Source: Schlesneria sp.
Lineage (GTDB): Bacteria > Planctomycetota > Planctomycetia > Planctomycetales > Planctomycetaceae
Length of the DNA: 64,000 bases
NCBI GenBank assembly: GCA_028291515.1
Contig: JAQGHU010000078.1
Location: 1-64,000, forward strand
Direction: 5' to 3'
Shown: piece after piece, positions 1 through 64,000 of the stretch
Numbering within the stretch: the stretch's first letter is position 1
How the letters are laid out: each line of letters begins with the position of its first letter
Position numbers and translations under genes: made by a program
Notes under the pieces: model-generated
Seen by the model: the letters and a program-made list of their open reading frames with translations, nothing else
The model's database searches: none
Told to the model about the DNA's origin: nothing

Positions 1-485
1 GATACGGCACAAGCATTCGAAAACGCTTGCAAACGTACCGCTTGGATTCGTACTACGTACGTCCAGCAACCGCTTCAATACTGCAAAGCTGAATTCTCAG
101 AACCATCCAACCAGATTGTCAAAGAGCAATTCGCGGAGCGACCGTCGAGGGCGACCCGCGAGAGACCTATGATAGCCTCGGCGAAGAGAATGTCAACGCT
201 CCGCCACAGATTTGATTCGAATCATTTTTGAGGCGGTCCGGTTGCCCCCCAAATCGTTGAATTGGGAGCAACCCGAGTAGATTCGACGTTTTTGTCGGCG
301 TCACTGCAATCAATTCTTGCGAGCAACAAGACCGGCTGCAAACAATGTCATTGAAATGATTTAGGTCTGTTGAATTTTTCTGGAAGGTCGCGGGAATAAA
401 TCATTAGCCCCGGGGGTCCATTCTATTACGAGGCAGGTGTTCTGCCCTGAATGTCGTCAGTGAAATGTATGAGGAAGGTTCTGAT
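1..485. other. Intergenic region at window start
   Basis: I see no convincing gene in this stretch. It carries a 9-bp inverted repeat (AATGATTTA at 355-363, TAAATCATT at 397-405) in the presumed promoter area of the lipoprotein gene that starts at 486. No clear -35/-10 pair could be assigned. It may also include the end or promoter of a gene outside the window. Confidence 0.4.
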
Positions 486-707
486 ATGAAGAAGTTCGCC
501 ACGTTGGCTTTGGCCTTGGTCGCTATTGGTTGTGCTCCTGCTCCAGCCCCCAAGCCAGCTCCAAGCCCTGCCCCAGCCTCCCACGCCGCGGCCCCGGCCG
601 AAAAGCCCGCTGATAAGCCAGCAGACAAGCCAGCTGATGCTCCTGCCGATAAGCCTGCTGACGTCCCAGCCGACAAGCCAGCGGACGCTCCTGCAGAGCC
701 TAAGTAG
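486..707 (+). CDS. Small lipoprotein with Ala-Asp-Lys-Pro tandem repeats
   Basis: A 73-residue protein of unknown function. It starts MKKFATLALALVAIGC, a short lipoprotein signal with the lipid-modified cysteine at about residue 16. The rest is almost wholly alanine and proline, first as AP pairs, then as four-residue units of the KPAD/APAD type, ending EPK. Such tails usually act as extended periplasmic or cell-wall spacers; that role is inference. I chose the ATG at 486 over one 21 bases upstream because GAGGAAGG lies at good spacing before it and the signal peptide begins there. The antisense frame is also open, but only because of the repetitive GC-rich sequence. It ends 137 bases before the likely start of the next gene. 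Confidence 0.7.
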   Translation: MKKFATLALALVAIGCAPAPAPKPAPSPAPASHAAAPAEKPADKPADKPADAPADKPADVPADKPADAPAEPK

Positions 708-843
708 TCGGTAGCCGATGCCGACGCCGCTCGGTTGCGGTCTTGTCGTCAGCGTGATAGTTCTGGCGGGGTGGATGGCTTTAAGCGATCCACCCCGCTT
801 GCATTTGATCGACGCCAAAATCCTCCAAACCGAGTTGCCATTC

Positions 844-1944
844 ATGCGACATGAAGGATGGGAGACATTCGGACGACGGCTCGAAACGCCTTCGCTGTGC
901 CTCGACCTGGACCGCTTTGAGTCAAACTTGCTGACCATGGCACGCTCCATTGCCGCGAAGAACAAGCAATGGCGACCCCACTCTAAGTGCCACAAGAGCC
1001 CGGAGATCGCTCGACAGCAAGTCGCTGCCGAAGCCATCGGAGTGACCTGCGCCAAAGTTTCTGAGGCGGAGGTTTTCGCGACGGAGGGAATCCGCGACAT
1101 CCTGATTGCCCATCTGCCCGTCGGGCCCGCTCGAGTCGATCGGATTTCGAAACTTTGCCAGACCGCAGATGTGCTGGTCACCTGTGATCACTACGCCCAG
1201 GCGGAACCCCTGGCCGCAGCCTGCCAGCGGCTCGGTGTCACCTGTCGCGTCCTAGTCGACATCAATATTGGAATGAATCGCACGGGAATTACACCAGGGC
1301 GCGATGCGCTGGAGCTGGCTCGGGCGATCGATCGACTCCCCTCGCTAAAACTCGCTGGCATCATGGGTTACGAAGGGCATGCGATGCCCGTGATGGATGC
1401 CGAGACCAAGCAACGTCTGATTCGCGAATCCCTCGGCTTGCTTAACCAAAGCCGCACTCAGTACTTAGAGGCGGGACTGTGCTGCGACATCGTCAGCGCC
1501 GGCGGTACGGGCTCGCTGAGTTATGCCGCCGAAGCTGAAGGGATTACTGAACTTCAATCCGGCGGCGGGATCTTTGGCGACCCCTTCTATACGCGCATGC
1601 CGGGAGTCTCCGGCTATGAGCCAGCGCTGACCGTGCTCTGTACCGTGGTGTCTCGCCCTTCCCTGGACCGGGCGATCCTGGATGCCGGGCGAAAGGCGAT
1701 CACTGCTGAAATGCATCCCCCGATCGTGAAAGGGTTTCCGGACGCTCACGTGATCATGCATAATGCTGAGCATATCGGCTTGGAATTGGGCCCCGCATCT
1801 CGGGACCTGAAGATTGGCGATCTGGTGGAACTGATCGTTGGCTACGCCGATTTCACTGCCTTTTTGCACGACGAATTTTTCTGCTTCCGAGGCGACCACC
1901 TCGAAGCCATCTGGCCGATTGTGGGGCGCGGCAAGATTCAATGA
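844..1944 (+). CDS. D-threonine aldolase / D-serine dehydratase-like PLP enzyme
   Basis: A fold-type III PLP enzyme of the alanine racemase N-terminal class, close to D-threonine aldolases (D-threonine to glycine plus acetaldehyde) and DSD1-type D-serine dehydratases. With the start at 844 (366 residues) the protein begins directly with the conserved [17 protein letters not shown] strand. The frame is open back to 718, but that extension matches no family feature. The PLP lysine is probably K48 in RPHSKCHKS. The barrel includes the usual [14 protein letters not shown] and GGTGS phosphate-binding segments. In the C-terminal domain the place where classic D-threonine aldolases have a metal-binding His (HxD or HxC) reads [14 protein letters not shown], so the His seems replaced by Tyr, which leaves the substrate uncertain. 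The stop overlaps the next start as ATGA, so the two genes are translationally coupled. Confidence 0.78.
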
Positions 1945-2723
1945 CGCCATCGAATTTCACTCCCGCAACGAAGCGAATCCCTTCCGTGTCACGATTGGGA
2001 TTCGGATCGTTCAAGATCGGCCGCAATGAAGGGATCAAGTATCCCTCGGGTTATGCGTTACCGACGGATGCCGAAGTCGCGACGCTGCTCAACGGGATCT
2101 TGGACCTGGGCTGCAACTTGATCGATACGGCACCCGCTTATGGCTTGAGCGAAGAACGAGTTGGACGAGCGATCGGGCATCGGCGCGACGAATTTGTGCT
2201 CTCGACCAAAGTCGGCGAAACTTTCGAAGGAGGCCAGTCGACCTATGACTACTCCGCAGCCGCGGTCCGAGCCAGTATCGAGCGGAGCCTGAGGCGACTC
2301 GCCACCGATCAGCTGGATATCGTGTTCATTCACTCCAACGGCGACGATCACAAAATCCTCACGCAAACGGATGTCGTTCCAACCTTGCTGGATCTTCGAT
2401 CTGAAGGGATCGTGCGAGCGATCGGCATGTCTGGGAAGACCGTCGAAGGAGCGCAACTCGCTTTGTCGTGGGCGGATGCGTTGATGGTTGAATACAATTT
2501 GAAGGACCAGACCCATGGTGATGTCATCACCGAGGCGGCTGACCAGGGAATCGCGGTCTTTGTCAAAAAGGGACTGGGATCGGGCAATTTACCAGCGGCG
2601 GAATCGATTCGATTTGTGCTAACTCATGCCGGCGTGAGCAGTTTGATCGTCGGTGGCTTGAGTCTGCCGCACTTCACCGAGAATTGGGGCGCCTGCGGCG
2701 AGAGAGTGGATGGAAGAAAGTAG
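1941..2723 (+). CDS. Aldo/keto reductase
   Basis: A 260-residue NAD(P)H-dependent aldo/keto reductase, a TIM-barrel oxidoreductase that reduces aldehydes or ketones. The catalytic tetrad is visible: D62 and Y67 in [14 protein letters not shown]90 in LSTKVG, and H131 in VFIHSNG. It is shorter than the usual 300-330 residues; the C-terminal cofactor part ([18 protein letters not shown]) is present but ends soon after. It begins inside the stop of the PLP-enzyme gene (ATGA), so they are surely co-translated. An aldehyde released by the aldolase-type enzyme could be its substrate, but that is inference. Confidence 0.85.
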
Positions 2724-2802
2724 AGCGTAGAGAAGAAACAGTCGGAGGCTTGGCGGTGGACTTGATAGCGGCGAGAGGATAACTTCGTCCGCTTGGTTTC
2801 TT

Positions 2803-2888
2803 CGTGGCCGACGCTGCCAGCGTCGGTGATCGATTGAGAATTCACATCGCTGCCCAAATCATACGGACGCTGGCAGCGTCCGCCACGG
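2803..2888. repeat. Inverted repeat, GACGCTGCCAGCGTC type
   Basis: Left arm at 2803-2826 (CGTGGCCGACGCTGCCAGCGTC) and right arm at 2865-2888 are near-perfect reverse complements about 38 bases apart. The core is itself a palindrome. It lies between the aldo/keto reductase and thyX and could act as a terminator hairpin or be a copy of a dispersed planctomycete repeat. Confidence 0.7.
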
Positions 2889-2903
2889 CCAGGATCGCTG
2901 TTG

Positions 2904-3812
2904 ATGCCCTCCAACTCTGCACTAGTCGATGAGCTTCGCTGGAAGAAGTTCTCCGTCTTGAACGACGGATTCGTTTGCTTGGTCGATGTGATGGGCGATG
3001 ACTCGTCGATCGTCCAAGCGGCGCGAGTGAGCTATGGCGAGGGGACGAAGAAAGTCTCCGATGATCGCACACTGATCCGCTATCTGCTGCGACATCGTCA
3101 CACAACACCGTTCGAAATGGCCGAGATCAAGCTGCTGGTTCGCGTTCCCATGGATTGCTGGCGACAGTGGATTCGTCACCGCATGGCGAACGTCAATGAG
3201 TATAGCACTCGTTATTCGGTGGCGATCGATTCCGCGCAGTCGACTCCTGCTGAATCATGGCGTACTCAGGCCGAACTGAATCGCCAGGGGAGCGGGCTTC
3301 CCTTGCCTACGGAAACGGGCGAGCAACTGACCGCCGAAGAGCGACATCTGCACGATGAATCACGACGCATCTACGAGACCCGTCTGGCGGCAGGTGTAGC
3401 ACGCGAGCAGGCTCGCAAAGATCTTCCGCTCGCCACGTACACTGAGGCCTACTGGAAGATCGACATTCACAATTTGCTGCATTTCCTGGCGCTGCGGATG
3501 GATCCGCATGCTCAAGAGGAAATCCGGCTGTATGCGACAACGATCGGCCAACAGATTGTTCGCCCGTTGTTTCCTGTCATCTGGGAAGCCTTCGAAGACT
3601 ACCGCATGGGTGGCTCTTCATTGAGCCGCATCGAGCAAGGAGTTATCCGTCGCTTGATGTCGAACGCCGCCACATCTGGTAAGGCCCCACCGTACGGCAT
3701 CGAAGACTTCATGGCGGTCCAGGACTCGACATGGCTCGACCTGACTCGTTGCCGCGAACGGGACGAATGCCGCGACAAGCTGATCGATCTGGGACTGCTG
3801 CGCCGCGAGTAG
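2904..3812 (+). CDS. thyX: Flavin-dependent thymidylate synthase ThyX
   Basis: Makes dTMP from dUMP with methylenetetrahydrofolate, FAD and NADPH. The ThyX signature RHRx7S is present as RHRMANVNEYS (residues 91-101), which binds dUMP and FAD. Other family segments are ARVSYGEGTKK, RHRHTTPFE and the C-terminal IHNLLHFLALRMDPHAQEEIR. The 302-residue length fits the longer ThyX type. I chose the ATG at 2904 over the TTG at 2901 because AGGA at 2891-2894 is well spaced. The gene stands alone between repeats, with a cluster of stem-loops just after it. No thyA is seen in the window. Confidence 0.95.
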   Translation: MPSNSALVDELRWKKFSVLNDGFVCLVDVMGDDSSIVQAARVSYGEGTKKVSDDRTLIRYLLRHRHTTPFEMAEIKLLVRVPMDCWRQWIRHRMANVNEYSTRYSVAIDSAQSTPAESWRTQAELNRQGSGLPLPTETGEQLTAEERHLHDESRRIYETRLAAGVAREQARKDLPLATYTEAYWKIDIHNLLHFLALRMDPHAQEEIRLYATTIGQQIVRPLFPVIWEAFEDYRMGGSSLSRIEQGVIRRLMSNAATSGKAPPYGIEDFMAVQDSTWLDLTRCRERDECRDKLIDLGLLRRE

Positions 3813-3831
3813 GCGATTTGAAGAAGTCGAT

Positions 3832-3948
3832 GCGTTCCTTCGCCTGTTCGGCGTGGTGGGCGAACGGAACGCAAAGCCTTAGATGTAAGGCGCGTGAAGT
3901 CTTCGGAACGCACCACCGACGTTGGGAAAGATGGTGTATTCCGAAGAC
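3832..3948. repeat. Cluster of three stem-loops downstream of thyX
   Basis: Three pairings follow one another: GCGTTCC (3832-3838) with GGAACGC (3866-3872), GCCTT (3876-3880) with AAGGC (3887-3891), and GTCTTCGGAA (3899-3908) with TTCCGAAGAC (3939-3948). They lie just after the thyX stop and before the esterase gene. They could form a terminator or structured leader; no T-run follows any of them. Confidence 0.45.
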
Positions 3949-4034
3949 TCCATACACCCTACTTGCGGCATTATCCTCTAGTCCGAACGTGTTATGCGGC
4001 TCGCAGCCCTCTTCACTCCACTTCGATCGTCGCC

Positions 4035-4814
4035 ATGAAGCTCAGTCATTCCGTCCGCTGGTTGCCCTCGATGATGTTGCTTTCGCTCTCTTCGGCAGCA
4101 TTCTCCGCAGAACTCTATGACGCTCGCGTTTACAAGAATGATAAAGGCGAAACGCTGAACTATCGCCTGATGATCCCCAAAGATTATTCGCCGAGCGGGA
4201 CCGAAAAGTATCCGCTGGTGCTGTTTCTGCACGGGGCGGGCGAACGAGGCAGCGACAATGCCAAGCAGCTTGTTCACGGGACCAAGGAATTCGCGACCGA
4301 TACAAATCGAGAGAAGTTTCCCTGCTTCGTGATCGCGCCACAATGTCCCGATGGCAAGAAATGGACGGAAGTCGACTGGTCGGCGGACACTCATAAGCAA
4401 CCGGAAGAAGAATCGATCTCGCTGAAGTTGACTCGTGATGTCATGACCTCACTGGAGAAAGAGTTTCGGATCGACACGAAGCGACTGTATGTGACAGGGC
4501 TTTCGATGGGCGGCTATGGGACGTGGGACATGATCTCTCGTACGCCCGACGTCTTTGCGGCCGCCATTCCGATCTGTGGTGGGGCCGATGAAACGCAAGC
4601 CGACCGTCTGACAAAGCTGCCGATCTGGACCTTTCACGGCGACAAAGATGGCGTCGTCAAACCACAACGCTCGCGACGCATGATCGAGGCGATCAAGAAA
4701 GCGGGTGGCGACCCGAAGTACACCGAATACCCGGGCGTCGATCACGATTCGTGGTCGCGAACGTATGCGGACCCGGAGGTGATGGCCTGGTTGTTTGCTC
4801 AACGCAAGCCGTAA
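4035..4814 (+). CDS. Secreted alpha/beta-hydrolase (carboxylesterase/peptidase-like)
   Basis: A 259-residue exported esterase. Residues 1-25 form a signal peptide ending AAFSA before ELYDARVY. The body has the alpha/beta-hydrolase fold: oxyanion region LVLFLHGAGERG, nucleophile S157 in GLSMGGYG, acid D205 in FHGDKDGVV and histidine H237 in PGVDHDSW. It resembles planctomycete prolyl-oligopeptidase/PHB-depolymerase-like esterases; the substrate cannot be told. The frame is open back to 3894, but that part crosses the post-thyX hairpins and would hide the signal peptide, so I start at 4035. Confidence 0.85.
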   Translation: MKLSHSVRWLPSMMLLSLSSAAFSAELYDARVYKNDKGETLNYRLMIPKDYSPSGTEKYPLVLFLHGAGERGSDNAKQLVHGTKEFATDTNREKFPCFVIAPQCPDGKKWTEVDWSADTHKQPEEESISLKLTRDVMTSLEKEFRIDTKRLYVTGLSMGGYGTWDMISRTPDVFAAAIPICGGADETQADRLTKLPIWTFHGDKDGVVKPQRSRRMIEAIKKAGGDPKYTEYPGVDHDSWSRTYADPEVMAWLFAQRKP

Positions 4815-4930
4815 GCGAAGAAGAGAGAGTCGCAGAGAGGACAGAGATTGGCGAAAGAAGACGGCTTTTTATGCCTAACGCTGTCGCATCTCTATCAAGA
4901 ATTCATCGTCTGATGAAGATGATCGTGCGT

Positions 4931-4963
4931 AATAACTGGCCACAGCATCGTGGCCATGTTATT
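4931..4963 (+). terminator. Stem-loop after the esterase gene
   Basis: AATAACTGGCCAC (4931-4943) pairs with GTGGCCATGTTATT (4950-4963), one bulged base and a 6-base loop, followed by an A/T-rich stretch. It sits 117 bases after the esterase stop and is the most likely end of that transcript. Confidence 0.5.
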
Positions 4964-5131
4964 GCCTCTTAAATAAAGTATGTTAAAATTAATGTTCACG
5001 GTTGAAATGAAAATCCTCCATCGATAAAACCGGCCTGATGTTTCGGGTTACCGAATCAGAGTGGTGTATCCCCTCGGTTCGGCGAATCTGTCTTTTTCTC
5101 ATCAGATTCTGGCTGGTTGTAGAGGGATTTT
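4964..5131. other. Leader of the DUF1559 gene
   Basis: With the stem-loop before it, this completes a 317-base gap between the esterase gene and the DUF1559 gene. It holds an AT-rich patch at 4970-5010 that could contain a promoter. AGAGGGA just before 5132 serves as ribosome binding site. Nothing else was seen. Confidence 0.4.
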
Positions 5132-6052
5132 ATGTGTGAACAGCGCCGTACTCGCGGCTTTACGCTGATCGAGTTACTGGTTGTCATTGCGATTATTGCC
5201 GTATTGATTGCCTTGCTGCTGCCGGCCGTGCAACAAGCGCGCGAGGCGGCTCGCCGGACGCAGTGCAAGAACAACATGAAGCAACTTGGCTTGGCACTGC
5301 ATAACTATCACGACTTACATAACCAGTTCACACCCGCCTGGATCCGCCGAAATGGAGGCAGCTACAACGATGCCAACTACTGCAACACGATGGCCGCAGA
5401 TCAGCAGGCTCCCTGGACGGTATTTTTGCTGCCGCTAATAGATCAAGCAAATCTGTACAACCAGTTCAATCTGTCTGCGCCGTTCTCAGACGCGAGCAAT
5501 GGAACTCAAGCTCCCAACGGGCCATTGGTGACGCGTATTTCTGGCTTTCAATGTCCATCAAACACATTCGCCGGGCAGTGGCCGATCCACTTGGACTATA
5601 TGGGTGTCATGGGTGGCGGAACGGCCGCCGATTGCATCACATCAGGCCAACCCGATCGAGTGTTCGCGCGCAGCGGCGCGATGTATGACAATTCTCGAAT
5701 TGGCTTTCGCGATATGACCGACGGCTCTTCAAATGTGTTTTGCATCGGCGAATCGCGGTACTTTCCCGATCAAGCCGGCGTGGTCTATCGCGGATGGGCA
5801 AGTAGTCCCAAGCTGGGTGGATTTCCGCTGGTGACTGCCATGGCGATGGACCAGATCAATCTGCTTCCTCCATCGCAAGTTCCGTCTTCCAATACCAAAG
5901 TTTGCCGCGGATTCAGCAGTTTTCATACGGGAGGTTGCCACTTTACTTTGGCAGATGGTTCCGTGCGATTCGTCAGTCAGAACATTGATCTGCCCACCTA
6001 TCAGCAACTCGGACGACGCAACGACGGGCTTCCGGTCGGGGCGGATTTCTAA
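5132..6052 (+). CDS. DUF1559 prepilin-like protein (1 of 3)
   Basis: A 306-residue planctomycete DUF1559 protein. Its N-terminus is a type IV prepilin/pseudopilin signal: short basic leader, cleavage/methylation motif [14 protein letters not shown], then the hydrophobic helix running to [15 protein letters not shown]. This is followed by the typical KNNMKQLGLALHNYHD and, near the C-terminus, the HTGGCHFTLADGSVRFVS motif. Such proteins are processed by prepilin peptidase and thought to form surface or secretion-linked pseudopili; their exact role is unknown. It has two paralogues in this window (25917 and 29703). A small lipoprotein gene follows after a few bases, a pairing also seen at the third copy. 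Confidence 0.9.
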   Translation: MCEQRRTRGFTLIELLVVIAIIAVLIALLLPAVQQAREAARRTQCKNNMKQLGLALHNYHDLHNQFTPAWIRRNGGSYNDANYCNTMAADQQAPWTVFLLPLIDQANLYNQFNLSAPFSDASNGTQAPNGPLVTRISGFQCPSNTFAGQWPIHLDYMGVMGGGTAADCITSGQPDRVFARSGAMYDNSRIGFRDMTDGSSNVFCIGESRYFPDQAGVVYRGWASSPKLGGFPLVTAMAMDQINLLPPSQVPSSNTKVCRGFSSFHTGGCHFTLADGSVRFVSQNIDLPTYQQLGRRNDGLPVGADF

Positions 6053-6069
6053 GGATGGAAACTCGAACT

Positions 6070-6522
6070 ATGCGATCTCGACAAGTTTTTCACTGTTTAT
6101 TGGTTGCCGCCTGTTTGCTGACAGCAAGTTGCGGTGGCAGCGGCGGGCCACCTCGATATCACTTGAGTGGCGAAGTGAAGTTTGATGGCAAGCCGATTCC
6201 TGTCGGTTTCATCTATTTCAACCCCGATACAAGCAAAGGAAACTCAGGTCCCGGCAGCGGTGCGGAAATCAAGGACGGCAAGTATGCCACTCCTCGGGAC
6301 GGCGGAATCGTGGGCGGCCCCATGATCGTCAAGATCGACGGCTACGATGGCATCAGCAAGGACCTGGGGGGCGAAATGGTCGCCAATGGTTCGGCACTGT
6401 TTGAAGCGTATGAAACACGCGTCGATTTCGAAAAGAAGAGCGGCAAAAAGGACTTCGAATTCAGCCAAGCCAACACCGGCACACCGCAGTCGTTCGATCC
6501 GAGCGATGCGACGCGGCGGTAG
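6070..6522 (+). CDS. Small lipoprotein, carboxypeptidase-regulatory-like
   Basis: A 150-residue secreted lipoprotein. The signal ends CLLTASC with the lipid cysteine at residue 21. The mature part begins YHLSGEVKFDGKPIPVGFIYF, the beta-sandwich pattern of a carboxypeptidase-regulatory-like domain often found next to DUF1559 genes. The frame also has an ATG at 6055, but its only Shine-Dalgarno touches it, whereas 6070 gives a normal lipoprotein N-terminus. It probably forms an operon with the DUF1559 gene; function unknown. Confidence 0.75.
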   Translation: MRSRQVFHCLLVAACLLTASCGGSGGPPRYHLSGEVKFDGKPIPVGFIYFNPDTSKGNSGPGSGAEIKDGKYATPRDGGIVGGPMIVKIDGYDGISKDLGGEMVANGSALFEAYETRVDFEKKSGKKDFEFSQANTGTPQSFDPSDATRR

Positions 6523-6530
6523 AAAGTATT

Positions 6531-6560
6531 CTTCACACGAAGTCGCGGAGAGATCAGGAG
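6531..6560. repeat. Fragment of the CGAAG(T/C)CGCGGAGA repeat family
   Basis: TTCACACGAAGTCGCGGAGA is a one-sided copy of the family seen as full inverted repeats at 23369-23515 and 27527-27735. Confidence 0.5.
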
Positions 6561-6571
6561 AAGAGTGGAAT

Positions 6572-6605
6572 AAAATCTGGGTTGCGCGATCGCAACCCAG
6601 ATTTT
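6572..6605. terminator. Bidirectional rho-independent terminator
   Basis: A perfect 15-bp stem, AAAATCTGGGTTGCG with CGCAACCCAGATTTT, and a CGAT loop. It lies between two convergent genes (stops at 6522 and 6607) and has A- and T-runs on both sides, so it should end transcription both ways. Confidence 0.85.
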
Positions 6606-6606
6606 G

Positions 6607-7377
6607 TTAGCCACGCATGATAAACCACTCGCGTAGCCGGATTCTCACCAGCAGATCATTGAGTGCCGGAGCACCTGAGGGAACTTCTGGTAACCGACTT
6701 TCTTCGTGGGCTTCCTGCAGGACGGTGCGTAGGCGTTCGTATTCGCGGTGGTGAAACTCCAGATCTGCTTGTTCGAGACAGCCCTGCTCTGGACCGCCTG
6801 TCTTGCGAGCGATCAGGTCCGGAATGTAAGGGAGGCGTGCAGTCTCGTTCAGGTGATTGAGATTCGCTTCGATCTCGCCCGTTCGCATCAGATGAATGCC
6901 CGTCAACAAGACTCGATAGACGTACAGCAGCGGCTTCACGTGAGGCGGGTCGGCCTTTTGGAAGAGCTTCCACTGCGTCTCCGCGAAACCGAAGTAGTGA
7001 TGAGCGTGATGTCGCGTGATGCAATCGGCCGCGATCGCCTTCAGTTCTTCGTGTTCGGGTGATGTCTGAATCACCAGTGGAGACAGCAACTGCTCCAGCA
7101 CATAGCCGTTCTTGCGCAGCATCAGCCCGAAGAACTTCTTCACGTCGTGCGTGACGAGATCGATTTCGAGGCCATCGTGAATGCCAGACTTCTCGACGGT
7201 CTCATTCGCTTCGACCAAACCAACAACGTGGCGTAGCGGGAGCAGGTGAGCGCCTCGCAGGTCGAAGTCAGAATCAGGCGACGGGAAGCCGTACAGATGC
7301 GCGCCACTGATCGTGGCGAAGAGCAGCGGGTATGGATGTTCGGCGATTTGGCGATGCAGTCGTGGATCGATGTTCAC
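6607..7377 (-). CDS. RlaP-type nucleotidyltransferase (short form)
   Basis: A 256-residue polymerase-beta-fold nucleotidyltransferase of the RlaP/YcgL type, a family named for its link with RNA ligases. The active site is near the N-terminus: SGAHLYGFPSPDSDFDLRG with metal ligands D37 and D39, and a third acidic residue probably in GLEIDLVTHDVKKF. The helical C-terminal part (LYVYRVLLTGIHLMRTGEI) matches the family. The start is a GTG that overlaps the stop of the upstream paralogue as GTGA, so the two are translated together and may work as a pair. They probably act on RNA ends or tRNA-like RNAs, as two tRNA-type genes lie close by; that is inference. Confidence 0.82.
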   Translation of the reverse strand: MNIDPRLHRQIAEHPYPLLFATISGAHLYGFPSPDSDFDLRGAHLLPLRHVVGLVEANETVEKSGIHDGLEIDLVTHDVKKFFGLMLRKNGYVLEQLLSPLVIQTSPEHEELKAIAADCITRHHAHHYFGFAETQWKLFQKADPPHVKPLLYVYRVLLTGIHLMRTGEIEANLNHLNETARLPYIPDLIARKTGGPEQGCLEQADLEFHHREYERLRTVLQEAHEESRLPEVPSGAPALNDLLVRIRLREWFIMRG

Positions 7378-8324
7378 GGTAGTTCCTCGGCCAAGGCGGC
7401 TCGGCGAGCCTTCAGTAGTAGTGCATTGGCGCGTTCGTAGTCCGGCCGCTCCGGCAGCGCGGTTTTGTGCAGAGCCCGATCAAAGTCGGCATGCAGATGC
7501 AATCGCCACTTCTCCGTTTCTTCCCAGGCAAGTTCACCGCGCTTGATCGCCAGCAGTTGCTCGCGATGCTCGTCGACTCGGACGGGGACGAACCCCTGCT
7601 CCAGCACGTGGATTCCGGAAATCAGCAGGCGAATCAGGTGCATGACATGCTTCCATTTCACCTGACCCTGATTCCGCAGATCGGACTGCATCTTCTTGAA
7701 CTGCGACATGACGTACCCGTTGTAGGTCTGGTACACCAGCCGCGACAAGAAGGCCGATCGCATCTGCAGCAGTTCGTCCGCCAGAGGCGTCGTCTGTTCG
7801 ATCAAAGGGGTGTAGAGGCACTCCAGCACGTTCGGGTTCGCTTTAAGCGCCAGGACCAGAAACCGTTGCAGTTCCCAATAGTGTTCCTGAGTTTCCTGGT
7901 TTTCAAATTGCTCGGGAACGCCGTACAGCGACCAATGCATCTCGGCGGTCGGCAGATAGATGCCTCGGTAATCGGTATCGGATTGCTCGTCGTCCAAACC
8001 GAACGCTCTTGATCCGACGACACAGCGAAAGATGACGCGAGCGTAAAGATCACTGCGATTGGTCGTGATGTTCGCGTCGCCGATGTCACCCTCTTTGTAG
8101 TGAGCCAGCATCACAATCTCTTCGCGACGCAGCGGCTCTTCAATGCCGTCCAGGAAACGAACACGATACGCGTGATCCAAGTCTTGCGGCGCACGGATCA
8201 CGACGCCGACCGAGCCACGCGGATGTAGCGTTCGACTGCCAGTGCCAACGACATCCCGCAACGAAACGACTTGCGTTCCGATGGAAAAGATCAGTTGCGG
8301 GTTCTGGTGGACTCGTTCGGTCAT
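7374..8324 (-). CDS. RlaP-type nucleotidyltransferase with extra N-terminal beta domain
   Basis: A 316-residue paralogue of the downstream gene. The catalytic motif is VVGSRAFGLDDEQSDTDYRG (GS at 104-105, metal ligands D116 and D118), followed by YWELQRFLVLALKANPNVLE and the helical end typical of the family. Residues about 15-75 form an added small beta domain (RGSVGVVIR, AYRVRFLDG, LRREEI) that looks like a KOW/SH3-type nucleic-acid-binding barrel. I start at the ATG at 8324; the frame is open to 8399 but those codons lie in a dispersed CACGGA repeat and are not protein-like. First gene of the two-gene operon. Confidence 0.82.
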   Translation of the reverse strand: MTERVHQNPQLIFSIGTQVVSLRDVVGTGSRTLHPRGSVGVVIRAPQDLDHAYRVRFLDGIEEPLRREEIVMLAHYKEGDIGDANITTNRSDLYARVIFRCVVGSRAFGLDDEQSDTDYRGIYLPTAEMHWSLYGVPEQFENQETQEHYWELQRFLVLALKANPNVLECLYTPLIEQTTPLADELLQMRSAFLSRLVYQTYNGYVMSQFKKMQSDLRNQGQVKWKHVMHLIRLLISGIHVLEQGFVPVRVDEHREQLLAIKRGELAWEETEKWRLHLHADFDRALHKTALPERPDYERANALLLKARRAALAEELP

Positions 8325-8345
8325 TGGATGCCAAGCAGAAGAGGT

Positions 8346-8378
8346 GGCCACGGATCGACACGGACGAACACGGATTGG
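8346..8378. repeat. Single copy of the CCACGGAT/ACACGGAT repeat
   Basis: GGCCACGGATCGACACGGACGAACACGGATT is a half-copy of the element that forms a perfect inverted repeat at 13294-13479. It sits just upstream of the RlaP operon, which argues against longer N-termini for that gene. Confidence 0.65.
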
Positions 8379-8540
8379 GAGATCGACCGGGACGTCCACT
8401 AGTCGAAATGCCGAGTGGTGGATCTTTGACAGAGGATAAGCAGGAGAGGTTCATTTCGCATCTGATTTCCGTGCAAACGCGAACCTCCCTCACGGTACGC
8501 GTGTCTTCCAGAGGCGTGCTGATGATGAGCCCGCAGACTT

Positions 8541-8614
8541 GTTCTCGCGGAGTAGCCTGGAATGCTCGCCACCCTGTCACGGTGGAGACAGGGGTTCAAA
8601 TCCCCTCGAGAACG
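8541..8614 (+). tRNA. tRNA-Asp (GTC)
   Basis: Folds as a full 74-base cloverleaf: acceptor GTTCTCG/CGAGAAC, D stem GAGT/GCTC, anticodon stem CCACC/GGTGG with loop CTGTCAC (anticodon GTC, Asp), 4-base variable loop and T arm AGGGG-TTCAAAT-CCCCT, with discriminator G. No CCA is encoded. Bases 8-9 are CG instead of the usual TA, and the acceptor stem is unlike common bacterial tRNA-Asp. Together with its place between the RlaP operon and a DUF6602 gene this suggests an accessory tRNA, not the housekeeping copy. Confidence 0.85.
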
Positions 8615-8624
8615 CTCGTAATGA

Positions 8625-8693
8625 CGTGGGTGGGCCAGCGCTCAGCGGAGTTTCATAAGCTCCGACAGCCAGGTGCGACACCTGGACCCACTA
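8625..8693 (+). ncRNA. tRNA-Met-like RNA with reduced D arm
   Basis: Ten bases after the tRNA-Asp. Acceptor GTGGGT (8626-8631) pairs with ACCCAC (8686-8691); anticodon stem GGAGT/GCTCC with loop TTCATAA (anticodon CAT); T stem CCAGG/CCTGG with loop TGCGACA. The D region is only about 13 bases and forms no normal stem, position 55 is G instead of T, and the total is 69 bases. It may be a decayed tRNA-Met or a tRNA mimic. T-rich sequence follows. Confidence 0.6.
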
Positions 8694-8752
8694 TTTTCTA
8701 GAGTTGGCCGGGGTTTGATCATTGACCCACGCGTGAGAATCATCCGCTTGAC

Positions 8753-9505
8753 TCAGGACTCGTCCACCTTGTATGGCACCAGATGGAACCCCATGTTCGG
8801 CCTTCCGCGTTTCGCACTCAGAATCTTCAAAGAGTTCAGGAGACCGGCAAATACCATAAGGACTTCATGATACGGGAGGTGGGATTGGACGCGATGACAT
8901 AAGGCTTGCTCCTCACCGAACGTCCACGAAGGTTTTCCGGGAACGCAAATCACCTGGAGATAATCGTGGATAGCAATTTGGAGTTCAGTGGCCACACTTT
9001 CCACACGATCACCTTCTGACCCGGCGAGATCACTGCGGAATCCAAACAATAGGTTGAGTGGCAAAATAGCGGGTTCAGCGCCCCAAAAATGATTACCATC
9101 CGAGAGAGGCGGCGGTCGATAAATTACCATCCTCTTGAAGTCTTCGGTCCGCCTTATAGCTTGTCTAACCGATTCACGAGTAAGCTTTGATTTCACTTCA
9201 ATCACGGCAACGACAGACTCTATGAAGTAGATGCCCGCTCCACGTGCCGAGTACAACGGACGAAAGATACTGTCATCCCAAATGATGATGTCGCATTGAC
9301 CACTCTGCTGTCCTTGGCAATCGACAACAACCCCTGTCCCAGCTCGGTATGGCGGCATGAGGAGAGGCTCAATAAATGATTCAATCAGTGACTCCCGGAG
9401 TACGCCTTTTACGCCGTCGTGTTCAACGTCACCAAGTCCTTCAGCGATCGATATGATTCGGTCGAGGGATCGACGAAGCAGTTGGACGGTGACGGTGTTT
9501 TCCAT
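8753..9505 (-). CDS. DUF6602 protein with PD-(D/E)xK-like residues
   Basis: A 250-residue protein that I recognise as DUF6602 from GVLRESLIESFIEPLLMPP, GTGVVVD, SGQCDIIIWDD and IESVVAVIEVKSKLT. The D72 ... E103-V-K105 arrangement is that of a PD-(D/E)xK nuclease core, so nuclease activity is a reasonable inference. DUF6602 genes are often found in accessory and defence neighbourhoods. It is transcribed toward the tRNA-like genes and the RlaP operon. The C-terminal half (PPLSDGNHFWGAEPAILPLNLLFG and after) has no motif I can name. Its codon use looks less GC-rich than its neighbours, which fits horizontal transfer. Confidence 0.75.
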   Translation of the reverse strand: MENTVTVQLLRRSLDRIISIAEGLGDVEHDGVKGVLRESLIESFIEPLLMPPYRAGTGVVVDCQGQQSGQCDIIIWDDSIFRPLYSARGAGIYFIESVVAVIEVKSKLTRESVRQAIRRTEDFKRMVIYRPPPLSDGNHFWGAEPAILPLNLLFGFRSDLAGSEGDRVESVATELQIAIHDYLQVICVPGKPSWTFGEEQALCHRVQSHLPYHEVLMVFAGLLNSLKILSAKRGRPNMGFHLVPYKVDES

Positions 9506-9606
9506 CTTTCGCAGTCATTTAGCTGAGAAACAAATTGGCTCTCGCGCAAACTCTGGTGCGTGTTTATTGCAATATCAACATCACTGATGCCGAGACTTAT
9601 TCGTGG

Positions 9607-10821
9607 TCATGACTCGGGATCCAGCAGCTGGATCACGTGACGCACGGTATATGGTTTCTTTACAAGGCCGCTGGCACGGGCTGAGTTCCATTGCATCATG
9701 CAGACGTGGTTGGATGTGGCGAGGATCACGGGGTCGCCAATGGCTTCGTTCAGGAAGGCTGATTTGCGGGCGAGGATCTCGCGGGAGTTTTCTGGTTTCT
9801 GGATGTTGTAGACTCCGCCCGAGCCGCAGCAGTCGCGGGCCATCGGGGCGAGTTCCCAATTGTAGCCTGTCGCATTCAGGACATTGGTCGGAATGCCGGG
9901 CATCTTCTGGCCGTGGATGAGATGACATGGCAGATCAACGTAAACGCGGGCTTTGTCGTCGCGCCGTGGACGCGACTTGAGTCCGATCTCTCCCAAGAAA
10001 CTGAGGACATCACGCACGGGGATATCGCCTGGTAGAGCTTTCCCCAGTGCCAGGCCGCATCCCGAAGAGTTGCTGACCACCGCGTCGACATCCAACAAGC
10101 CAAACGCACGACGATTTCTGGCCTGCAACTCTTCGATGCCGCCTAAACCGGTATGTTCCTGAAACGCGCCGCAACACCCCTGCTCCGGCGGGATGATCAC
10201 TTGCACGTTGTTCTCGATCAGGACTCGCACGGTCGCGAAGTTGATTTCGCGGAACAGCGATTCCATCAGGCAACCGGTCAGAAAGGCGACTCGCGGGCCA
10301 GTGGGACGATGTCGCTCCATTAGTTGACGTGTGTACGAAATGGTCGATTGAGCCGCGGCCGGGTTCCCCGCGAAGAGGAACCGATGCGGCAGCAAGCCCA
10401 TTTTTCGCAGCAGTCGCGCCGGCAGCATCGCCAGGTTGAAGAGCGATTGGTGAGACGCGAGCTTGGATGCCAAGCGCAAGGCAAAGCCGGGATTCGATCG
10501 CTTGGTAGCGACGTGCTCGTGCCGCACCTTCTCGAAGATCGTTCCATACGGGACGTTGGCCGGACAGGCCGATTCACAGGCGAGGCAGCCGACACATTCC
10601 GACGTGTAGAAGTCGGTCCACGTATCTTGAGGTAGCCGCCCTTCGGCCTCTTCGCGCCACAATCGCAGGCGGCCGCGCGGCGAATTGTTTTCGTCGCCCG
10701 TCAGTTTGTAGGTGGGACAGACTTCCAGGCAAAAGCCGCAATGCACGCAACTAGCCAGCAAATCCAGGTCATTGGCGAGTGGGGGACAGGCGGGAGCGGA
10801 GGGTTGGTTCGACGTGGTCAC
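9607..10821 (-). CDS. glcF: Glycolate oxidase iron-sulfur subunit GlcF
   Basis: A 404-residue electron-transfer subunit of glycolate/lactate dehydrogenase. Two 4Fe-4S clusters are bound by CVHCGFCLEVCP (C25, C28, C31, C35) and CVGCLACESACP; two CCG domains follow with GCCGAFQEHTG and DCCGSGGVYN, the latter for a further cluster. I start at the GTG at 10821, which overlaps the stop of the upstream FAD subunit as GTGA; an open frame further upstream lies inside that gene. It passes electrons from the FAD subunit to the quinone pool. Confidence 0.92.
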   Translation of the reverse strand: MTTSNQPSAPACPPLANDLDLLASCVHCGFCLEVCPTYKLTGDENNSPRGRLRLWREEAEGRLPQDTWTDFYTSECVGCLACESACPANVPYGTIFEKVRHEHVATKRSNPGFALRLASKLASHQSLFNLAMLPARLLRKMGLLPHRFLFAGNPAAAQSTISYTRQLMERHRPTGPRVAFLTGCLMESLFREINFATVRVLIENNVQVIIPPEQGCCGAFQEHTGLGGIEELQARNRRAFGLLDVDAVVSNSSGCGLALGKALPGDIPVRDVLSFLGEIGLKSRPRRDDKARVYVDLPCHLIHGQKMPGIPTNVLNATGYNWELAPMARDCCGSGGVYNIQKPENSREILARKSAFLNEAIGDPVILATSNHVCMMQWNSARASGLVKKPYTVRHVIQLLDPES

Positions 10822-13211
10822 GAAATGTTTGCTTCCTGCACGAGACGTGTAATCCAGTCCGTTTCCAACGCAGAAGGAGCGGGCGGCGACAGATGACGCG
10901 ATTGCCAATCGCCGCCGATCGATTCCAACGGCTGCGCGTGGTGAGTCACTAATTCACGGACGCGATCTGATTTGCTGGCGTTTTCCGGGAGATACCCGTG
11001 GACTACGCCGTTGTAGCAGAGCGTGACACAGCGAACTCCAGTTGTGGCAAGCGAGTTAGTCAGTGCGACGACATGCTCGGGCGACGACTTGAACGCGAAG
11101 TCAGGCAGGCCATCCAGCGGTGCGGCGACGTTCGGCTCGATCCTTAATGTCAGCGATTGCGAAGTGGCGAACTTCGAGAGGAACGCGTCGACCACCGGAG
11201 CTTCAGCAGCCGGACAATTGATGACGATTCGCAAGCGACGTGTGTTTCCTTCGGCCAGCAGATCGATCGAGTCGAACCAGTGCATCCAATTGTTTTTCAA
11301 CAACAGGGGAACAGCACGCGAGATGGCATCGGCAGTGCCATCCAGCCAATAGATGCTGGTGACGCCGCAATCGGGACGCAGACGAATCACGTAGTCAATA
11401 GGCTCACCAAAGCGGTTGCCGCTCGAGAGGAAGAAGCGAAACAGGTCGTAGCCGGTGGTCGTCTTCACCACTCGTTCGCCGATTCGGACGATGTGCCCGT
11501 TGGGCAGCTTCCAGTTCATGCCGACGACGTTGTCGCAAAATGGTCCGAAGCGAGAGGACGCGGGAGTGTAGCCGGTGGCATCGACATGCTCACGCAGGGT
11601 GGCGTTCGCATCGAGCAGCAGCGGATACCGCAATTTGTGCGCAGCGGCTTGAGCATGGATGTCGGCAGCGGTCGCTGTCGCAGGCAGACAGAGGATGCCG
11701 TCGATCTCGTCGAGGAATGAGACGAAACAACGCGAGCCTGTCGATCCATTTTTCTTGGCACTCGCATCGGGTTGCTGATGCCCATTGGTGTGAGCGCCGT
11801 TCGCGTTGGATGTGGGGTCGAATCTTCGGTCGGCGAAAACCTTGAGCGGATTGAGTTGATGCCGCGCGTTGAAGACCGCGGGGATCGCTAACTGGATTCG
11901 CGTCGTTTCGGGTCCGAAGACCAGCGGCATGTAGGCCGTCTTGTCGTTGCCGATACCGTGCTCGCCGGAGAGGGTTCCACCGACATCGACCACACGCTGC
12001 ATCAGGCGTTTACCAATATGCTCGACTCGTTCCAGTTCACCCGGATTGCGGGAATCGAACAGGAAATTGGGGTGCAGGTTGCCGTCGCCCGCGTGAAACA
12101 CGTTGACGGCTCGCACACCGGCCGCGTCGGCTTCGTCGTAGACCAGTTGCAGCAATTCGGCGAGGGCCCGTTTGGGGATCACCGCGTCCTGCACGACGAA
12201 ATCGGCACTCAACTGCCCCATCAGGCCGCCGGCCGCTTTGCGTGCTTTCCAGAGTTTCTTACGTTGCTCTTCGTCGTCACTGAAGACAACGTCTTTAGAC
12301 CCGGCATCGCGCAAGATTTGAGCGACTGCTTCGACGCGAGCGTCGACCAATTCGGGCGGGCCATCGATTTCAGTCAGCAGCATGAACGAGTCTTTGGGGA
12401 GGCCAACCGCCATCGGACTGTTCTCGACCATCGCCACGCAGCGTGGGTCCATCAGTTCGATCGCGACGGGGAACGACGAATGGACCACCAGCGCGTGAAT
12501 CGCCTTCTCCGCCATGATCAGGTCCGGATAGGTCGCGCGGAAGGTCCAGACCTTGTCGGGCCGCGGCAATGTTCGCAGCCAGAATCGAGTGAACGCGGCG
12601 AGCGTTCCTTCGGACCCGACCATGAACCGCTTCCAATCTTCTCGCCACGCACCGCGGCCTCCCGCGGGACCGCCGAATCGGTGGACGCTGCCGTCGAGCA
12701 GAATCGCTTCGACACCCAATACGTAGTTACTGGTCACGCCATAACGGAAGCAATGCGCCCCGCCAGCGTTCATTGCGACGTTACCGCCCAGCGTGCAAAC
12801 CGGCCCGCTACTCGGGTCGGGAGGATAGAAAACTCCATGCGGCTTGAGCGTCTCATCGAGTTGGTTCAGCGTGACGCCGCATTCGACCTCGCACCAGAAC
12901 CCTTCCTTGCAGATCGTTCGGACGGCACGCAAAGCGGAGGTATGAACAACAACGCCTCCCTGGGCCGCGACCGGCCCACCCGACAGAGATGTCCCCGCGC
13001 CACGCACGCAAATCGGGACGTTCAGTTCTTTGGCTCGCTGCAGAACACGGATCATCTCGTCAGCATCGGCCGGAATGATGACGGCGTCCGGGCGAAACGT
13101 CTTATAACCCAACCCGTCCGCGTCGTAGCCGGCCAGTTGCGCAGGAGAGGTCAGCACGCGGCCGCGCGTGGCACACTGCTTGAGGATCGTGGCGAGTTGT
13201 TCTGAACTCAT
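10818..13211 (-). CDS. GlcD-GlcE fusion, FAD subunit of glycolate oxidase
   Basis: A 797-residue FAD-linked oxidase. Residues 1-460 are a complete GlcD: PCMH FAD-binding part with ICVRGAGTSLSGGPVA and PPDPSSGPVCTLGGNVAMNAGG, and C-terminal cap with HAGDGNLHPN and GGTLSGEHGIG. After a low-complexity linker (SNANGAHTNGHQQPD) comes a second, shorter FAD-binding unit resembling GlcE: FLDEIDGILCLPATATAADIH, GPFCDNVVGMNWKLPNG and RIGERVVKTTTGYD. GlcD and GlcE are separate proteins in E. coli. The gene is first in an operon with glcF (4-base overlap) and oxidises glycolate or D-lactate-type 2-hydroxy acids. Confidence 0.88.
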   Translation of the reverse strand: MSSEQLATILKQCATRGRVLTSPAQLAGYDADGLGYKTFRPDAVIIPADADEMIRVLQRAKELNVPICVRGAGTSLSGGPVAAQGGVVVHTSALRAVRTICKEGFWCEVECGVTLNQLDETLKPHGVFYPPDPSSGPVCTLGGNVAMNAGGAHCFRYGVTSNYVLGVEAILLDGSVHRFGGPAGGRGAWREDWKRFMVGSEGTLAAFTRFWLRTLPRPDKVWTFRATYPDLIMAEKAIHALVVHSSFPVAIELMDPRCVAMVENSPMAVGLPKDSFMLLTEIDGPPELVDARVEAVAQILRDAGSKDVVFSDDEEQRKKLWKARKAAGGLMGQLSADFVVQDAVIPKRALAELLQLVYDEADAAGVRAVNVFHAGDGNLHPNFLFDSRNPGELERVEHIGKRLMQRVVDVGGTLSGEHGIGNDKTAYMPLVFGPETTRIQLAIPAVFNARHQLNPLKVFADRRFDPTSNANGAHTNGHQQPDASAKKNGSTGSRCFVSFLDEIDGILCLPATATAADIHAQAAAHKLRYPLLLDANATLREHVDATGYTPASSRFGPFCDNVVGMNWKLPNGHIVRIGERVVKTTTGYDLFRFFLSSGNRFGEPIDYVIRLRPDCGVTSIYWLDGTADAISRAVPLLLKNNWMHWFDSIDLLAEGNTRRLRIVINCPAAEAPVVDAFLSKFATSQSLTLRIEPNVAAPLDGLPDFAFKSSPEHVVALTNSLATTGVRCVTLCYNGVVHGYLPENASKSDRVRELVTHHAQPLESIGGDWQSRHLSPPAPSALETDWITRLVQEANIS

Positions 13212-13293
13212 AGGGGGGATGTCGGTTCGTGGCGGTCTATCGGGATGGATGCGGAAGTTCTAACGAATTCGGGGCGGTTATGCACAGGGAGAG

Positions 13294-13479
13294 GAGGTTA
13301 GCCACGGATTGAACACGGATGAAACACGGATTTTGAAGAGGGAGATTTCGTGGGCTGACTTGCAGGCCGTGAACTTTGTCTGCTTACCGGATGACTCGGA
13401 GTGAACAATCAGACTTTGTCTTTTCTATCTCTTTTGTCCTAATCCGTGTTTCATCCGTGTTCAATCCGTGGCTAACCTC
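13294..13479. repeat. Perfect 39-bp inverted repeat, CACGGAT family
   Basis: Bases 13294-13332 (starting GAGGTTAGCCACGGATTG) and 13441-13479 are exact reverse complements across 39 bp, separated by 108 bases. The arms carry the tandem ACACGGAT unit also seen at 8346. It lies between the glycolate oxidase operon and the glycosyltransferase gene. No gene is carried inside. Confidence 0.9.
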
Positions 13480-13495
13480 TTCCTCCGTGGCCTTG

Positions 13496-14686
13496 TCAGT
13501 AATACACGTGCTTCCGTAAAAGTTCGAGCGGGTAGAAGGTGTCTCGCCAGCGGACTCCGCCTTGTCGCAGCGTGATCCAGGTGGATCGCACGAAAGCGAA
13601 CAGGAAGGCCATGCTGGCGGGGATCATCAAGGGGAACAGCCAGAACGAGTGACCGAACAGGTACGAATTGAAGCCGTAGATGAGATGCGAGAGGACAAGG
13701 GCGACCACAAAGCCAGTTCGAGCGTCACCTGCGAAAAGGCTTCCGACTAGCGGCCCCAAGAACAGGAAAGTGGTGACGCTGACGATCCACAGCAGGCTGA
13801 ACAATGAATAGTTTGCTGCTGCAAAAGCATTCTTTTCGAGTCCCGTGATGCAGGCCCAGGCGGACTGCTGCCAGCGGATGTTGAGCCCATCCCCTGCCCT
13901 TAACACCTCGCCACGTGACCCCATTCTCTTGAGAAGTTTGCCGAGTTTGACATCGTCGAGAATATCGAGCCGGATAGCCTGAAAGCCGCCAGCGAGTTCC
14001 AGAGCCGAGCGGCGGACCAGATTGAAGGCACCCACACCGGCATAAAACCAGGGAGCCTTCGATGGAACCAGACTGGGCTGTGTTCCACCCATGAAGATCA
14101 GCGCGAAGCAGGCCACGAAGGCGGCTTCGAAGAGGCTGTGCGCTTCGATGTTGGGGAACAGCGGCAGATGATCAAGGTTCCTCGCGACGGCGTATCGCAC
14201 CGCCCGACGCAGCGTATCGGGCTTGTAAATGACATCGCCATCGGTGAACAACACCCACTCACCCCGCGACTGCTGGCTGCCCATCTGGAGCGCGTGGTTT
14301 TTGCCGAGCCAGTCGTCGGGGAGTTCCGTGATATGGATGACTCGCAATGTTCGTTGGACCGCCTGGGAACTCTCCGTGTTGTTGGCCGATGCAGCGACCT
14401 CGGCGGCCAAGCTGTCCATGATCGCGCCGGTTTGATCGCGCGATCGATCATTCAATGCGATAATCTCGAAGTTGGGATAATCGGACTGCCAGAGTGATCG
14501 TAGACCGGCTTCGATCTTGTGACCTTCGTCGCGTGCGGGGACGACAATGGACAGGAAGGGCCAACGCTCGGGTTCAGGAACGCGGTCACTTTGCCGTTTC
14601 AGCGACCGACCGATGAACCACAACGACGGCAGGCCCGTCGCCACGGCCCAGATCGCCACCAGGAACCAACCGATGCCGGACAACAT
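13496..14686 (-). CDS. Membrane glycosyltransferase family 2
   Basis: A 396-residue inverting GT2 enzyme with one N-terminal membrane segment (residues 3-27) and about three near the C-terminus. The catalytic part has FLSIVVPARDEG, ALNDRSRDQTG (nucleotide-sugar Asp), LFTDGDVIYKP (DxD-like metal site), the acceptor acid LDILDDVKLG and a RWQQS segment in place of QxxRW. This form resembles the CrtQ/HpnB-like group that acts on lipid acceptors, so transfer of a sugar to a membrane lipid or carotenoid is possible; the substrate is not known. Confidence 0.8.
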   Translation of the reverse strand: MLSGIGWFLVAIWAVATGLPSLWFIGRSLKRQSDRVPEPERWPFLSIVVPARDEGHKIEAGLRSLWQSDYPNFEIIALNDRSRDQTGAIMDSLAAEVAASANNTESSQAVQRTLRVIHITELPDDWLGKNHALQMGSQQSRGEWVLFTDGDVIYKPDTLRRAVRYAVARNLDHLPLFPNIEAHSLFEAAFVACFALIFMGGTQPSLVPSKAPWFYAGVGAFNLVRRSALELAGGFQAIRLDILDDVKLGKLLKRMGSRGEVLRAGDGLNIRWQQSAWACITGLEKNAFAAANYSLFSLLWIVSVTTFLFLGPLVGSLFAGDARTGFVVALVLSHLIYGFNSYLFGHSFWLFPLMIPASMAFLFAFVRSTWITLRQGGVRWRDTFYPLELLRKHVYY

Positions 14687-14964
14687 TGTATTTCTCGAAT
14701 CAATCAGATTGGAGTTCGCAAACGTGTGAAACTTGATGCATCGTCAAAACGGAAAGGGGTGTTGGCATCGTTGTAAGTCAGATCTTCTGAAGACCCGATC
14801 TCTTGGCGAGATTTGGCGATACCGAATCGAGTTCAGACAAAGCACCGCCTTGGCACAGCATGAGCACTTTTGACCCACTGTGACAGTCGAGTGACCATTT
14901 TCTGATCTTGTTTTGATCAGCAGTAAAGGTTGGGACTGACGATGCAGAGTGCTATAACGTCAGC

Positions 14965-16857
14965 ATGTCGGAATTTACTGTTCCATCATTATCAGCGGAC
15001 TGCGGAGCCTTCCTCAGTGCTACCGGCGAGTGTCACTGGCGTGTTTGGGCTCCTTATGCCAACACGGTGCAGTTGGTCCTTGTGGATCCAGCGGGCGATC
15101 GCTCAACGCACGAGATGTCTCTGGACGACCAGGGGCACTTCGTCTTCACGGCTGTCGGGATTAAAGAAGGCCAGCGCTACGCCTTCTTATTGAACGGAAA
15201 CCGCGAGGTTCCGGACCCCGCTTCGCGATGGCAACCCGATGGTGTGCATGCTTCCTCGGCCGTCTGGGACGCACAAGCATTCACCTGGTCCGATTCCGGT
15301 TGGGAGGGCGTCGCACGCGAATCACTGGTGATCTACGAGTTGCACGTCGGCACCTTCACACCCGAGGGAACGTTCGCCGCAATCATTCCACGGCTGGCGT
15401 CATTGCGAGAACTGGGCATTACGGCCATCGAGTTGATGCCTGTGGGACAGTTCCCCGGTCGCCGAAATTGGGGTTATGACGGCACCTATTGGTATGCCGC
15501 GCAGAATTCGTATGGCGGGCCACGCGAACTGCAGCAGTTAGTCGATGCCTGCCACGCCGTCGGCATGGCGATTGTGCTGGACGTGATCTACAACCACCTG
15601 GGTCCCGAGGGAAACTACCTGAATGAGTTCGGCCCCTATTTTACGGGGCATTATCACACTCCGTGGGGCAGCGCGCTGAACTACGATGATGACGGCTGCG
15701 ACGACGTGCGAAAGTTCGTTACGAACAATGTCAGGCACTGGATTCGTGATTTTCACTTCGACGGCTTGCGTCTGGATGCCGTGCATGCCATTTGCGATGG
15801 CAGCAGTCAGCATCTGCTGGCCGACATCAAACTCGCGGCGAATGACGAGGCGGCGAGACATGACTGGCCGGTTCACATCATCGCCGAGAGCAGCTTGAAT
15901 GATGTACGATTGCTACGCCCGCTGGAACAAGGGGGCTATCGCCTGGATGCTCAATGGAATGATGATTTTCATCACTGCGTCCATGCGCTGCTGACAGGCG
16001 AAAGCAGCGGCTATTATTCCGACTACTATTCGCCAGCGACTCAATTGGTGAAGGCATTTAACGACACATTCGTTTACGATGGTTGTCACAGTCCGTTTTT
16101 AGGGCGTCAACATGGAGCCCCTGTCGGTGACCTGACGGGGGATCGGTTTGTTGTCAGTGTTCAGACACACGATCAAGTGGGAAACCGAGCCCTTGGCGAA
16201 CGTCTGACACATCTTGTCGATCCGGCCAAATTACGATTGGCTGCGGCACTGCTGTTGCTATCTCCTCATATCCCCATGCTGTTTATGGGTGAGGAGTACG
16301 GAGAAGAATGTCTGTTTCCCTTTTTTTGCGACTTCGGCGATTTGCATTTGCAGGACGCCGTCCGTCGCGGGCGCCGGGCGGAATTCCCGCAATTTGCCTG
16401 GTCGGACGAGTTCCCCGACCCCCAGGACGAGCAAACGTTTCTACGAGCCAAACTCCGTTGGAGCTGGCCGGTATCGTCATCGCAAATGGGTCTGCGCCGT
16501 CTGTATCAAGACTTACTGAGAGCTCGTCGAACCTGGCCCGCTTTGAAAGATTTTCGACATCGAACAGCCAGTCTGCTGACCACCACGGAAGGAGCGACCG
16601 TGCTGCATCTAGTGCGTGGCACACCGACGCAGCCCAGCCAACAACTCCACGCTTACTTCAATCTGGGACCGATCGAAGCGTCGGGCACTTGGGAACCATC
16701 CACCCAAGGACCGCTGCTCAGTACCGAAGCCATCCGGTACGGCGGCAGAGGGGAAACGACCACGCTTGGAAGCACACTAGCGCCATTTGAATGCCTGGTG
16801 CTGCATCCCCTTGAAGGAGATTTTTGTGAGCATGATCAGTCCCGAGACCGAAGTTGA
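14965..16857 (+). CDS. treZ: Malto-oligosyltrehalose trehalohydrolase TreZ
   Basis: Releases trehalose from the end of malto-oligosyltrehalose, the second step of the TreY-TreZ route from glycogen-like glucans. The 630-residue protein has the N-terminal CBM48-type domain (CHWRVWAPYANTVQLVL), the GH13 barrel with ELMPVGQFPGRRNWGYDG, nucleophile D271 in DGLRLDAVH, acid/base E308 in IIAESSLND, and the TreZ-like QTHDQVGNRALGERL. The end overlaps the treY start by 32 bases. No strong Shine-Dalgarno is seen before 14965, but the start fits the family. Confidence 0.93.
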   Translation: MSEFTVPSLSADCGAFLSATGECHWRVWAPYANTVQLVLVDPAGDRSTHEMSLDDQGHFVFTAVGIKEGQRYAFLLNGNREVPDPASRWQPDGVHASSAVWDAQAFTWSDSGWEGVARESLVIYELHVGTFTPEGTFAAIIPRLASLRELGITAIELMPVGQFPGRRNWGYDGTYWYAAQNSYGGPRELQQLVDACHAVGMAIVLDVIYNHLGPEGNYLNEFGPYFTGHYHTPWGSALNYDDDGCDDVRKFVTNNVRHWIRDFHFDGLRLDAVHAICDGSSQHLLADIKLAANDEAARHDWPVHIIAESSLNDVRLLRPLEQGGYRLDAQWNDDFHHCVHALLTGESSGYYSDYYSPATQLVKAFNDTFVYDGCHSPFLGRQHGAPVGDLTGDRFVVSVQTHDQVGNRALGERLTHLVDPAKLRLAAALLLLSPHIPMLFMGEEYGEECLFPFFCDFGDLHLQDAVRRGRRAEFPQFAWSDEFPDPQDEQTFLRAKLRWSWPVSSSQMGLRRLYQDLLRARRTWPALKDFRHRTASLLTTTEGATVLHLVRGTPTQPSQQLHAYFNLGPIEASGTWEPSTQGPLLSTEAIRYGGRGETTTLGSTLAPFECLVLHPLEGDFCEHDQSRDRS

Positions 16858-19800
16858 AGACGCAGCAGTCAACGATTCATCTACTGAAGCGCAATCGCAG
16901 TTCGTCGATCAACTGGTCGGCCTGGTCCAGCAGCGTCTGGAGACTCAGCGACGACCGCGAGCTACCTACCGCGTTCAGTTTCACAGCGAGTTCAAATTCC
17001 AGGCGGCCACCGAACAGATCCCCTACTGGAAATCGTTGGGGATCAGCGACGTTTACGCTTCACCGTATCTGAAGGCCGTCCCCGGAAGCAAGCACGGTTA
17101 TGACATCGTCGATCATTCGACGTTGAATCCGGACGTTGGCAATATCGAGGACTTTCACAGCTTCACCGACACACTCGATGCCAATGGGATGGGGCACATC
17201 CTCGACTGGGTTCCCAATCACATGGGTGTCAGTTGCGATGACAATCCGTGGTGGCAGGATGTCCTCGAAAACGGACCAGGGTCGAAGCATTCGTCGTATT
17301 TCGATATCGACTGGAACCCTCCCAAAACCGACCTGCATGGGAAAGTTCTGTTGCCGGTGCTGGGCGAGCAGTTTGGTCAGGTGCTGGAGAGCGGCCAACT
17401 GAAGTTGGAGTTTCAGAACGGGACGTTCCTCGTTCGGTACTACAGCCGCCGATTCCCGATCTCGCCGCCCACGTATCGACAGATCCTACAGTACAAGCTC
17501 GACGAATTAGCCACGATTCTGCTGAACGATGATCCACATGCTCTCGAATTTCATAGCATTCTGACGGCAGTTTCGCATCTTCCATCGGCATCCGAAATGA
17601 ATCCGATGTCGCTGGAAGAGAGATATCGCGAGCAGGAAATCATCAAGCGGCGACTGCAGCGAGTCTGTGACGAGTGCCCGCCGCTGCGCGATCGGATCTA
17701 CCAGAACGTCGAAGCGTTCAATGGCAAGGTCGGCGATCCCGCGAGCTTTGATCTGCTCGATAAGTTGCTGGCGGAACAATCCTATCGTCTGTCGTTCTGG
17801 CGCGTCGCCGCAGACGAGATCAACTACCGCCGTTTCTTCGACGTGAACGAATTGGCCGCCGTCTGTATGGAACGGCCGGAAGTCTTTGAGGATGCACACG
17901 CGTTCGTGTTCCGGTTGCTGGACGAAGGATTGGTCGACGGTCTGCGCATCGATCACGCCGATGGGCTTTACGATCCCACTGCGTACCTCTGGCAATTGCA
18001 GGAACGACGGTTTCTGCAGATCTGCCATGCCGAATTCAACAAGATCACGACTTCGACGACAGAGTCTTCCGAGGAGCAGCCCGTTATTGAGGGAGAGCCT
18101 CATTTCGACTGGCCTGAGATTGAAGCGGGTCTCAAGCAACGGTTCGCCAGCCTGCGTGAGACCGATAAGAACTCGATCGTGCTGAAGCCCCTCTATCTGG
18201 TCGTTGAGAAGATCCTCGAACGTAATGAGCGTCTACCGCAGAACTGGCCGATTCATGGCAGCACGGGGTACGACTTCGTTAACGACGTGAACGGCCTGTT
18301 CGTGGATGGCAAGAACGCTCGGAAGTTTGAAACGATCTACAGCAAGTTTGCCGAGATCAGGACCGAGTTCGAAGAGTTGGTTTACGAAGCAAAACGGCTG
18401 ATCTTGCGGGCTTCGATGTCCAGCGAACTGCATGTGCTGGGACATTCGCTCGATCGTATTTCCGAGCGTAGTCGCTGGACGAGAGACTTCACCTTACACG
18501 GCTTGATTCAGGCACTGCGCGAAGTGATCGCCTGCTTCCCGGTCTATCGAACGTACACCGTCGGCTCCGGCATTCTGGAGCGAGATCGCCGCTACGTGGA
18601 ACAAGCGGTTGCCAGAGCGAAGCGGCGGAATCATCACATCAGTAGTGCAATCTTCGACTTCCTGCGCGAAGTCCTGTTGCTGGAAAAGACGGAATCCTTG
18701 CCCGAGGAAGAGCTGCGACTGCGGCAAGGATTTGTTGGCAGGTTCCAGCAACTCACCGGCCCGATGATGGCGAAGGCGGTCGAAGATACGACCTTCTATC
18801 GCTACAACCGCTTAGTCTCATTGAACGAAGTCGGTGGCGACCCGCAACGCTTCGGCGTCAGCGTGGAAGAGTTTCACCAACTGAATCTGGAACGGCTGTC
18901 GCAACGTCCGTTTGCGATGTTGGCTACGTCGACTCACGATACAAAGCGATCGGAAGACGTTCGCGCCCGGATCGATGTCCTCTCCGAGATGCCGGATGAA
19001 TGGAAGCGACGTGTTTCCCAATGGGGCCGCTGGAGCAAACGTAAGAAGCAGAAACTGGATGGCGACATTGTTCCCTCACGCAACGACGAGTACCTGCTGT
19101 ATCAGATTCTGGTGGGAACCTGGCCGCAGGAACCGCCACGCGGTGAAGAGCTGACCAACTACGTCAGCCGAATTCAGCAGTACATGATCAAGGCGGTGCG
19201 AGAAGCGAAACATTATTCGAGTTGGATTGCTCCTAACGAGCCCTATGAGCGCGAGACCGCCACGTTTGTCGAGACGATTCTGAGTGATTCCCCGATGAGT
19301 GCCTTTCGAGTCGACTTCGAACCGTGGGCTCGTCAAATCGCGGAATGCGGGATGTGGAATTCGCTCTCGCAGACACTGCTCAAGTTAACTTCGCCTGGTA
19401 TTCCGGACATTTACCAGGGGACCGAACTCTGGGATCTGAGTCTAGTCGATCCTGACAACCGTCGCAGTGTCGACTATGAACGACGATCGCAAGAACTTGG
19501 CGAACTGCGCGGCCGTCTTGATGATGCTGCCAAGCAACCGCAGTTCGCGTCGGACCTATTGCAATCGGCAGGCGACGGGCGGATCAAGTTGTTTGTCCAT
19601 TTGATCGCACTGGAGTTGCGCCGGCGTCATCCCGAGTTGCTGACCACGGGTGCGTACTTGCCCGTGCAAGTCACGGGGACTCGTGCGGCCCACGTTTGTT
19701 CGTTCATCCGTCGGTCGGGGTCAAGTGCGGCGATCGTCCTGGTGCCACGATTGGTCGGTGGACTAGCCAGCCCGTTGGGAACCGCTCCCATCGGCAGCGA

Positions 19801-19972
19801 AGTCTGGAAAGACACCGCCATCATCCTGCCAGCAGAATTCGCCGCGCAGTCATGGAAAAGCCTGTTCACGGGTGAGACGATCGAAGCGAATACCAGCCTG
19901 CCTGTCAGTCAGATCTTGGAACGATTTCCTGTCGGTTTGTTGGAAGCCGCCCCTGTTCGCGCCGAAGCTTGA
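16826..19972 (+). CDS. treY: Malto-oligosyltrehalose synthase TreY
   Basis: Isomerises the reducing-end glucose of a maltodextrin to an alpha,alpha-1,1 linkage. TreY features: ATYRVQFHSEFKF, YWKSLGISDVYASPYLKAVPGSKHGYD, GLRIDHADGLYDP (nucleophile region), STGYDFVNDVNGLF, and LATSTHDTKRSEDVRAR near the end, with SPGIPDIYQGTELWD. About 1048 residues, longer than the 700-900 of many TreY proteins. I chose the GTG at 16826: AGGAG at 16815-16819 lies six bases before it. An ATG two codons later is possible. Confidence 0.92.
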   Translation: MSMISPETEVEDAAVNDSSTEAQSQFVDQLVGLVQQRLETQRRPRATYRVQFHSEFKFQAATEQIPYWKSLGISDVYASPYLKAVPGSKHGYDIVDHSTLNPDVGNIEDFHSFTDTLDANGMGHILDWVPNHMGVSCDDNPWWQDVLENGPGSKHSSYFDIDWNPPKTDLHGKVLLPVLGEQFGQVLESGQLKLEFQNGTFLVRYYSRRFPISPPTYRQILQYKLDELATILLNDDPHALEFHSILTAVSHLPSASEMNPMSLEERYREQEIIKRRLQRVCDECPPLRDRIYQNVEAFNGKVGDPASFDLLDKLLAEQSYRLSFWRVAADEINYRRFFDVNELAAVCMERPEVFEDAHAFVFRLLDEGLVDGLRIDHADGLYDPTAYLWQLQERRFLQICHAEFNKITTSTTESSEEQPVIEGEPHFDWPEIEAGLKQRFASLRETDKNSIVLKPLYLVVEKILERNERLPQNWPIHGSTGYDFVNDVNGLFVDGKNARKFETIYSKFAEIRTEFEELVYEAKRLILRASMSSELHVLGHSLDRISERSRWTRDFTLHGLIQALREVIACFPVYRTYTVGSGILERDRRYVEQAVARAKRRNHHISSAIFDFLREVLLLEKTESLPEEELRLRQGFVGRFQQLTGPMMAKAVEDTTFYRYNRLVSLNEVGGDPQRFGVSVEEFHQLNLERLSQRPFAMLATSTHDTKRSEDVRARIDVLSEMPDEWKRRVSQWGRWSKRKKQKLDGDIVPSRNDEYLLYQILVGTWPQEPPRGEELTNYVSRIQQYMIKAVREAKHYSSWIAPNEPYERETATFVETILSDSPMSAFRVDFEPWARQIAECGMWNSLSQTLLKLTSPGIPDIYQGTELWDLSLVDPDNRRSVDYERRSQELGELRGRLDDAAKQPQFASDLLQSAGDGRIKLFVHLIALELRRRHPELLTTGAYLPVQVTGTRAAHVCSFIRRSGSSAAIVLVPRLVGGLASPLGTAPIGSEVWKDTAIILPAEFAAQSWKSLFTGETIEANTSLPVSQILERFPVGLLEAAPVRAEA

Positions 19973-20023
19973 TCCTGCATTGATTCGCGAATCCGGATTA
20001 CACGACTAGGAAGGGAGTGCCCG

Positions 20024-23000
20024 ATGATTACCGATGATCCCCTGTGGTACAAAGATGCGGTGATCTACGAAGCTCACGTTCGCGCCTTCAGCGATTCTGT
20101 GGGTGACGGCTATGGCGACTTTAAAGGCCTGACAAGCAAGCTCGATTACTTGCAGGATCTTGGCATCACGGCCATCTGGCTGCTGCCGTTCTATCCGTCG
20201 CCGCTGCGAGACGACGGCTACGACATTGCCGACTACACCACGGTGCATCCTCAATACGGGACGCTGGAAGACTTCCGCGAGTTCCTGGTGCAGGCTCACG
20301 ATCGCGGCTTGCGCGTGATCACCGAGCTGGTCATCAACCACACGTCCGATCAGCACCCGTGGTTTCAGCGAGCTCGTCGCGCCCCGCCGAGAAGCCCCGA
20401 ACGCGATTTCTATGTTTGGAGCGATACCCCCGATAAATACCGCGACGCTCGCATCATTTTCAAAGACTTCGAAGTCTCGAACTGGACCTATGACAACGTC
20501 GCCAAGGCTTACTTCTGGCATCGCTTCTATTCGCATCAGCCCGATCTGAACTTTGATAATCCCGCCGTGCAGGAGGCATTGTTCCCGCTGCTCGATTTCT
20601 GGTTCCAAATGGGGGTCGATGGCCTCCGGCTGGATGCCATCCCTTACCTCTTCGAACGCGAGGGAACCAACTGCGAAAACCTGCCGGAAACGCATCAGTT
20701 TCTCAAAAAACTCCGCAAGCACGTCGACGACAACTATCCGTCTCGCATGTTCCTGGCCGAAGCGAATCAATGGCCGGAAGATGCCGTCGCCTACTTCGGT
20801 GAGGGAGACGAATGCCACGTCGCATTTCACTTTCCGGTGATGCCGCGACTCTTCATGGCGATGCATATGGAAGATCGCTTCCCCATCGTCGATATCCTCA
20901 ACCAGACGCCGGCGATTCCCGCGAATTGTCAATGGGCGATGTTCCTGCGGAATCACGATGAACTCACGCTGGAAATGGTCACCGATGAAGAGCGTGACTA
21001 TATGTATTCGGCATACGCTCACGATCGGCGAGCTCGCGTGAATCTGGGCATTCGCCGCCGCCTGGCGCCGCTGTTGGGAAACAACCGTCGTCGCATCGAA
21101 CTGATGAACGGGCTGCTATTCTCGCTGCCGGGTACGCCGGTCATGTACTACGGCGACGAAATCGGGATGGGCGACAACATTTATCTGGGCGATCGCAACG
21201 GCGTACGGACTCCGATGCAGTGGAGTGCCGATCGCAACGCGGGCTTCTCGCGAGCGAACTCGCAACGGCTGTACCTGCCGATCATCATCGACCCCGAATA
21301 TCACTACGAAGCGATCAATGTCGAAGCCCAACAAAACAACCCGAGTTCATTGCTCTGGTGGACCAAGCGACTGATCGCGCAACGCCGCTTACACAAGGCC
21401 TTCGGGCGCGGCACGATCGAGTTCCTTCAACCCGCGAATCGTCGGATCCTGGCCTTTATCCGCGAATACGAAGAGGAACGAATTCTGGTTGTGGCAAATC
21501 TGTCTCGGTTCATTCAGTACGTCGAACTTGACCTCTCGAAATTTGCGGGTGTCGCGCCGATCGAACTTTTTGGGGGGACCCCGTTCCCCAAGATCGGCAA
21601 TCTGCCGTATCTGCTCACTCTTTCACCGCATGCGATCTACTGGTTCTCGATCTCTCCGCAAGGATCAGAGCTTCATCAGCGACCGCCCGTCGTGGACGAG
21701 AATGTTCCCGAGATCTGGGCTTTGCGACCGTGGGAGATCCTGTTCGAAAATGCCGGTACGCGACGACTGGAAGAAGCTCTTCGCCAGTACCTGGATCGCT
21801 ACGATGTGACCGGACCCTGGCGGGTGCTTCGTGGAGTGCGACTTCGAGAATCGTTTGCAGTCCCGTACGATCAGCAGGTCGCCCGGATCGCCGTCGTCGA
21901 ACTTGAATTTGATCGCGGCACCCCCGAAACCCGAGTCTTGTCGCTGGCCTTTGCTTCGGATGAAGACGCGGCCAAGTGGACTCCCGGAGCGGAGCCACGC
22001 ATTATCGCTCGCATCGCAGGAGCTCATCCGGGTTACCTGGTGGATGGTCTCGCCAGCCCCGCGTTCTGCGAATCGATTCTGGATCGCGTTATCAATGGGC
22101 AAGCGATCATGGGCAGCGAAGGGGGAGCCTTGGTCCCCTGGAAAAGCTCGGTCTTCAATGAACTGCGCGGGCCGGCTGATGAGCCACTGCCCGCCTCGAT
22201 CAATCTTTCGCTGCAGTCAAATCGATCCATTCGCTATGGCGAGCGCCTGGTCTTGAAGGGCTATCGGCGAATCGATGAGGGATCGCACCCCGAAATCGAA
22301 CTTGGCAAGGTGTTGACCGAAGAATATCACAGCCCACTGGCGGCACCGCTGGCAGGTTCGATCGAGTACCGCAGCCGTGGTCGCGACTCCATGACAATCG
22401 CGATTCTGCATGGGACCGTCCCGAATGAAGGGGACGCCTGGCAACACACGCTCGATCAGTTGAGCGTCTACTACGAACATGTCGTCGCCATGCCGCCCCT
22501 GGAGCAACCGTTACCTTCGCCATGGCACCGCCAACCGGGCGATGAAATCATCAGTCCGCCCGATGCCGTGTCCGAGCTGATGCGCAGTTTCCTGGAGCAA
22601 GTCAAGCTCTTGGGAAAACGTCTGGGAGAACTGCACGTGATGTTGGCGCGTGCTGTAAGCTCGGCAGAATTCGTGCCCGAGCAGATGTCGATGCAATATC
22701 AGCGATCGGTCTATCAATCGCTCCGAAACACCTTGTTTGATGTATCGGATCGGCTGCAACGAGAAGGCCACCGAATTCCCATGGAGTTGTCCGATCAAGT
22801 CCTGAAGGTGCTAGGGCTTCAGCCGGCGATGCTGACAGAAATCCAAACGTTCTCTGCACGACGGATCCACGCGACGCGCATTCGGTGTCACGGCGACTGC
22901 AAACTCGATCAGGTGCTCTCGACCGGAAGGGATTTCGTCTTCCTCGATTTTGAGGGGCGGCCCAATGTCTCGATCGGTGAGCGACGGATTAAACGCTCGG

Positions 23001-23365
23001 CGTTTCGTGACGTGGTCGGATTGCTGCGGTCGTATGACTATGCCGCCCAGGCGACCTTATTTGGTTTGATCTCGGGCCGCGGCAAGGCGGCCGGTATGAT
23101 TCGTAACGAAGATCGGCCTTCCCTGATCTCCTGGACCAAGGCGTGGAGACTGTGGGTCCATGGAGCCTTTCGCGATGGCTACTTTGAAGTGGCTGCGAAC
23201 GAATCGTTCGTCCCTCAGGATCCGGTCGAACGACAAGCACTCTTGCGAATGATGTTGCTGGAAAAGCTGCTGGCCGAAATCATCGGTGAGCTACGAAATC
23301 GGCCGCATTGGCTGGGAATCCCGATCCATGGGCTACTGGAAGCGATGGCACCAGACCAGGCCTAA
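20024..23365 (+). CDS. Trehalose synthase-maltokinase fusion (TreS-Mak)
   Basis: A 1113-residue bifunctional protein. Residues 1-545 are TreS, which interconverts maltose and trehalose: catalytic D204 in [14 protein letters not shown]246 in [11 protein letters not shown] and D312 in [11 protein letters not shown]. Residues about 560-1113 are maltokinase (Mak/Pep2), which makes maltose 1-phosphate with ATP: catalytic loop [10 protein letters not shown] and metal-binding DFEG. Such fusions feed the GlgE alpha-glucan pathway; no glgE is in this window. GGAAGGGAG precedes the ATG at good spacing. It follows treY by 51 bases and is probably co-transcribed. Confidence 0.93.
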
Positions 23366-23368
23366 GCC

Positions 23369-23515
23369 AAAGAAGAGATTTTCACGCGAAGCCGCGGAGA
23401 CGCGAAGCCCCGAAGGAGAACGTAGGAGAATTGCTGCAGAAAATAGATCGCTGAGAGGACTTCTCTGGCATCCTCTCTTCGCGTCTCCGCGGCTTCGCGT
23501 GAAAATCTCTTCTTT
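23369..23515. repeat. Perfect 39-bp inverted repeat, CGCGAAGCCGCGG family
   Basis: Bases 23369-23407 and 23477-23515 are exact reverse complements across 39 bp. The outer part reads AAAGAAGAGATTTTCACGCG. It begins four bases after the treS-mak stop. Related copies lie at 6531, 27527-27735, 50970-51107 and 59149-59185. Confidence 0.9.
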
Positions 23516-23520
23516 CGGGC

Positions 23521-23554
23521 GAAGTTATCCGCGTGCCGACGCAGCGTGGCTCAC
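23521..23554. repeat. Direct repeat copy paired with 27751-27784
   Basis: GAAGTTATCCGCGTGC and the following bases to GGCTCAC match 27751-27784 at all but four or so positions. In both places this block directly follows a CGCGAAG inverted repeat, so the two belong to one composite element. Confidence 0.65.
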
Positions 23555-23699
23555 TTGGTAGACGGACACTCCGAGTCTAAGTTGTCAGGACGCGCCGGTC
23601 AGAGCCGCAGCCATTCTGAAGTTGTCGCGATCGCCTTCTGCCAGTATTATTACCGGCGTTGTCGTGGTTATTCATCAAGCCGCAGAACTATTAAAACCG

Positions 23700-24164
23700 A
23701 TGAAACTTTCGCGGAAATCCGATTACGCCTTGCGCGCGCTCATGACCCTCGTGGAACGATTCGGGAAAGGCCCCGTCTCGATCCGTGAACTGGCAGAGAA
23801 GAATGATGTCCCTCGAGGATTCCTTGAGCACATCATGTTAGACCTGAAGTCACAAGGGGTTGTGAAAAGTATTGCCGGTCGGATCGGTGGGTTTATTCTG
23901 GCTCGTGCGCCGGAAGAAATCACAATGGGTGAGATTGTCCGTCACTTCGACGGGCTGCTGGCCCCGATCGGATGCGTGTCATTGTCGAATTACGAGCCCT
24001 GCTCGCAAGAAGCCACCTGCCGTTTCCGACGAGTCCTGCTGGATATCCGAAATTACACGGCACATAAAATGGACAAAGCGAATCTAGCAGAAGTCTTTGG
24101 CTCAAAGCCAGTTACATCAGACGAAGTCTTTTCGATGGTGTTTATTGGCGGCGACGGCATCTGA
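23700..24164 (+). CDS. Rrf2-family regulator with three cysteines (1 of 2)
   Basis: A 154-residue winged-helix regulator of the Rrf2 family (IscR, NsrR, CymR). It begins KLSRKSDYALRALMTLVE, with the recognition helix in IRELAEKNDVPRGFLEHIM and the wing in IAGRIGGFIL. C92, C101 and C107 (pattern C-x8-C-x5-C in GCVSLSNYEPCSQEATC) could bind an Fe-S cluster; the spacing differs slightly from the x5/x5 of NsrR. I start at the ATG at 23700 because the family N-terminus begins there. A near-identical paralogue lies at 27034. It probably controls neighbouring genes in response to iron, redox or sulfur state. Confidence 0.88.
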   Translation: MKLSRKSDYALRALMTLVERFGKGPVSIRELAEKNDVPRGFLEHIMLDLKSQGVVKSIAGRIGGFILARAPEEITMGEIVRHFDGLLAPIGCVSLSNYEPCSQEATCRFRRVLLDIRNYTAHKMDKANLAEVFGSKPVTSDEVFSMVFIGGDGI

Positions 24165-24268
24165 TTTTTTCGTTTCGCTATTTATCACTGCCTAAGAAAT
24201 ATATATTATGTTTCGACGGGACCGCGGTGCGGCCTGCCGACCAGAGACTGAATTCGGAGCGTAACACG

Positions 24269-25459
24269 ATGTCGCAGCAGTGGATGTATCGAGCTTTTCA
24301 GCAGGAATTTGGCCCGCTCAGCTTCGAGAACCTGATCGAATTGGCCAAGATCGGGACTATTACGGCCGATGACGAAGTCAAAATGGGACTGGACGGGAAA
24401 TGGCGCCGCGCAGGCTCGATCGGCCGCTTAGTCGCCGTCCTTCCGTTTGCAGCCCCCACCAAGCCCGCCAGCACGGCCAAACCGAAGTCAACCGATTCAC
24501 TTCCCGCAGCCGAAGCGCCCCGCCCCACCAGACCAAAGTCTGCTCCGGTCGTCGCCGCGCCAGCAGCCAAGCCCGCTATTGAACAGCAGTCGGCTCCAGT
24601 TCGGCCCAAGTCCAACCCAATCGTGGCGACCGCGGACTCCCCGGTGAAAGAGCCACCGAAGCCGCTCGCGAAGTCAGCACCATCCATTCCGGTTCCCGTG
24701 TCTGACGCTGAAATCATTGCAGGAGCTCGTGAAGCACTGACTTCACGAAATCTGCCTGGACTGACTCGGATTGAATTGGAATCGCATGAAGGTGTCGTGA
24801 TTGCTCGCGGCACGCTGAACTCGGAAGGCGAACGACTACTGGCGATCCGAGTTTTGCAGCAGACGCCGGGAGTCATCAAAGTCATCGACGCCTTGAGCCT
24901 GACACAGACCAAGGTCACGCCGCGCTCACTGCCCGTGATCAAGGCGATGCCCGCACCGAAGGTATCACGACACGCGGGCTCCAGTGCGATGTCGCAGTTC
25001 ATCGACAATCTGAAGGGCGAATACCGTAATCACGCCATCAGCGCTGCAGTCGCTGCGGCGTTGCTCGGCTTCTGGTTTTATCCGAGCGGGCCGTCTCGCC
25101 CCGTCGCCGTCCACCCGGTCAAAGGGAAAGTGATTATGGATGGCCAACCCCTGGCGAACGCGGCGATCGTGCTGCATCGGGTAGGAGAATCGAAATTGCC
25201 CGCGAATCTGCATCCCCGCGGCAAAGCGACCGCTGATGGAAGCTTTGCTCTCGAAACATTTGACGCTGCGGATGGGGCACCCGAAGGTGAGTTCGTCGCC
25301 ACAGTGTTCTTGAACGAAGAGACCGAGGTCGATGGTGAAAAGATGGCTGGCCCCAACATCCTGCCCACCGTCTATAGCCGTCCCGAAACTTCGCCGTTCA
25401 AGATTAGAATTACCTCTTCCACTAAGGAATTGCAGCCGCTGGAACTGACCAAGGGTTGA
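24269..25459 (+). CDS. GYF_2 / BON / membrane-anchored multidomain protein
   Basis: A 396-residue protein. Residues 3-58 are a GYF_2 (DUF4339) domain (WMYRAFQQEFGPLSFENLIEL, KMGLDGKWRRAGSIG). A proline/alanine/lysine-rich linker follows to about 140. Residues 150-215 look like a BON domain (GLTRIELESHEGVVIARG, QTPGVIKVIDAL). One membrane segment lies near 255-272 (AVAAALLGFWFY). The end is a carboxypeptidase-regulatory-like domain (VKGKVIMDGQPLANAAIVLH). The GYF part is therefore probably cytoplasmic and the last domain outside. No function can be assigned. It shares the GYF domain type with the protein at 51140-52921. Confidence 0.75.
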   Translation: MSQQWMYRAFQQEFGPLSFENLIELAKIGTITADDEVKMGLDGKWRRAGSIGRLVAVLPFAAPTKPASTAKPKSTDSLPAAEAPRPTRPKSAPVVAAPAAKPAIEQQSAPVRPKSNPIVATADSPVKEPPKPLAKSAPSIPVPVSDAEIIAGAREALTSRNLPGLTRIELESHEGVVIARGTLNSEGERLLAIRVLQQTPGVIKVIDALSLTQTKVTPRSLPVIKAMPAPKVSRHAGSSAMSQFIDNLKGEYRNHAISAAVAAALLGFWFYPSGPSRPVAVHPVKGKVIMDGQPLANAAIVLHRVGESKLPANLHPRGKATADGSFALETFDAADGAPEGEFVATVFLNEETEVDGEKMAGPNILPTVYSRPETSPFKIRITSSTKELQPLELTKG

Positions 25460-25546
25460 TCGACGTCTGAATTTGAATCCGGTGAGTCGCGCCGCTCACC
25501 CTTTTGTCGGGCCAAACGGATCTATCGCAACGATTAGGAGCAGAAA

Positions 25547-25723
25547 GTGCAAAATCACCGGCAAGTTAGCCCGACAGTGTCGGCAGACTCATTAGCAATC
25601 GTCTTAGAGCATGTGCGTTCGGCCCTGCAGGGGCTGCGGTTCGGGCATGTCACGCTGATCGTTCAAGATGGCAAAGTGGTCCAGGTGGATCGATTTGAAA
25701 AAACTCGGATCTCGGCATCGTGA
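25547..25723 (+). CDS. YezD/OscA-like small protein (DUF2292), 58 residues
   Basis: A short gene starting with GTG; AGGAG at 25536-25540 gives a six-base spacing. The C-terminal half, [20 protein letters not shown] followed by QVDRFEKTR, is the DUF2292 (YezD) signature. Members such as Pseudomonas OscA are tied to use of organosulfur compounds. A second copy is at 36850. It lies between an Rrf2 regulator and a DUF1559 gene, which suggests that it belongs to the group of genes these regulators control; that is inference. Confidence 0.8.
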
Positions 25724-25916
25724 AAATGTGCGAATCCCGCAGTTTCCGCAAAATCGACCAGAAAAACTCCCGCACTGCTATTGTATATCCGATCATGTAA
25801 GTGGTATATTAGATTGCTCGCGGGCCTCACGGAAGACATGGTTGCTTCTGCATTCAAAGTCGAATGCACAACATCTTTCTGGCTCATGTGATACGATTTT
25901 CTCAGGAGATAGTCAG

Positions 25917-26954
25917 ATGGGTCAGAAAGAGGGTGCCGTTCGCTTACGACGTGGTTTCACGTTGATCGAACTGCTGGTTGTCATTGCGATTATTGCGGTC
26001 CTGATTGCCCTGCTGCTGCCAGCCGTTCAGCAGGCTCGCGAAGCGGCCCGTCGGACGCAATGCAAGAACAATATGAAGCAGATGGGCTTGGCCATCTTCA
26101 ATTACGAATCGACTTTCACCCGCCTGCCAACCGCCGGTAAGGGAATTAACTTCTCGCTGATCAACATGCAGGGTTTCCCCAGCTCATTCTTCCAGTCGGT
26201 CCTGCCGTACACGGATCAGGCCCCGCTGTATGCCCAGTTCAACTTCGCCTACCACTACTCCAATAGTGCAAACTCGGGAAATGCGGCTGCTTCGAAGACC
26301 AAAATCCCCGCTTTCCTATGCCCTTCGAACGCCTACACGACACCTGATGCGTTTGGTTATGGCGAGACGGACTACATGCCGGTCCCCTTCGTGGACATCG
26401 ACCCCACGACCGGTCTTCGAAACGGACAAAACGGCACGGCTGGTGGTGCCAACGGCACTTCGCTCGGCGCGACGAAAGAAGGGTTGCTCGGCCTGTTCCC
26501 CAGTTCGATCGCTGGAGCAACCGATGGAACCAGCAACACGATCGCGGTCTTCGAACAGTCGGGCCGACCAGGTGGGATCATCGGCAAGTATCCTCAGGCC
26601 ATGTGGATTGGTGGAGGCCTCGGCTGGGATTCCACTCAAATGCCAAGTGGCATGTCCGCCCCCAATCGCTGGGCCGACGGTGACTCGGGAGCTGGTGTTT
26701 CCGGCCCACCAAACGCTGTCGCCGGAGCGGTTCGGATCATCAACAACAACAAGACCCCACAGGGCGGACCAGTGGGTTGCCCATGGACCACCAACAATTG
26801 TGGTCCGAACAATGAACCGTTCAGCATGCACGTCGGTGGAGCTCACGCTCTGATGGGCGATGGCACCGTGCGGTTCCTGTCAGAAAACCTCGATACGAAT
26901 GTCGTTCGCCGCCTCTGCGGTAAGGGCGATGGCGAAACCATCGGCGACTTCTAA
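25917..26954 (+). CDS. DUF1559 prepilin-like protein (2 of 3)
   Basis: A 345-residue DUF1559 protein with the same prepilin-type start ([15 protein letters not shown] to [13 protein letters not shown]) as its paralogues, and the C-terminal [19 protein letters not shown]. The start at 25917 has AGGAGA seven bases upstream; the open frame runs back to 25668 but overlaps the YezD-like gene. It is followed by a strong terminator at 26974, so it closes a transcript. Glycine- and asparagine-rich in the middle, as usual for the family. Confidence 0.9.
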
Positions 26955-26973
26955 ACCGTGAGTGCCGGAACGC

Positions 26974-27012
26974 GAAAACCCCAAGAGGAGGATCTTCTTG
27001 GGGTTTTCTCTT
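26974..27012 (+). terminator. Rho-independent terminator
   Basis: A 13-bp perfect stem, GAAAACCCCAAGA (26974-26986) with TCTTGGGGTTTTC (26996-27008), a 9-base loop and TCTTT after it, 19 bases past the DUF1559 stop. Confidence 0.88.
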
Positions 27013-27033
27013 TGATAGAAAGGGCGTCATTCG

Positions 27034-27495
27034 ATGCGACTGACGAAGAAGTCGGATTATGCTCTGCGAGCCCTGGTGACGCTTGCCGCTCGACACGGGA
27101 CAGGCCCGGTCCCCAACCGTGAACTGGCCGAGCAGAACGATATTCCCAAGCGGTTCCTCGAACAGATCATGCAGGAGCTGAAAGCGAAGGGCTGGGTTGT
27201 CAGCGTTCCCGGGCGCGACGGCGGGTTCAAACTCGCAGTGCAACCGCATGACCTGACGATGGGGCAAGTGGTCCGCTTGTTTGATGGCATGCTGGCCCCG
27301 ATCGCCTGCACCTCAACCAGCCACTACGAACCCTGCAGCCAGGAAAATACCTGCCGCTTTCGACGTGTCCTGCTCGAGATCCGCAATCACTCCACCAAGC
27401 TGATGGACCACGCGACGCTCGCCGACCTCACGAGAAACGAGCCCGTCCGACACGAAGAAGTCTTTCGCGGGTTTGAAGAAGGCGCGGGGATCTAA
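27034..27495 (+). CDS. Rrf2-family regulator with three cysteines (2 of 2)
   Basis: A 153-residue paralogue of the gene at 23700, with the same layout: KKSDYALRALVTLAA, recognition part ELAEQNDIPKRFLEQIM, wing PGRDGGFKLA, and cysteines at the same positions 92, 101 and 107 (ACTSTSHYEPCSQENTC). The two are closely similar, so a local duplication is likely, though they differ in linker and C-terminal parts. A weak AAAGGG precedes the start. It stands alone after the terminator at 26974. Confidence 0.88.
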   Translation: MRLTKKSDYALRALVTLAARHGTGPVPNRELAEQNDIPKRFLEQIMQELKAKGWVVSVPGRDGGFKLAVQPHDLTMGQVVRLFDGMLAPIACTSTSHYEPCSQENTCRFRRVLLEIRNHSTKLMDHATLADLTRNEPVRHEEVFRGFEEGAGI

Positions 27496-27526
27496 ATCAT
27501 TGCGGACAGTCTGCCCGATGGTCGTT

Positions 27527-27786
27527 GAAAGAAGAGGATTTTCACGCGAAGACGCGAAGAGAGAGAAATCGTGAGGGAAATACGCGGGACATAGATCCGC
27601 TCTGGCTTTCCCTTCTCTGCGCCTTTGCGCCTCCGCGCCTTTGCGTTGATAATCCCTGCTCGCACATGTGTCTCACCCCAAGCATTCTCCCCTTCTCTTC
27701 TCCGCGACTTCGCGTGAAAACTGTCTTTCTTCTTCAGCACTGCGCACGAAGAAGTCATCCGCGTGCTCACGCAGCGCGGCTCACCT
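27527..27786. repeat. Composite repeat region after the second Rrf2 gene
   Basis: An imperfect inverted repeat with arms near 27527-27563 (GAAAGAAGAGGATTTTCACG) and 27695-27732 belongs to the CGCGAAG family. Inside are GCGCCTTTGCGCCTCCGCGC-type units. The block at 27751-27784 matches 23521-23554. Confidence 0.75.
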
Positions 27787-27822
27787 GATGCGATGGGCGA
27801 CCGCATGCTTCGTCTGCGGTGA

Positions 27823-27842
27823 ACGGCACACGGAGTGTGCCT
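27823..27842. repeat. GGCACACGGAGTGTGCC palindrome
   Basis: A short palindrome overlapping the end of the AhpD-like gene. Same family as 37066-37160 and 56581-56652. Confidence 0.55.
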
Positions 27843-27843
27843 G

Positions 27844-28431
27844 CTATATTGAGGAGACGGCTTCGTGCCGTTTCCCTTTGCTGATGTCGCACAGCATATC
27901 GGAATGAATGTTCAGGCCGATGTTGGTCATGTTGTACACATGCTCACTGGCCACCAGCCAGACGATCTCGCAGATCTCGCGTTCCGAATAGTACTGCGCC
28001 ATCCGCCGAAACGTCTCCGGATCCACTTTCTTGTCTTTGGTCAATTCGGTCACATAGTCCAGAGCCGCACGTTCCCCCAGAGTGAACAGAGCACTTGTCT
28101 GATAGTCTTCTAACGCGTCGAACTTGGCCTGGTCCATGGAAGCCTTGATCGCGAACGACCGGCCAATGTCGATGCAGAACAGACACACGTTCAGTCGCGC
28201 GACGTGCTCGCGAATCAGCATCACCGTTTCCGGCGGAAGCACCAGCTTCTGATCGAGTTTTGAAATCTTCGAATAGAACGAACCAAATGCCACGGGCATC
28301 CGCGCCGCGTACACCTTGAGTGGCGTCAGAACTTTTCCGAACTGGCGACGAGTCATGAAGTACGCGAGCTTCATGATCAGCCCGGTGGGCTTTTCAATTG
28401 GCGTCAAAAATGTATCTGCGGTCGTCGACAT
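27844..28431 (-). CDS. Carboxymuconolactone decarboxylase / AhpD-like protein
   Basis: A 195-residue all-helical protein of the CMD/AhpD family. The redox pair C83 and C86 lies in LNVCLFCIDIGRS, followed by the family helix with FTLGERAALDYVTELT. AhpD members act as thiol peroxidase partners, so a peroxide-defence or thiol-redox role is likely but not proven. The ATG at 28431 has AGGAG seven bases upstream; the longer frame to 28500 lacks support. It runs opposite to both neighbours. Confidence 0.82.
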   Translation of the reverse strand: MSTTADTFLTPIEKPTGLIMKLAYFMTRRQFGKVLTPLKVYAARMPVAFGSFYSKISKLDQKLVLPPETVMLIREHVARLNVCLFCIDIGRSFAIKASMDQAKFDALEDYQTSALFTLGERAALDYVTELTKDKKVDPETFRRMAQYYSEREICEIVWLVASEHVYNMTNIGLNIHSDMLCDISKGKRHEAVSSI

Positions 28432-29349
28432 GTTATTTCTCCTGTTGAGGATGTTTGATTGCCGTGGATTCGCATGACGATGGATTTGGTCCGTCTTCAA
28501 ATCAGTGAAATTTGCGCCATCAGCGGATCGGAATCTTGATCCACAGATTTCGCAGAACTACGCAGGCGGAAGAATCACTCTCCAAAACACGCGGCCATAT
28601 TGAGGACTCGCCCGCCATCGCGTCCGACTTGGTTGAGTCCCCCACTTCCATTTTCAGTTCCTGAACGACGCCGGAACAGGTGGGGTCGCCTGCCGGGAAT
28701 GTTTTGCCAACCTGACAGAACGACGAACGGGATCTTGAAAACGTGACAGAGAAAAAAGGATTTAGGAACTTTCAACTCGGTCCTTGAAGCAACTTCGGAT
28801 ACCAGCGAATGGCGTAACCAATTTAGATAATGTCACTTGTGACCTGAGCAAATTGCTCATTCCAGGAAGTTGCGAAAAAAACAAAAGAGTCGCATTGACA
28901 ATCGCATCTCGTGCCGATAAAAATATACGATCGAGTACATAATATATTTGGTGAGGGGATTCCGCCTTCGCCCCGTTTACTCTTCGTGCTGTAGTGCTGA
29001 CCGGTGTTCCGGAGGCTGCTGCAGAGACCTCGGAGGTCTCTCTCATGTTCAACCTGGCATCTGTGCAAACGACACGGATTACTCGCGGGCAATGGGTGCT
29101 TACCCAACGGAACCTCAACGTCCCACAGGGTCGACTGCCTGACGCGCCGACCCACCTGATAAGTGCTGACACCATGACCTGCTGTTGTTGATGCCCAACT
29201 ATTCGTGACCGACGCCCAGCGCGTCCGAGCGTCATGAATCCCCCGCCCATCGGTTTTGGCCCGGGCCCTCGGCTTTCAACAAACTTCGTCCCAGTCGGAT
29301 TGTGGCCGCGCACAGACTGCGCGGCCCTCAGCAGCATAAGGATTCTATC
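28432..29349. other. Long intergenic region, 0.9 kb
   Basis: No gene is supported here. The 5' part is the leader of the AhpD-like gene. An AT-rich patch at 28860-28950 holds a possible promoter. A hairpin lies at 29023-29041 (AGAGACCT with AGGTCTCT). Several frames of 60-200 codons are open on both strands, but they overlap one another and match no family. Confidence 0.5.
28895..28923 (+). promoter_or_regulatory. Possible sigma-70-type promoter
   Basis: TTGACA at 28895-28900, a 17-base spacer, and TAAAAA at 28918-28923. The -35 is perfect and the -10 weak. It could drive the BON gene at 29350, but would leave a 400-base leader. Confidence 0.3.
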
Positions 29350-29631
29350 GTGGTGGCATTCGCGCATTCACAGCAAGTTCCTCAGCATCTGTCTCTTGGC
29401 CCGCGTGTTTCAGAAGAACTGAACACAGTCGACCCTCAACGCTTTCACCGCATCGCCGCTCGCGGCTTGCTGTGCGGCTTTGTCGAACTCGACGGGGTTG
29501 TCTCCAGCTATTACGCCAAGGCTTTGGCGCTGCAAATCGTTCGGCGCATTCCCGAAGTGACCGATGTCGTGGACCGGATCCGCGTGTCACCCGACGCGCT
29601 GAAACGCTTCGTTGCTCATCGAGATCGCTAA
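29350..29631 (+). CDS. BON-domain protein
   Basis: A 93-residue protein whose second half (FHRIAARGLLCGFVELDGVVSSYYAKALALQIVR, split here only for length, then IPEVTDVVDRIRV) has the BON pattern of alternating helix and strand. BON domains bind membranes or ligands. It starts with GTG (29350; a second GTG follows at once) after AAGGA at seven-base spacing. No signal peptide is seen. It lies 71 bases before the third DUF1559 gene and probably shares its transcript. Confidence 0.7.
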   Translation: MVAFAHSQQVPQHLSLGPRVSEELNTVDPQRFHRIAARGLLCGFVELDGVVSSYYAKALALQIVRRIPEVTDVVDRIRVSPDALKRFVAHRDR

Positions 29632-29702
29632 CTCAACACGCACTTCAATACCGTCTCGATTTGCAGTCCGTTCCTGAAGTTCAAAATGCTGGAGTCTCTC
29701 AG

Positions 29703-30683
29703 ATGAATACAACCACTCGAACTCGCCGCACACGCGGGTTTACTCTGATCGAACTGCTGGTGGTGATCGCCATCATCGCGGTTCTCATCTCATTGCTCCT
29801 CCCCGCCGTTCAACAAGCGCGCGAAGCCGCTCGCCGCACACAGTGCCGCAGCAATCTCAAGCAGATCGGTCTGGCACTGCACAACTATCACGACCAGTAC
29901 CAGGTCTTTCCACCTGGCAATGGCTTGTCGTCGCAGTCACCCGACGCGGGCTATTCGGTGGACCTGACCACCGCGAATCGCGCCGCCGCCTACGGCTGGG
30001 CAGCCTATATCCTGCCGCAACTGGATCAGGCCAATCTGTACAACCAACTTGGTGTCAGCAATCTCGAGTTGTGCCTGTTGATGCAGCAGGCCACTTTGCG
30101 TCCGCTCACTCAAACGGTGTTGCGCGTCTATCGCTGCCCGACCGATGTCGCTCCAGACACCAACGATCAACGACCGTTCTCCAATCCCATTTTTGGCGAC
30201 ACCAATGTCGGAACGTCCAGCTACGTGGGCGTCCATGGGACGCGCTGGTCGCACGGGGTCGATTGGATCACCACCGCAAAAGATCCCTTCGGCATCTTCT
30301 GGCCTGCCAGCCGGATCGGTGTGCGAGACATCACCGATGGAACATCGAACACGTTCATGGTTGGCGAACGAAACTGGGACTACCTCTCGGCGATCTGGGT
30401 CGGAACTCGCAACTACACGGGCAACGGCGATGTCGGCCTGCGACAGATCACAGGCATCACGAACTGGCAGATCAATTTTCCCGGCACGAACGCTCCGCGA
30501 GCCTTCCACAGTGCTCACACGGGCGGCACTCACTTCCTGCTGGCCGATGGATCGGTGCGATTTGTGTCACAAAACATTCACTTCGACAACACCCTGGCTG
30601 ATCCAGCCAATCCGCAGTCGTACGTCGGCACCTACCAACGGTTAGGTCAGCGAGCGGACGGATTGATTATTGGCGACTATTAA
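29703..30683 (+). CDS. DUF1559 prepilin-like protein (3 of 3)
   Basis: A 326-residue DUF1559 protein: [16 protein letters not shown] prepilin signal, CRSNLKQIGLALHNYHD, and the C-terminal SAHTGGTHFLLADGSVRFVS. GGAG lies eight bases before the ATG at 29703; the open frame to 29472 overlaps the BON gene and is not used. It is followed by a lipoprotein, a sulfatase, a cytochrome-like PSD1 protein and a DUF1501 protein, all exported, so it probably takes part in polymer handling at the cell surface. Confidence 0.9.
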   Translation: MNTTTRTRRTRGFTLIELLVVIAIIAVLISLLLPAVQQAREAARRTQCRSNLKQIGLALHNYHDQYQVFPPGNGLSSQSPDAGYSVDLTTANRAAAYGWAAYILPQLDQANLYNQLGVSNLELCLLMQQATLRPLTQTVLRVYRCPTDVAPDTNDQRPFSNPIFGDTNVGTSSYVGVHGTRWSHGVDWITTAKDPFGIFWPASRIGVRDITDGTSNTFMVGERNWDYLSAIWVGTRNYTGNGDVGLRQITGITNWQINFPGTNAPRAFHSAHTGGTHFLLADGSVRFVSQNIHFDNTLADPANPQSYVGTYQRLGQRADGLIIGDY

Positions 30684-30737
30684 CAAGCTCTTGCCCGATT
30701 ATTCGTGCAAGTCCCGGAAGATAAGGATCCGTAAATC

Positions 30738-31181
30738 ATGATCACATCGCGACAAATTCAAACTCTCGCGTTCGGGCTCGCGGCGGCGGTGTTGTTTGTT
30801 GGTTGCGGCTCATCAGGAGTCCCCTTGAGCACTGTCGAAGGAGTTGTCCTGTTGGACGGCCAGCCGCTGCCGAATGCGATCGTTGAATTTCAGCCCGATG
30901 ACCGGACGGGAAAAGTGAGACCATCGATCGGTGAAACGGGCCCCGACGGCAAGTACCGCTTGCGGTATTCCAAAAACCAACACGGTGCCGTGGTTGGCAA
31001 ACATAAGGTGCTGATCACCACGTTCTCCCCTTCCGGCGACGGCCGATTCAAAGAGCGCGTTCCCGCCGCCTACAACACCAGCACCACCCTGGTTCGTGAA
31101 GTGGAACGCGCCTCAAACTGGGTCGATTTCGACCTGCAATCGAATGCCTCCCCACCACAAGCCTTGGCGTCAGACCGATAA
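30738..31181 (+). CDS. Small lipoprotein, carboxypeptidase-regulatory-like
   Basis: A 147-residue lipoprotein; signal ending AAAVLFVGC with the lipid cysteine at residue 23. The mature domain starts STVEGVVLLDGQPLPNAIVEF and has ETGPDGKYRLRY and GKHKVLITT, the beta-sandwich pattern of carboxypeptidase-regulatory-like domains. It sits between a DUF1559 gene and a sulfatase gene, as such lipoproteins often do. Role unknown. Confidence 0.8.
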   Translation: MITSRQIQTLAFGLAAAVLFVGCGSSGVPLSTVEGVVLLDGQPLPNAIVEFQPDDRTGKVRPSIGETGPDGKYRLRYSKNQHGAVVGKHKVLITTFSPSGDGRFKERVPAAYNTSTTLVREVERASNWVDFDLQSNASPPQALASDR

Positions 31182-31222
31182 ACGACATCTCGCGAACAGT
31201 ACTAAAAATTGGGATCGGGTTC

Positions 31223-32605
31223 ATGAAACAGTTATTCAAGCTCAACATCGCCAGCATCGTCGCCCTGGCCGCGACCGTGGTGGTTGCGTCTTCGCAAACG
31301 CAAGCGGCGGAGACTCCGAAACCGAACGTCGTCGTCATCGTGGCGGATGACCTCGGATACGGCGACCTGGGATTTCAAGGGGGCACCGATGTGCCAACCC
31401 CCAACCTGGATGGATTAGCTCGCAGTGGAACTCGCTGCAGCAGCGGCTATGTCAGTTGCCCCGTCTGCAGCCCAACACGAGCCGGCCTGTTCACCGGTCG
31501 CTACCAGCAACGGTTCGGTCACGAATTCAATCCAGGTCAGCAAACGGAAGAAGAGCAGGATCGATTCGGACTGCCCACGACCGAAATCACACTGGCCAAC
31601 CAGTTGAAAAAGGCGGGCTATCACACTGGGCTGGTCGGCAAGTGGCATCTCGGATTCTCCGATCGATTCCAACCGAAGCAACGCGGCTTCGATGAATCGT
31701 ACGGATTCCTCGGTGGCGCGCATCCTTACGTGCCAGGTAAGAACGGCGTCAGCAAAGGGATCTTCCGCAATGGCGAAGAGATTCAAGAGCCCGCCTATCT
31801 GACGGACGCCTTCGGTCGAGAAGCCGCCTCGTTCGTGGAACGAAATGCCGCCAATCCATTCCTGCTACTGTTGACGTTCAACGCCGTTCACACCCCACTG
31901 GATACGCAGTCCGAGAAGCTGGAGCAATTCAAGAATATCTCCGATTCTAAACGACGCTCCTATGCGGCTATGTTGTCCTCGCTGGACGATGCGGTCGGCA
32001 AGGTGCTGGGGCAGTTGGACAAGTCGGGAGTCGCCCAGAATACGCTGGTATTCTTCATCGCCGACAACGGTGGACCGACGCAAGCCAACGGCAGTCACAA
32101 CACGCCGCTCAATGGCGTGAAGGCCACCGTCTGGGAAGGTGGCATCCGCGTCCCGTTCGTGGTTCGCTGGCCCGGACAAATCCCTGCCGGCGCTGTCTAC
32201 AACGAACCAGTAATCTCGCTCGACGTGTTCGCCACGGCCTCCGCTGCGGCAGGTGTTCCCCTGGTAACGGACCGCAAGTACGACAGCGTCAACCTGACAC
32301 CATACCTGAAGGGTGAAGTCAAAACAGCTCCGCATGCCGCCTTGTTCTGGCGGTTCGGACAACAGCATGCGATCCGCAAAGGTGATTACAAGCTGCTGAA
32401 GTTACGCAACGGCGAAGAGCAACTGTTCGATCTCTCCAAAGACATCGGCGAACAAACGGACGTCGTCGCCAAGCATCCCGACGTGGTCGCTCAGTTGAAG
32501 TCCGAGTTCGCCGACTGGAGCAAGGAACTGCATGAGCCGTTGTGGCCACAGAACGCTCCTGCCGGGGCCAACCGTCGGCAACAGAATCAGCAGAACAAGA
32601 AATAA
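31223..32605 (+). CDS. Secreted sulfatase (arylsulfatase A-like)
   Basis: A 460-residue exported sulfatase that would cleave sulfate esters, most likely from sulfated polysaccharides. Signal peptide residues 1-29 (ending TQAAE). Metal ligands in ADDLGYGDLG (D42, D43). The formylglycine motif is C82-S-P-T-R in CPVCSPTRAGLFTGR, so it needs a sulfatase-modifying enzyme. Later motifs are GKWHLGF, DNGGPTQANGSHN and KATVWEGGIRVP, the last lysine being a substrate ligand. It is central in a five- or six-gene operon. Confidence 0.94.
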   Translation: MKQLFKLNIASIVALAATVVVASSQTQAAETPKPNVVVIVADDLGYGDLGFQGGTDVPTPNLDGLARSGTRCSSGYVSCPVCSPTRAGLFTGRYQQRFGHEFNPGQQTEEEQDRFGLPTTEITLANQLKKAGYHTGLVGKWHLGFSDRFQPKQRGFDESYGFLGGAHPYVPGKNGVSKGIFRNGEEIQEPAYLTDAFGREAASFVERNAANPFLLLLTFNAVHTPLDTQSEKLEQFKNISDSKRRSYAAMLSSLDDAVGKVLGQLDKSGVAQNTLVFFIADNGGPTQANGSHNTPLNGVKATVWEGGIRVPFVVRWPGQIPAGAVYNEPVISLDVFATASAAAGVPLVTDRKYDSVNLTPYLKGEVKTAPHAALFWRFGQQHAIRKGDYKLLKLRNGEEQLFDLSKDIGEQTDVVAKHPDVVAQLKSEFADWSKELHEPLWPQNAPAGANRRQQNQQNKK

Positions 32606-32665
32606 TCCCGACTTACTAACTAACAAATTGCAACAACCGACATCACGATACGAGGGTCATTGGAA

Positions 32666-35356
32666 ATGAAGCTACGCCGTCTCAGTCTGGCCGTGTTCAC
32701 AGCGGGGATGCTGATCAGCCCCACCCAATATCTGTTTGGGCAAGCTGATGCCAAGCAAGATCCTGCGAAGCTGGAGTTCTTCGAAAAGAAGGTCCGGCCG
32801 CTGCTGGTCGAGAACTGCTACAACTGCCATTCGGCGGACAACAAAGCGGCTGGCGGGTTGCGAGTCGACGATCACAACGGCCTGCTGCAAGGTGGTGGTC
32901 GCGGCAAGGCTCTGGTGATCGGCAAGCCCGAAGAAAGTCTGTTGATCAAGGCGATCAGTCATACCGACAACAAGCTGAAGATGCCGCCAAACAATCGGCT
33001 GACCGACGAACAAATCGACATCCTGTCGCAGTGGATCAAGGACGGTGCGGTGTGGCCCGCGTTGGAGATCCCCGACGATCTAACGGCCAGTTCTCCCGAA
33101 TACGATCGTCTGCGAAAAGAGCACTGGTCTTGGCAACCATTGAAATCGCCAGAGGTTCCCGCCCTCCCCGGCAGCGCCTGGCCCCGAGACAACATCGACC
33201 GATTCCTGTTGTCCAAACTGAATGATGTCGGACTGACCCCCGTTGCCGACGCTGACCGTTTGACCCTGCTGCGGCGCGTGACGTTTGACCTGACCGGCTT
33301 GCCGCCTTCACCAGCCGAGATCGCCGCGTTCCAGGCGGATCAATCGAGCAACGCGTTGGAAACTGTCGTGGATCGCCTGCTTCAGTCAACTGCATTCGGT
33401 GAACGCTGGGGTCGCCACTGGCTGGATGTGGCTCGCTTCGGCGAGTCGACCGGCTCGGCCCGCAACCTTCCATACCCACACGCCTGGCGCTACCGCGACT
33501 ATGTCATTGACGCCCTGAACAAAGACAAACCCTACGACCAGTTCATCCGCGAACAAGTCGCCGGCGACCTATTGCCCGCGGACTCCGAAGCACAAAGCAA
33601 AGAGCAGAAGATCGCGACCGGTTTCCTGGCCATCGGCGTCAAGGATGTGAATCAGCGATTCAAAGTCCGCTACATCATGGACAACATCGACGAACAGATC
33701 GACACCGTCAGCCGATCGGTACTGGCCGTCACTGCGAGTTGCGCTCGTTGCCACGACCATAAGTTCGACCCGATTTCGACCAGCGAATACTACAGCCTGG
33801 CCGGGATCTTCCACAGCACCGATGATTGCTCGGGACTGCGAAACAAGATGGGTGGCGGCGGACTCGACTACTACGACCCAAAGATGCTGCTCGTCCTGTC
33901 GGCAGCGTCACAACTCGATGCGGAACAGGAAGCGAAGATGGCCAAAGCCAAGCAGGCTGCCGATGACGCTCGCACCGCGTTCGAGACCCTGCGTGACTCG
34001 GCCGAAGGCGACGAAAAGGCTCCGAACGGCCGACCCAAGCGACAAGTCGCTCGACAGAAATGGAATCGTCTGCAAGCCGAATACATGTCCCTCAGCGACC
34101 CCGCCGCCTTCGGTGAAGTCGCCATGGGACTTCGAGATGCCGCCAAGGTTGGCGACACCGAGATCCGCATCCGCGGTGAAGCCGAAAAGCTGGGACCAAT
34201 CGCTCAACGTGGGTTCCTGAAGCTGGTTGAATTCGAAGGTCAACCGAGCGTCCCTGCTGATAAGAGCGGCCGACTGGAACTCGCTCAATGGCTGACCAGT
34301 CCCAAGAATCCGCTGACATCGCGAGTCATCGTCAACCGCACCTGGCACCACCTGTTTGGGGCGGGCCTGGTCCGTAGTGTCGACAACTTCGGAATCACGG
34401 GCGACACCCCTTCGCACCCCGAACTGTTGGACTATCTGGCCAACGAATTCGTCGCAGACGGCTGGTCGTTGAAGCGACTCGTTCGACGCCTCGTGTTGAC
34501 CCGCGCCTACGGCCTGAGTTCCGCAGCCACCGACGAGCAGCTGACTCTGGATCCAGCCAATCGTTGGGTCTGGCGACATAGCCCACGCCGATTGCAAGCC
34601 GAAGAGTTGCGCGATGCCATGCTGGCCGCCGCCGGTGTGCTCGATCGGACTCGACCAACGGGCTCAGTCGCTGCCGAACTCAAAGTGATCGAACTTCGTA
34701 ATAATGGAACCGAAGCGCAACGCATGGTTGACGCAGGTCGAAACAGCCGCGCACGCAGCGTCTATCTACCGCTGTTGAGAACGCTGGTCCCAACATCGCT
34801 GGAAGTATTCGACTTCGCCGATCAAGGCCTGGTCACGGGAAGTCGCGATTCGACGACAGTGCCGACCCAGGCCTTGTACCTGCTGAACGATGCCTTCGTG
34901 CGACGCAACTCGTTGGCAACCGCCGAAACCTTGCTGGCGAACAGCAATCTCAACGATCAGACTCGTATCGAAGCAGCCTATCTGACAACAGTCGGCCGAA
35001 CACCATCGCCGACCGAAGTGCAGCGTGCTCAGTTCTATCTGGCCGAATACCAGTCGGTCGCCGGTGAAGCATTGGCCGAAGAATTCGCAGCGGTCCAGCA
35101 ACGCGAGCAAGCGGCCCTGGCCGAAGCTCAACGTCCTGCCGATGCGGCCGAACCCGCCAACCTGATTGCAGCCAAAGCGGGAGGTCTAGCCGCCGCACAA
35201 CAAGCAGCGGCACTCGTCGCAAACCCGGACGATGTTGAGCAGACCGAGATGGTCACCACTGAAGAAGCGGTGCAGTCTCGCGATGCCCGGACAGCCGCCT
35301 GGGCCAGCCTGGTCCAAGCCCTGCTGGGTTCAGGCGAATTCCGGTTTGTTCGATAG
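32666..35356 (+). CDS. PSCyt1-DUF1549-DUF1553 (PSD1) secreted protein
   Basis: An 896-residue exported planctomycete protein. A signal peptide covers residues 1-25. The PSCyt1 cytochrome-like part has a haem motif CYNCH at 51-55. DUF1549 follows (RVTFDLTGLPPSPAE, RYRDYVIDALNKDKPYDQFI) with a second CARCH motif near residue 358, then DUF1553 (PLTSRVIVNRTWHHLFG, RLQAEELRDAML). An alanine/glutamate-rich segment lies near the C-terminus. These proteins pair with DUF1501 proteins and sulfatases; a redox role at the cell surface is inferred. I use the ATG at 32666; a TTG two codons earlier is possible. Confidence 0.92.
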   Translation: MKLRRLSLAVFTAGMLISPTQYLFGQADAKQDPAKLEFFEKKVRPLLVENCYNCHSADNKAAGGLRVDDHNGLLQGGGRGKALVIGKPEESLLIKAISHTDNKLKMPPNNRLTDEQIDILSQWIKDGAVWPALEIPDDLTASSPEYDRLRKEHWSWQPLKSPEVPALPGSAWPRDNIDRFLLSKLNDVGLTPVADADRLTLLRRVTFDLTGLPPSPAEIAAFQADQSSNALETVVDRLLQSTAFGERWGRHWLDVARFGESTGSARNLPYPHAWRYRDYVIDALNKDKPYDQFIREQVAGDLLPADSEAQSKEQKIATGFLAIGVKDVNQRFKVRYIMDNIDEQIDTVSRSVLAVTASCARCHDHKFDPISTSEYYSLAGIFHSTDDCSGLRNKMGGGGLDYYDPKMLLVLSAASQLDAEQEAKMAKAKQAADDARTAFETLRDSAEGDEKAPNGRPKRQVARQKWNRLQAEYMSLSDPAAFGEVAMGLRDAAKVGDTEIRIRGEAEKLGPIAQRGFLKLVEFEGQPSVPADKSGRLELAQWLTSPKNPLTSRVIVNRTWHHLFGAGLVRSVDNFGITGDTPSHPELLDYLANEFVADGWSLKRLVRRLVLTRAYGLSSAATDEQLTLDPANRWVWRHSPRRLQAEELRDAMLAAAGVLDRTRPTGSVAAELKVIELRNNGTEAQRMVDAGRNSRARSVYLPLLRTLVPTSLEVFDFADQGLVTGSRDSTTVPTQALYLLNDAFVRRNSLATAETLLANSNLNDQTRIEAAYLTTVGRTPSPTEVQRAQFYLAEYQSVAGEALAEEFAAVQQREQAALAEAQRPADAAEPANLIAAKAGGLAAAQQAAALVANPDDVEQTEMVTTEEAVQSRDARTAAWASLVQALLGSGEFRFVR

Positions 35357-35420
35357 TCACCAAGTTCCAGTATGGAATTCTCACTCACGGCTTAATCGCC
35401 CCGCAATAAGGATCGCTCTC

Positions 35421-36800
35421 ATGTTCAACGATCAAGTCTCTGACTCAGCATTCTCTCGCCGTAAAGCTCTACAAGCCGCTGGCACCGGCTTTGGTTATCT
35501 CGCCCTGGCCGGGATGCTCGGTCTGCAAAACAAGCCTGCCCGAGCCGCATCGGTCACAGCCCCGCTGGCCCCGAAGCCACAGCAATTGCCCGCTAAAGCC
35601 AAGCGAATCATCTTCCTGTTTATGGAAGGGGCGATGTCACCGGTCGACACGTTCGAATACAAGGCGAAGCTGCAAGACAACGACGGCAAGCCCGGCCCAG
35701 GCGGAGGAAAGCTGGTCGCCTCGAAGTTCAAATTCCAGCAGCATGGACAGTCGGGGACTCCTGTTTCCGAGCTCTATCCCAATGTCGCTCAGCATGTCGA
35801 CAAGCTGTGCTTCATCCGCGGCCTGCACACGGATACCCCCGCTCATCCTCAGGCGGTCATTCAGTTGCATACGGGAGCTCGTGTCGCATCATTGACCCGT
35901 CCCTCGATGGGATCGTGGTTGCTGTACGGGCTGGGAACCGAGAACCAGGACCTCCCCGGTTACATCACGATCAACCCGTCCCCGAACTTTGGCGGAGCGG
36001 TGAACTACGGCAGTGCCTTCCTGCCCGCTCACTTCCAGGGAACGCGGATCAATGATTCGGGATTCTTGCCGAATCTGAAACCGCAGGTCTTATCACCACT
36101 GCAACGCAAGCAGATTGATCTCGTTCAAGATATGAATCGCGATTTACGAGCCGTCCCGGGTGCTCCCAGCGAGTTGGATGGCGTGATCGAATCGTACGAA
36201 CTCGCCTTCCGCATGCAGGGCCAGGTCCCTGATTTGCTGGACATCTCCAAGGAACCGCAATCCGTGCTGGATGCCTATGGGGTCAAGCCCGGCCCCGCCG
36301 GCAGCTTCGCTCGTCAGTGCATTCTGGCTCGCCGCCTGAGTGAAGCAGGAGTGCGATTCGTGCAGATCCGTCAAGGTGGCTGGGACCATCACAACAACTT
36401 GCACAAAGGCCTGATCGCCAATTCCGCGGCGACCGATCAACCGACCGCCGCCCTGCTGGCCGACCTGGAACAACGCGGCCTGCTCGAAGACACCCTCGTT
36501 CTGTTCGGCAGTGAGTTTGGTCGTCTGCCAACCGCGCAAGGGGTCGACGGCCGCGATCACAACATCACAGGTTATCCAATGTGGATGGCCGGAGCCGGCG
36601 TGAAGAAGGGATTCTCGTACGGCGCGACCGACGAATACGGCACGCACGCCGTGGAAGGACGCATGCACACGATGGACTTGCATGCCACGCTACTCGCCCT
36701 GATGGGATTGGACCACGAAGCCCTGACTTATCGATACGCCGGCCGAGACTTCCGCCTGACGGATGTCGCCGGCAACGTCGTTCGCGAAATCATGGCCTGA
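35421..36800 (+). CDS. DUF1501 protein with Tat-type signal
   Basis: A 459-residue sulfatase-fold-like DUF1501 protein, the usual partner of the PSD1 protein just upstream. Residues 10-40 carry a twin-arginine-type signal (FSRRKALQAAGTGFGYLALAG). Motifs: IIFLFMEGAMSPVDTFEYK, FIRGLHTDTPAHPQA, GGWDHHNNL, SEFGRLPTAQG and GRDHNITGYPMWMAGAG. The start at 35421 has AAGGA at eight-base spacing. Function is not established for the family; the placement suggests a role in breakdown of sulfated polymers. Confidence 0.92.
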   Translation: MFNDQVSDSAFSRRKALQAAGTGFGYLALAGMLGLQNKPARAASVTAPLAPKPQQLPAKAKRIIFLFMEGAMSPVDTFEYKAKLQDNDGKPGPGGGKLVASKFKFQQHGQSGTPVSELYPNVAQHVDKLCFIRGLHTDTPAHPQAVIQLHTGARVASLTRPSMGSWLLYGLGTENQDLPGYITINPSPNFGGAVNYGSAFLPAHFQGTRINDSGFLPNLKPQVLSPLQRKQIDLVQDMNRDLRAVPGAPSELDGVIESYELAFRMQGQVPDLLDISKEPQSVLDAYGVKPGPAGSFARQCILARRLSEAGVRFVQIRQGGWDHHNNLHKGLIANSAATDQPTAALLADLEQRGLLEDTLVLFGSEFGRLPTAQGVDGRDHNITGYPMWMAGAGVKKGFSYGATDEYGTHAVEGRMHTMDLHATLLALMGLDHEALTYRYAGRDFRLTDVAGNVVREIMA

Positions 36801-36849
36801 CCCGTAGATGTTTTGTGAATCGAAGACGCCATTGATCTGGAGATAAGCC

Positions 36850-37050
36850 ATGGCGATTGAAAACATTCCCGTGCAGACAGTCGCTCATGAAGTGACTGTG
36901 CAGGGAAGTGCCTTCGTGGACCTCAGCGTCCGTGAAGCACTGCACGGCCTGAAAAATGGTCAGGTGACGCTCACCGTGCACAACGGTGAGATCATCCAGA
37001 TCGATCGCATTTTGAAGAAGCGGCAATTCAAATCGCGACCGCATTCCTGA
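36850..37050 (+). CDS. YezD/OscA-like small protein (DUF2292), 66 residues
   Basis: The second DUF2292 protein of the window. The core VREALHGLKNGQVTLTVHNG and EIIQIDRILKKRQF match the family. GGAG lies nine bases before the ATG. It is the last gene of the sulfatase operon, 49 bases after the DUF1501 gene. As DUF2292 proteins such as OscA are linked to use of organic sulfur, its place behind a sulfatase is telling. It shares only the core with the copy at 25547; the N-terminus differs. Confidence 0.85.
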   Translation: MAIENIPVQTVAHEVTVQGSAFVDLSVREALHGLKNGQVTLTVHNGEIIQIDRILKKRQFKSRPHS

Positions 37051-37063
37051 GATGCGGTCGCGA
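37033..37063 (+). terminator. Stem-loop at the end of the sulfatase operon
   Basis: TCGCGACCGCAT (37033-37044) and ATGCGGTCGCGA (37052-37063) pair perfectly over 12 bp with a 7-base loop that includes the YezD-like stop codon. No T-run follows, so termination is likely but not certain. Confidence 0.55.
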
Positions 37064-37065
37064 AT

Positions 37066-37160
37066 GTAGCGGCACATTCCGTGTGCTGAGTGACCTTGCT
37101 GTCCGAATCTTGCTTGGCGGACACGTGAGGGAACTCGGCACACGGAGTGTGCCGCCTACT
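37066..37160. repeat. Inverted repeat, GGCACACGGAGTGTGCC family
   Basis: Left arm 37066-37091 (GTAGCGGCACATTCCGTGTG) and right arm 37132-37160 (AACTCGGCACACGGAGTGTG) pair imperfectly. Same family as 27823 and 56581. Confidence 0.65.
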
Positions 37161-37172
37161 TTTAGCCCAATC

Positions 37173-37276
37173 CCGTCATTCCCGCGCAGGCGGGAATCCA
37201 TCTTTCGATGCGGATCCAGACCTGCAGCAATACCGCCAGTTCACTCGCTGGATTCCCGCCTGCGCGGGAATGACGG
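37173..37276. repeat. Perfect 28-bp inverted repeat, CGTCATTCCCGCGCAGGCGG type
   Basis: Arms 37173-37200 and 37249-37276 are exact reverse complements; each arm is also partly self-palindromic (CCCGCGCAGGCGGG). This sequence type is widespread in bacterial intergenic regions. A degenerate half-copy is at 55620-55645. Confidence 0.88.
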
Positions 37277-37311
37277 AAGAATGCTGGCTATCGCACCAGG
37301 AATAATTCGAG

Positions 37312-38283
37312 CTAAGGAAGCCACGGTTGGCTGGTGTAGACCAGATGGAACACGCGATCGACGCCGTGAAAGAACAGCATCGACGAGATACTGAACCAAA
37401 CAATCGTCAGCAATCGATTGATGGAAGAGATCACTGCTCCATATCTGGATCTCAGCCGCTCAATCTTCTGCGAGAACAGCACCGCCGGTGCCTGCAGCAT
37501 GAAGAACGCAAACTGATAGCCGTCGAACCGTGAGGTCGCGATTCCGAACATCAGTTCGTGGAACACGGCGCTGACAAAGAACGCCAGCACCACACCCCGG
37601 ACCGGCGACTTCAGTCCTCCGCAGGGGACAAACACGTTGCATTGCAGCCATCGATGAACTCGCGTGTTGTAACGGCACCAGAATTCACCAACGGTTCGCG
37701 ATAGAAACGCCCGGCGGATGATTGGCACAGTTTCGAATCCCGCCAGATGTTCCAGCCCCATCGCCAACTGCGACAAAGTTTCAGTCGTTACGACGAACAA
37801 CAGCAGTTTGACAAAATGGTCGAGAAGAAAGCTCGCTCTCAGAGCGGGAACGTTGAACAGCAGATGCAGCGACCCAAGCTCGATGAGCACCAGTGATCCG
37901 GCGATCGCGACGCGCCAAATTTCGATCGATTCGATCTTCATGGAAGCTCGACGCTTTCGATCGTCAAAGACTGCCAGAAACGTCGGGAACGGAATCAGAA
38001 ATTCCAGGTACTGCAAAAGACTTGGCGATGTCGCTCGCCTTCGACCCAACACTCGCGCAAGATCCACACTCCTGAACCAGGCATCCGCACACAGCACGCT
38101 CACCAAGGCTCGCGCGATCACCTCATTGGCGGGAATCAGCAATGGGCAGAGCGCCAGGAGCACACCGGACGACCAGCCGATGACACGTTTGCCCCGCGAC
38201 ACATTCCGCACGAGCAGCAAGCACGCGACCGTGATCGCGTAGATCGTCAGCACAGACACGATACAACAGGCAACCAGATTCAC
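37312..38283 (-). CDS. MBOAT-family membrane acyltransferase (wax-synthase-like)
   Basis: A 323-residue polytopic membrane protein. The segment EFWCRYNTRVHRWLQCNVFVP and the membrane helix ending VSAVFHELMFG match the MBOAT_2 / wax-ester synthase pattern, the His of FHEL being the likely catalytic residue. About seven or eight membrane segments are seen. It would transfer an acyl chain to an alcohol or sugar at the membrane; the substrate is unknown. It is transcribed alone, convergent with the sulfatase operon, and shorter than most MBOAT proteins. Confidence 0.72.
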   Translation of the reverse strand: MNLVACCIVSVLTIYAITVACLLLVRNVSRGKRVIGWSSGVLLALCPLLIPANEVIARALVSVLCADAWFRSVDLARVLGRRRATSPSLLQYLEFLIPFPTFLAVFDDRKRRASMKIESIEIWRVAIAGSLVLIELGSLHLLFNVPALRASFLLDHFVKLLLFVVTTETLSQLAMGLEHLAGFETVPIIRRAFLSRTVGEFWCRYNTRVHRWLQCNVFVPCGGLKSPVRGVVLAFFVSAVFHELMFGIATSRFDGYQFAFFMLQAPAVLFSQKIERLRSRYGAVISSINRLLTIVWFSISSMLFFHGVDRVFHLVYTSQPWLP

Positions 38284-38533
38284 GTCAGAAGACTCGGTTC
38301 ATTCAGGTCGGGAGAGCGACGGAAACGGAGAGACGCCGTTTGAGAATACGCGGAACGCAGGCTCTTGATAAAGTTCAACTGTTCGCCGACGTGACAACTC
38401 TGAAACTTCGTTCTCCCGAATTCAATGCCAACACGCTGTGAATCCGCAGAACCGCACCCCATGATGCTCGCCTGACCTCAGGTGCCGTCCGCATTTGATG
38501 GTCCTTCGAACCCCGCCTGCGAGCAGACTACCT

Positions 38534-39868
38534 ATGGCGACCGACAACTCGGTTTCTGTCGAAGCACCGTCGCGAGTTCGCTGGTTGATGTTCTGTCTGG
38601 CCTGCGGAACATCGTGGTTTCTTTACCTCCACCGATACGCCTGGAATATCGTCCTGCCCAAGCTTCAGGAAGCGCACGGGCTCAACAACACCGAGGGAGG
38701 ATTCTTCACCTCCTTGTTCTATTGGACCTACGCCGGAGGACAAATCCCCAGCGGTGTGATCATCGATTTATTCGGCCCCCATCTGTTCCTGGGAACCAGC
38801 ATCGTTCTGTGGTCAATCGCACTGATGGGATTCGGATTGATCTCCAGCCTATATGGGATCGCCGGACTGCGGCTCGTGTTCGGGGTTGCTCAGGCAGGCT
38901 GCTATCCCGGCCTGACGAAAGTCACGCGCGTCTGGTTTCCCCTGCGGACACGCACCACGGTGCAAGGTTGGGTGGCTACCACTTTCGGTCGCGCCGGTGG
39001 AGCGATGTCGCCCATTATTTTGGGAACAGTCTTGATGGGGTGGTGTGGCTTAAGCTGGCAGGCCGCCTTGGGAGTGATGGGCATCGTTGGCGTTCTGTTT
39101 GGCGTCGCGTTCTTGTGCTTGTACCGCAACTCGCCCGCTGACCATCTTCAGGTGAACGATGCCGAACGCGAGTTGATCGCGGAAGGCGGCGTCGTTCAAT
39201 CTCTGCGAGGTACTCTGCCCTGGTCAAAGGCCGCTCGCAGTCGCAGCCTGCTGTGCTTCATGGTGCAGCAGTTCCTGGACGCGGGTTCGGATCTGGTCTT
39301 TGCCACGCTGATCGGCTCGTACTTTTTGTATCGTCACAATCTGGACATCAAGAATGTCGGCTGGCTGAGCAGCCTTCCGTTATGGGGTGGAGCACTCGGC
39401 GGGATCGCGGGGGGTTGGTTGAACGACCGGCTGATCCGTACCACAGGAAATCGCCGCTGGTCGCGCAGTGGCATCGGATTTGTCGGCAAGCTCATCGGCT
39501 GCGTCATGCTTTACATTGTCAGTGAGCAAGAGGGTGCAATTGCCGCGAGCATCGCTTTGATGAGTGCCAAGTTCTTCAGCGACTGGAGTCAGCCGACGAC
39601 ATGGGGAACATGCACCGATCTCGGCGGACGGTGTTCGGCGACGGTCTTCAGCATCATCAACACAGCGGGAACAATCGGCGGCGTGGTCATGCCGCTCGTA
39701 TTTGGATGGGTCTTGGACTTGAACACGACGAAGACGCTGGTCGACGGCGCGTACGTCAAGACAATGGACTGGGGCCCGCTCTTCTTACTGGTCGCGGCGA
39801 TGTACCTGGCCAGCGGCATCTTCTGGCTGCTGATCGACTGCACGAAGTCACTGGACTCTGACGACTAA
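38534..39868 (+). CDS. MFS transporter (anion:cation symporter type)
   Basis: A 444-residue major facilitator protein with 12 predicted membrane helices. The pattern YLHRYAWNIVLPKLQEAHGL, GGQIPSGVIIDLFGPH (loop 2-3 motif) and GVAQAGCYPGLTKVTRVWFP resembles the ACS family of organic-anion carriers (hexuronate, glucarate, phthalate). The cargo may be a sugar acid, in line with nearby polymer-degradation genes, but this is inference. The start is uncertain: ATG 38534 gives the usual short N-terminus, ATG 38498 is also open; neither has a strong ribosome binding site. Confidence 0.85.
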   Translation: MATDNSVSVEAPSRVRWLMFCLACGTSWFLYLHRYAWNIVLPKLQEAHGLNNTEGGFFTSLFYWTYAGGQIPSGVIIDLFGPHLFLGTSIVLWSIALMGFGLISSLYGIAGLRLVFGVAQAGCYPGLTKVTRVWFPLRTRTTVQGWVATTFGRAGGAMSPIILGTVLMGWCGLSWQAALGVMGIVGVLFGVAFLCLYRNSPADHLQVNDAERELIAEGGVVQSLRGTLPWSKAARSRSLLCFMVQQFLDAGSDLVFATLIGSYFLYRHNLDIKNVGWLSSLPLWGGALGGIAGGWLNDRLIRTTGNRRWSRSGIGFVGKLIGCVMLYIVSEQEGAIAASIALMSAKFFSDWSQPTTWGTCTDLGGRCSATVFSIINTAGTIGGVVMPLVFGWVLDLNTTKTLVDGAYVKTMDWGPLFLLVAAMYLASGIFWLLIDCTKSLDSDD

Positions 39869-39871
39869 CTG

Positions 39872-39932
39872 GGGTGCCACGGACTTGGAGTCCTCGACAT
39901 GGCCGTGTCTTTGACTGAGGACACGGCCCCTC
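39872..39932. repeat. GGTGCCACGG...GAGTCCTCG hairpin element (copy 1)
   Basis: GGTGCCACGGACTTGGAGTC is followed by GGCCGTGTC and its complement GACACGGCC, making a 9-bp hairpin. Copies are at 42414 and 60334. Confidence 0.65.
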
Positions 39933-40131
39933 ACTCATGATTGCAGTGAGCAGCATCACACGCGGTCAATTAACTCGCGAAATCCCGCACGCCGAAGTCA
40001 CGCCGTGGCGTGAGCCTGACGGAACCGCTACAACGGCGGCTTCAGAAGTCGCATCTCTCTCGTGATCCAGCCAAAGCTCATTTACGTATTCAGATCTCAA
40101 CGGGATCGATGCAGACCTCAAGGATCAAGCC

Positions 40132-41880
40132 ATGCCAACCGACGATTCGTCTCCCCCGCCACTGAAGGCGGGATACGTCATCTCCATCATCGTGCTCACG
40201 CTCGGTTCGTTCGCGCTATACTCAGTTGCGCCGACGCTGATCGCGGTGGCGCTCCACTGGCCCATCACTTTCACGGAAGTCTTTCAAAGCTCGATCCCGC
40301 TGGTTGACCATTCAGTGATGTCACAAGGGAAGCTGTACGTCCCCAACCTCTCGGTCAACCCGTTCAATCCCGTTAGTAGCCGACAGTCGCTCACCGTTTT
40401 TGATCTCGCCAGCGGAGAGTCGCGAGAAATCGGCATGCAGAAGTCGGCGGGACAGATCGACTTGGTGGCTGATGAATCAGGTCTGTGGGGCGTCAACGGA
40501 TCAACGGTGATCCGGATCCAGAGTGACGAGGTGCAAGAGACATCATCGGGAACCACCATTTCCAACGAGCCGATCTTCATCTACGAAGGCAAGCTGGCCA
40601 CCATCATCGATTCGCCATCGATCGCCGATGACAGTCTGCCGACTTCCCACTTGCATGTCTGGACTGGTAGCACCTGGCAGAAAGAGGGTCGCGTGCTGCT
40701 GCCTCCCACCGCGAGTGCAGAACTGACCGCTGATGAATCTGAAGGAGCTGCGAAAGAGCTTAACTCCCTCCTCGGGTTTGGTGGTGTTGTCGAAATTAAG
40801 GTCGTGAACGCCAACGGGCAGATCCATCTCTTCTGCTCGGACGGCACGAACGTGCTTTACTCCAACAAGCTGGAACTCATCCCCGAGAGAACCGCATCGG
40901 CCCTCGTCACCGAAAATGCGCCGACACCGCTCTCAAATTGGATTTCCGCGGGAATTCACCCCAAGTTTCAAGTGGGAGCAGACGCACAAGGCCCGCTGCT
41001 GGCCGCAAAGAAGTCGACTGGCGAAATGAAGACAAAGTTCTCCATTTCTCGGCTGACAGAGGGAGCTTGGAAACAGTCGATTGAGACCGAACAGTCTGGC
41101 TTTGTCCTGACTTCAAAACTCGTTTCGGATGGCCAGACAGCCTATCTGGTCAGCCAGACGCTGGGGAATAAGTTGTCGCTGGCCGAGATCCAGGCTGATG
41201 GAACCAAGACCTCCAAGCTGTCGCTTAAAACGGGCCTCATGATGGAGCGACTGACTCAGACCATTTCAAAATTCTGGTGGGTCGCGTTCATTGTGATGCT
41301 GATTTACGCCGTCCTCGTGACGTGGCTGATGAATGCTTATTGCAGCAGTCGCTACGAGTACGGAAACTCGACCGTCGAACTCGCGCCGTTTTTGCGGCGA
41401 GTTCTCGCCAAGGGAGTGGACTGGCTGCTCATCATGGGACCGATTGTGGCCCTGCAGTGGACGTTCATCGGGTCACAGGCCGAAGCGCAAGAGTGGTGGA
41501 TGGAGAAGTTTTCCGAGCTCGATCTCAACATCATGAAGATGCTGGTGTTCGGTGTCTTGGGGTTACTGTTGTATTTCGTGACCTGGCTATTTGTCTTGGG
41601 GATCGGGGAAGGAGTGTGGGGAATTAGTCCCGGCAAATGGTTGTTTGGCCTGCGAGTCGTCCGCACGACGCTACGGCCGTGCGGACTTTTGCGAGCGATG
41701 TTCCGAGAGATCCTGCTGTTGATCGATGCCGTCCTGTGCTTCGGATGGCTGCCCGCCGCGTTCACAGTCACACTCAGTCGCTTCCGCCAGCGAGTGGGCG
41801 ATTTCGCCGCCGACACAATCGTGATCAGGAAACCGGTCTTGGACCGCCTGCCTGCGGATTCAAAATTCACCAACTCGTGA
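40132..41880 (+). CDS. RDD-family membrane protein with large extracytoplasmic domain
   Basis: A 582-residue protein. A first membrane helix lies at residues 14-40. Residues 45-375 form a soluble beta-rich part with propeller-like repeats (SVMSQGKLYVPN, LTVFDLASGESREIG, IDLVADESGLWGV). Helices at about 382-404, 435-452, 472-495 and later carry an RDD domain: FLRRVLAKGVDWLLI, WGISPGKWLFGLRVVRTT and RFRQRVGDFAADTIVI. RDD domains are often in transporters or envelope sensors. AAGGA precedes the ATG. No clear operon partner except the small protein after it. Confidence 0.8.
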   Translation: MPTDDSSPPPLKAGYVISIIVLTLGSFALYSVAPTLIAVALHWPITFTEVFQSSIPLVDHSVMSQGKLYVPNLSVNPFNPVSSRQSLTVFDLASGESREIGMQKSAGQIDLVADESGLWGVNGSTVIRIQSDEVQETSSGTTISNEPIFIYEGKLATIIDSPSIADDSLPTSHLHVWTGSTWQKEGRVLLPPTASAELTADESEGAAKELNSLLGFGGVVEIKVVNANGQIHLFCSDGTNVLYSNKLELIPERTASALVTENAPTPLSNWISAGIHPKFQVGADAQGPLLAAKKSTGEMKTKFSISRLTEGAWKQSIETEQSGFVLTSKLVSDGQTAYLVSQTLGNKLSLAEIQADGTKTSKLSLKTGLMMERLTQTISKFWWVAFIVMLIYAVLVTWLMNAYCSSRYEYGNSTVELAPFLRRVLAKGVDWLLIMGPIVALQWTFIGSQAEAQEWWMEKFSELDLNIMKMLVFGVLGLLLYFVTWLFVLGIGEGVWGISPGKWLFGLRVVRTTLRPCGLLRAMFREILLLIDAVLCFGWLPAAFTVTLSRFRQRVGDFAADTIVIRKPVLDRLPADSKFTNS

Positions 41881-41939
41881 TTCAGCGGATTGATTGCTTG
41901 AGTTCGTGTCTTGTCTGATATGATTTTCTATCGGGATCG

Positions 41940-42404
41940 ATGTCATACCGTAATTCTGCCTTACCATCGGCTTTGCGAAATTACGTGAAAACCCACACCC
42001 TCCAGCTTGTTGTCGCGGCACTGGCTCTGATCCTGAACCAACTGTTCGGCGTCATCGGCATTCGCTATCTCCGGCTAGTCGATAACGATCCGCTCCCGAA
42101 TGCGGCAACAGTGGTGGAAATCGAGGGCGACTCGATCAAGCTGGCGGACGGACGGACGATCAAGATCGAGCGCGAAGCTGATTACGAACTTCGGAATCGC
42201 ATCCAAAAGTCAACGAATCGAATTGGCATCGAAACGACTGGAGCAGGCGATAGCACTCTGTTCGTCAAAGAACCCCGTTTCATCTGTGGCCTCGGGATGC
42301 CGATGATCACCCTCCCAGTGATTCCCATCAACTCGCCCCGCTATCACAAGAAATTGCTCGCATTTGGCACGATTGAACGCGAGCCGAATACAAACCATGA
42401 TTGA
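41940..42404 (+). CDS. Hypothetical membrane-anchored protein
   Basis: A 154-residue protein I do not recognise. One hydrophobic segment spans residues 20-42 (LQLVVAALALILNQLFGVIG). The rest is a short soluble domain with EIEGDSIKLADGRTIKIERE, which looks like a small beta-hairpin, and GLGMPMITLPVIPIN. It starts 59 bases after the RDD gene and may be co-transcribed. A repeat-rich region follows. Confidence 0.55.
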   Translation: MSYRNSALPSALRNYVKTHTLQLVVAALALILNQLFGVIGIRYLRLVDNDPLPNAATVVEIEGDSIKLADGRTIKIEREADYELRNRIQKSTNRIGIETTGAGDSTLFVKEPRFICGLGMPMITLPVIPINSPRYHKKLLAFGTIEREPNTNHD

Positions 42405-42413
42405 CTTCTCTGG

Positions 42414-42480
42414 GGGGTGCCACGGTGTCGGAGTCCTCGGCGTCGCCGTGTCTTCCTCTTCATCAGCACGGCCACTTCAT
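42414..42480. repeat. GGTGCCACGG...GAGTCCTCG element (copy 2)
   Basis: GGTGCCACGGTGTCGGAGTC, then TCGCCGTGTCTTCC and GCACGGCCAC. It is degenerate compared with copies at 39872 and 60334. Confidence 0.55.
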
Positions 42481-42527
42481 AGATATCCACATACGACACT
42501 GATGCATTCGTTTTGGGATTCTTTGGC

Positions 42528-42771
42528 CTCTGTCATGAGGCCCAAGGGGGCCGGAACTTTGCCCAGCCGGGGCCCTTCGGCCCCGGAACAGAACCTCTAT
42601 TTACATCTCTTGAGGCCTGAAGGGCCGGCCCATTAGCCCCTCATTTTGAAATCGCCCCCCCTGAAATGTCCGGCCCTTCAGGCCTTTGGAAGTCTAATGA
42701 TGGGCCTAATTCCAGGGCCAAAGGGCCCTGGCTGAATAAAGTACCGGCCCCTTGGGCCTGAGGACAGTGAA
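42528..42771. repeat. Large GC-rich imperfect inverted repeat
   Basis: The left half (GAGGCCCAAGGGGGCCGGAA ... GGGGCCCTTCGGCCCCGG) and the reverse complement of the right half (CAGGCCCAAGGGGCCGGTAC ... AGGGCCCTTTGGCCCTGG) align over about 70 bases. Inner arms AGGCCTGAAGGGCCGG (near 42613) and CCGGCCCTTCAGGCCT (near 42670) pair as well. The whole could fold into one long branched hairpin. Confidence 0.75.
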
Positions 42772-42975
42772 CCGACCGACGATCATTCAGATTGCTCTGG
42801 GGTAAGATGTGTCGATACCGATGCGGCCTCCATGGCCCCCAAATCGAACCCAAAACAACGATCATCACCCACGACCGTATCGCAAGATTTAAGGATCGCT
42901 TGACCGCATCCAAAGCGGTCCCCAAGATACCCACGTCTTCGTAGTCATTCAGAGCATCTTCCAGGATTGAACAAC

Positions 42976-44160
42976 ATGAAATCGTTGCGACAAGGGCTGG
43001 CCGCGGGGCTGCTGTTCGGATGCTGTGTCGCAGTCATCGGCTGTGAATCATCGTCCAGGCCCACCGTCATCACTAAGCCATCCAAACAAGCACCAGACAT
43101 CGCGGAAAAGAACATGCTGACCGTCCAACGAGAACCATTTGGCGAAACTGCCACCGGCGAAGAAGTCACCCAGTACAGCCTGGGAAATCGCCAGGGAATG
43201 AAGGTCGCCTTGATTGACCTGGGCGCGATCATCACGTCGGTCGAAGTTCCCGATCGCGATGGCAAACTGGAAAACGTCACGCTCAGCCTTCCCGATTGCA
43301 AAGCGTATCTCGAAAACGCCCCCTACTTCGGCGGTGCGTGCGGTCGCTTCGCCAATCGTATCGCGGGCGGCAAATTTTCGCTCGATAGCAACGAGTACGA
43401 GCTGTTCCTGAATAATGACCCGAACACGCTGCATGGCGGCAAAGAAGGCTTCATGAAGAAGCTGTGGACGGCCGAGCCATTCCAGAATGACAAGCAAGCC
43501 GGAGTGAAGCTGACCTATGTCAGTCCCGATGGCGAAGAAGGTTATCCAGGCAAACTGATCACCACGGTCACCTACACACTGACCGACGACAACGAACTTC
43601 GCATCGACTACAAGGCCACCACAGACAAGGCCACCGTCCTGAATTTGACGAACCATGCCTATTGGAACTTAGCCGGAGCCGGCAACGGCCTGGTCCTCGA
43701 TCATGATTTGACGCTGACTGGCTCCAAGTACTTGCCGGTCGACGAAACCGGGATCCCCACGGGCGAACTGGCCACGGTCGAGGGAACGCCGATGGACTTC
43801 CTGAAACCGCACAAGATTGGCGAGCGAATCGAACAACCAGTCAACGGCTCCGGCGGCTACGATCATTGCTATGTCGTCGACGGAAAGATCGGTGAACTGC
43901 GACCAGCCGCCAAGATCGTCGAACCCAAGTCCGGCCGAGTCATGGAAATCTCCACGACCGAACCCGGCATCCAGTTCTATACCGGCAACTTCCTGGAAGG
44001 AAACGCCAAAACCGGCAATGCCCCCAAGCACGGAGCCTTCTGCCTGGAAGCCCAACACTATCCCGACTCTCCGCACCGTCCCGAATTCCCGACGACACGC
44101 CTGAATCCAGGCGAGACCTACACGCAGACGACAGTGCATAAGTTCTCTGTGGCGAAGTAA
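42976..44160 (+). CDS. Galactose mutarotase / aldose 1-epimerase lipoprotein
   Basis: A 394-residue aldose 1-epimerase that interconverts alpha and beta anomers of galactose or other hexoses. Motifs: ACGRFANRIAGGKFSL, NTLHGGKEGFMKKLW, LNLTNHAYWNLAG (catalytic His), GIQFYTGNFLEG and AFCLEAQHYPDSPHRPEFP (catalytic Glu). It carries a lipoprotein signal (CCVAVIGC, lipid cysteine at residue 23), so unlike cytoplasmic GalM it works outside the inner membrane. AGGA at 42963-42966 points to the ATG at 42976; a TTG at 42967 directly touches it. It stands alone between repeats. Confidence 0.9.
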   Translation: MKSLRQGLAAGLLFGCCVAVIGCESSSRPTVITKPSKQAPDIAEKNMLTVQREPFGETATGEEVTQYSLGNRQGMKVALIDLGAIITSVEVPDRDGKLENVTLSLPDCKAYLENAPYFGGACGRFANRIAGGKFSLDSNEYELFLNNDPNTLHGGKEGFMKKLWTAEPFQNDKQAGVKLTYVSPDGEEGYPGKLITTVTYTLTDDNELRIDYKATTDKATVLNLTNHAYWNLAGAGNGLVLDHDLTLTGSKYLPVDETGIPTGELATVEGTPMDFLKPHKIGERIEQPVNGSGGYDHCYVVDGKIGELRPAAKIVEPKSGRVMEISTTEPGIQFYTGNFLEGNAKTGNAPKHGAFCLEAQHYPDSPHRPEFPTTRLNPGETYTQTTVHKFSVAK

Positions 44161-44301
44161 GGGACAGCATCGCCAGAATGGCCGAGCTTACGATGAACGA
44201 TGGTGAGACGATTAATTTGGAATAAGGGGACTGGCGGGCCGACAAGACGCTGCATCATGAACAGGATGAGAATAGGTGCCTCGAAGCGGAGTCCACGACG
44301 G

Positions 44302-44856
44302 TTATTTGCCGCTAGCCTTGATGGCAGAGACCCACCAGTCAAAGTGTTCAGCCCCTCGTCCTGGGCGATAGTTTGCAAACCGCTCAATTGCTTCGAGCAC
44401 TACCGAGAGCTCCGTTGCGGTTGGCCTAACTAAATCTGACCATTGTTTCATGACCTCGGTCGTAGCCAGTAGGCTCACGCCTAAGTCCTTCCCAATCCTG
44501 CGAGCCTTCTTGTCATCCGTCAGCACGGACCAGCCACGACATTTGGCAATCGCTAAGCCCATCGACTCTCCGTCATCGCCGATTTGCGCCGCCAATTCGA
44601 CATAAAGATCGACCTCTTCGTCGCTCTCGCAATCGCATCGATTTAAAATCCCACTCTCGATCGTGGGAAGAAGATCAATCGGCACGACGATGAGCTTTTC
44701 AGGGTCGGCTGGATCTGGTTGGCGGTACCGTTGAGACTCCCTCTCGACAGCTGCTGGGAGATACCAATCGTTTGGTAAGGCCGTCAGGATCGGCACGAAC
44801 CGACCGCTGGCGTACAGATTCAGAGTTGCGCAGGCATCAAGTATGACGACCGGCAT
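44302..44856 (-). CDS. PIN-like toxin candidate
   Basis: A 184-residue protein with the layout of a PIN-type nuclease: VVILDACATLNLYASG (D7), a mid-protein acidic cluster, GDDGESMGLAIAKCRGWSVLTDDKKARR (E97, D114, D115) and LGVSLLATTEVMKQW. These are the carboxylates expected for a magnesium-dependent RNase. It starts 21 bases after the stop of the XRE-ImmA gene. Pairing of a COG2856-type regulator with a PIN-like protein is a known predicted toxin-antitoxin arrangement. That it cleaves RNA here is inference. Confidence 0.75.
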   Translation of the reverse strand: MPVVILDACATLNLYASGRFVPILTALPNDWYLPAAVERESQRYRQPDPADPEKLIVVPIDLLPTIESGILNRCDCESDEEVDLYVELAAQIGDDGESMGLAIAKCRGWSVLTDDKKARRIGKDLGVSLLATTEVMKQWSDLVRPTATELSVVLEAIERFANYRPGRGAEHFDWWVSAIKASGK

Positions 44857-44877
44857 TTTGTGGTTCCGGTCGGTGAT

Positions 44878-46095
44878 TCAGGAGTGATCGACTAATAATG
44901 ATGCTTCGAAGTCTGCATGCATGGGGTGACTGTAGCCGTCGGCATCCACTTCAACGCTGAACATCGACTCCTGGATCACCCTACGGGCTTCCCAGATGTC
45001 ACAACGCAGGTAGTTTGCCACTTCCTTCTCACTGAGTTCCCCTCGCTCGTATGCATGCACGGTGAGGAACTTGTAGCGATCTGGATACGCCGGTTCAGGC
45101 TTGGCCTCGACAATCAGCCCCAGCTTCTTTTCTGCTTCGCGGATGGGCAATCCCCGCTCCTTTTGCAATTCCCACGTTCCCTGCTTGAGCAGGCCTAGTG
45201 ATTCCAGCCGTAAGGCCATGGCTTCCATTGAGACAAAATAACGGTGTTTCAACTTCACCAGATCACCGACTTGGAAGTTGCCCGTCGCGTTCACGATTTC
45301 ATTGAATCGAAATCGCACCGATGATGCGGGCATCAGGAAGCTCATCGCGAACGATTCCGCGAAACGCTCGTTGGCTGGCTTTCTACCGAAGATGGTCAGG
45401 TAGTCGATGCCAGCAGTGTAGCGGTCCACGATCAAGTGGGCGTACTCGTGCGAAATGGAGGCACGCTGTTTGTCAGGGGGATGGACACTGTTGATCAGCA
45501 TGCACCCTCCGAGACCTTCAACGAAAATGTACATACCCGCAAACATCGGCGGCAAGCGGGCGAAGAAGATTCGAACTCCCACATCCGACTCCAGTAGGCT
45601 ACGAATGTTCTGGATAGGTTGGTCACCCAGACCAAGTCGCTGACGCTCGCGGTTCGCCACATCCTCGGCGAGTTCGCTGACATTGACGTGCGGGTTCAAT
45701 TCAACCAGTTGCGGATAGTTCATCCGCATGGGAGCCTTCATCCTCTGTTCGAGATCAAGGTAATTCTCCACAAATTGCTTGAACTCACCGATGGCCGCCT
45801 TGAGTCGCTCGACATCGCCAGGTTTCACTTTCTCCATTGCCGCCCGGAAATGCGGCAGAAAGTCGGTCAACGGTTCCATCGTGCGGACGAACTGGCTGAC
45901 CGGTTGGCCGTAAAAAGCGGCAAGTTTAATGATCTCTGCAGACTTGGCGGCTCGTTCCCCTTTCTCAATGGCGATAAACGTGGGACGGCTCACCCCGATA
46001 TGTTCGGCAGCGTCTTCCTGCTTGATGGATCTAGCTTTTCTTGCCTCGGCCAACCGCTGGCCGATGATCCGCGGCGAGGCGGGATCGGTCGTCAT
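44878..46095 (-). CDS. XRE regulator fused to ImmA/IrrE metallopeptidase
   Basis: A 405-residue protein. Residues 10-65 are an XRE helix-turn-helix (GQRLAEARKARSIKQEDAAE, GVSRPTFIAIEKGERA). Residues about 150-260 are an ImmA/IrrE (COG2856) zinc peptidase: H216-E-Y-A-H220 in SISHEYAHLIVDRY, and the downstream NERFAESFAMSFLMP with the third zinc ligand. The C-terminal part has no clear motif. GGAG lies eight bases before the start. It is probably the antitoxin and autoregulator for the PIN-like protein after it. Confidence 0.88.
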   Translation of the reverse strand: MTTDPASPRIIGQRLAEARKARSIKQEDAAEHIGVSRPTFIAIEKGERAAKSAEIIKLAAFYGQPVSQFVRTMEPLTDFLPHFRAAMEKVKPGDVERLKAAIGEFKQFVENYLDLEQRMKAPMRMNYPQLVELNPHVNVSELAEDVANRERQRLGLGDQPIQNIRSLLESDVGVRIFFARLPPMFAGMYIFVEGLGGCMLINSVHPPDKQRASISHEYAHLIVDRYTAGIDYLTIFGRKPANERFAESFAMSFLMPASSVRFRFNEIVNATGNFQVGDLVKLKHRYFVSMEAMALRLESLGLLKQGTWELQKERGLPIREAEKKLGLIVEAKPEPAYPDRYKFLTVHAYERGELSEKEVANYLRCDIWEARRVIQESMFSVEVDADGYSHPMHADFEASLLVDHS

Positions 46096-46663
46096 GAGAT
46101 GGCTCCTAAAGCCAGTGAAATGGCTTTGTAGACATTAGTTTGGATTGACGGAAAATCCGCGTTTGGAGTTTTCCCATCGTCCATCAGCTTTCCGACAGCG
46201 CCACATCAGCTGACAGTCGTCGGGTCATATACCAAGGTCTCATTCTCTGGCATTGATTCCCCCGAGTTACGGAGTGCTCGTTTCTATCAACTCAAGGATA
46301 GTGAACATGTTTACTTTGTCAATTTTTAATTTCATTTTATAAACAAAAAGTAAAGTCAATGATCATCGAAAAAGGTACAATCCTTCGCGGGCAAAGCCAA
46401 GATGTCGGTATTTCGATCGCCGATTTGAACCAGCTGAATCGTGCATGGGTTCTACCCAATAGATTTACCTGAATGCACTTGCGCGCATGAATTCAAACCA
46501 ATGCGGAATGAATTCTCTGCATCGCGCAAGATTTCAGTATCGCGAGTTCGAATTCAAATCGCTGTTGCGCAAAGAATTAGAGTGAACCTAGCTGAGTTCT
46601 CGCGAAGAGCGACTCCGTTGACGCTGAAATCTTGAGCGCCGGTTTAAGAAAAGCGGCGGCAAA
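46096..46663. other. AT-rich intergenic region upstream of the XRE-ImmA gene
   Basis: A 568-base gap. It holds the candidate promoter and operator for the XRE-ImmA/PIN operon (46295-46322) next to a markedly AT-rich stretch (46310-46365) unlike the surrounding DNA. The part from 46400 to 46663 shows no gene or hairpin that I can support. Confidence 0.5.
46295..46322 (-). promoter_or_regulatory. Promoter with overlapping palindrome for the XRE-ImmA operon
   Basis: On the minus strand TTGACA (46322-46317) and TATCCT (46300-46295) lie 16 bases apart. The spacer is filled by the near-palindrome AGTGAACATGTTTACT (46300-46315, one mismatched pair), a plausible operator for the XRE protein. It is 200 bases before the start codon. 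A second TTGACT lies just upstream of it. Confidence 0.45.
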
Positions 46664-49600
46664 TTAAGGGCTGCCGCTCGCGCCAGTGGCCCAGTCGACT
46701 TTCACCGTCTTTGTCGCAGGAATGAATTCGATCCGGCGCCCGTTGGCTTCGTGGCGGCGGCCATTATTGTCCTGGGCGATCGTGGCACTCTGGTTGCCGT
46801 AAGAACGCAGCATATACAGCCCCTTCGCGCCGTCGTAACTAATCTCGCTGGCATTCGCATAAAAGCCGCGGCCTTCGATACGGGCATTCCCCTTGCCGAC
46901 CAACTGCTGATAATCCACAGGCTGATTCGGCCCCTTGGAATGGTGTGAGAACTCCAGTTCGTCGCAGCGCATACTGCCTGCCAGTGGCGGAAGGTGATCT
47001 GCATCGATCTTATCGGTCGTCCGTTCGACGGGGCCATGCACGATCAGCACTGAATCGAAAAAGGTCGATCTTTGCTCGCGAATCTTGCCAATCATGCGAT
47101 CTTTGAAATCGATACAGGTGAATGTCCACACCGAACTGACAGAATCGATCGGTCGATTGGCCTGAATCAGATCTCGCTGAACGAGTGCATTCTTTTTGTC
47201 CCGTTGCAAGACTTGGATCTGCCCCGGTCCCTGCGCCGAGGAGGTCCCTTTCAGGTGTTCGATCTTGAACTCGGCCACCTTTCCGCGTTGCACTTGGACC
47301 AGTTTCGTTCCCTCATAGGCCGAACTCTCAAAAGTCACATTCTCCTTGCAGTGGACTGTGCTCAGTTCGGGTTGCTGCTCGCGTTGTGTTTCCGTGAACG
47401 ACAGGCGCGACGACAGGCCGACATCCATCTGTTCGCATCGCATCCGGCTCAGTCCGAGTTCCGCGCGGACCTTCCCGATAAACTTGGCGGTCTGGCCGTC
47501 AAATTCCATCGATTCTTCCCACCACACATCTAAATCAGGATCGTTGGCGGTCTGGCCAATCGATTCGAGTTGCGTCCCTGGTGGAACGGGCAATTGCAGC
47601 AATCCGTTCCCTTTCACCCAGACACGATTGGCAGCGCGATCCAGATGAACTTCACGACCTTCGACGTGCAGACCGCGATCCCGCAGATGTGCAGGTTGAC
47701 CGAACAGATGAACGATTTCCCGCTGCAATCCGCGATTCTGCAGACGCAGCCGATCCCCTTCCGCTGTCAAAGGAGCCTCTCCATTTGGTCGCCGCTGCAC
47801 GATCTTCACGCGCCCTTGCGTCTCGACTTCGACCAATTCAGGCTCGGTTTTCCCTTCGATTCGCCGCATCTGCACGGCGATGCGATCGGCGACAACTTCG
47901 AGTGGTTCCTGCGATCTCGGCAGCTGGTTGGCTGGCCGAGACTTGTTTGTCGCTGCGCCACCAGTCGTCAGCGGGATATCAATTGGCGGACCCAGGGAAT
48001 CGCGAGCGCGATTGACTACTGAGTGATTGATGGGCTGCACACCACGATCTCGCAGCGCGACCTTTGGCTTGGGCTGTGGCTGCTGCTGGGGTCCAAGAGG
48101 CTGTCGCGCCGCAGACCGAGATACCGGGACTTCGAGAGCCACCAGTTGCAGAGATTCTCGCGAAACGTCACTCGTCTCCTGCAACGCGGGGTCAGCCTCA
48201 AATCGGACATCCAATTCGCCGGCATTCGCGATCAGTTGTGGACTAACCAGCGCGACATTGCGCTCGGCGAACAGTCGCTTCGGCTGCGGATCTGGTGACT
48301 TCTCACCTGGGGCCGCAGCAGGCTTGCCGCTGTCGGCAGGATTGTCGATCGGAGTAGCCAGCCAGAGTTGGATGACCTCGGCTAACAAACCGGTATGCTG
48401 GCGAGGCTGACGAAACGACGCTTGTTGCTGAATCTGAATGAAATCCAAGCCGCTAATAGCCGGGGACGACCTGGTCAGCTTAAGTTCCCCGGCCCAGCTC
48501 GCCACGAATGCCAATTCCTTCGTTTCCGGACGGATCATATCCATCTCGCCGGCCCCGCGACATAACACCTCCTCTGGCCAGCTATCTTCACGCATCCGGA
48601 CATCAACTTCAGGCACTGCCAGAGTTGAACCACGCTGCGTGACGTAGACTTTGCGTGGATGCGTCAGTTGCACTCGTCGTTGATCAGCATCGTAAACCAG
48701 ACGCGACATTGTCGCTCGCAGATCGCGGTCCGTCGACTCGATCTTAACCGTCTGGCCTTCGGCGATCAGTCGGCTGAACACCAAGTCCGTCTCAAGCTTC
48801 TGATACGGAGGCTTCTCCGGTGGCGTTCCGTCGTCGGGAGGTGGCACTTCAGCTTCGGCAGCAGGTGACTTGGCAAACTGCAACCACAGCTTATCGCACT
48901 CTAGCGCATCGTAGCCGTGTTTACTGGTCATGCTGTGAACCCGGACTGCACGCGAAAAGAGAGCCGTGTGTGCAGCGACATCGTATTCCAAGTCGCCGTT
49001 ACAGCGGACGATCACCAGTTTTTGCTGGCCCTGCTGAGGCATGCGAACGTCCAATTGTACCGGCTCAAACTTCTTGGTGACTGGATTGCTGCCGCTGCCT
49101 AATCTGATCGTACGAACGCCATAGACGTGGGGACGGTCACGGCCCGGTGGTCCTTCGGCGGGGATCAATTTGACGTTCAGGTTCCGTCCATACCCTGTGT
49201 GAGACGCATACTGGAACTTGACGGGATTCGTACTGATGAGCGACGGGGCCGATTCGTCAAATACAAATTGCTTCCCCTCGATCGCCAGGCCGTCGGCCCC
49301 CTTCATCTGCACTTCCCCGTCTAAGACGGCCCCTACGACACGACCGGGGTCGGGATTCGACGCATCGAAGCCCGAAGCGAACCGGACCAGCGCGGAATCG
49401 CTGACCAATGAGACGGCACTCTCGCGACCCTCTTTGTCCTTTTGCAGCCAGACCATCGCGAACGGGATAAAACGAATTTTGTTATCGCCAGGAATATGCT
49501 CAAATTTCTGGGTGTAGATGAACGACTGTCCCGATCGCATCATGTACTGCGATTCAGAGGCCCAGCTCAATTCGGCCAGATGAGCCTGCGCCACACGAAC

Positions 49601-49762
49601 GTTTTCCGCCGGGCGATGCGCCATGGCGTGCTCAGCCATATCGACGGGCTTCTCGGGGATCTCTGGAATCACCACGAACGGCCTGGTCGCGACGGCGTAG
49701 ACAGCGTACGTCCCCAGCAGGCAGGCGACTGTCGCGATCGTGAAGAGCAGGCGGGCGTGCAT
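46664..49762 (-). CDS. Giant OstA/LptA-like repeat protein, candidate LPS-transport bridge
   Basis: A 1032-residue protein with one N-terminal membrane anchor (residues 4-26, LLFTIATVACLLGTYAVYAV) and a long periplasmic part. That part reads as repeated OstA/LptA-like units: LVYDADQRRVQLTHPRKVYV, EGDRLRLQNRGLQREIVHLF, GREVHLDRAANRVWVKG, and at the end ANGRRIEFIPATKTVKVDW, each with the alternation of basis, value and gap typical of beta-jellyroll Lpt proteins. A proline/glutamine-rich linker lies near 540-620. It follows the gene for arabinose-5-phosphate isomerase by 60 bases, just as lptC and lptA follow kdsD in E. coli. I infer a single-chain LptC/LptA-type bridge that carries LPS to the outer membrane. 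Confidence 0.6.
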   Translation of the reverse strand: MHARLLFTIATVACLLGTYAVYAVATRPFVVIPEIPEKPVDMAEHAMAHRPAENVRVAQAHLAELSWASESQYMMRSGQSFIYTQKFEHIPGDNKIRFIPFAMVWLQKDKEGRESAVSLVSDSALVRFASGFDASNPDPGRVVGAVLDGEVQMKGADGLAIEGKQFVFDESAPSLISTNPVKFQYASHTGYGRNLNVKLIPAEGPPGRDRPHVYGVRTIRLGSGSNPVTKKFEPVQLDVRMPQQGQQKLVIVRCNGDLEYDVAAHTALFSRAVRVHSMTSKHGYDALECDKLWLQFAKSPAAEAEVPPPDDGTPPEKPPYQKLETDLVFSRLIAEGQTVKIESTDRDLRATMSRLVYDADQRRVQLTHPRKVYVTQRGSTLAVPEVDVRMREDSWPEEVLCRGAGEMDMIRPETKELAFVASWAGELKLTRSSPAISGLDFIQIQQQASFRQPRQHTGLLAEVIQLWLATPIDNPADSGKPAAAPGEKSPDPQPKRLFAERNVALVSPQLIANAGELDVRFEADPALQETSDVSRESLQLVALEVPVSRSAARQPLGPQQQPQPKPKVALRDRGVQPINHSVVNRARDSLGPPIDIPLTTGGAATNKSRPANQLPRSQEPLEVVADRIAVQMRRIEGKTEPELVEVETQGRVKIVQRRPNGEAPLTAEGDRLRLQNRGLQREIVHLFGQPAHLRDRGLHVEGREVHLDRAANRVWVKGNGLLQLPVPPGTQLESIGQTANDPDLDVWWEESMEFDGQTAKFIGKVRAELGLSRMRCEQMDVGLSSRLSFTETQREQQPELSTVHCKENVTFESSAYEGTKLVQVQRGKVAEFKIEHLKGTSSAQGPGQIQVLQRDKKNALVQRDLIQANRPIDSVSSVWTFTCIDFKDRMIGKIREQRSTFFDSVLIVHGPVERTTDKIDADHLPPLAGSMRCDELEFSHHSKGPNQPVDYQQLVGKGNARIEGRGFYANASEISYDGAKGLYMLRSYGNQSATIAQDNNGRRHEANGRRIEFIPATKTVKVDWATGASGSP

Positions 49763-49822
49763 GGAAGGATCAGGTACTCACAGTGAGTTCGACGAGGGCT
49801 GGATCAGCTTCAAATCGGGATT

Positions 49823-50827
49823 TCAACCGAGTCCGATCAAGTCGGTGATATCGATCAGTCCCACGGGGCAGCCCGCAGCATCAACCACAGGCAGTTCACT
49901 GACATGACGAGCCCCCAATAACTGCAAGGCTTCTTCCAGAATGGCATCGGGGCTGATCGTCAGCGGCTTGTTGGTCATCACTTCGGAAATCGGCCGATCG
50001 AATTGCTGATCCCGATGATGCTCCAGCAGTCGCGCCAGATCGCTGTCCGTGAATAGTCCTGACAGCCGTCCGTCGGCATCGACCAGCATGACGGCACCGG
50101 TCCGCCGGCCCGGTCGCGACAGCGTGACGAACACTTCGCGAATCGTGGCAGATTCACTGGCGATGCGAACTTGCTCCCCCGCCCGCATAATGTCTTTGAC
50201 CAAGGCCAAGCGTCGGCCCAGGCTGCCACCCGGATGGAACACGGCGAACTGCTGTGGTGTGAAATTTCGAACCTGACTAATCACCAGTGCCAAGGCATCG
50301 CCCACAGCCAGCATCGCGGCGGTGCTGGTCGTCGGAGCTAGTCCATGAAGTCCGGCCTCCACCATCCGCCCCAGCTGGATCGTGATATCCGCTGCCGCCC
50401 CCAGCGTGCTGGCGTCGCTGGCAGTAATGGCGATCACAGCCAGGCGCTGATCGGCGATCAAGGGAAGCAACCGGCAGATCTCTTCTGTTTCTCCACTGTT
50501 CGACAACATCAGCCAGACATCGTCCGGGCCGATACATCCCAGGTCGCCATGCAGCGCCTCGGTGGGATGCACGAAATGGGCTCGCGTTCCAGTCGAAGAA
50601 AGTGTCGCGGCGATCTTTCGCCCGATCAGCCCTGCTTTGCCGATGCCTGTCACCAGCGTGTTGCCACGGCAACCCGCCAGCAGCTCGACCGCATCACAGA
50701 ACCGCGTATCCAAACGACGAGCCAAAGCGAGCAGCGCCTGGCCTTCATGTGAAATGATCTCGCGCGCTTCACGCAGTTGCGCAACGCGTGAGGCAGAGAC
50801 AATCGAAGTTTCGGGGACCGCACTCAT
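49823..50827 (-). CDS. kdsD: Arabinose-5-phosphate isomerase KdsD (KpsF/GutQ family)
   Basis: Turns ribulose 5-phosphate into arabinose 5-phosphate, the first step toward KDO for LPS. The 334-residue protein has an N-terminal SIS domain (GNTLVTGIGKAGLIGRKIA, THFVHPTEALHGDLG-like AHFVHPTEALHGDLG, LMLSNSGETEEI) and two CBS domains (IMRAGEQVRIASE, PISEVMTNKPLTISPD, VSELPVVDAAGCPVGLIDI). It presumably shares a transcript with the large OstA-like gene after it, and together these point to LPS in the outer membrane. Confidence 0.92.
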   Translation of the reverse strand: MSAVPETSIVSASRVAQLREAREIISHEGQALLALARRLDTRFCDAVELLAGCRGNTLVTGIGKAGLIGRKIAATLSSTGTRAHFVHPTEALHGDLGCIGPDDVWLMLSNSGETEEICRLLPLIADQRLAVIAITASDASTLGAAADITIQLGRMVEAGLHGLAPTTSTAAMLAVGDALALVISQVRNFTPQQFAVFHPGGSLGRRLALVKDIMRAGEQVRIASESATIREVFVTLSRPGRRTGAVMLVDADGRLSGLFTDSDLARLLEHHRDQQFDRPISEVMTNKPLTISPDAILEEALQLLGARHVSELPVVDAAGCPVGLIDITDLIGLG

Positions 50828-51139
50828 GCGCGCTTCCTTGCCAGGCGGAACGCGCCTTCCTGGCGCGGGCCGGAAGTGTATCTGCGGTGAGGAGTTCGGT
50901 CAACGTGTCCCTTGAGTCAGGTAACGTATTACTCACTAGGGACTTGTGTTGCCGAAAATCAGCAGCTAAGACGGATTTCACCCGAAGTCGCGGGGTCGTC
51001 GAGAGAATACGAGCCGGTAAATCGGGGCCGCGTCTATTCGTGGCTTGGTATCCTCTCCTTCTTCGCGACTCCGCGTCTTCGCGTCTTCGCGTGAAAATCG
51101 CTTCTCCTTTTTCGCCTTCGCATAGCCTCTGATTTCGAA
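50828..51139. other. Intergenic region upstream of kdsD
   Basis: No gene seen. The middle is filled by a CGCGAAG-family repeat. The region separates kdsD from the triple-GYF gene, both on the minus strand, so it should hold the kdsD promoter and the end of the GYF transcript. Confidence 0.45.
50970..51110. repeat. CGCGAAG-family imperfect inverted repeat
   Basis: Left arm near 50975-50993 (GATTTCACCCGAAGTCGCGG) and right arm 51062-51103, in which CGCGTCTTCGCGTCTTCGCG forms a short tandem, followed by TGAAAATCGC. Same family as 23369-23515. Confidence 0.6.
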
Positions 51140-52921
51140 TCAGTCCTCGTTCGCTCGGGCCGCGAGCGCCGCGAGATCGACTGGAGGTCGTGGCTTCAAT
51201 CCCAGTTCGATGGCGGCTTCATTGAGCTTGGCGGCGAAGTTTTTTTCGTGAATCGATTCCGTGGCGAACCCAGCGGTCACCATGCGTGGAATTTCATCGC
51301 GACTCGCCCACAGCAGACATTGCTTGGCGGGTTCGTAGGGGCTGGCTTTGTCCTTCAATTCGGCAGCCATTTCTTTCCCCACCTTGGTCATTTTATTCTG
51401 TATGGCCGTCAATTCCGCGGGATTCGACCGCTTCGACTGAGCTTCCTGCAGCAACTGCGCCAGGATTTGATAGCGTTTGATATCCGCACCACGGCTCTTT
51501 GGCAGAAATCCCCAACCGAAAACCAAGGCGACGAGTGCAATGGCGCAGGCACCCCCGATTGCCTTGGGCTCTTTCAAGTGTTCCAGCATGTCCGAAAACC
51601 AAGTGCTGTCCGAAACCCGCTTCTTGGGATAAGACTTCACCGGAGTCGGAGCCGGCCGATTCATGCCATAGGTGCTCATTGCTGAACTGGAGCCGCTCCC
51701 CATGGAAGAGTAGCCACCACTCATCGAACCGGCATAGCTTGGTCGACTTGGTTCGGGCGCAGGCTCGGGAACTCGTTCCGGTTCAACTGGCGCGGGCGTT
51801 CTGATCGCGATCTGTGGATCCGATTTGGGTGCCTGACGGCTTGGTGATGCCGTTACATTCGACTGCGCTGCCGATGGGATCGGGATGGAAGGATTCGACT
51901 TCGCCTTGGCCACAGGTTCACTAACAGCCGACATGACTGCCGACTTCATCGCTTTCGCCGTGTCCGCCGCAGAGGGGGGAGCGGCGAGTGACGCGGCGGC
52001 CTGAGCTTGAGATCGCGCCAGATCTCTGGCAGCGGCGGCTCGAGTAATAAGCTCGACCGCCTGAAGCAGGCCGGGAATGTTCGAGGCGGGCACGTACTGT
52101 GAGTATTGCCCGTTGCGCACGAAATCCGATGGCTTCAATTGACCGGATTTGGCCAGGCCATACACTTGCGTGAATTCAACAGGACCGAATTCCACGCCAC
52201 CGGACCAGCCCCACCAGAAGCGATCGACGTTCGGAGCGGTGCCCCAAGCCACCAGACCCTGGGCTTGCTCTTCCGCAGCCTTATAGGTCGCGTCAGCCTG
52301 CGCCATCATCGATTCGGCGACCTTCGCCTTCGCTTGCTCGTACGCCAGCCGGTAAGTCATTTCCGGGTCAGGCATCGCGACAGGTGCTGGAGCGACGACT
52401 GTCGCGGGTGCGGCAGCGGCCACGACCGCCATCTTCGGATTAGACTTGACCGGTTTCTCGACCGGTGCCGGTCTGGGGACGATCGTCTTTTCATGAGCTT
52501 TGTAGGGGAGCGCGGCCATCAGTCGGCCGATCGAACCAGCGCGTCGCCATTTTCCGCCCGATCCAAGTTTCACCTGATCGTCGGCACTCAGTTGTTCTTG
52601 TTCGGCATACTTCAAGATCTCATCGAAGCTCAGCGGGCCGAGTTCATGATCGCCCAGCAGGCAAAACCACTCGTCACTCACCGCTTGCGGAGTCGAGATG
52701 TCAAAGTCTGAAAGAGTGGCCACCGCCAATGATCCACCGCGTTCGCTGGTCGAGAGTTCCAATTCATCGACTGTGGCCGCAGCGACCCACGACCCGCTGG
52801 AACCCAGTCGGACCTGATCGAGCGCCTGGATCGTGCCGCTGTCCGCCAGATCTTTGAGCTTCTCCAGCGGCAGAGGACCGAACTGTTCGCCGAACATACG
52901 GTAAAACCACTGATCTGACAT
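51140..52921 (-). CDS. Triple GYF_2-domain membrane-anchored protein
   Basis: A 593-residue protein with GYF_2 (DUF4339) domains at about residues 4-55 (WFYRMFGEQFGPLPLEKLKD), 83-140 (WFCLLGDHELGPLSFDEILK, KWRRAGSIGRLMAALPY) and 233-285 (WWGWSGGVEFGPVEFTQVYG). Between and after them lie alanine-, proline- and serine-rich linkers, and a membrane helix near 465-485 (AIGGACAIALVALVFGWGF) followed by a short helical tail. GYF domains bind proline-rich peptides. The second domain is nearly the same as the one at 24269. GGAG precedes the ATG. No function can be assigned. Confidence 0.78.
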   Translation of the reverse strand: MSDQWFYRMFGEQFGPLPLEKLKDLADSGTIQALDQVRLGSSGSWVAAATVDELELSTSERGGSLAVATLSDFDISTPQAVSDEWFCLLGDHELGPLSFDEILKYAEQEQLSADDQVKLGSGGKWRRAGSIGRLMAALPYKAHEKTIVPRPAPVEKPVKSNPKMAVVAAAAPATVVAPAPVAMPDPEMTYRLAYEQAKAKVAESMMAQADATYKAAEEQAQGLVAWGTAPNVDRFWWGWSGGVEFGPVEFTQVYGLAKSGQLKPSDFVRNGQYSQYVPASNIPGLLQAVELITRAAAARDLARSQAQAAASLAAPPSAADTAKAMKSAVMSAVSEPVAKAKSNPSIPIPSAAQSNVTASPSRQAPKSDPQIAIRTPAPVEPERVPEPAPEPSRPSYAGSMSGGYSSMGSGSSSAMSTYGMNRPAPTPVKSYPKKRVSDSTWFSDMLEHLKEPKAIGGACAIALVALVFGWGFLPKSRGADIKRYQILAQLLQEAQSKRSNPAELTAIQNKMTKVGKEMAAELKDKASPYEPAKQCLLWASRDEIPRMVTAGFATESIHEKNFAAKLNEAAIELGLKPRPPVDLAALAARANED

Positions 52922-53259
52922 TCCAGAACTCCTTCAGGGACTCGCCATCTGCCAAGCCGCCACGCCACTGCTTCGGCAGCGCGAAACGAAAATCAAATTG
53001 CCTGACGGATGGGATAGCGAGAGCGAGAGTCTACGGACCGCGACCGCTCTAGTGCGGATGGCGCAGATTTTCCGAAATCGCAACGCAGGGGCAAGTACTG
53101 CCCGGCCTTACTCACACCAATTTCACAACCTAAACACAAATCTCACATTTCACGAGATTCGAGGTGGTGGCGGAGTGGCCAAAACGACAGTTTGAGCTCA
53201 AACCATCGGCAAAAAATGCTGCGTCGCGACGCCCAAACGGCATGCCGCGACGCTCGCGA
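52922..53259. other. Intergenic region between the GYF and GGDEF genes
   Basis: A 338-base gap upstream of the triple-GYF gene. Apart from its ribosome binding site I see no gene, terminator hairpin or repeat in it. Confidence 0.4.
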
Positions 53260-55431
53260 TTACTCGGCGACGAAGTACCGCTTCAAATCAACGATCAGTC
53301 GACTCGCCTGCTTCTGGAATTCCGCCGAGTTTCGCACTCGGCGATGTGGGCGAATCGTCACCCCGAACTGAATGCGAGGCACCCCACGCTTCGCAATGGC
53401 GTCTGCGAGGCCGTCCATCGCCAGATCAAGCTCCAGCGCGAATTCGCGATTGAAGGGATTCATCGAAGCGATCAATCCCGTGTCGCCGATCAACATCACG
53501 ACGCGCTCGGTCGTCACGGTCTTCAGCTTCGCTTTGTGATCATTCACGAAGCCACCCAACTTGTACGAAACCATGTCCGAAGCGACGACCGCCGTGAACC
53601 GCGTTTCACACAAGAATGGATTCGCCGATGGAACGGGCTTACTCGCAGGCTTGTCTGCATTCAGCAGATCGACCGTCGTGAACGAACAAGTACGATCCCG
53701 ACCTTCTTCCTTCGCTTTGTACAGCGCCTTGTCGGCTCGACGAAGCAGGCTGTCGACGGTATCGCCCGGTTCCGCCTGAGCCACCCCGAATGACGCCGTC
53801 ACTCGCAGCCGATCGATGCCGCCAATCTTGGACTTCCGCAACGTTGTGCGCAATCGCTCCGCACGGCGGAACGCCTCCTCCAGATTCGTGTCCGGACAAA
53901 GCACCACGAATTCCTCGCCGCCATATCGACCGACAAGTTCCCCTGAATAGGTCTCTTGAGTCAGCAGACGAGCGAAGTCAACCAGGACCTGATCACCGAT
54001 GCCGTGACCGAAAGTATCGTTCACGCGTTTGAAGTGATCCGCATCGGCAAAGATGACACTGAACATCTCACGACTTTTGTCGTTGAACTCAGTCACCATC
54101 GCATTCATTTGATTCTCAAGCTCGCGACGATTGGCCACATTCGTCAGGGCATCTCGAGTCGCGGCCAGCTTCAGATCGCGGAAACTACGCGATTGCCGGC
54201 CGCTGTCGTCCGTCAAGTTGCGATAAAACTCCGCGACCCCTTGCAGCTTCCCCTGTTCGTCGAACAACGGAACAGCCTGAAGTTCGATCTGCACCGACTG
54301 CCCGTTCGCATTGCGAGCCAGCATCGACATCAGCGATGTCTTCCCGGTGGCGATGGCTCGCAACATCGGCATCTCGGCCGTCGGCATCGGGCTTTCGTTC
54401 AGATGGCGGTAACCAAGGGCATCGCCCGACCACCGTTGACCAAGCATATGTTCAGCCGATCGGCCCAGCAGTCGTTCCGCACGGCGATTCCAGATCAGAA
54501 TGCGACCGTCTGTGTCAACCAGATGGAAGCCATCGTAAAGTCGCTCGACCGTGTGCAGATACGAAAAGATCAGCCCAATCGAATCGGCTTCAGACACCTC
54601 GATCGGACCATTTGAGGTCGGCACCAGATCGTCGTCGGCAGCAGAGGCCAGCGGCGGACCGTCCTGTTGAACCCAGCGAGCCAGAGCACTGACCACATTG
54701 GCATCGAACTGCGTCCCCGATCCCTCTGTCAGAACCTCCATGATCTCTTGATGTGATTTGGCCCGACGATGCGGCTGCTCCGTCGCCAGCGAATCATAGG
54801 CATCCGCCACAGCCAGGATGCGAGCCCCCATGTTCAGCTCGTTCCCCAACGTCTGCTCCCGTGACTCCAGATCTGGACAATACGACTGCTGTGACTGACT
54901 GATCACGTCCTGAACCTGACGGTCCACCCGACAAGCCTGCAGCAGATCGAATCCGACATTGTTGTGCAGCGTAATCAGTTCTAGTTCGTCGGGACTCAGA
55001 CGAGCTGGCTTTTCGAGAATCGTATCGGGAACGCCGATTTTTCCGATATCGTGCAGCAACCCGGCCACTTCCAGAACTCGCAACTGTCGTCCGTCCCAGC
55101 CCAGATGGTTGGCCAGCCCAAACGCGACCAATGCCACCCGGCGACTGTGCCGTAGCGTGAGGTAGTGACGGTGGTGCAGCGTCCCTAACAGAGACCGCAG
55201 CACACTTTTGCTGATCACGCCAGCGAATGTGGAATCGGCCGTTCCATTATTCAGTTCGCTGGCAGCCGTCTGCGACAGCTTAAGTAACCCCAGCAAAGCG
55301 CGAGACGACTCGGACGAATGCATCCGCGGCACCCGAATCTCGGCGTTGGATCGAGGTGGACTCGTCCGCCACGCGGGAGCTGAGGTGATCTCGTTCGTCG
55401 GAAAATCCGCTACAACACTCATATTGCACAT
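53260..55431 (-). CDS. Degenerate HD-GYP / PAS / GGDEF cyclic-di-GMP protein
   Basis: A 723-residue signalling protein. Residues 80-260 are an HD-GYP-type domain: HSRRVALVAFGLA, metal-binding H127-D128 in LLHDIGKIGVPDTIL and H156 in LHNNVG. The following HHE..DGxGYP stretch is degraded to SQSQQSYCPD. A PAS domain lies near 300-410 (GFHLVDTDGRILIWNRRAERLLG). A GGDEF domain with intact G504-G-E-E-F508 (YGGEEFVVL) and ADHFKRVNDTFGH should make cyclic di-GMP. The last 130 residues (after ADKALYKAKEEGRDR) form an unnamed domain. No signal peptide or membrane segment is seen, so it is cytoplasmic. The phosphodiesterase half is probably inactive or works differently. Confidence 0.85.
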   Translation of the reverse strand: MCNMSVVADFPTNEITSAPAWRTSPPRSNAEIRVPRMHSSESSRALLGLLKLSQTAASELNNGTADSTFAGVISKSVLRSLLGTLHHRHYLTLRHSRRVALVAFGLANHLGWDGRQLRVLEVAGLLHDIGKIGVPDTILEKPARLSPDELELITLHNNVGFDLLQACRVDRQVQDVISQSQQSYCPDLESREQTLGNELNMGARILAVADAYDSLATEQPHRRAKSHQEIMEVLTEGSGTQFDANVVSALARWVQQDGPPLASAADDDLVPTSNGPIEVSEADSIGLIFSYLHTVERLYDGFHLVDTDGRILIWNRRAERLLGRSAEHMLGQRWSGDALGYRHLNESPMPTAEMPMLRAIATGKTSLMSMLARNANGQSVQIELQAVPLFDEQGKLQGVAEFYRNLTDDSGRQSRSFRDLKLAATRDALTNVANRRELENQMNAMVTEFNDKSREMFSVIFADADHFKRVNDTFGHGIGDQVLVDFARLLTQETYSGELVGRYGGEEFVVLCPDTNLEEAFRRAERLRTTLRKSKIGGIDRLRVTASFGVAQAEPGDTVDSLLRRADKALYKAKEEGRDRTCSFTTVDLLNADKPASKPVPSANPFLCETRFTAVVASDMVSYKLGGFVNDHKAKLKTVTTERVVMLIGDTGLIASMNPFNREFALELDLAMDGLADAIAKRGVPRIQFGVTIRPHRRVRNSAEFQKQASRLIVDLKRYFVAE

Positions 55432-55948
55432 CTCATCCGGTGAGGCGGGTCTGACAGATTTGGGGACAATCTCTCGTCTGATGTTCGCACTGGTAACAAA
55501 TCGAACTTACGTCACATCCCTCACAGGTCAAATCAACGTGGCTCCCCACATCGAATAGTCCAAATTGATGCGTCTTCCGCTATCTCGTGAACGCACGACC
55601 ATCTTTCCCGCCGCACAATCGTCATTCCAGCGCAGGCGGGGATCCAGAAATCCGTCGAACGGCGGCGGCGAGTGGCACGTCCCTGACGCTTTGGGGACGC
55701 TCTGGGAAGGGCGTGATTTGCGACTTGCCATTTAGATCCGCCACGATTTCAAACCGCTGGGCCAACGGGCCAACCGATTTTGCCGACAAAGTTGACCCAT
55801 TCACCCGCGCCCATCAGAATGCAGTTCTTTTACAATCAGACCCCGCCGGAAGCCGACAAGTCACGGTAGAGTCTGGAATGCTGTTTGAATGGCCCGCGGG
55901 GGCTGCCCGATAAAAATCAGCCGATGCGATTGGCGGAAGGATGGACGG
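55432..55948. other. Intergenic region upstream of the BMC shell gene
   Basis: About 515 bases between divergent genes. It holds a half-copy of the CGTCATTCC repeat at 55620. Some frames are open on both strands, but they cross the repeat and match nothing. Promoters for both genes should lie here but cannot be placed. Confidence 0.45.
55620..55645. repeat. Half-copy of the CGTCATTCC...GCAGGCGG repeat
   Basis: CGTCATTCCAGCGCAGGCGG and the bases after it match one arm of the perfect inverted repeat at 37173-37276 with a few changes; no second arm is near. Confidence 0.6.
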
Positions 55949-56560
55949 ATGAGTGGCTCGCTGAGTCTGGCCCTGCTGGAGGTTAACTATCTCGCGCCGT
56001 CATTCATCGTCGCCGATGCCTGCTCGAAAATGGCCAACATTCGCATCGTCGGCATCGAAAGCACCGACGGTGCCGCTCAATGCCTGAAGCTGGTCGGTTC
56101 GGTCGCTGACGTTCGCGCCGCGGCCGAACACGGCATGGAACTGGCCCAGCGGATGGGAAGTTCGGCCATGTACTCGGTGATGGCCGCGCCGCTCGATGTC
56201 ACCGTTAAACTGGCCAACTCGAAACCCGTACTGAGTCCCCTGCTTGGTGTTTACGATTCGCGAATACCCAAAGAGAATGCCACGATCATGACCAATGCCC
56301 TCGGATTGCTGGAAACACAAGGTCTCGTCGCCGCTTTGCATGCCACCGACGACATGCTGAAGTCATCCAATGTGACTCTGGCCGGCAAGGAAAAGATCGG
56401 TGCCGCCTACGTCACGATCATGATTCGTGGCGACGTTGCCGCCGTTCAAACCGCGATCGAAGTCGGTCGTCAGACCGTCGAACGCCTGGGCGGCAAGCTG
56501 ATCATGGCCGACGTGATCGCTCGTCCACACGCAGATCTGGCTGCCCTGCTGCCAAGCTAA
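55949..56560 (+). CDS. Tandem-domain bacterial microcompartment shell protein (BMC-T)
   Basis: A 203-residue shell protein made of two BMC domains: residues 3-95 (SLALLEVNYLAPSFIVADAC, VGSVADVRAAAEHGMELA) and 110-200 (ALGLLETQGLVAALHATDDM, MIRGDVAAVQTAIEVGRQ). Such proteins form pseudo-hexameric trimers in microcompartment facets, often with a gated pore. The ATG at 55949 has GGAAGG at good spacing. No other shell protein, aldehyde dehydrogenase or aldolase of a microcompartment is near, so it looks like an orphan or satellite of a locus elsewhere in the genome. Confidence 0.9.
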   Translation: MSGSLSLALLEVNYLAPSFIVADACSKMANIRIVGIESTDGAAQCLKLVGSVADVRAAAEHGMELAQRMGSSAMYSVMAAPLDVTVKLANSKPVLSPLLGVYDSRIPKENATIMTNALGLLETQGLVAALHATDDMLKSSNVTLAGKEKIGAAYVTIMIRGDVAAVQTAIEVGRQTVERLGGKLIMADVIARPHADLAALLPS

Positions 56561-56580
56561 CTTGTAGTCGCTTCAACAAA

Positions 56581-56652
56581 GTAGACGGCACACTCCGTGT
56601 GCCGAATGCCTTCAATTCATGAAGTTCTCAGCGCACCAAGTGTGCCGTCTAC
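56581..56652. repeat. Inverted repeat, GGCACACTCCGTGTGCC family
   Basis: GTAGACGGCACACTCCGTGT (56581-56600, with GCCGA after) pairs with CAGCGCACCAAGTGTGCCGT (56629-56648, with CTAC after). It lies between convergent genes and may serve as a bidirectional terminator. Confidence 0.7.
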
Positions 56653-56667
56653 GTTAATGCAGTCACC

Positions 56668-58848
56668 CTATTCCATCGGCAGCGCAGGAGCAGGCGGTGA
56701 CGCTTCAGCCGGCGCTGCGGGCGTTGGCTTCTCTGCCGGCGTCGCCGCAGGCTCACTCGTTTCCTTCGCTGGCGTCGCAGCACTGAACCCCGTCACCGGG
56801 ACAATCGCCGATTGCAGAATCGCACGTCCAAAATCGGGGCGGCTGGGGTTGAGCTTGTCGTTCTGAACCATGCCGATCAGGTACAATGGACCCCGAATGG
56901 CTGGCTTGGCAGCTGCTGGCAATTGGATCTTGTTTCCGGTTTCGTAGCGACTCAAGTACTCGTCCAACCGCTGCTGCAATTCACCGACCGGCATCGACAG
57001 CGAAAACTTCAGTTCGCCCTTTTTCGCTGCCACACCGCGAGCTCCCCCCGGCATCTCTCGCACCAGCATCGCATGGTGCCGCATTCCGTTGGGCAACACG
57101 GCGTCGACCGCCTCTTCAGCCAGAACCAACCGCAGCCGCAGTGACGGCAGATCTTCTTCCTTCATGCCGGTGGCCGAAGCTTCGACCAGCAACTCGTCGT
57201 TTTCGACTTTGCCAGACAACTGAATGCGAATCGGTGTCGACTGCTTCAATCTCGCATCGATGACTGTCCGAAAGATCGAATACGCGGTCGGACTCGCCTG
57301 CATGAAGCCGCTGTACGGGACTTGATCGGGATTCAATAACGCTCCGTCCAAAGCGACCAGCGGCACGCGACCTTGCTCATAAGAAGCGAGCCGATCCTCA
57401 CTATCCTGATTCACCAGGCCGTCCGGTCCCGGAATATGCTGGTGATAACGCAACGTGATCACTTGCGATGTCGGATAGGTTTCACGCACAGCGTCCATCG
57501 CAATTTCGCTCGCAATGGCGGGCGGCATTTGTGCTCCGGTGAAGAATTCAACCAGGATCGTGTGATCGCCGCTATCCGCAGGCGGGACTGCCGCACCTTT
57601 GCCGCGCAGTTCATCCCGCATTTGAGCCAATGTCTCGCTGTAGACTTTCTCGAGGTGCTGTTGCAAGCCGTCCTCATTGCCGTGCTGTTCCGTCCACAGC
57701 TTGCGCAGGAGATCACTGGGAGTTGGATCACCAGGGGGTTGGCCGGCACGTCGAGCGAGAACGAACTGTTCCAGCAGCGGCAAGGCGACGACGGACGAAT
57801 AGTAGTTGATCGCCGCTTCTCGTTGATCATGCGCCGCAGCGTAGTCACCCAAGGCAACCAGGATCTCGGCGTTGTAGGGCTGTTTCTTCAATGCAGGCAG
57901 TAATTCCGTGTTGGCTGCGGCACGCTCTTCATCAGATTTCGATCGGCTCTTCGCCAATGCCAACGTGATCTCGGCCTGTTCACGGAAGACTTGAACCCGC
58001 GACTTGATCGCCGTGTTACCTTCGCCCGCCAGTTTTTCAGCTTCATCCAGGTGCTTGATCGCTTCGGTCGTCAGCCGTCCGGAGGTGACCAGTTGTTGAG
58101 CCGTCAGCAGTTCGGCCTGCGCCTGCATGCGCGGTCCCCAGACCTTCGACAAATCAATGTATTGGTCGATGATCTCCAGCACCGTCGGATCATCAAAACC
58201 AGCGCGAGAACTCAGCGACAGCAGTCCAAAAATTGTGTCCAGCGACAGCGGGCTGGTCCGGTATTCTCGAGCGATTTGCAGAATGACCTTCGGTTCAGGC
58301 TGATTCCCCATTTTCTTGATCGTGTTCATGTAGACGTCCGCCGCGGGGGGCAACGCGTCAGTGACATAGTCCGCCAGCTTGGATGCATCGGCCGGAAGCA
58401 ACCGCGCCGCATAGACTTCACCATTTCCAGGCGACAGCGTGCCGCGAATCGCGCCCCCTTCGAACTCGCCCACAAAATCCAGCACGGCCGACTTGTTGGT
58501 CACCTGCAGATGAACCGTTTTGCCAGTCACTTCCGCCAGGTCCAGCTTCGGTTCCAGCGGAGCCATCTGGCCCGCATCCGTCAGCGTCACCTCGACCTTG
58601 CCTGCCGCATCCTTCTTGAATCTGCACAACCAGATGTAGTGATCGCGACCCTGCTGAGTCACCACCATGACCCAGTTCCCGTCAAAGTCCTTCACATCGC
58701 GCCGAATCGGGATGATGCGTTTGTTGGTCGTTTGAGCGTCCTGCTCGCTCACTTCGCCGGTTTCAGCCGAACTGCCGCCCCCGGCAGGAGTCTTGTTGCA
58801 ACCGCAAATCGCGGCCAAAATCAGCCAGCACAACAGTTGCTTCGACAT
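56668..58848 (-). CDS. Lipoprotein with a cysteine-less thioredoxin-like domain
   Basis: A 726-residue exported lipoprotein (signal LLCWLILAAICGC, lipid cysteine at residue 17). The first third is a beta-rich part (NWVMVVTQQGRDHYIWLC, VGEFEGGAIRGTLSPG). A helical, TPR-like middle follows (AEILVALGDYAAAHDQREAA). Then comes a segment that reads like a thioredoxin fold: TILVEFFTGAQMPPAIASEI where WCPPC would be expected, and YHQHIPGPDGLVNQDSEDR, as in planctomycete thioredoxin-like proteins. The tail is rich in Ala, Pro and Glu. Starts at 58866 and 58962 are also open; 58848 gives a normal lipoprotein signal. Function unknown. Confidence 0.7.
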   Translation of the reverse strand: MSKQLLCWLILAAICGCNKTPAGGGSSAETGEVSEQDAQTTNKRIIPIRRDVKDFDGNWVMVVTQQGRDHYIWLCRFKKDAAGKVEVTLTDAGQMAPLEPKLDLAEVTGKTVHLQVTNKSAVLDFVGEFEGGAIRGTLSPGNGEVYAARLLPADASKLADYVTDALPPAADVYMNTIKKMGNQPEPKVILQIAREYRTSPLSLDTIFGLLSLSSRAGFDDPTVLEIIDQYIDLSKVWGPRMQAQAELLTAQQLVTSGRLTTEAIKHLDEAEKLAGEGNTAIKSRVQVFREQAEITLALAKSRSKSDEERAAANTELLPALKKQPYNAEILVALGDYAAAHDQREAAINYYSSVVALPLLEQFVLARRAGQPPGDPTPSDLLRKLWTEQHGNEDGLQQHLEKVYSETLAQMRDELRGKGAAVPPADSGDHTILVEFFTGAQMPPAIASEIAMDAVRETYPTSQVITLRYHQHIPGPDGLVNQDSEDRLASYEQGRVPLVALDGALLNPDQVPYSGFMQASPTAYSIFRTVIDARLKQSTPIRIQLSGKVENDELLVEASATGMKEEDLPSLRLRLVLAEEAVDAVLPNGMRHHAMLVREMPGGARGVAAKKGELKFSLSMPVGELQQRLDEYLSRYETGNKIQLPAAAKPAIRGPLYLIGMVQNDKLNPSRPDFGRAILQSAIVPVTGFSAATPAKETSEPAATPAEKPTPAAPAEASPPAPALPME

Positions 58849-59188
58849 CGACCAGCGATCTGACATCTTGATGAATTTCCACTTCGCTAAAGGACGTAAC
58901 CACCTGCCCGGCAAGAACCAATGACGCCGAAGATGGTTGCGAGGCCCTGTCCAATCTACCAAAAGACGAGCCGTTTGAATGCGTTCCCTACGCTAATCAG
59001 AACAGAACTGCTTGAAAATTGGCTGATCTCCGTAGGTTATGCTTCAGCATAACTCTTCGATATGTCTTTGAGCTGCCAGTGTCTTCCCGTCGCTACAAAG
59101 AAATCTGATTGCCGCGCAGGCCACTGCGACCATCTGGTTTCATCTCTCTTCTCCGCGGCTTCGCGTGAAAATCTCTTCTTCTTCGCAA
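58849..59188. other. Intergenic region with hairpin and repeat
   Basis: 340 bases between two minus-strand genes. GTTATGC (59036-59042) pairs with GCATAAC (59047-59053) across a 4-base loop. A CGCGAAG-family half-repeat is at 59149. No gene is supported. Confidence 0.5.
59149..59185. repeat. CGCGAAG-family half-repeat
   Basis: TTCTCCGCGGCTTCGCGTGA followed by AAATCTCTTCTTC matches the right arm of the perfect repeat at 23477-23515. It stops four bases before the end of the TolB-like gene. Confidence 0.65.
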
Positions 59189-60208
59189 CTACTTCTGACG
59201 CAGCCAATCCGCGATCCACAACTGACTCGTCCCATCCGGCGTCCGCGTCGACGTCCACATCATCTTCTTCCCATCCGGACTAAACACAGGCAACACATCC
59301 GCCGCCGTGCTGTGGGTAATCTGCTTCACTTCCCCCGCCTTGGGCTTCTCACCGCTCCAATCCAAATCCAGCGTGAACAGATTGAAATGAGCTGTCGCTG
59401 GCCCGCGAGCGTAGTCCGCTCCCGACCAGATCAGGTACTTGCCGCTCGGGTGGAAGTAAGGACACCAGTTGACCTGCTCCAGATTGTCGGTCAGTTGCAC
59501 TTCGGTCTTGCCGTCTGCGGAAATCATGAACAACTGCAGCATGTGTTCCTTCTGACGATCCGATCGGAAGATGACCCACTTTCCGTCCGGCGAAAAGAAC
59601 GGGCCGCCATCGTAACCGGGGGTGTTTGTCAGTTGGCGGACGTTCGATCCATCAGCGTCCATGACGTACAGATCGGGATCACCGTCTCGCGACGATGTGA
59701 AGACAATCTGCTTGCCGTCAGGCGAAAAACTGCCTTCGGCGTCATAGCCGTCGGCATCCGTCAGACGACGCAAGCCGGTCCCGTTCAACTTGATCTCGTA
59801 AATATCCATGTACGGATCGAAATCCCATTGATACCGGCGACGCCCTCCCTTGGCCGCTTCTTCACGAGCCTTCAGTTCCGTTTCCTCGATCTTCGGATCC
59901 AGATGGCTGGACGCAAAAATCAGCTTCTCGCCATCGGGTGAGAAATAAGCACAGGTCGTGCGACCGCGTCCAGTACTCAGCAACCGGGGAGTTGGTTCGT
60001 CGAGCTTCTGCAGGTAGATCTGATAGAAGGGATACCCGACCGGATAGGCCTGATAGACAATCGATTCGCCGTTGGGCGAAAAATAGCCTTCGCCCGCCCG
60101 TGGCAGGCCGCTGGTCACCTGCCGAATATTTGCCAAATGTTTGGCCTCAGCCGCGGTATCGGTTTCCACAGGCCCGGCAGTTAACAAAGCGATCAGCAAC
60201 GGCAACAT
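59189..60208 (-). CDS. TolB-like WD40/PD40 beta-propeller protein, exported
   Basis: A 339-residue protein with a short N-terminal signal (LLPLLIALLTAGPVET) and about six PD40-type blades: GYFSPNGESIVYQAYP, AYFSPDGEKLIFASS, GSFSPDGKQIVFTSSRDGD, PFFSPDGKWVIFRSDR, PYFHPSGKYLIWSG and PVFSPDGKKMMWTSTR. The linkers ADGSNVRQLTNTPG and GLRRLTDADG are the usual TolB form. No peptidase or other domain is fused. Such propellers usually act as protein-binding scaffolds in the periplasm. The partner is not known. Confidence 0.85.
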   Translation of the reverse strand: MLPLLIALLTAGPVETDTAAEAKHLANIRQVTSGLPRAGEGYFSPNGESIVYQAYPVGYPFYQIYLQKLDEPTPRLLSTGRGRTTCAYFSPDGEKLIFASSHLDPKIEETELKAREEAAKGGRRRYQWDFDPYMDIYEIKLNGTGLRRLTDADGYDAEGSFSPDGKQIVFTSSRDGDPDLYVMDADGSNVRQLTNTPGYDGGPFFSPDGKWVIFRSDRQKEHMLQLFMISADGKTEVQLTDNLEQVNWCPYFHPSGKYLIWSGADYARGPATAHFNLFTLDLDWSGEKPKAGEVKQITHSTAADVLPVFSPDGKKMMWTSTRTPDGTSQLWIADWLRQK

Positions 60209-60333
60209 GCAGAATTCTCCTTCGCGTTCTGGCTGTAACGAGTCTGCCGCAGTATACGCCCGATCTGTTTGCGCCGCGAGCAGATGCTGATTGCGTCCGG
60301 TCCGGTCCCCGTCCTAAAATCACGGCTCCATGA

Positions 60334-60427
60334 GTTCGGGTGCCACGGTTTTGGAGTCTTCGACAAGGCCGTGTCTTTGATTGCGGACACGGCTACACCG
60401 AAGACGGTGAGACTGTGGCACCCGAAC
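60334..60427. repeat. GGTGCCACGG hairpin element (copy 3, complete)
   Basis: The most complete copy: GTTCGGGTGCCAC (60334-60346) pairs with GTGGCACCCGAAC (60415-60427), with inner pairings GTCTTCG with CGAAGAC and GCCGTGTC with GACACGGC. The whole folds into one 94-base hairpin in the gap between tolB-like and hflC, which are divergent. Confidence 0.8.
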
Positions 60428-60469
60428 CAATGCAGCAGCAGCCCATAGATAAGCCCGAGCAAGCCACTG

Positions 60470-61564
60470 ATGTCATCGACCGCGACACCTGCGAAAACCT
60501 CCACTACCTCCCCCTTCCCCCGCCTTGGGAAGTGGATGCTCGTCATCGCGGCCTGCCTGCTCGCGTCCACCTCGATCATCTTCGTCGACGAAACCGAATT
60601 CGTCATCGTCGCCCGTTTCGGCCGCCTCGTCGCCGTGTACGATCGCCCAGAGCAGTGTGGGTTGCAGTTCAAGTGGCCCTGGCCCGTCGATACTGTCCGT
60701 CGATTCGATCGCCGATTGCAGTTGCTATCCCCTGCGGGTCGCGAAGCGTTCACTCATGACCGCAAAAACGTCACCGTCGAAGCCTATGTCCTCTGGAAAG
60801 TCAGCGACGGCGACGCGAAGAACGCCGAGTCCCATCCTGTCGTCCGGTTCTATCGCAGCCTGGGAAGCATCGAAGTCGCGGAAGCACGACTGTCGAGCCG
60901 CCTGCAATCGATCATGACCGAACAGATCGGCCGCAGTGAACTGACTGACCTGCTCGTCGCTGCCGATTCGGAAGCCGCACCGACCGCATCCCCTGGCGCG
61001 CTCGAAAAGGTCTCGGCCCAGATTCGTCGCGAACTGATGCAACGCGCAGATGAATCGGATTCGCTGCAGGACCGACAAGGAATCGAGATCGTCGATGTGC
61101 GCATCCGCCGCCTGAATCTTCCCGCCGGCAACATGCGAGCGGTCTTCGAGCGAATGCGCAGCGAACGTCAGAAGATCGCCGAACGCTATCGCAGCGCGGG
61201 CCTCGCCGAAAACCGCATGATCCGCAGCCAGGCCGATCGCCAGGCAGGCGAGCTACTCGCGAAGGCAAACGCCGAAGCCGAACGCATCCGGGGTGACGGT
61301 GATGCCGATGCCATCCGCATCCTGAACGAAGCCCATTCTCGCGATCCTCAATTTGCCTCCACCCTGCAGACGCTGGAAGCATACAAACAGATCCTGAACG
61401 AACGAACGACCCTGGTTCTCTCAGCCTCCAACAGCCTGTTAAAACTACTGGTCGATGGCATTCCGACAAATCCCTCGCAAGAACGTCGCGCCGTCGAAAC
61501 AGAACCCTCCGCAGTTCAGCCAACAAATAGTCCGACAGGTTCCGCGGCGGAGAAATCGCCGTGA
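60470..61564 (+). CDS. hflC: HflC-like SPFH (band 7) membrane protein
   Basis: A 364-residue membrane-anchored SPFH protein. One N-terminal helix (residues 22-40, WMLVIAACLLASTSIIF) is followed by FVDETEFVIVARFGRLVAVY, the HflC pattern, LQFKWPWPVDTVRRFDRRLQ, and the coiled coil RQKIAERYRSAGLAENRM to AEAERIRGDGDADAIRILNEA. With HflK it forms the HflKC complex that cages and controls the FtsH protease. The stop overlaps the next start as GTGA. Start at 60470 has no strong ribosome binding site. Confidence 0.88.
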   Translation: MSSTATPAKTSTTSPFPRLGKWMLVIAACLLASTSIIFVDETEFVIVARFGRLVAVYDRPEQCGLQFKWPWPVDTVRRFDRRLQLLSPAGREAFTHDRKNVTVEAYVLWKVSDGDAKNAESHPVVRFYRSLGSIEVAEARLSSRLQSIMTEQIGRSELTDLLVAADSEAAPTASPGALEKVSAQIRRELMQRADESDSLQDRQGIEIVDVRIRRLNLPAGNMRAVFERMRSERQKIAERYRSAGLAENRMIRSQADRQAGELLAKANAEAERIRGDGDADAIRILNEAHSRDPQFASTLQTLEAYKQILNERTTLVLSASNSLLKLLVDGIPTNPSQERRAVETEPSAVQPTNSPTGSAAEKSP

Positions 61565-62526
61565 CTGCATCGACTCCCCAGAAGAATCCGCTGGCAGGCA
61601 GAATTGCCTTCGTCGGGCTGCTCATCGGCTACTTGCTCACAGGCTTCTTTACTGTTCCCACGAACGAAGTCGCGGTCGTGCGTCGATTTGGCCGAGCCAC
61701 CTGGCCCGCCCGCAGCAGCGGCCTGCAATACGATCTTCCCTGGCCCTTCACCAGAGTCGATCGAGTCAACTTAAACGCGATCCGCACACTCACAGTGGGC
61801 GAAGCAACCGACACCGCCAATGCCTTCCTGTCCCCCGCCACATCGCAACCAACAGCCTTCTTAACCGGCGACCGCAACCTGCTGCAGTTGCAGGTCGCCG
61901 TGCAGTATCGCGTCTCCGAAGAATTCCTCGCCCAGTGGCTGTATGGCAGCGATACCCCCGAACAGCGATTGAGATCCCTGGTCGAGACCATGATCGCCGA
62001 CCTCGTCTCACGCAGCGGCGTCGACTTTGTGCATACACAAGGCCTGGCAGAACTCAACAATCGCCTGCTCGCCGCAGTCCGATCCGCCGCTCGCGAACAA
62101 CGCCTGGGCTGTGATGTCGAACAGGTCACAATCGATCGCGCCGAACCCCCACCGCGCGTGAAGGCCGAGTTCCTCGACGTCTCCAACGCCCGCGCCGACA
62201 TGGCCCGCTCCATCAACGAAGCCCGCGGCTACGCCGAACAAAAGCTCGCCGAATCCCAAGCCGACGCCAGACAGATCGTCGACAACGCCGAACGCGAACG
62301 AGGCACCAGAATCTCCAGCGCCAAAGGCTCCGCCGACCGCTTCGTCAAACTAGCAGACCAGATCCAACTCGACGCCACCTCACGCAACGGCAACTACACC
62401 GAGTCACGCGATCTCACTCTAAGACGCCTCTACATCGAAACCGTCCGAGAAATCCTGGGCCGAGTCAAATCCAAGATCGTCCTCGACGGCCCACAACCCG
62501 CGAATGTGATGTTGCCCGCGAAGTGA
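61561..62526 (+). CDS. hflK: HflK-like SPFH (band 7) membrane protein
   Basis: A 321-residue SPFH protein with an N-terminal helix (IAFVGLLIGYLLTGFF), then FTVPTNEVAVVRRFGRATW, LQYDLPWPFTRVDRVNLN and FLTGDRNLLQLQVAVQYRVS, the HflK pattern (LTxDxN-VQYR). The coiled coil INEARGYAEQKLAESQADA follows. It starts with GTG inside the stop of hflC. The order hflC-hflK is the reverse of E. coli. Shorter than E. coli HflK, lacking its Gly/Pro-rich N-terminus. Confidence 0.85.
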   Translation: MTASTPQKNPLAGRIAFVGLLIGYLLTGFFTVPTNEVAVVRRFGRATWPARSSGLQYDLPWPFTRVDRVNLNAIRTLTVGEATDTANAFLSPATSQPTAFLTGDRNLLQLQVAVQYRVSEEFLAQWLYGSDTPEQRLRSLVETMIADLVSRSGVDFVHTQGLAELNNRLLAAVRSAAREQRLGCDVEQVTIDRAEPPPRVKAEFLDVSNARADMARSINEARGYAEQKLAESQADARQIVDNAERERGTRISSAKGSADRFVKLADQIQLDATSRNGNYTESRDLTLRRLYIETVREILGRVKSKIVLDGPQPANVMLPAK

Positions 62527-62548
62527 CATGCAAGACGCCTGCCGTTAG

Positions 62549-64000
62549 TCAAAACCACTGGTAGGCATACTCATGGAATCTCTTCAACAATTCCTCACGT
62601 CGAGACTTCGTCTCAGAAGTTTCGAGTTGAGGGCTGATAGAACGAAGCTGCGACAGCAAGCGGTCGTCCGCCATTTGATAGGCACTCCAGCCTCGTTGTC
62701 GTCGCGACTCGGCTTGCGATTCTGCGTCGATCAGCTTGTTGGCAAGCATCGCTCGAATGCCTTGCTGGATGATCGGATCATCGCAATGGATTAAAGGCCG
62801 CAGTTGCAGAAGACCTTCGGAAGTGGTGGGATGAACACTAATTTGTACGCTGGGCGCCGAATCACCGGAAAGGATGCGACCGACGTTATAACGATTCACA
62901 AAAGCATCAACGGGTAGAATCGCGTACAGATATGCAGCGAACGTCACCGTCCACAACTGACGGCGGATCAGCCAGGTGAAATCGTAGTTACGAGCAATCT
63001 TACGCAGCACGAGCAAGAAGCCGAAGACCACCGAAGCAGCACCGAGTAAACCGATGACCCGCATGCGAGTCATTCCGTTGAAACCAACATAAATAAACAA
63101 CCGATTGAAGACTGCCACGGCCAACAGCAGATTCTCCAACGACCAAATCCATGATAGCCGTCTCAGTTTTGGCAACCGGGGATCATCCAGCATTCGACCT
63201 CGAAAAATCACCGATAGCAGCAATGTGGCCAAGCCCAGTGCGACTGTCAGCCATGCCGCCCCTTCATGAGCATATCCCGAATAGTGAAACCCTTTGGGGA
63301 AGACGCGGAACCACAACGTCTGAAATTCAAAGATCAGGTAGACGGCGAATAGGCCGATCACCATGACTAATGTGTTTCGGAATGCTTCGTAGAGCGGAGC
63401 GGTCGCAGGCTCAACCGAGACGTAGATGGCGTCGTTCGACATCGACACCTGTTTGGTGTCAGGCCTGAGCAGACCAACTCCCAGCCATAAGATGGCGATG
63501 CAGAAGACGACTTCAAGGGCCTCGAAACGACTCATCCAACTTTGGATTGCATCGACGAAGTGAGTTAATCCGCTGCTGAACGACCTGACTAGGTCTGGAT
63601 TCGCCAGGATGAAAATCGTGCCAAACACAAACAGCGTCGCCACGGGTAACAAGACAGCCACCAAATGAGCTTGAACAATCTTCGGGCTGAAGCGGCTGAG
63701 AGATCTCGAATAAAGATGCAATCCACGATGTCCCGCAGGAATCAAGTGCGCTGCAAATACGATCGACTGCAGCACATGGGGCCGCAGGCCCGAAAGACTC
63801 ATGGCGAAGCCACAGAGCAGCACAAACCCGGCGACGACGGCAGCAACCGAACCACACCACACAAGTCGTAGCGAGGTGAGCATCAACAGCGGTAGAAGAA
63901 TGCAACTGCTGACATCGAACCTTCGACCGACTATGCCTAGGAATAACAAGACAGGAGCGACGCTGAACAGCAGACCCAGTCCTGTGTAACCATGACCGCG
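62549..64000 (-). CDS. DUF4153 (DUF4173-type) membrane protein, cut by the window edge
   Basis: A polytopic membrane protein of at least 483 residues with about ten helices. HYSGYAHEGAAWLTVALGLATLLL and FNRLFIYVGFNGMTRMRVIG are characteristic of the DUF4153/DUF4173 family. The soluble C-terminal tail (from about SVHPTTSEGLLQLRP) is rich in Arg, Gln and Ser. The frame has no stop up to position 64000 and continues with a hydrophobic stretch (GLGLLFSVAP), so the true start is beyond the window. Function of the family is unknown. It is convergent with hflK, 22 bases apart. Confidence 0.8.
   Translation of the reverse strand, partial: RGHGYTGLGLLFSVAPVLLFLGIVGRRFDVSSCILLPLLMLTSLRLVWCGSVAAVVAGFVLLCGFAMSLSGLRPHVLQSIVFAAHLIPAGHRGLHLYSRSLSRFSPKIVQAHLVAVLLPVATLFVFGTIFILANPDLVRSFSSGLTHFVDAIQSWMSRFEALEVVFCIAILWLGVGLLRPDTKQVSMSNDAIYVSVEPATAPLYEAFRNTLVMVIGLFAVYLIFEFQTLWFRVFPKGFHYSGYAHEGAAWLTVALGLATLLLSVIFRGRMLDDPRLPKLRRLSWIWSLENLLLAVAVFNRLFIYVGFNGMTRMRVIGLLGAASVVFGFLLVLRKIARNYDFTWLIRRQLWTVTFAAYLYAILPVDAFVNRYNVGRILSGDSAPSVQISVHPTTSEGLLQLRPLIHCDDPIIQQGIRAMLANKLIDAESQAESRRQRGWSAYQMADDRLLSQLRSISPQLETSETKSRREELLKRFHEYAYQWF

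Follow-up and report, generated by a model that had tools for sequence, protein, structure and literature searches.

An RlaP gene pair, two array-type tRNA genes and a NucC-like nuclease gene in Schlesneria sp.: very probably a chance neighbourhood

Clusters of tRNA-type genes that lie beside the ordinary set, with a conserved order, have been described, in the sections of the papers considered here, as degenerate clusters in planctomycetes (PMC4807772, 2016), as tRNA array units in Mycobacterium (PMC5966550, PMC12803027) and as the trn operon of Anabaena (PMC10272220). In these sections, the planctomycete clusters are presented as possibly dispensable and the Anabaena array as stress-induced and favouring survival, and an embedded HNH gene is common to the mycobacterial arrays and to those of the genomes studied here. 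RlaP proteins, in turn, belong to RNA-repair systems, and the NucC nucleases are represented by solved structures (7zgv, 6p7o). The locus studied here has a likeness to each of these systems.

Gene content of the block

We have analysed a stretch of 64,000 nucleotides (the window), located on contig C6 of a Schlesneria sp. genome (G000), using 170 genomes of the family as the comparison set. A preliminary description had listed in the region 6607..9505 an overlapping RlaP pair, two tRNA-type genes (tRNA-Asp and a tRNA-like RNA) and a DUF6602 gene, and this inventory is real, since two PF10127 matches, one PF20247 match and the ARAGORN calls for Asp and Met account for all the features (the tRNA-like RNA is of an atypical tRNA-Met(CAU) type, and the DUF6602 protein is NucC-like):

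6607..7377, minus strand: RlaP2, pol-beta nucleotidyltransferase (PF10127; G25, D37, D39 and D73 invariant in 25 aligned sequences)
7374..8324, minus strand: RlaP1, pol-beta nucleotidyltransferase extended at the N-terminus by a beta-rich stretch (PF10127; frame open to 8399)
8541..8615, plus strand: array-type tRNA-Asp(GTC) (ARAGORN, Rfam, array match)
8625..8693, plus strand: array-type tRNA-Met-like RNA with CAU anticodon (ARAGORN, array match)
8753..9505, minus strand: DUF6602, NucC-like PD-(D/E)XK nuclease gene (PF20247; absent from G142)
9607..13211, minus strand: two genes that we take to encode glycolate-oxidase-like subunits, glcF and glcD

The three protein genes of the block are on the minus strand and both tRNA-type genes on the plus strand, and thus the block is not one operon. 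The gene order in G142, the closest relative of G000, is glcF, Met-like, Asp, RlaP1 and RlaP2. In G139, glcF has a tRNA-Asp gene of this type next to it, and RlaP sits on a different contig. DUF6602 occupies this spot only in G000 among these three genomes.

The DUF6602 protein matches PF20247 (E 1.1e-22), has a readable D...ExK core and matches the solved NucC structures over the nuclease core (E 3.2e-9), i.e., it has the sequence expected of a NucC relative, which supports the nuclease fold previously proposed for it. It differs from NucC in being classed as DUF6602 in Pfam, and the likeness is one of sequence. It was also the sole match of the block in a defence library (PD-DExK, NucC); NCBIfam gave no match for the three block proteins, and no paper naming DUF6602 was found in the literature collection searched. 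Its assignment to a common system was not supported, since the family was matched in 15 of the 170 genomes (14 over the cut-off) and G142 is not among them.

The RlaP pair and RNA repair

Both RlaP proteins belong to the RlaP family, as indicated by PF10127 scores of 185 bits for RlaP2 (E 2.6e-54) and 149.9 bits for RlaP1 (E 1.3e-43, frame 7374-8399) against a cut-off of 23, and both contain the nucleotidyltransferase motif G-S/A...D-x-D, with G104, S105, D116 and D118 of RlaP1 invariant in 23 aligned sequences. Relatives align with RlaP1 from the ATG at 8324, yielding a protein of 316 aa, and the genes of the pair share 4 bases. The proteins of G000 and G142 are 93-94% identical, with dN/dS values of 0.030/0.41 and 0.030/0.54 for the genes. 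Structure prediction gave mean pLDDT values of 48.8 (RlaP1) and 65.7 (RlaP2), which we considered too low to justify a fold search; RlaP2 matched designed helical-repeat proteins only among solved structures.

The view that these are RNA-repair enzymes is upheld by the relatives, where the RlaP pair adjoins genes for Pnkp, Hen1, an Rnl-type RNA ligase, an HD-kinase and Thg1. RlaP is present in 73 of the 170 genomes. In 28 of them, Pnkp, Rnl or Thg1 is encoded no more than 15 kb away, and in 22 genomes the distance to Pnkp is 3 kb or less (one match being a sub-cut-off fragment), when about 0.09 would be expected. The remaining 45 genomes have no Pnkp, Rnl or Thg1 within 15 kb, and short contigs account for some of these cases. 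Ligase or end-healing genes adjoin RlaP, as in an RNA-repair operon, in part of the relatives. The window pair resembles such systems in its Pfam family, its intact motifs and the neighbourhood (Pnkp, Hen1, Rnl, Thg1) seen in a considerable share of the relatives, but it is divergent and separated from the ligase island, found on a different contig.

The earlier statement that no ligase is seen is correct for the window contig, where no match to PF16542, PF09414 or PF04446 was found and no ligase or end-healing gene adjoins RlaP, but not for the genome. Contig C63 encodes Rnl, HD-kinase, Hen1 and Pnkp, and RlaP is missing from the Hen1-Pnkp gap, its place in G139. The RlaP pair of G000 very probably provides the nucleotidyltransferases of an RNA-repair system, most likely acting in trans with this Pnkp-Hen1-Rnl island; according to a published prediction, RlaP would restore the nucleotides lost at broken RNA ends, which would then be sealed. 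G142 keeps the RlaP pair without Pnkp and with only a sub-cut-off PF09414 match, and thus partnership with such an island is not required there.

The preliminary description went further and proposed one defence or RNA-damage system, in which the tRNA-type RNAs serve the RlaP pair as substrates, decoys or sensors and DUF6602 is the attacking nuclease. The tie of RlaP to RNA repair agrees with this model, as does the adjacency of the genes in G000 and, without DUF6602, in G142. However, RlaP and the tRNA type (at least 50 bits) occur together in 34 of the 73 RlaP genomes and are adjacent in only two, G000 and G142, which argues against RNAs dedicated to RlaP. In the other 32, they lie 0.39-5.6 million bases apart on one contig (9 genomes) or on different contigs (23 genomes, in which contig breaks hide the real distance). 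The tRNA type is present in 34 of 73 genomes with RlaP and in 38 of 97 without it, i.e., there is no association (Fisher P 0.35). RlaP pairs without nearby tRNA genes, named in advance as evidence against the model, were found at 28 of 29 RlaP loci (flanks up to 1.5 kb), and 21 Met-like loci outside G000 showed no RlaP gene within the stretches examined (about 1.5 kb on either side). Taken together with the rarity of DUF6602 and its absence from G142, these results render the one-system model very improbable. A local link between RlaP and the tRNA-type genes within the G000/G142 lineage is conceivable, the adjacency being kept in two species.

The tRNA-type genes as array members

ARAGORN called only tRNA-Asp(GTC) and tRNA-Met(CAT) over the 64 kb, both on the plus strand. 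Rfam recovered only the Asp-type gene, with 31.6 bits against a 29-bit cut-off, and no other RNA family above its cut-off; the best tRNA matches among those listed in six genomes score 66-80 bits. The Met-like RNA has a 6-bp acceptor stem, a 4-bp D stem with a 4-nt loop, and the T loop UGCGACA. No Y RNA (YrlA type) matched 8300-8900 up to E 1, and its TROVE partner (PF05731) had no match in G000 or G142, which does not fit a bacterial Y RNA. Among the matches listed, other tRNA remnants in the block were weak and short, the best covering 24 bases (8472-8495, E 2.7e-4). The Asp gene is not an ordinary housekeeping tRNA representing the only copy for its anticodon, since a second tRNA-Asp of ordinary type is found at G000:C11:19817-19891; this distinction applies to the Asp gene only. 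The other result named in advance as evidence against the one-system model, housekeeping status of the tRNA genes, was therefore not obtained.

Both genes match slots of a reference array, 21 (Asp) and 27 (Met-b), in the same order. Judged from these matches, they belong to degenerate tRNA arrays, a kind already published for planctomycetes. Arrays in seven loci of relatives contain 31-43 tRNA genes, whereas the window has two and thus lacks the long dense run of an array unit; the 32 array tRNAs of G000 are distributed over four sites, namely 2 in the window and 30 on C24, C97 and C109. In both respects the locus differs from the arrays described in the sections of the literature cited above. 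DNA of one array (L026) was compared with plasmids (9 records) and phages (73) and no whole-array carrier was found among the matches listed, which comprise all 9 plasmid records and 12 of the 73 phage records and cover at most 3% of the query. In some relatives, RNA-ligase and TROVE (Ro60) genes adjoin arrays at a frequency above chance, a proximity not met in those same sections.

Could the tRNA pair be dead debris of a decaying array? The published degeneration of planctomycete clusters, the two genes left in the window and the single one beside glcF in G139 would agree with this. The Asp gene is preceded by 88 bases that also show 86% identity to G142, and part of the conservation is thus due to recent common descent. 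On the other hand, identity to G142 is 93% for Asp and 99% (68/69) for the Met-like gene, against 54% downstream. DNA of the pair matches 83 of the 170 genomes, some matches being just 22 bases long. The folds of both genes are kept, as indicated by compensatory base-pair changes: 764 of 776 cells are paired for Asp, with both sides changed in 14 of 21 pairs, and 98.9% of 360 cells for the Met-like RNA, with both sides changed in 11 of 20 pairs. The Asp changes are seen also among G000, G142 and G139. We consider loss of function unlikely; the maintained fold suggests that both genes are probably transcribed and used.

A further reading, which we also hold to be unlikely, is that the scattered array forms a second set of tRNAs, in which each member is retained since the whole set is needed, e.g., under translational stress or tRNA cleavage. 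In its favour, the array pieces of G000 truly have only the Leu-gag slot in common at the sequence level, since the other duplicate reported, Ile, is a His gene assigned to the wrong slot for want of His in the reference. The stress-induced Anabaena array points in the same direction. That the two large pieces complement each other was rejected as evidence of selection, as the non-overlap is not significant (1 shared slot against 3.0 expected, P 0.087). Moreover, G139 has duplicates (33 array genes over 27 slots), G142 shows only 17 genes, and 13 of the 43 slots in the reference have no match in G000.

A probable neighbourhood of unrelated genes

The block very probably brings together by chance three elements that have nothing to do with each other: an RlaP pair, two members of a degenerate tRNA array whose 30 others lie at three further sites of G000, and a NucC-like nuclease gene. 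Genome rearrangement, and not one machine, is the most likely cause of their side-by-side position. The array tRNAs might serve, e.g., as spares or decoys when the cell is stressed. We regard it as improbable that planctomycete arrays are RNA-repair or sensing loci instead of mere spare sets, with reduced, covarying tRNA-like RNAs, accompanied in some lineages by their own Rnl-type ligase and TROVE/Ro60, acting as bait or testers for anticodon nucleases; the window Asp and Met-like genes would then be retained members on which the RlaP pair and the C63 island act in trans.

A plausible-looking system is thus set aside because relatives do not bear it out, and two real ones are indicated instead. 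RlaP pairs can be separate from their ligase island, and hence the lack of an adjacent ligase does not point to a new operon. Individual members of a degenerate array can retain their fold when the array has scattered, so that a lone tRNA gene of unusual type may be a remnant of an array, and the link of some arrays to RNA-ligase and TROVE genes offers a testable case for array persistence.

RlaP genes and the adjoining tRNA-type genes

The two RlaP genes overlap by 4 bases and lie beside two tRNA-type genes and a DUF6602 gene:

6607-7377, minus strand, RlaP2 (PF10127, E 2.6e-54)
7374-8399, minus strand, RlaP1 (PF10127, E 1.3e-43)
between RlaP1 and the DUF6602 gene, plus strand, tRNA-Asp(GTC)-type and tRNA-Met(CAT)-type (Met-like) genes, called by ARAGORN
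8753-9505, minus strand, DUF6602 gene (E 1.1e-22)

ARAGORN called no further tRNA genes in the 64-kb window; only the Asp-type gene passed the Rfam cut-off (31.6 bits). The catalytic motif residues are invariant in 23 aligned RlaP1 and 25 aligned RlaP2 sequences, and the dN/dS against the closest relative, G142 (0.030/0.41 for RlaP1 and 0.030/0.54 for RlaP2), is as expected under purifying selection.

RlaP was found in 73 of the 170 genomes of the family, as a close pair in 51 of them. The preliminary description regarded the tRNA-type genes as partners of RlaP, and this was not supported: among the 34 genomes with both (tRNA matches of at least 50 bits), they adjoin only in the source genome and G142. 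They lie on different contigs in 23 of the 34, and on one contig 2.0-5.6 million bases apart in eight and 0.39 million bases apart in G135. Among 29 RlaP loci with flanks of up to 1.5 kb, only that of G142 showed tRNA genes beside RlaP; in one of eight larger loci a tRNA-Ala lies at a distance of about 4.4 kb. Across the 170 genomes the presence of RlaP and of the tRNA type was not associated (P 0.35), and no RlaP was found within stretches of about 1.5 kb on each side of the 21 Met-like loci outside the source genome. The RlaP pair most likely belongs elsewhere than with these tRNA-type genes.

Linkage of RlaP with RNA-repair genes

Pnkp is present in 30/73 genomes with RlaP and 13/97 without it (P 6.6e-5), and RlaP is also associated with Rnl (P 5.9e-4) and Thg1 (P 0.0036), P values that are only guides because the counts treat related species as independent. 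RlaP lies less than 15 kb from Pnkp in 22 genomes (one match being a short fragment, below the cut-off and containing a stop), from Rnl in 15 and from Thg1 in 10; any of the three is this close in 28/73, which supports the proposed linkage of RlaP with RNA repair. Pfam searches of the examined neighbourhoods confirmed Pnkp ligase, Hen1_L, RNA_ligase, HD plus AAA_33, and Thg1. This linkage is consistent with the role predicted for RlaP in PMC7824862, that is, restoring lost nucleotides at broken RNA ends before ligation.

The source genome carries an RNA-repair island on another contig, C63, with genes 68-90% identical to relatives:

L114:8739-17765, Rnl, HD-kinase, Hen1 and Pnkp

This island has no RlaP between Hen1 and Pnkp, the spot where G139 has it. 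Two further island genes may encode an ATP-grasp enzyme and a peptidyl-tRNA hydrolase 2. An R2K-type ATP-grasp gene separates RlaP1 from RlaP2 in G139 (L086:7163-8053). The RlaP pair may act in trans with the C63 genes.

The tRNA-type genes as members of degenerate arrays

DNA of the tRNA pair matched 83/170 genomes, the source genome included, some matches being just 22 bases long. Many of them sit in long tRNA arrays, with 43 (L026), 39 (L024), 37 (L023) and, in the same genus, 31 (L073) tRNA genes. In these arrays Asp comes before the second Met-type gene, as in the window, and comparison of the seven fuller arrays puts about 440-560 bases between the two; the genes in that interval in L026 are Leu, Tyr, Glu, Leu and Met. 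Assigned by sequence, the window genes occupy, with clear margins, slots 21 (Asp) and 27 (Met-b) of the 43-gene array. Judged on sequence, the window genes are array members, and an ordinary-type tRNA-Asp lies elsewhere in the source genome (C11:19817-19891). Degenerate clusters in which the tRNA genes are partly degraded have already been described for many Planctomycetes (PMC4807772). Window positions 8472-8495 match an array tRNA-Ser of G135 over 24 bases (87.5%, E 2.7e-4), perhaps a further array remnant.

Sequence comparison indicates that both RNAs keep their fold. In the Met-like set (18 sequences, two odd rows excluded), 98.9% of cells are paired and both sides vary in 11/20 pairs (mean after shuffling 4.0, 0/500 as high); in 37 Asp-type sequences, 764/776 cells are paired and both sides vary in 14/21 pairs, the shuffle control covering the Met-like set only. 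The Met-like RNA is unusual in its 6-base-pair acceptor stem and 4-nt D loop, and its T-loop columns G54, A57 and C58 are invariant. Identity to G142 is 93% for Asp, 99% for Met-like, 86% for the 88 bases upstream of Asp and 54% downstream. The Met-like covariance model scored at least 55 bits in 22/392 sampled genomes of the phylum (families f1 to f4), its lower-scoring matches including other array tRNAs. Further tRNA genes appear in the stretch examined at 18/21 Met-like loci outside the source genome, Met-like being the only one at L131, L141 and L142.

With the G135 array as query, further pieces were found in the source genome on C24 (14 tRNA genes), C97 (3) and C109 (13), making 32 array tRNAs with the window pair. 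By sequence, one slot, Leu-gag, is common to different pieces; a second listed duplicate (Ile) was rejected as the C97 His gene, mis-slotted because the reference array lacks His. Members of the two large pieces alternate 11 times along the array order, pointing to two array copies, each of which lost different members; the small overlap between the pieces, however, does not reach significance (1 slot vs 3.0 expected, P 0.087). In G139 the array genes number 33 (27 slots, four sites); G142 has 17, none of them duplicated.

In G142 the order is glcF (a neighbouring, putative glycolate-oxidase-like subunit gene), Met-like, Asp, RlaP1, RlaP2, without DUF6602; in G139 the Asp gene borders glcF and RlaP is on contig C51. 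DUF6602 matched 15/170 genomes, and the window protein resembles NucC by sequence (E 3.2e-9). In the simplest reading, array remnants would first have bordered glcF, RlaP would then have arrived beside them in the line of the source genome and G142, and DUF6602 would have arrived in the source genome.

Genes near the arrays and possible roles

Within 15 kb of array matches there are PF09414 ligase genes in 11/80 genomes, spanning five genera (expected about 0.16), and TROVE genes in 9/77, spanning seven genera (expected about 0.11). Against a link, ligase and array occur together in 37 genomes, 26 of them without such closeness being seen, and TROVE and array in 39, 30 of them likewise; TROVE had no match in the source genome. 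The G060 and G135 arrays each contain a divergent ligase, possibly broken in G135 because its match there runs in two frames; in another family (L124, L129) a divergent ligase is within 40 bases of the Met-like gene. An SPFH/Band 7 gene was also observed close to tRNA arrays in six genomes.

Genes in, beside or close to tRNA arrays
L030:5400-6182, RNA ligase in or beside the array
L073:6578-7248, RNA ligase in or beside the array
L080:10790-11569, RNA ligase in or beside the array
L124:1589-2380, RNA ligase in or beside the array
L129:1614-2282, RNA ligase in or beside the array
L023:5795-7495, TROVE/Ro60-type, a few kb away
L026:7753-9000, TROVE/Ro60-type, a few kb away
L039:1792-3048, TROVE/Ro60-type, a few kb away
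L073:2436-3629, SPFH/Band 7
L074:13408-14601, SPFH/Band 7
L078:9695-10807, SPFH/Band 7
L083:7104-8216, SPFH/Band 7
L032:9225-10337, SPFH/Band 7
L024:9555-9998, SPFH/Band 7

Among the publications listed in the part of the literature covered, none dealt with planctomycete tRNA arrays together with TROVE, Ro60 or RNA ligase. An HNH gene lies between His and Trp on C97 (L105:7795-8388); it recurs in 13 further genomes, in a total of 14 arrays, of which 9 have both His and Trp called as its flanking genes. Mycobacterial arrays are likewise reported to contain an embedded HNH gene.

PMC10272220 describes an Anabaena trn operon that stays silent unless translation is under stress, when it promotes survival, and an anti-defence role for tRNA arrays is suggested in PMC12803027. 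By analogy, the window tRNA pair may have a role in stress or anti-defence.
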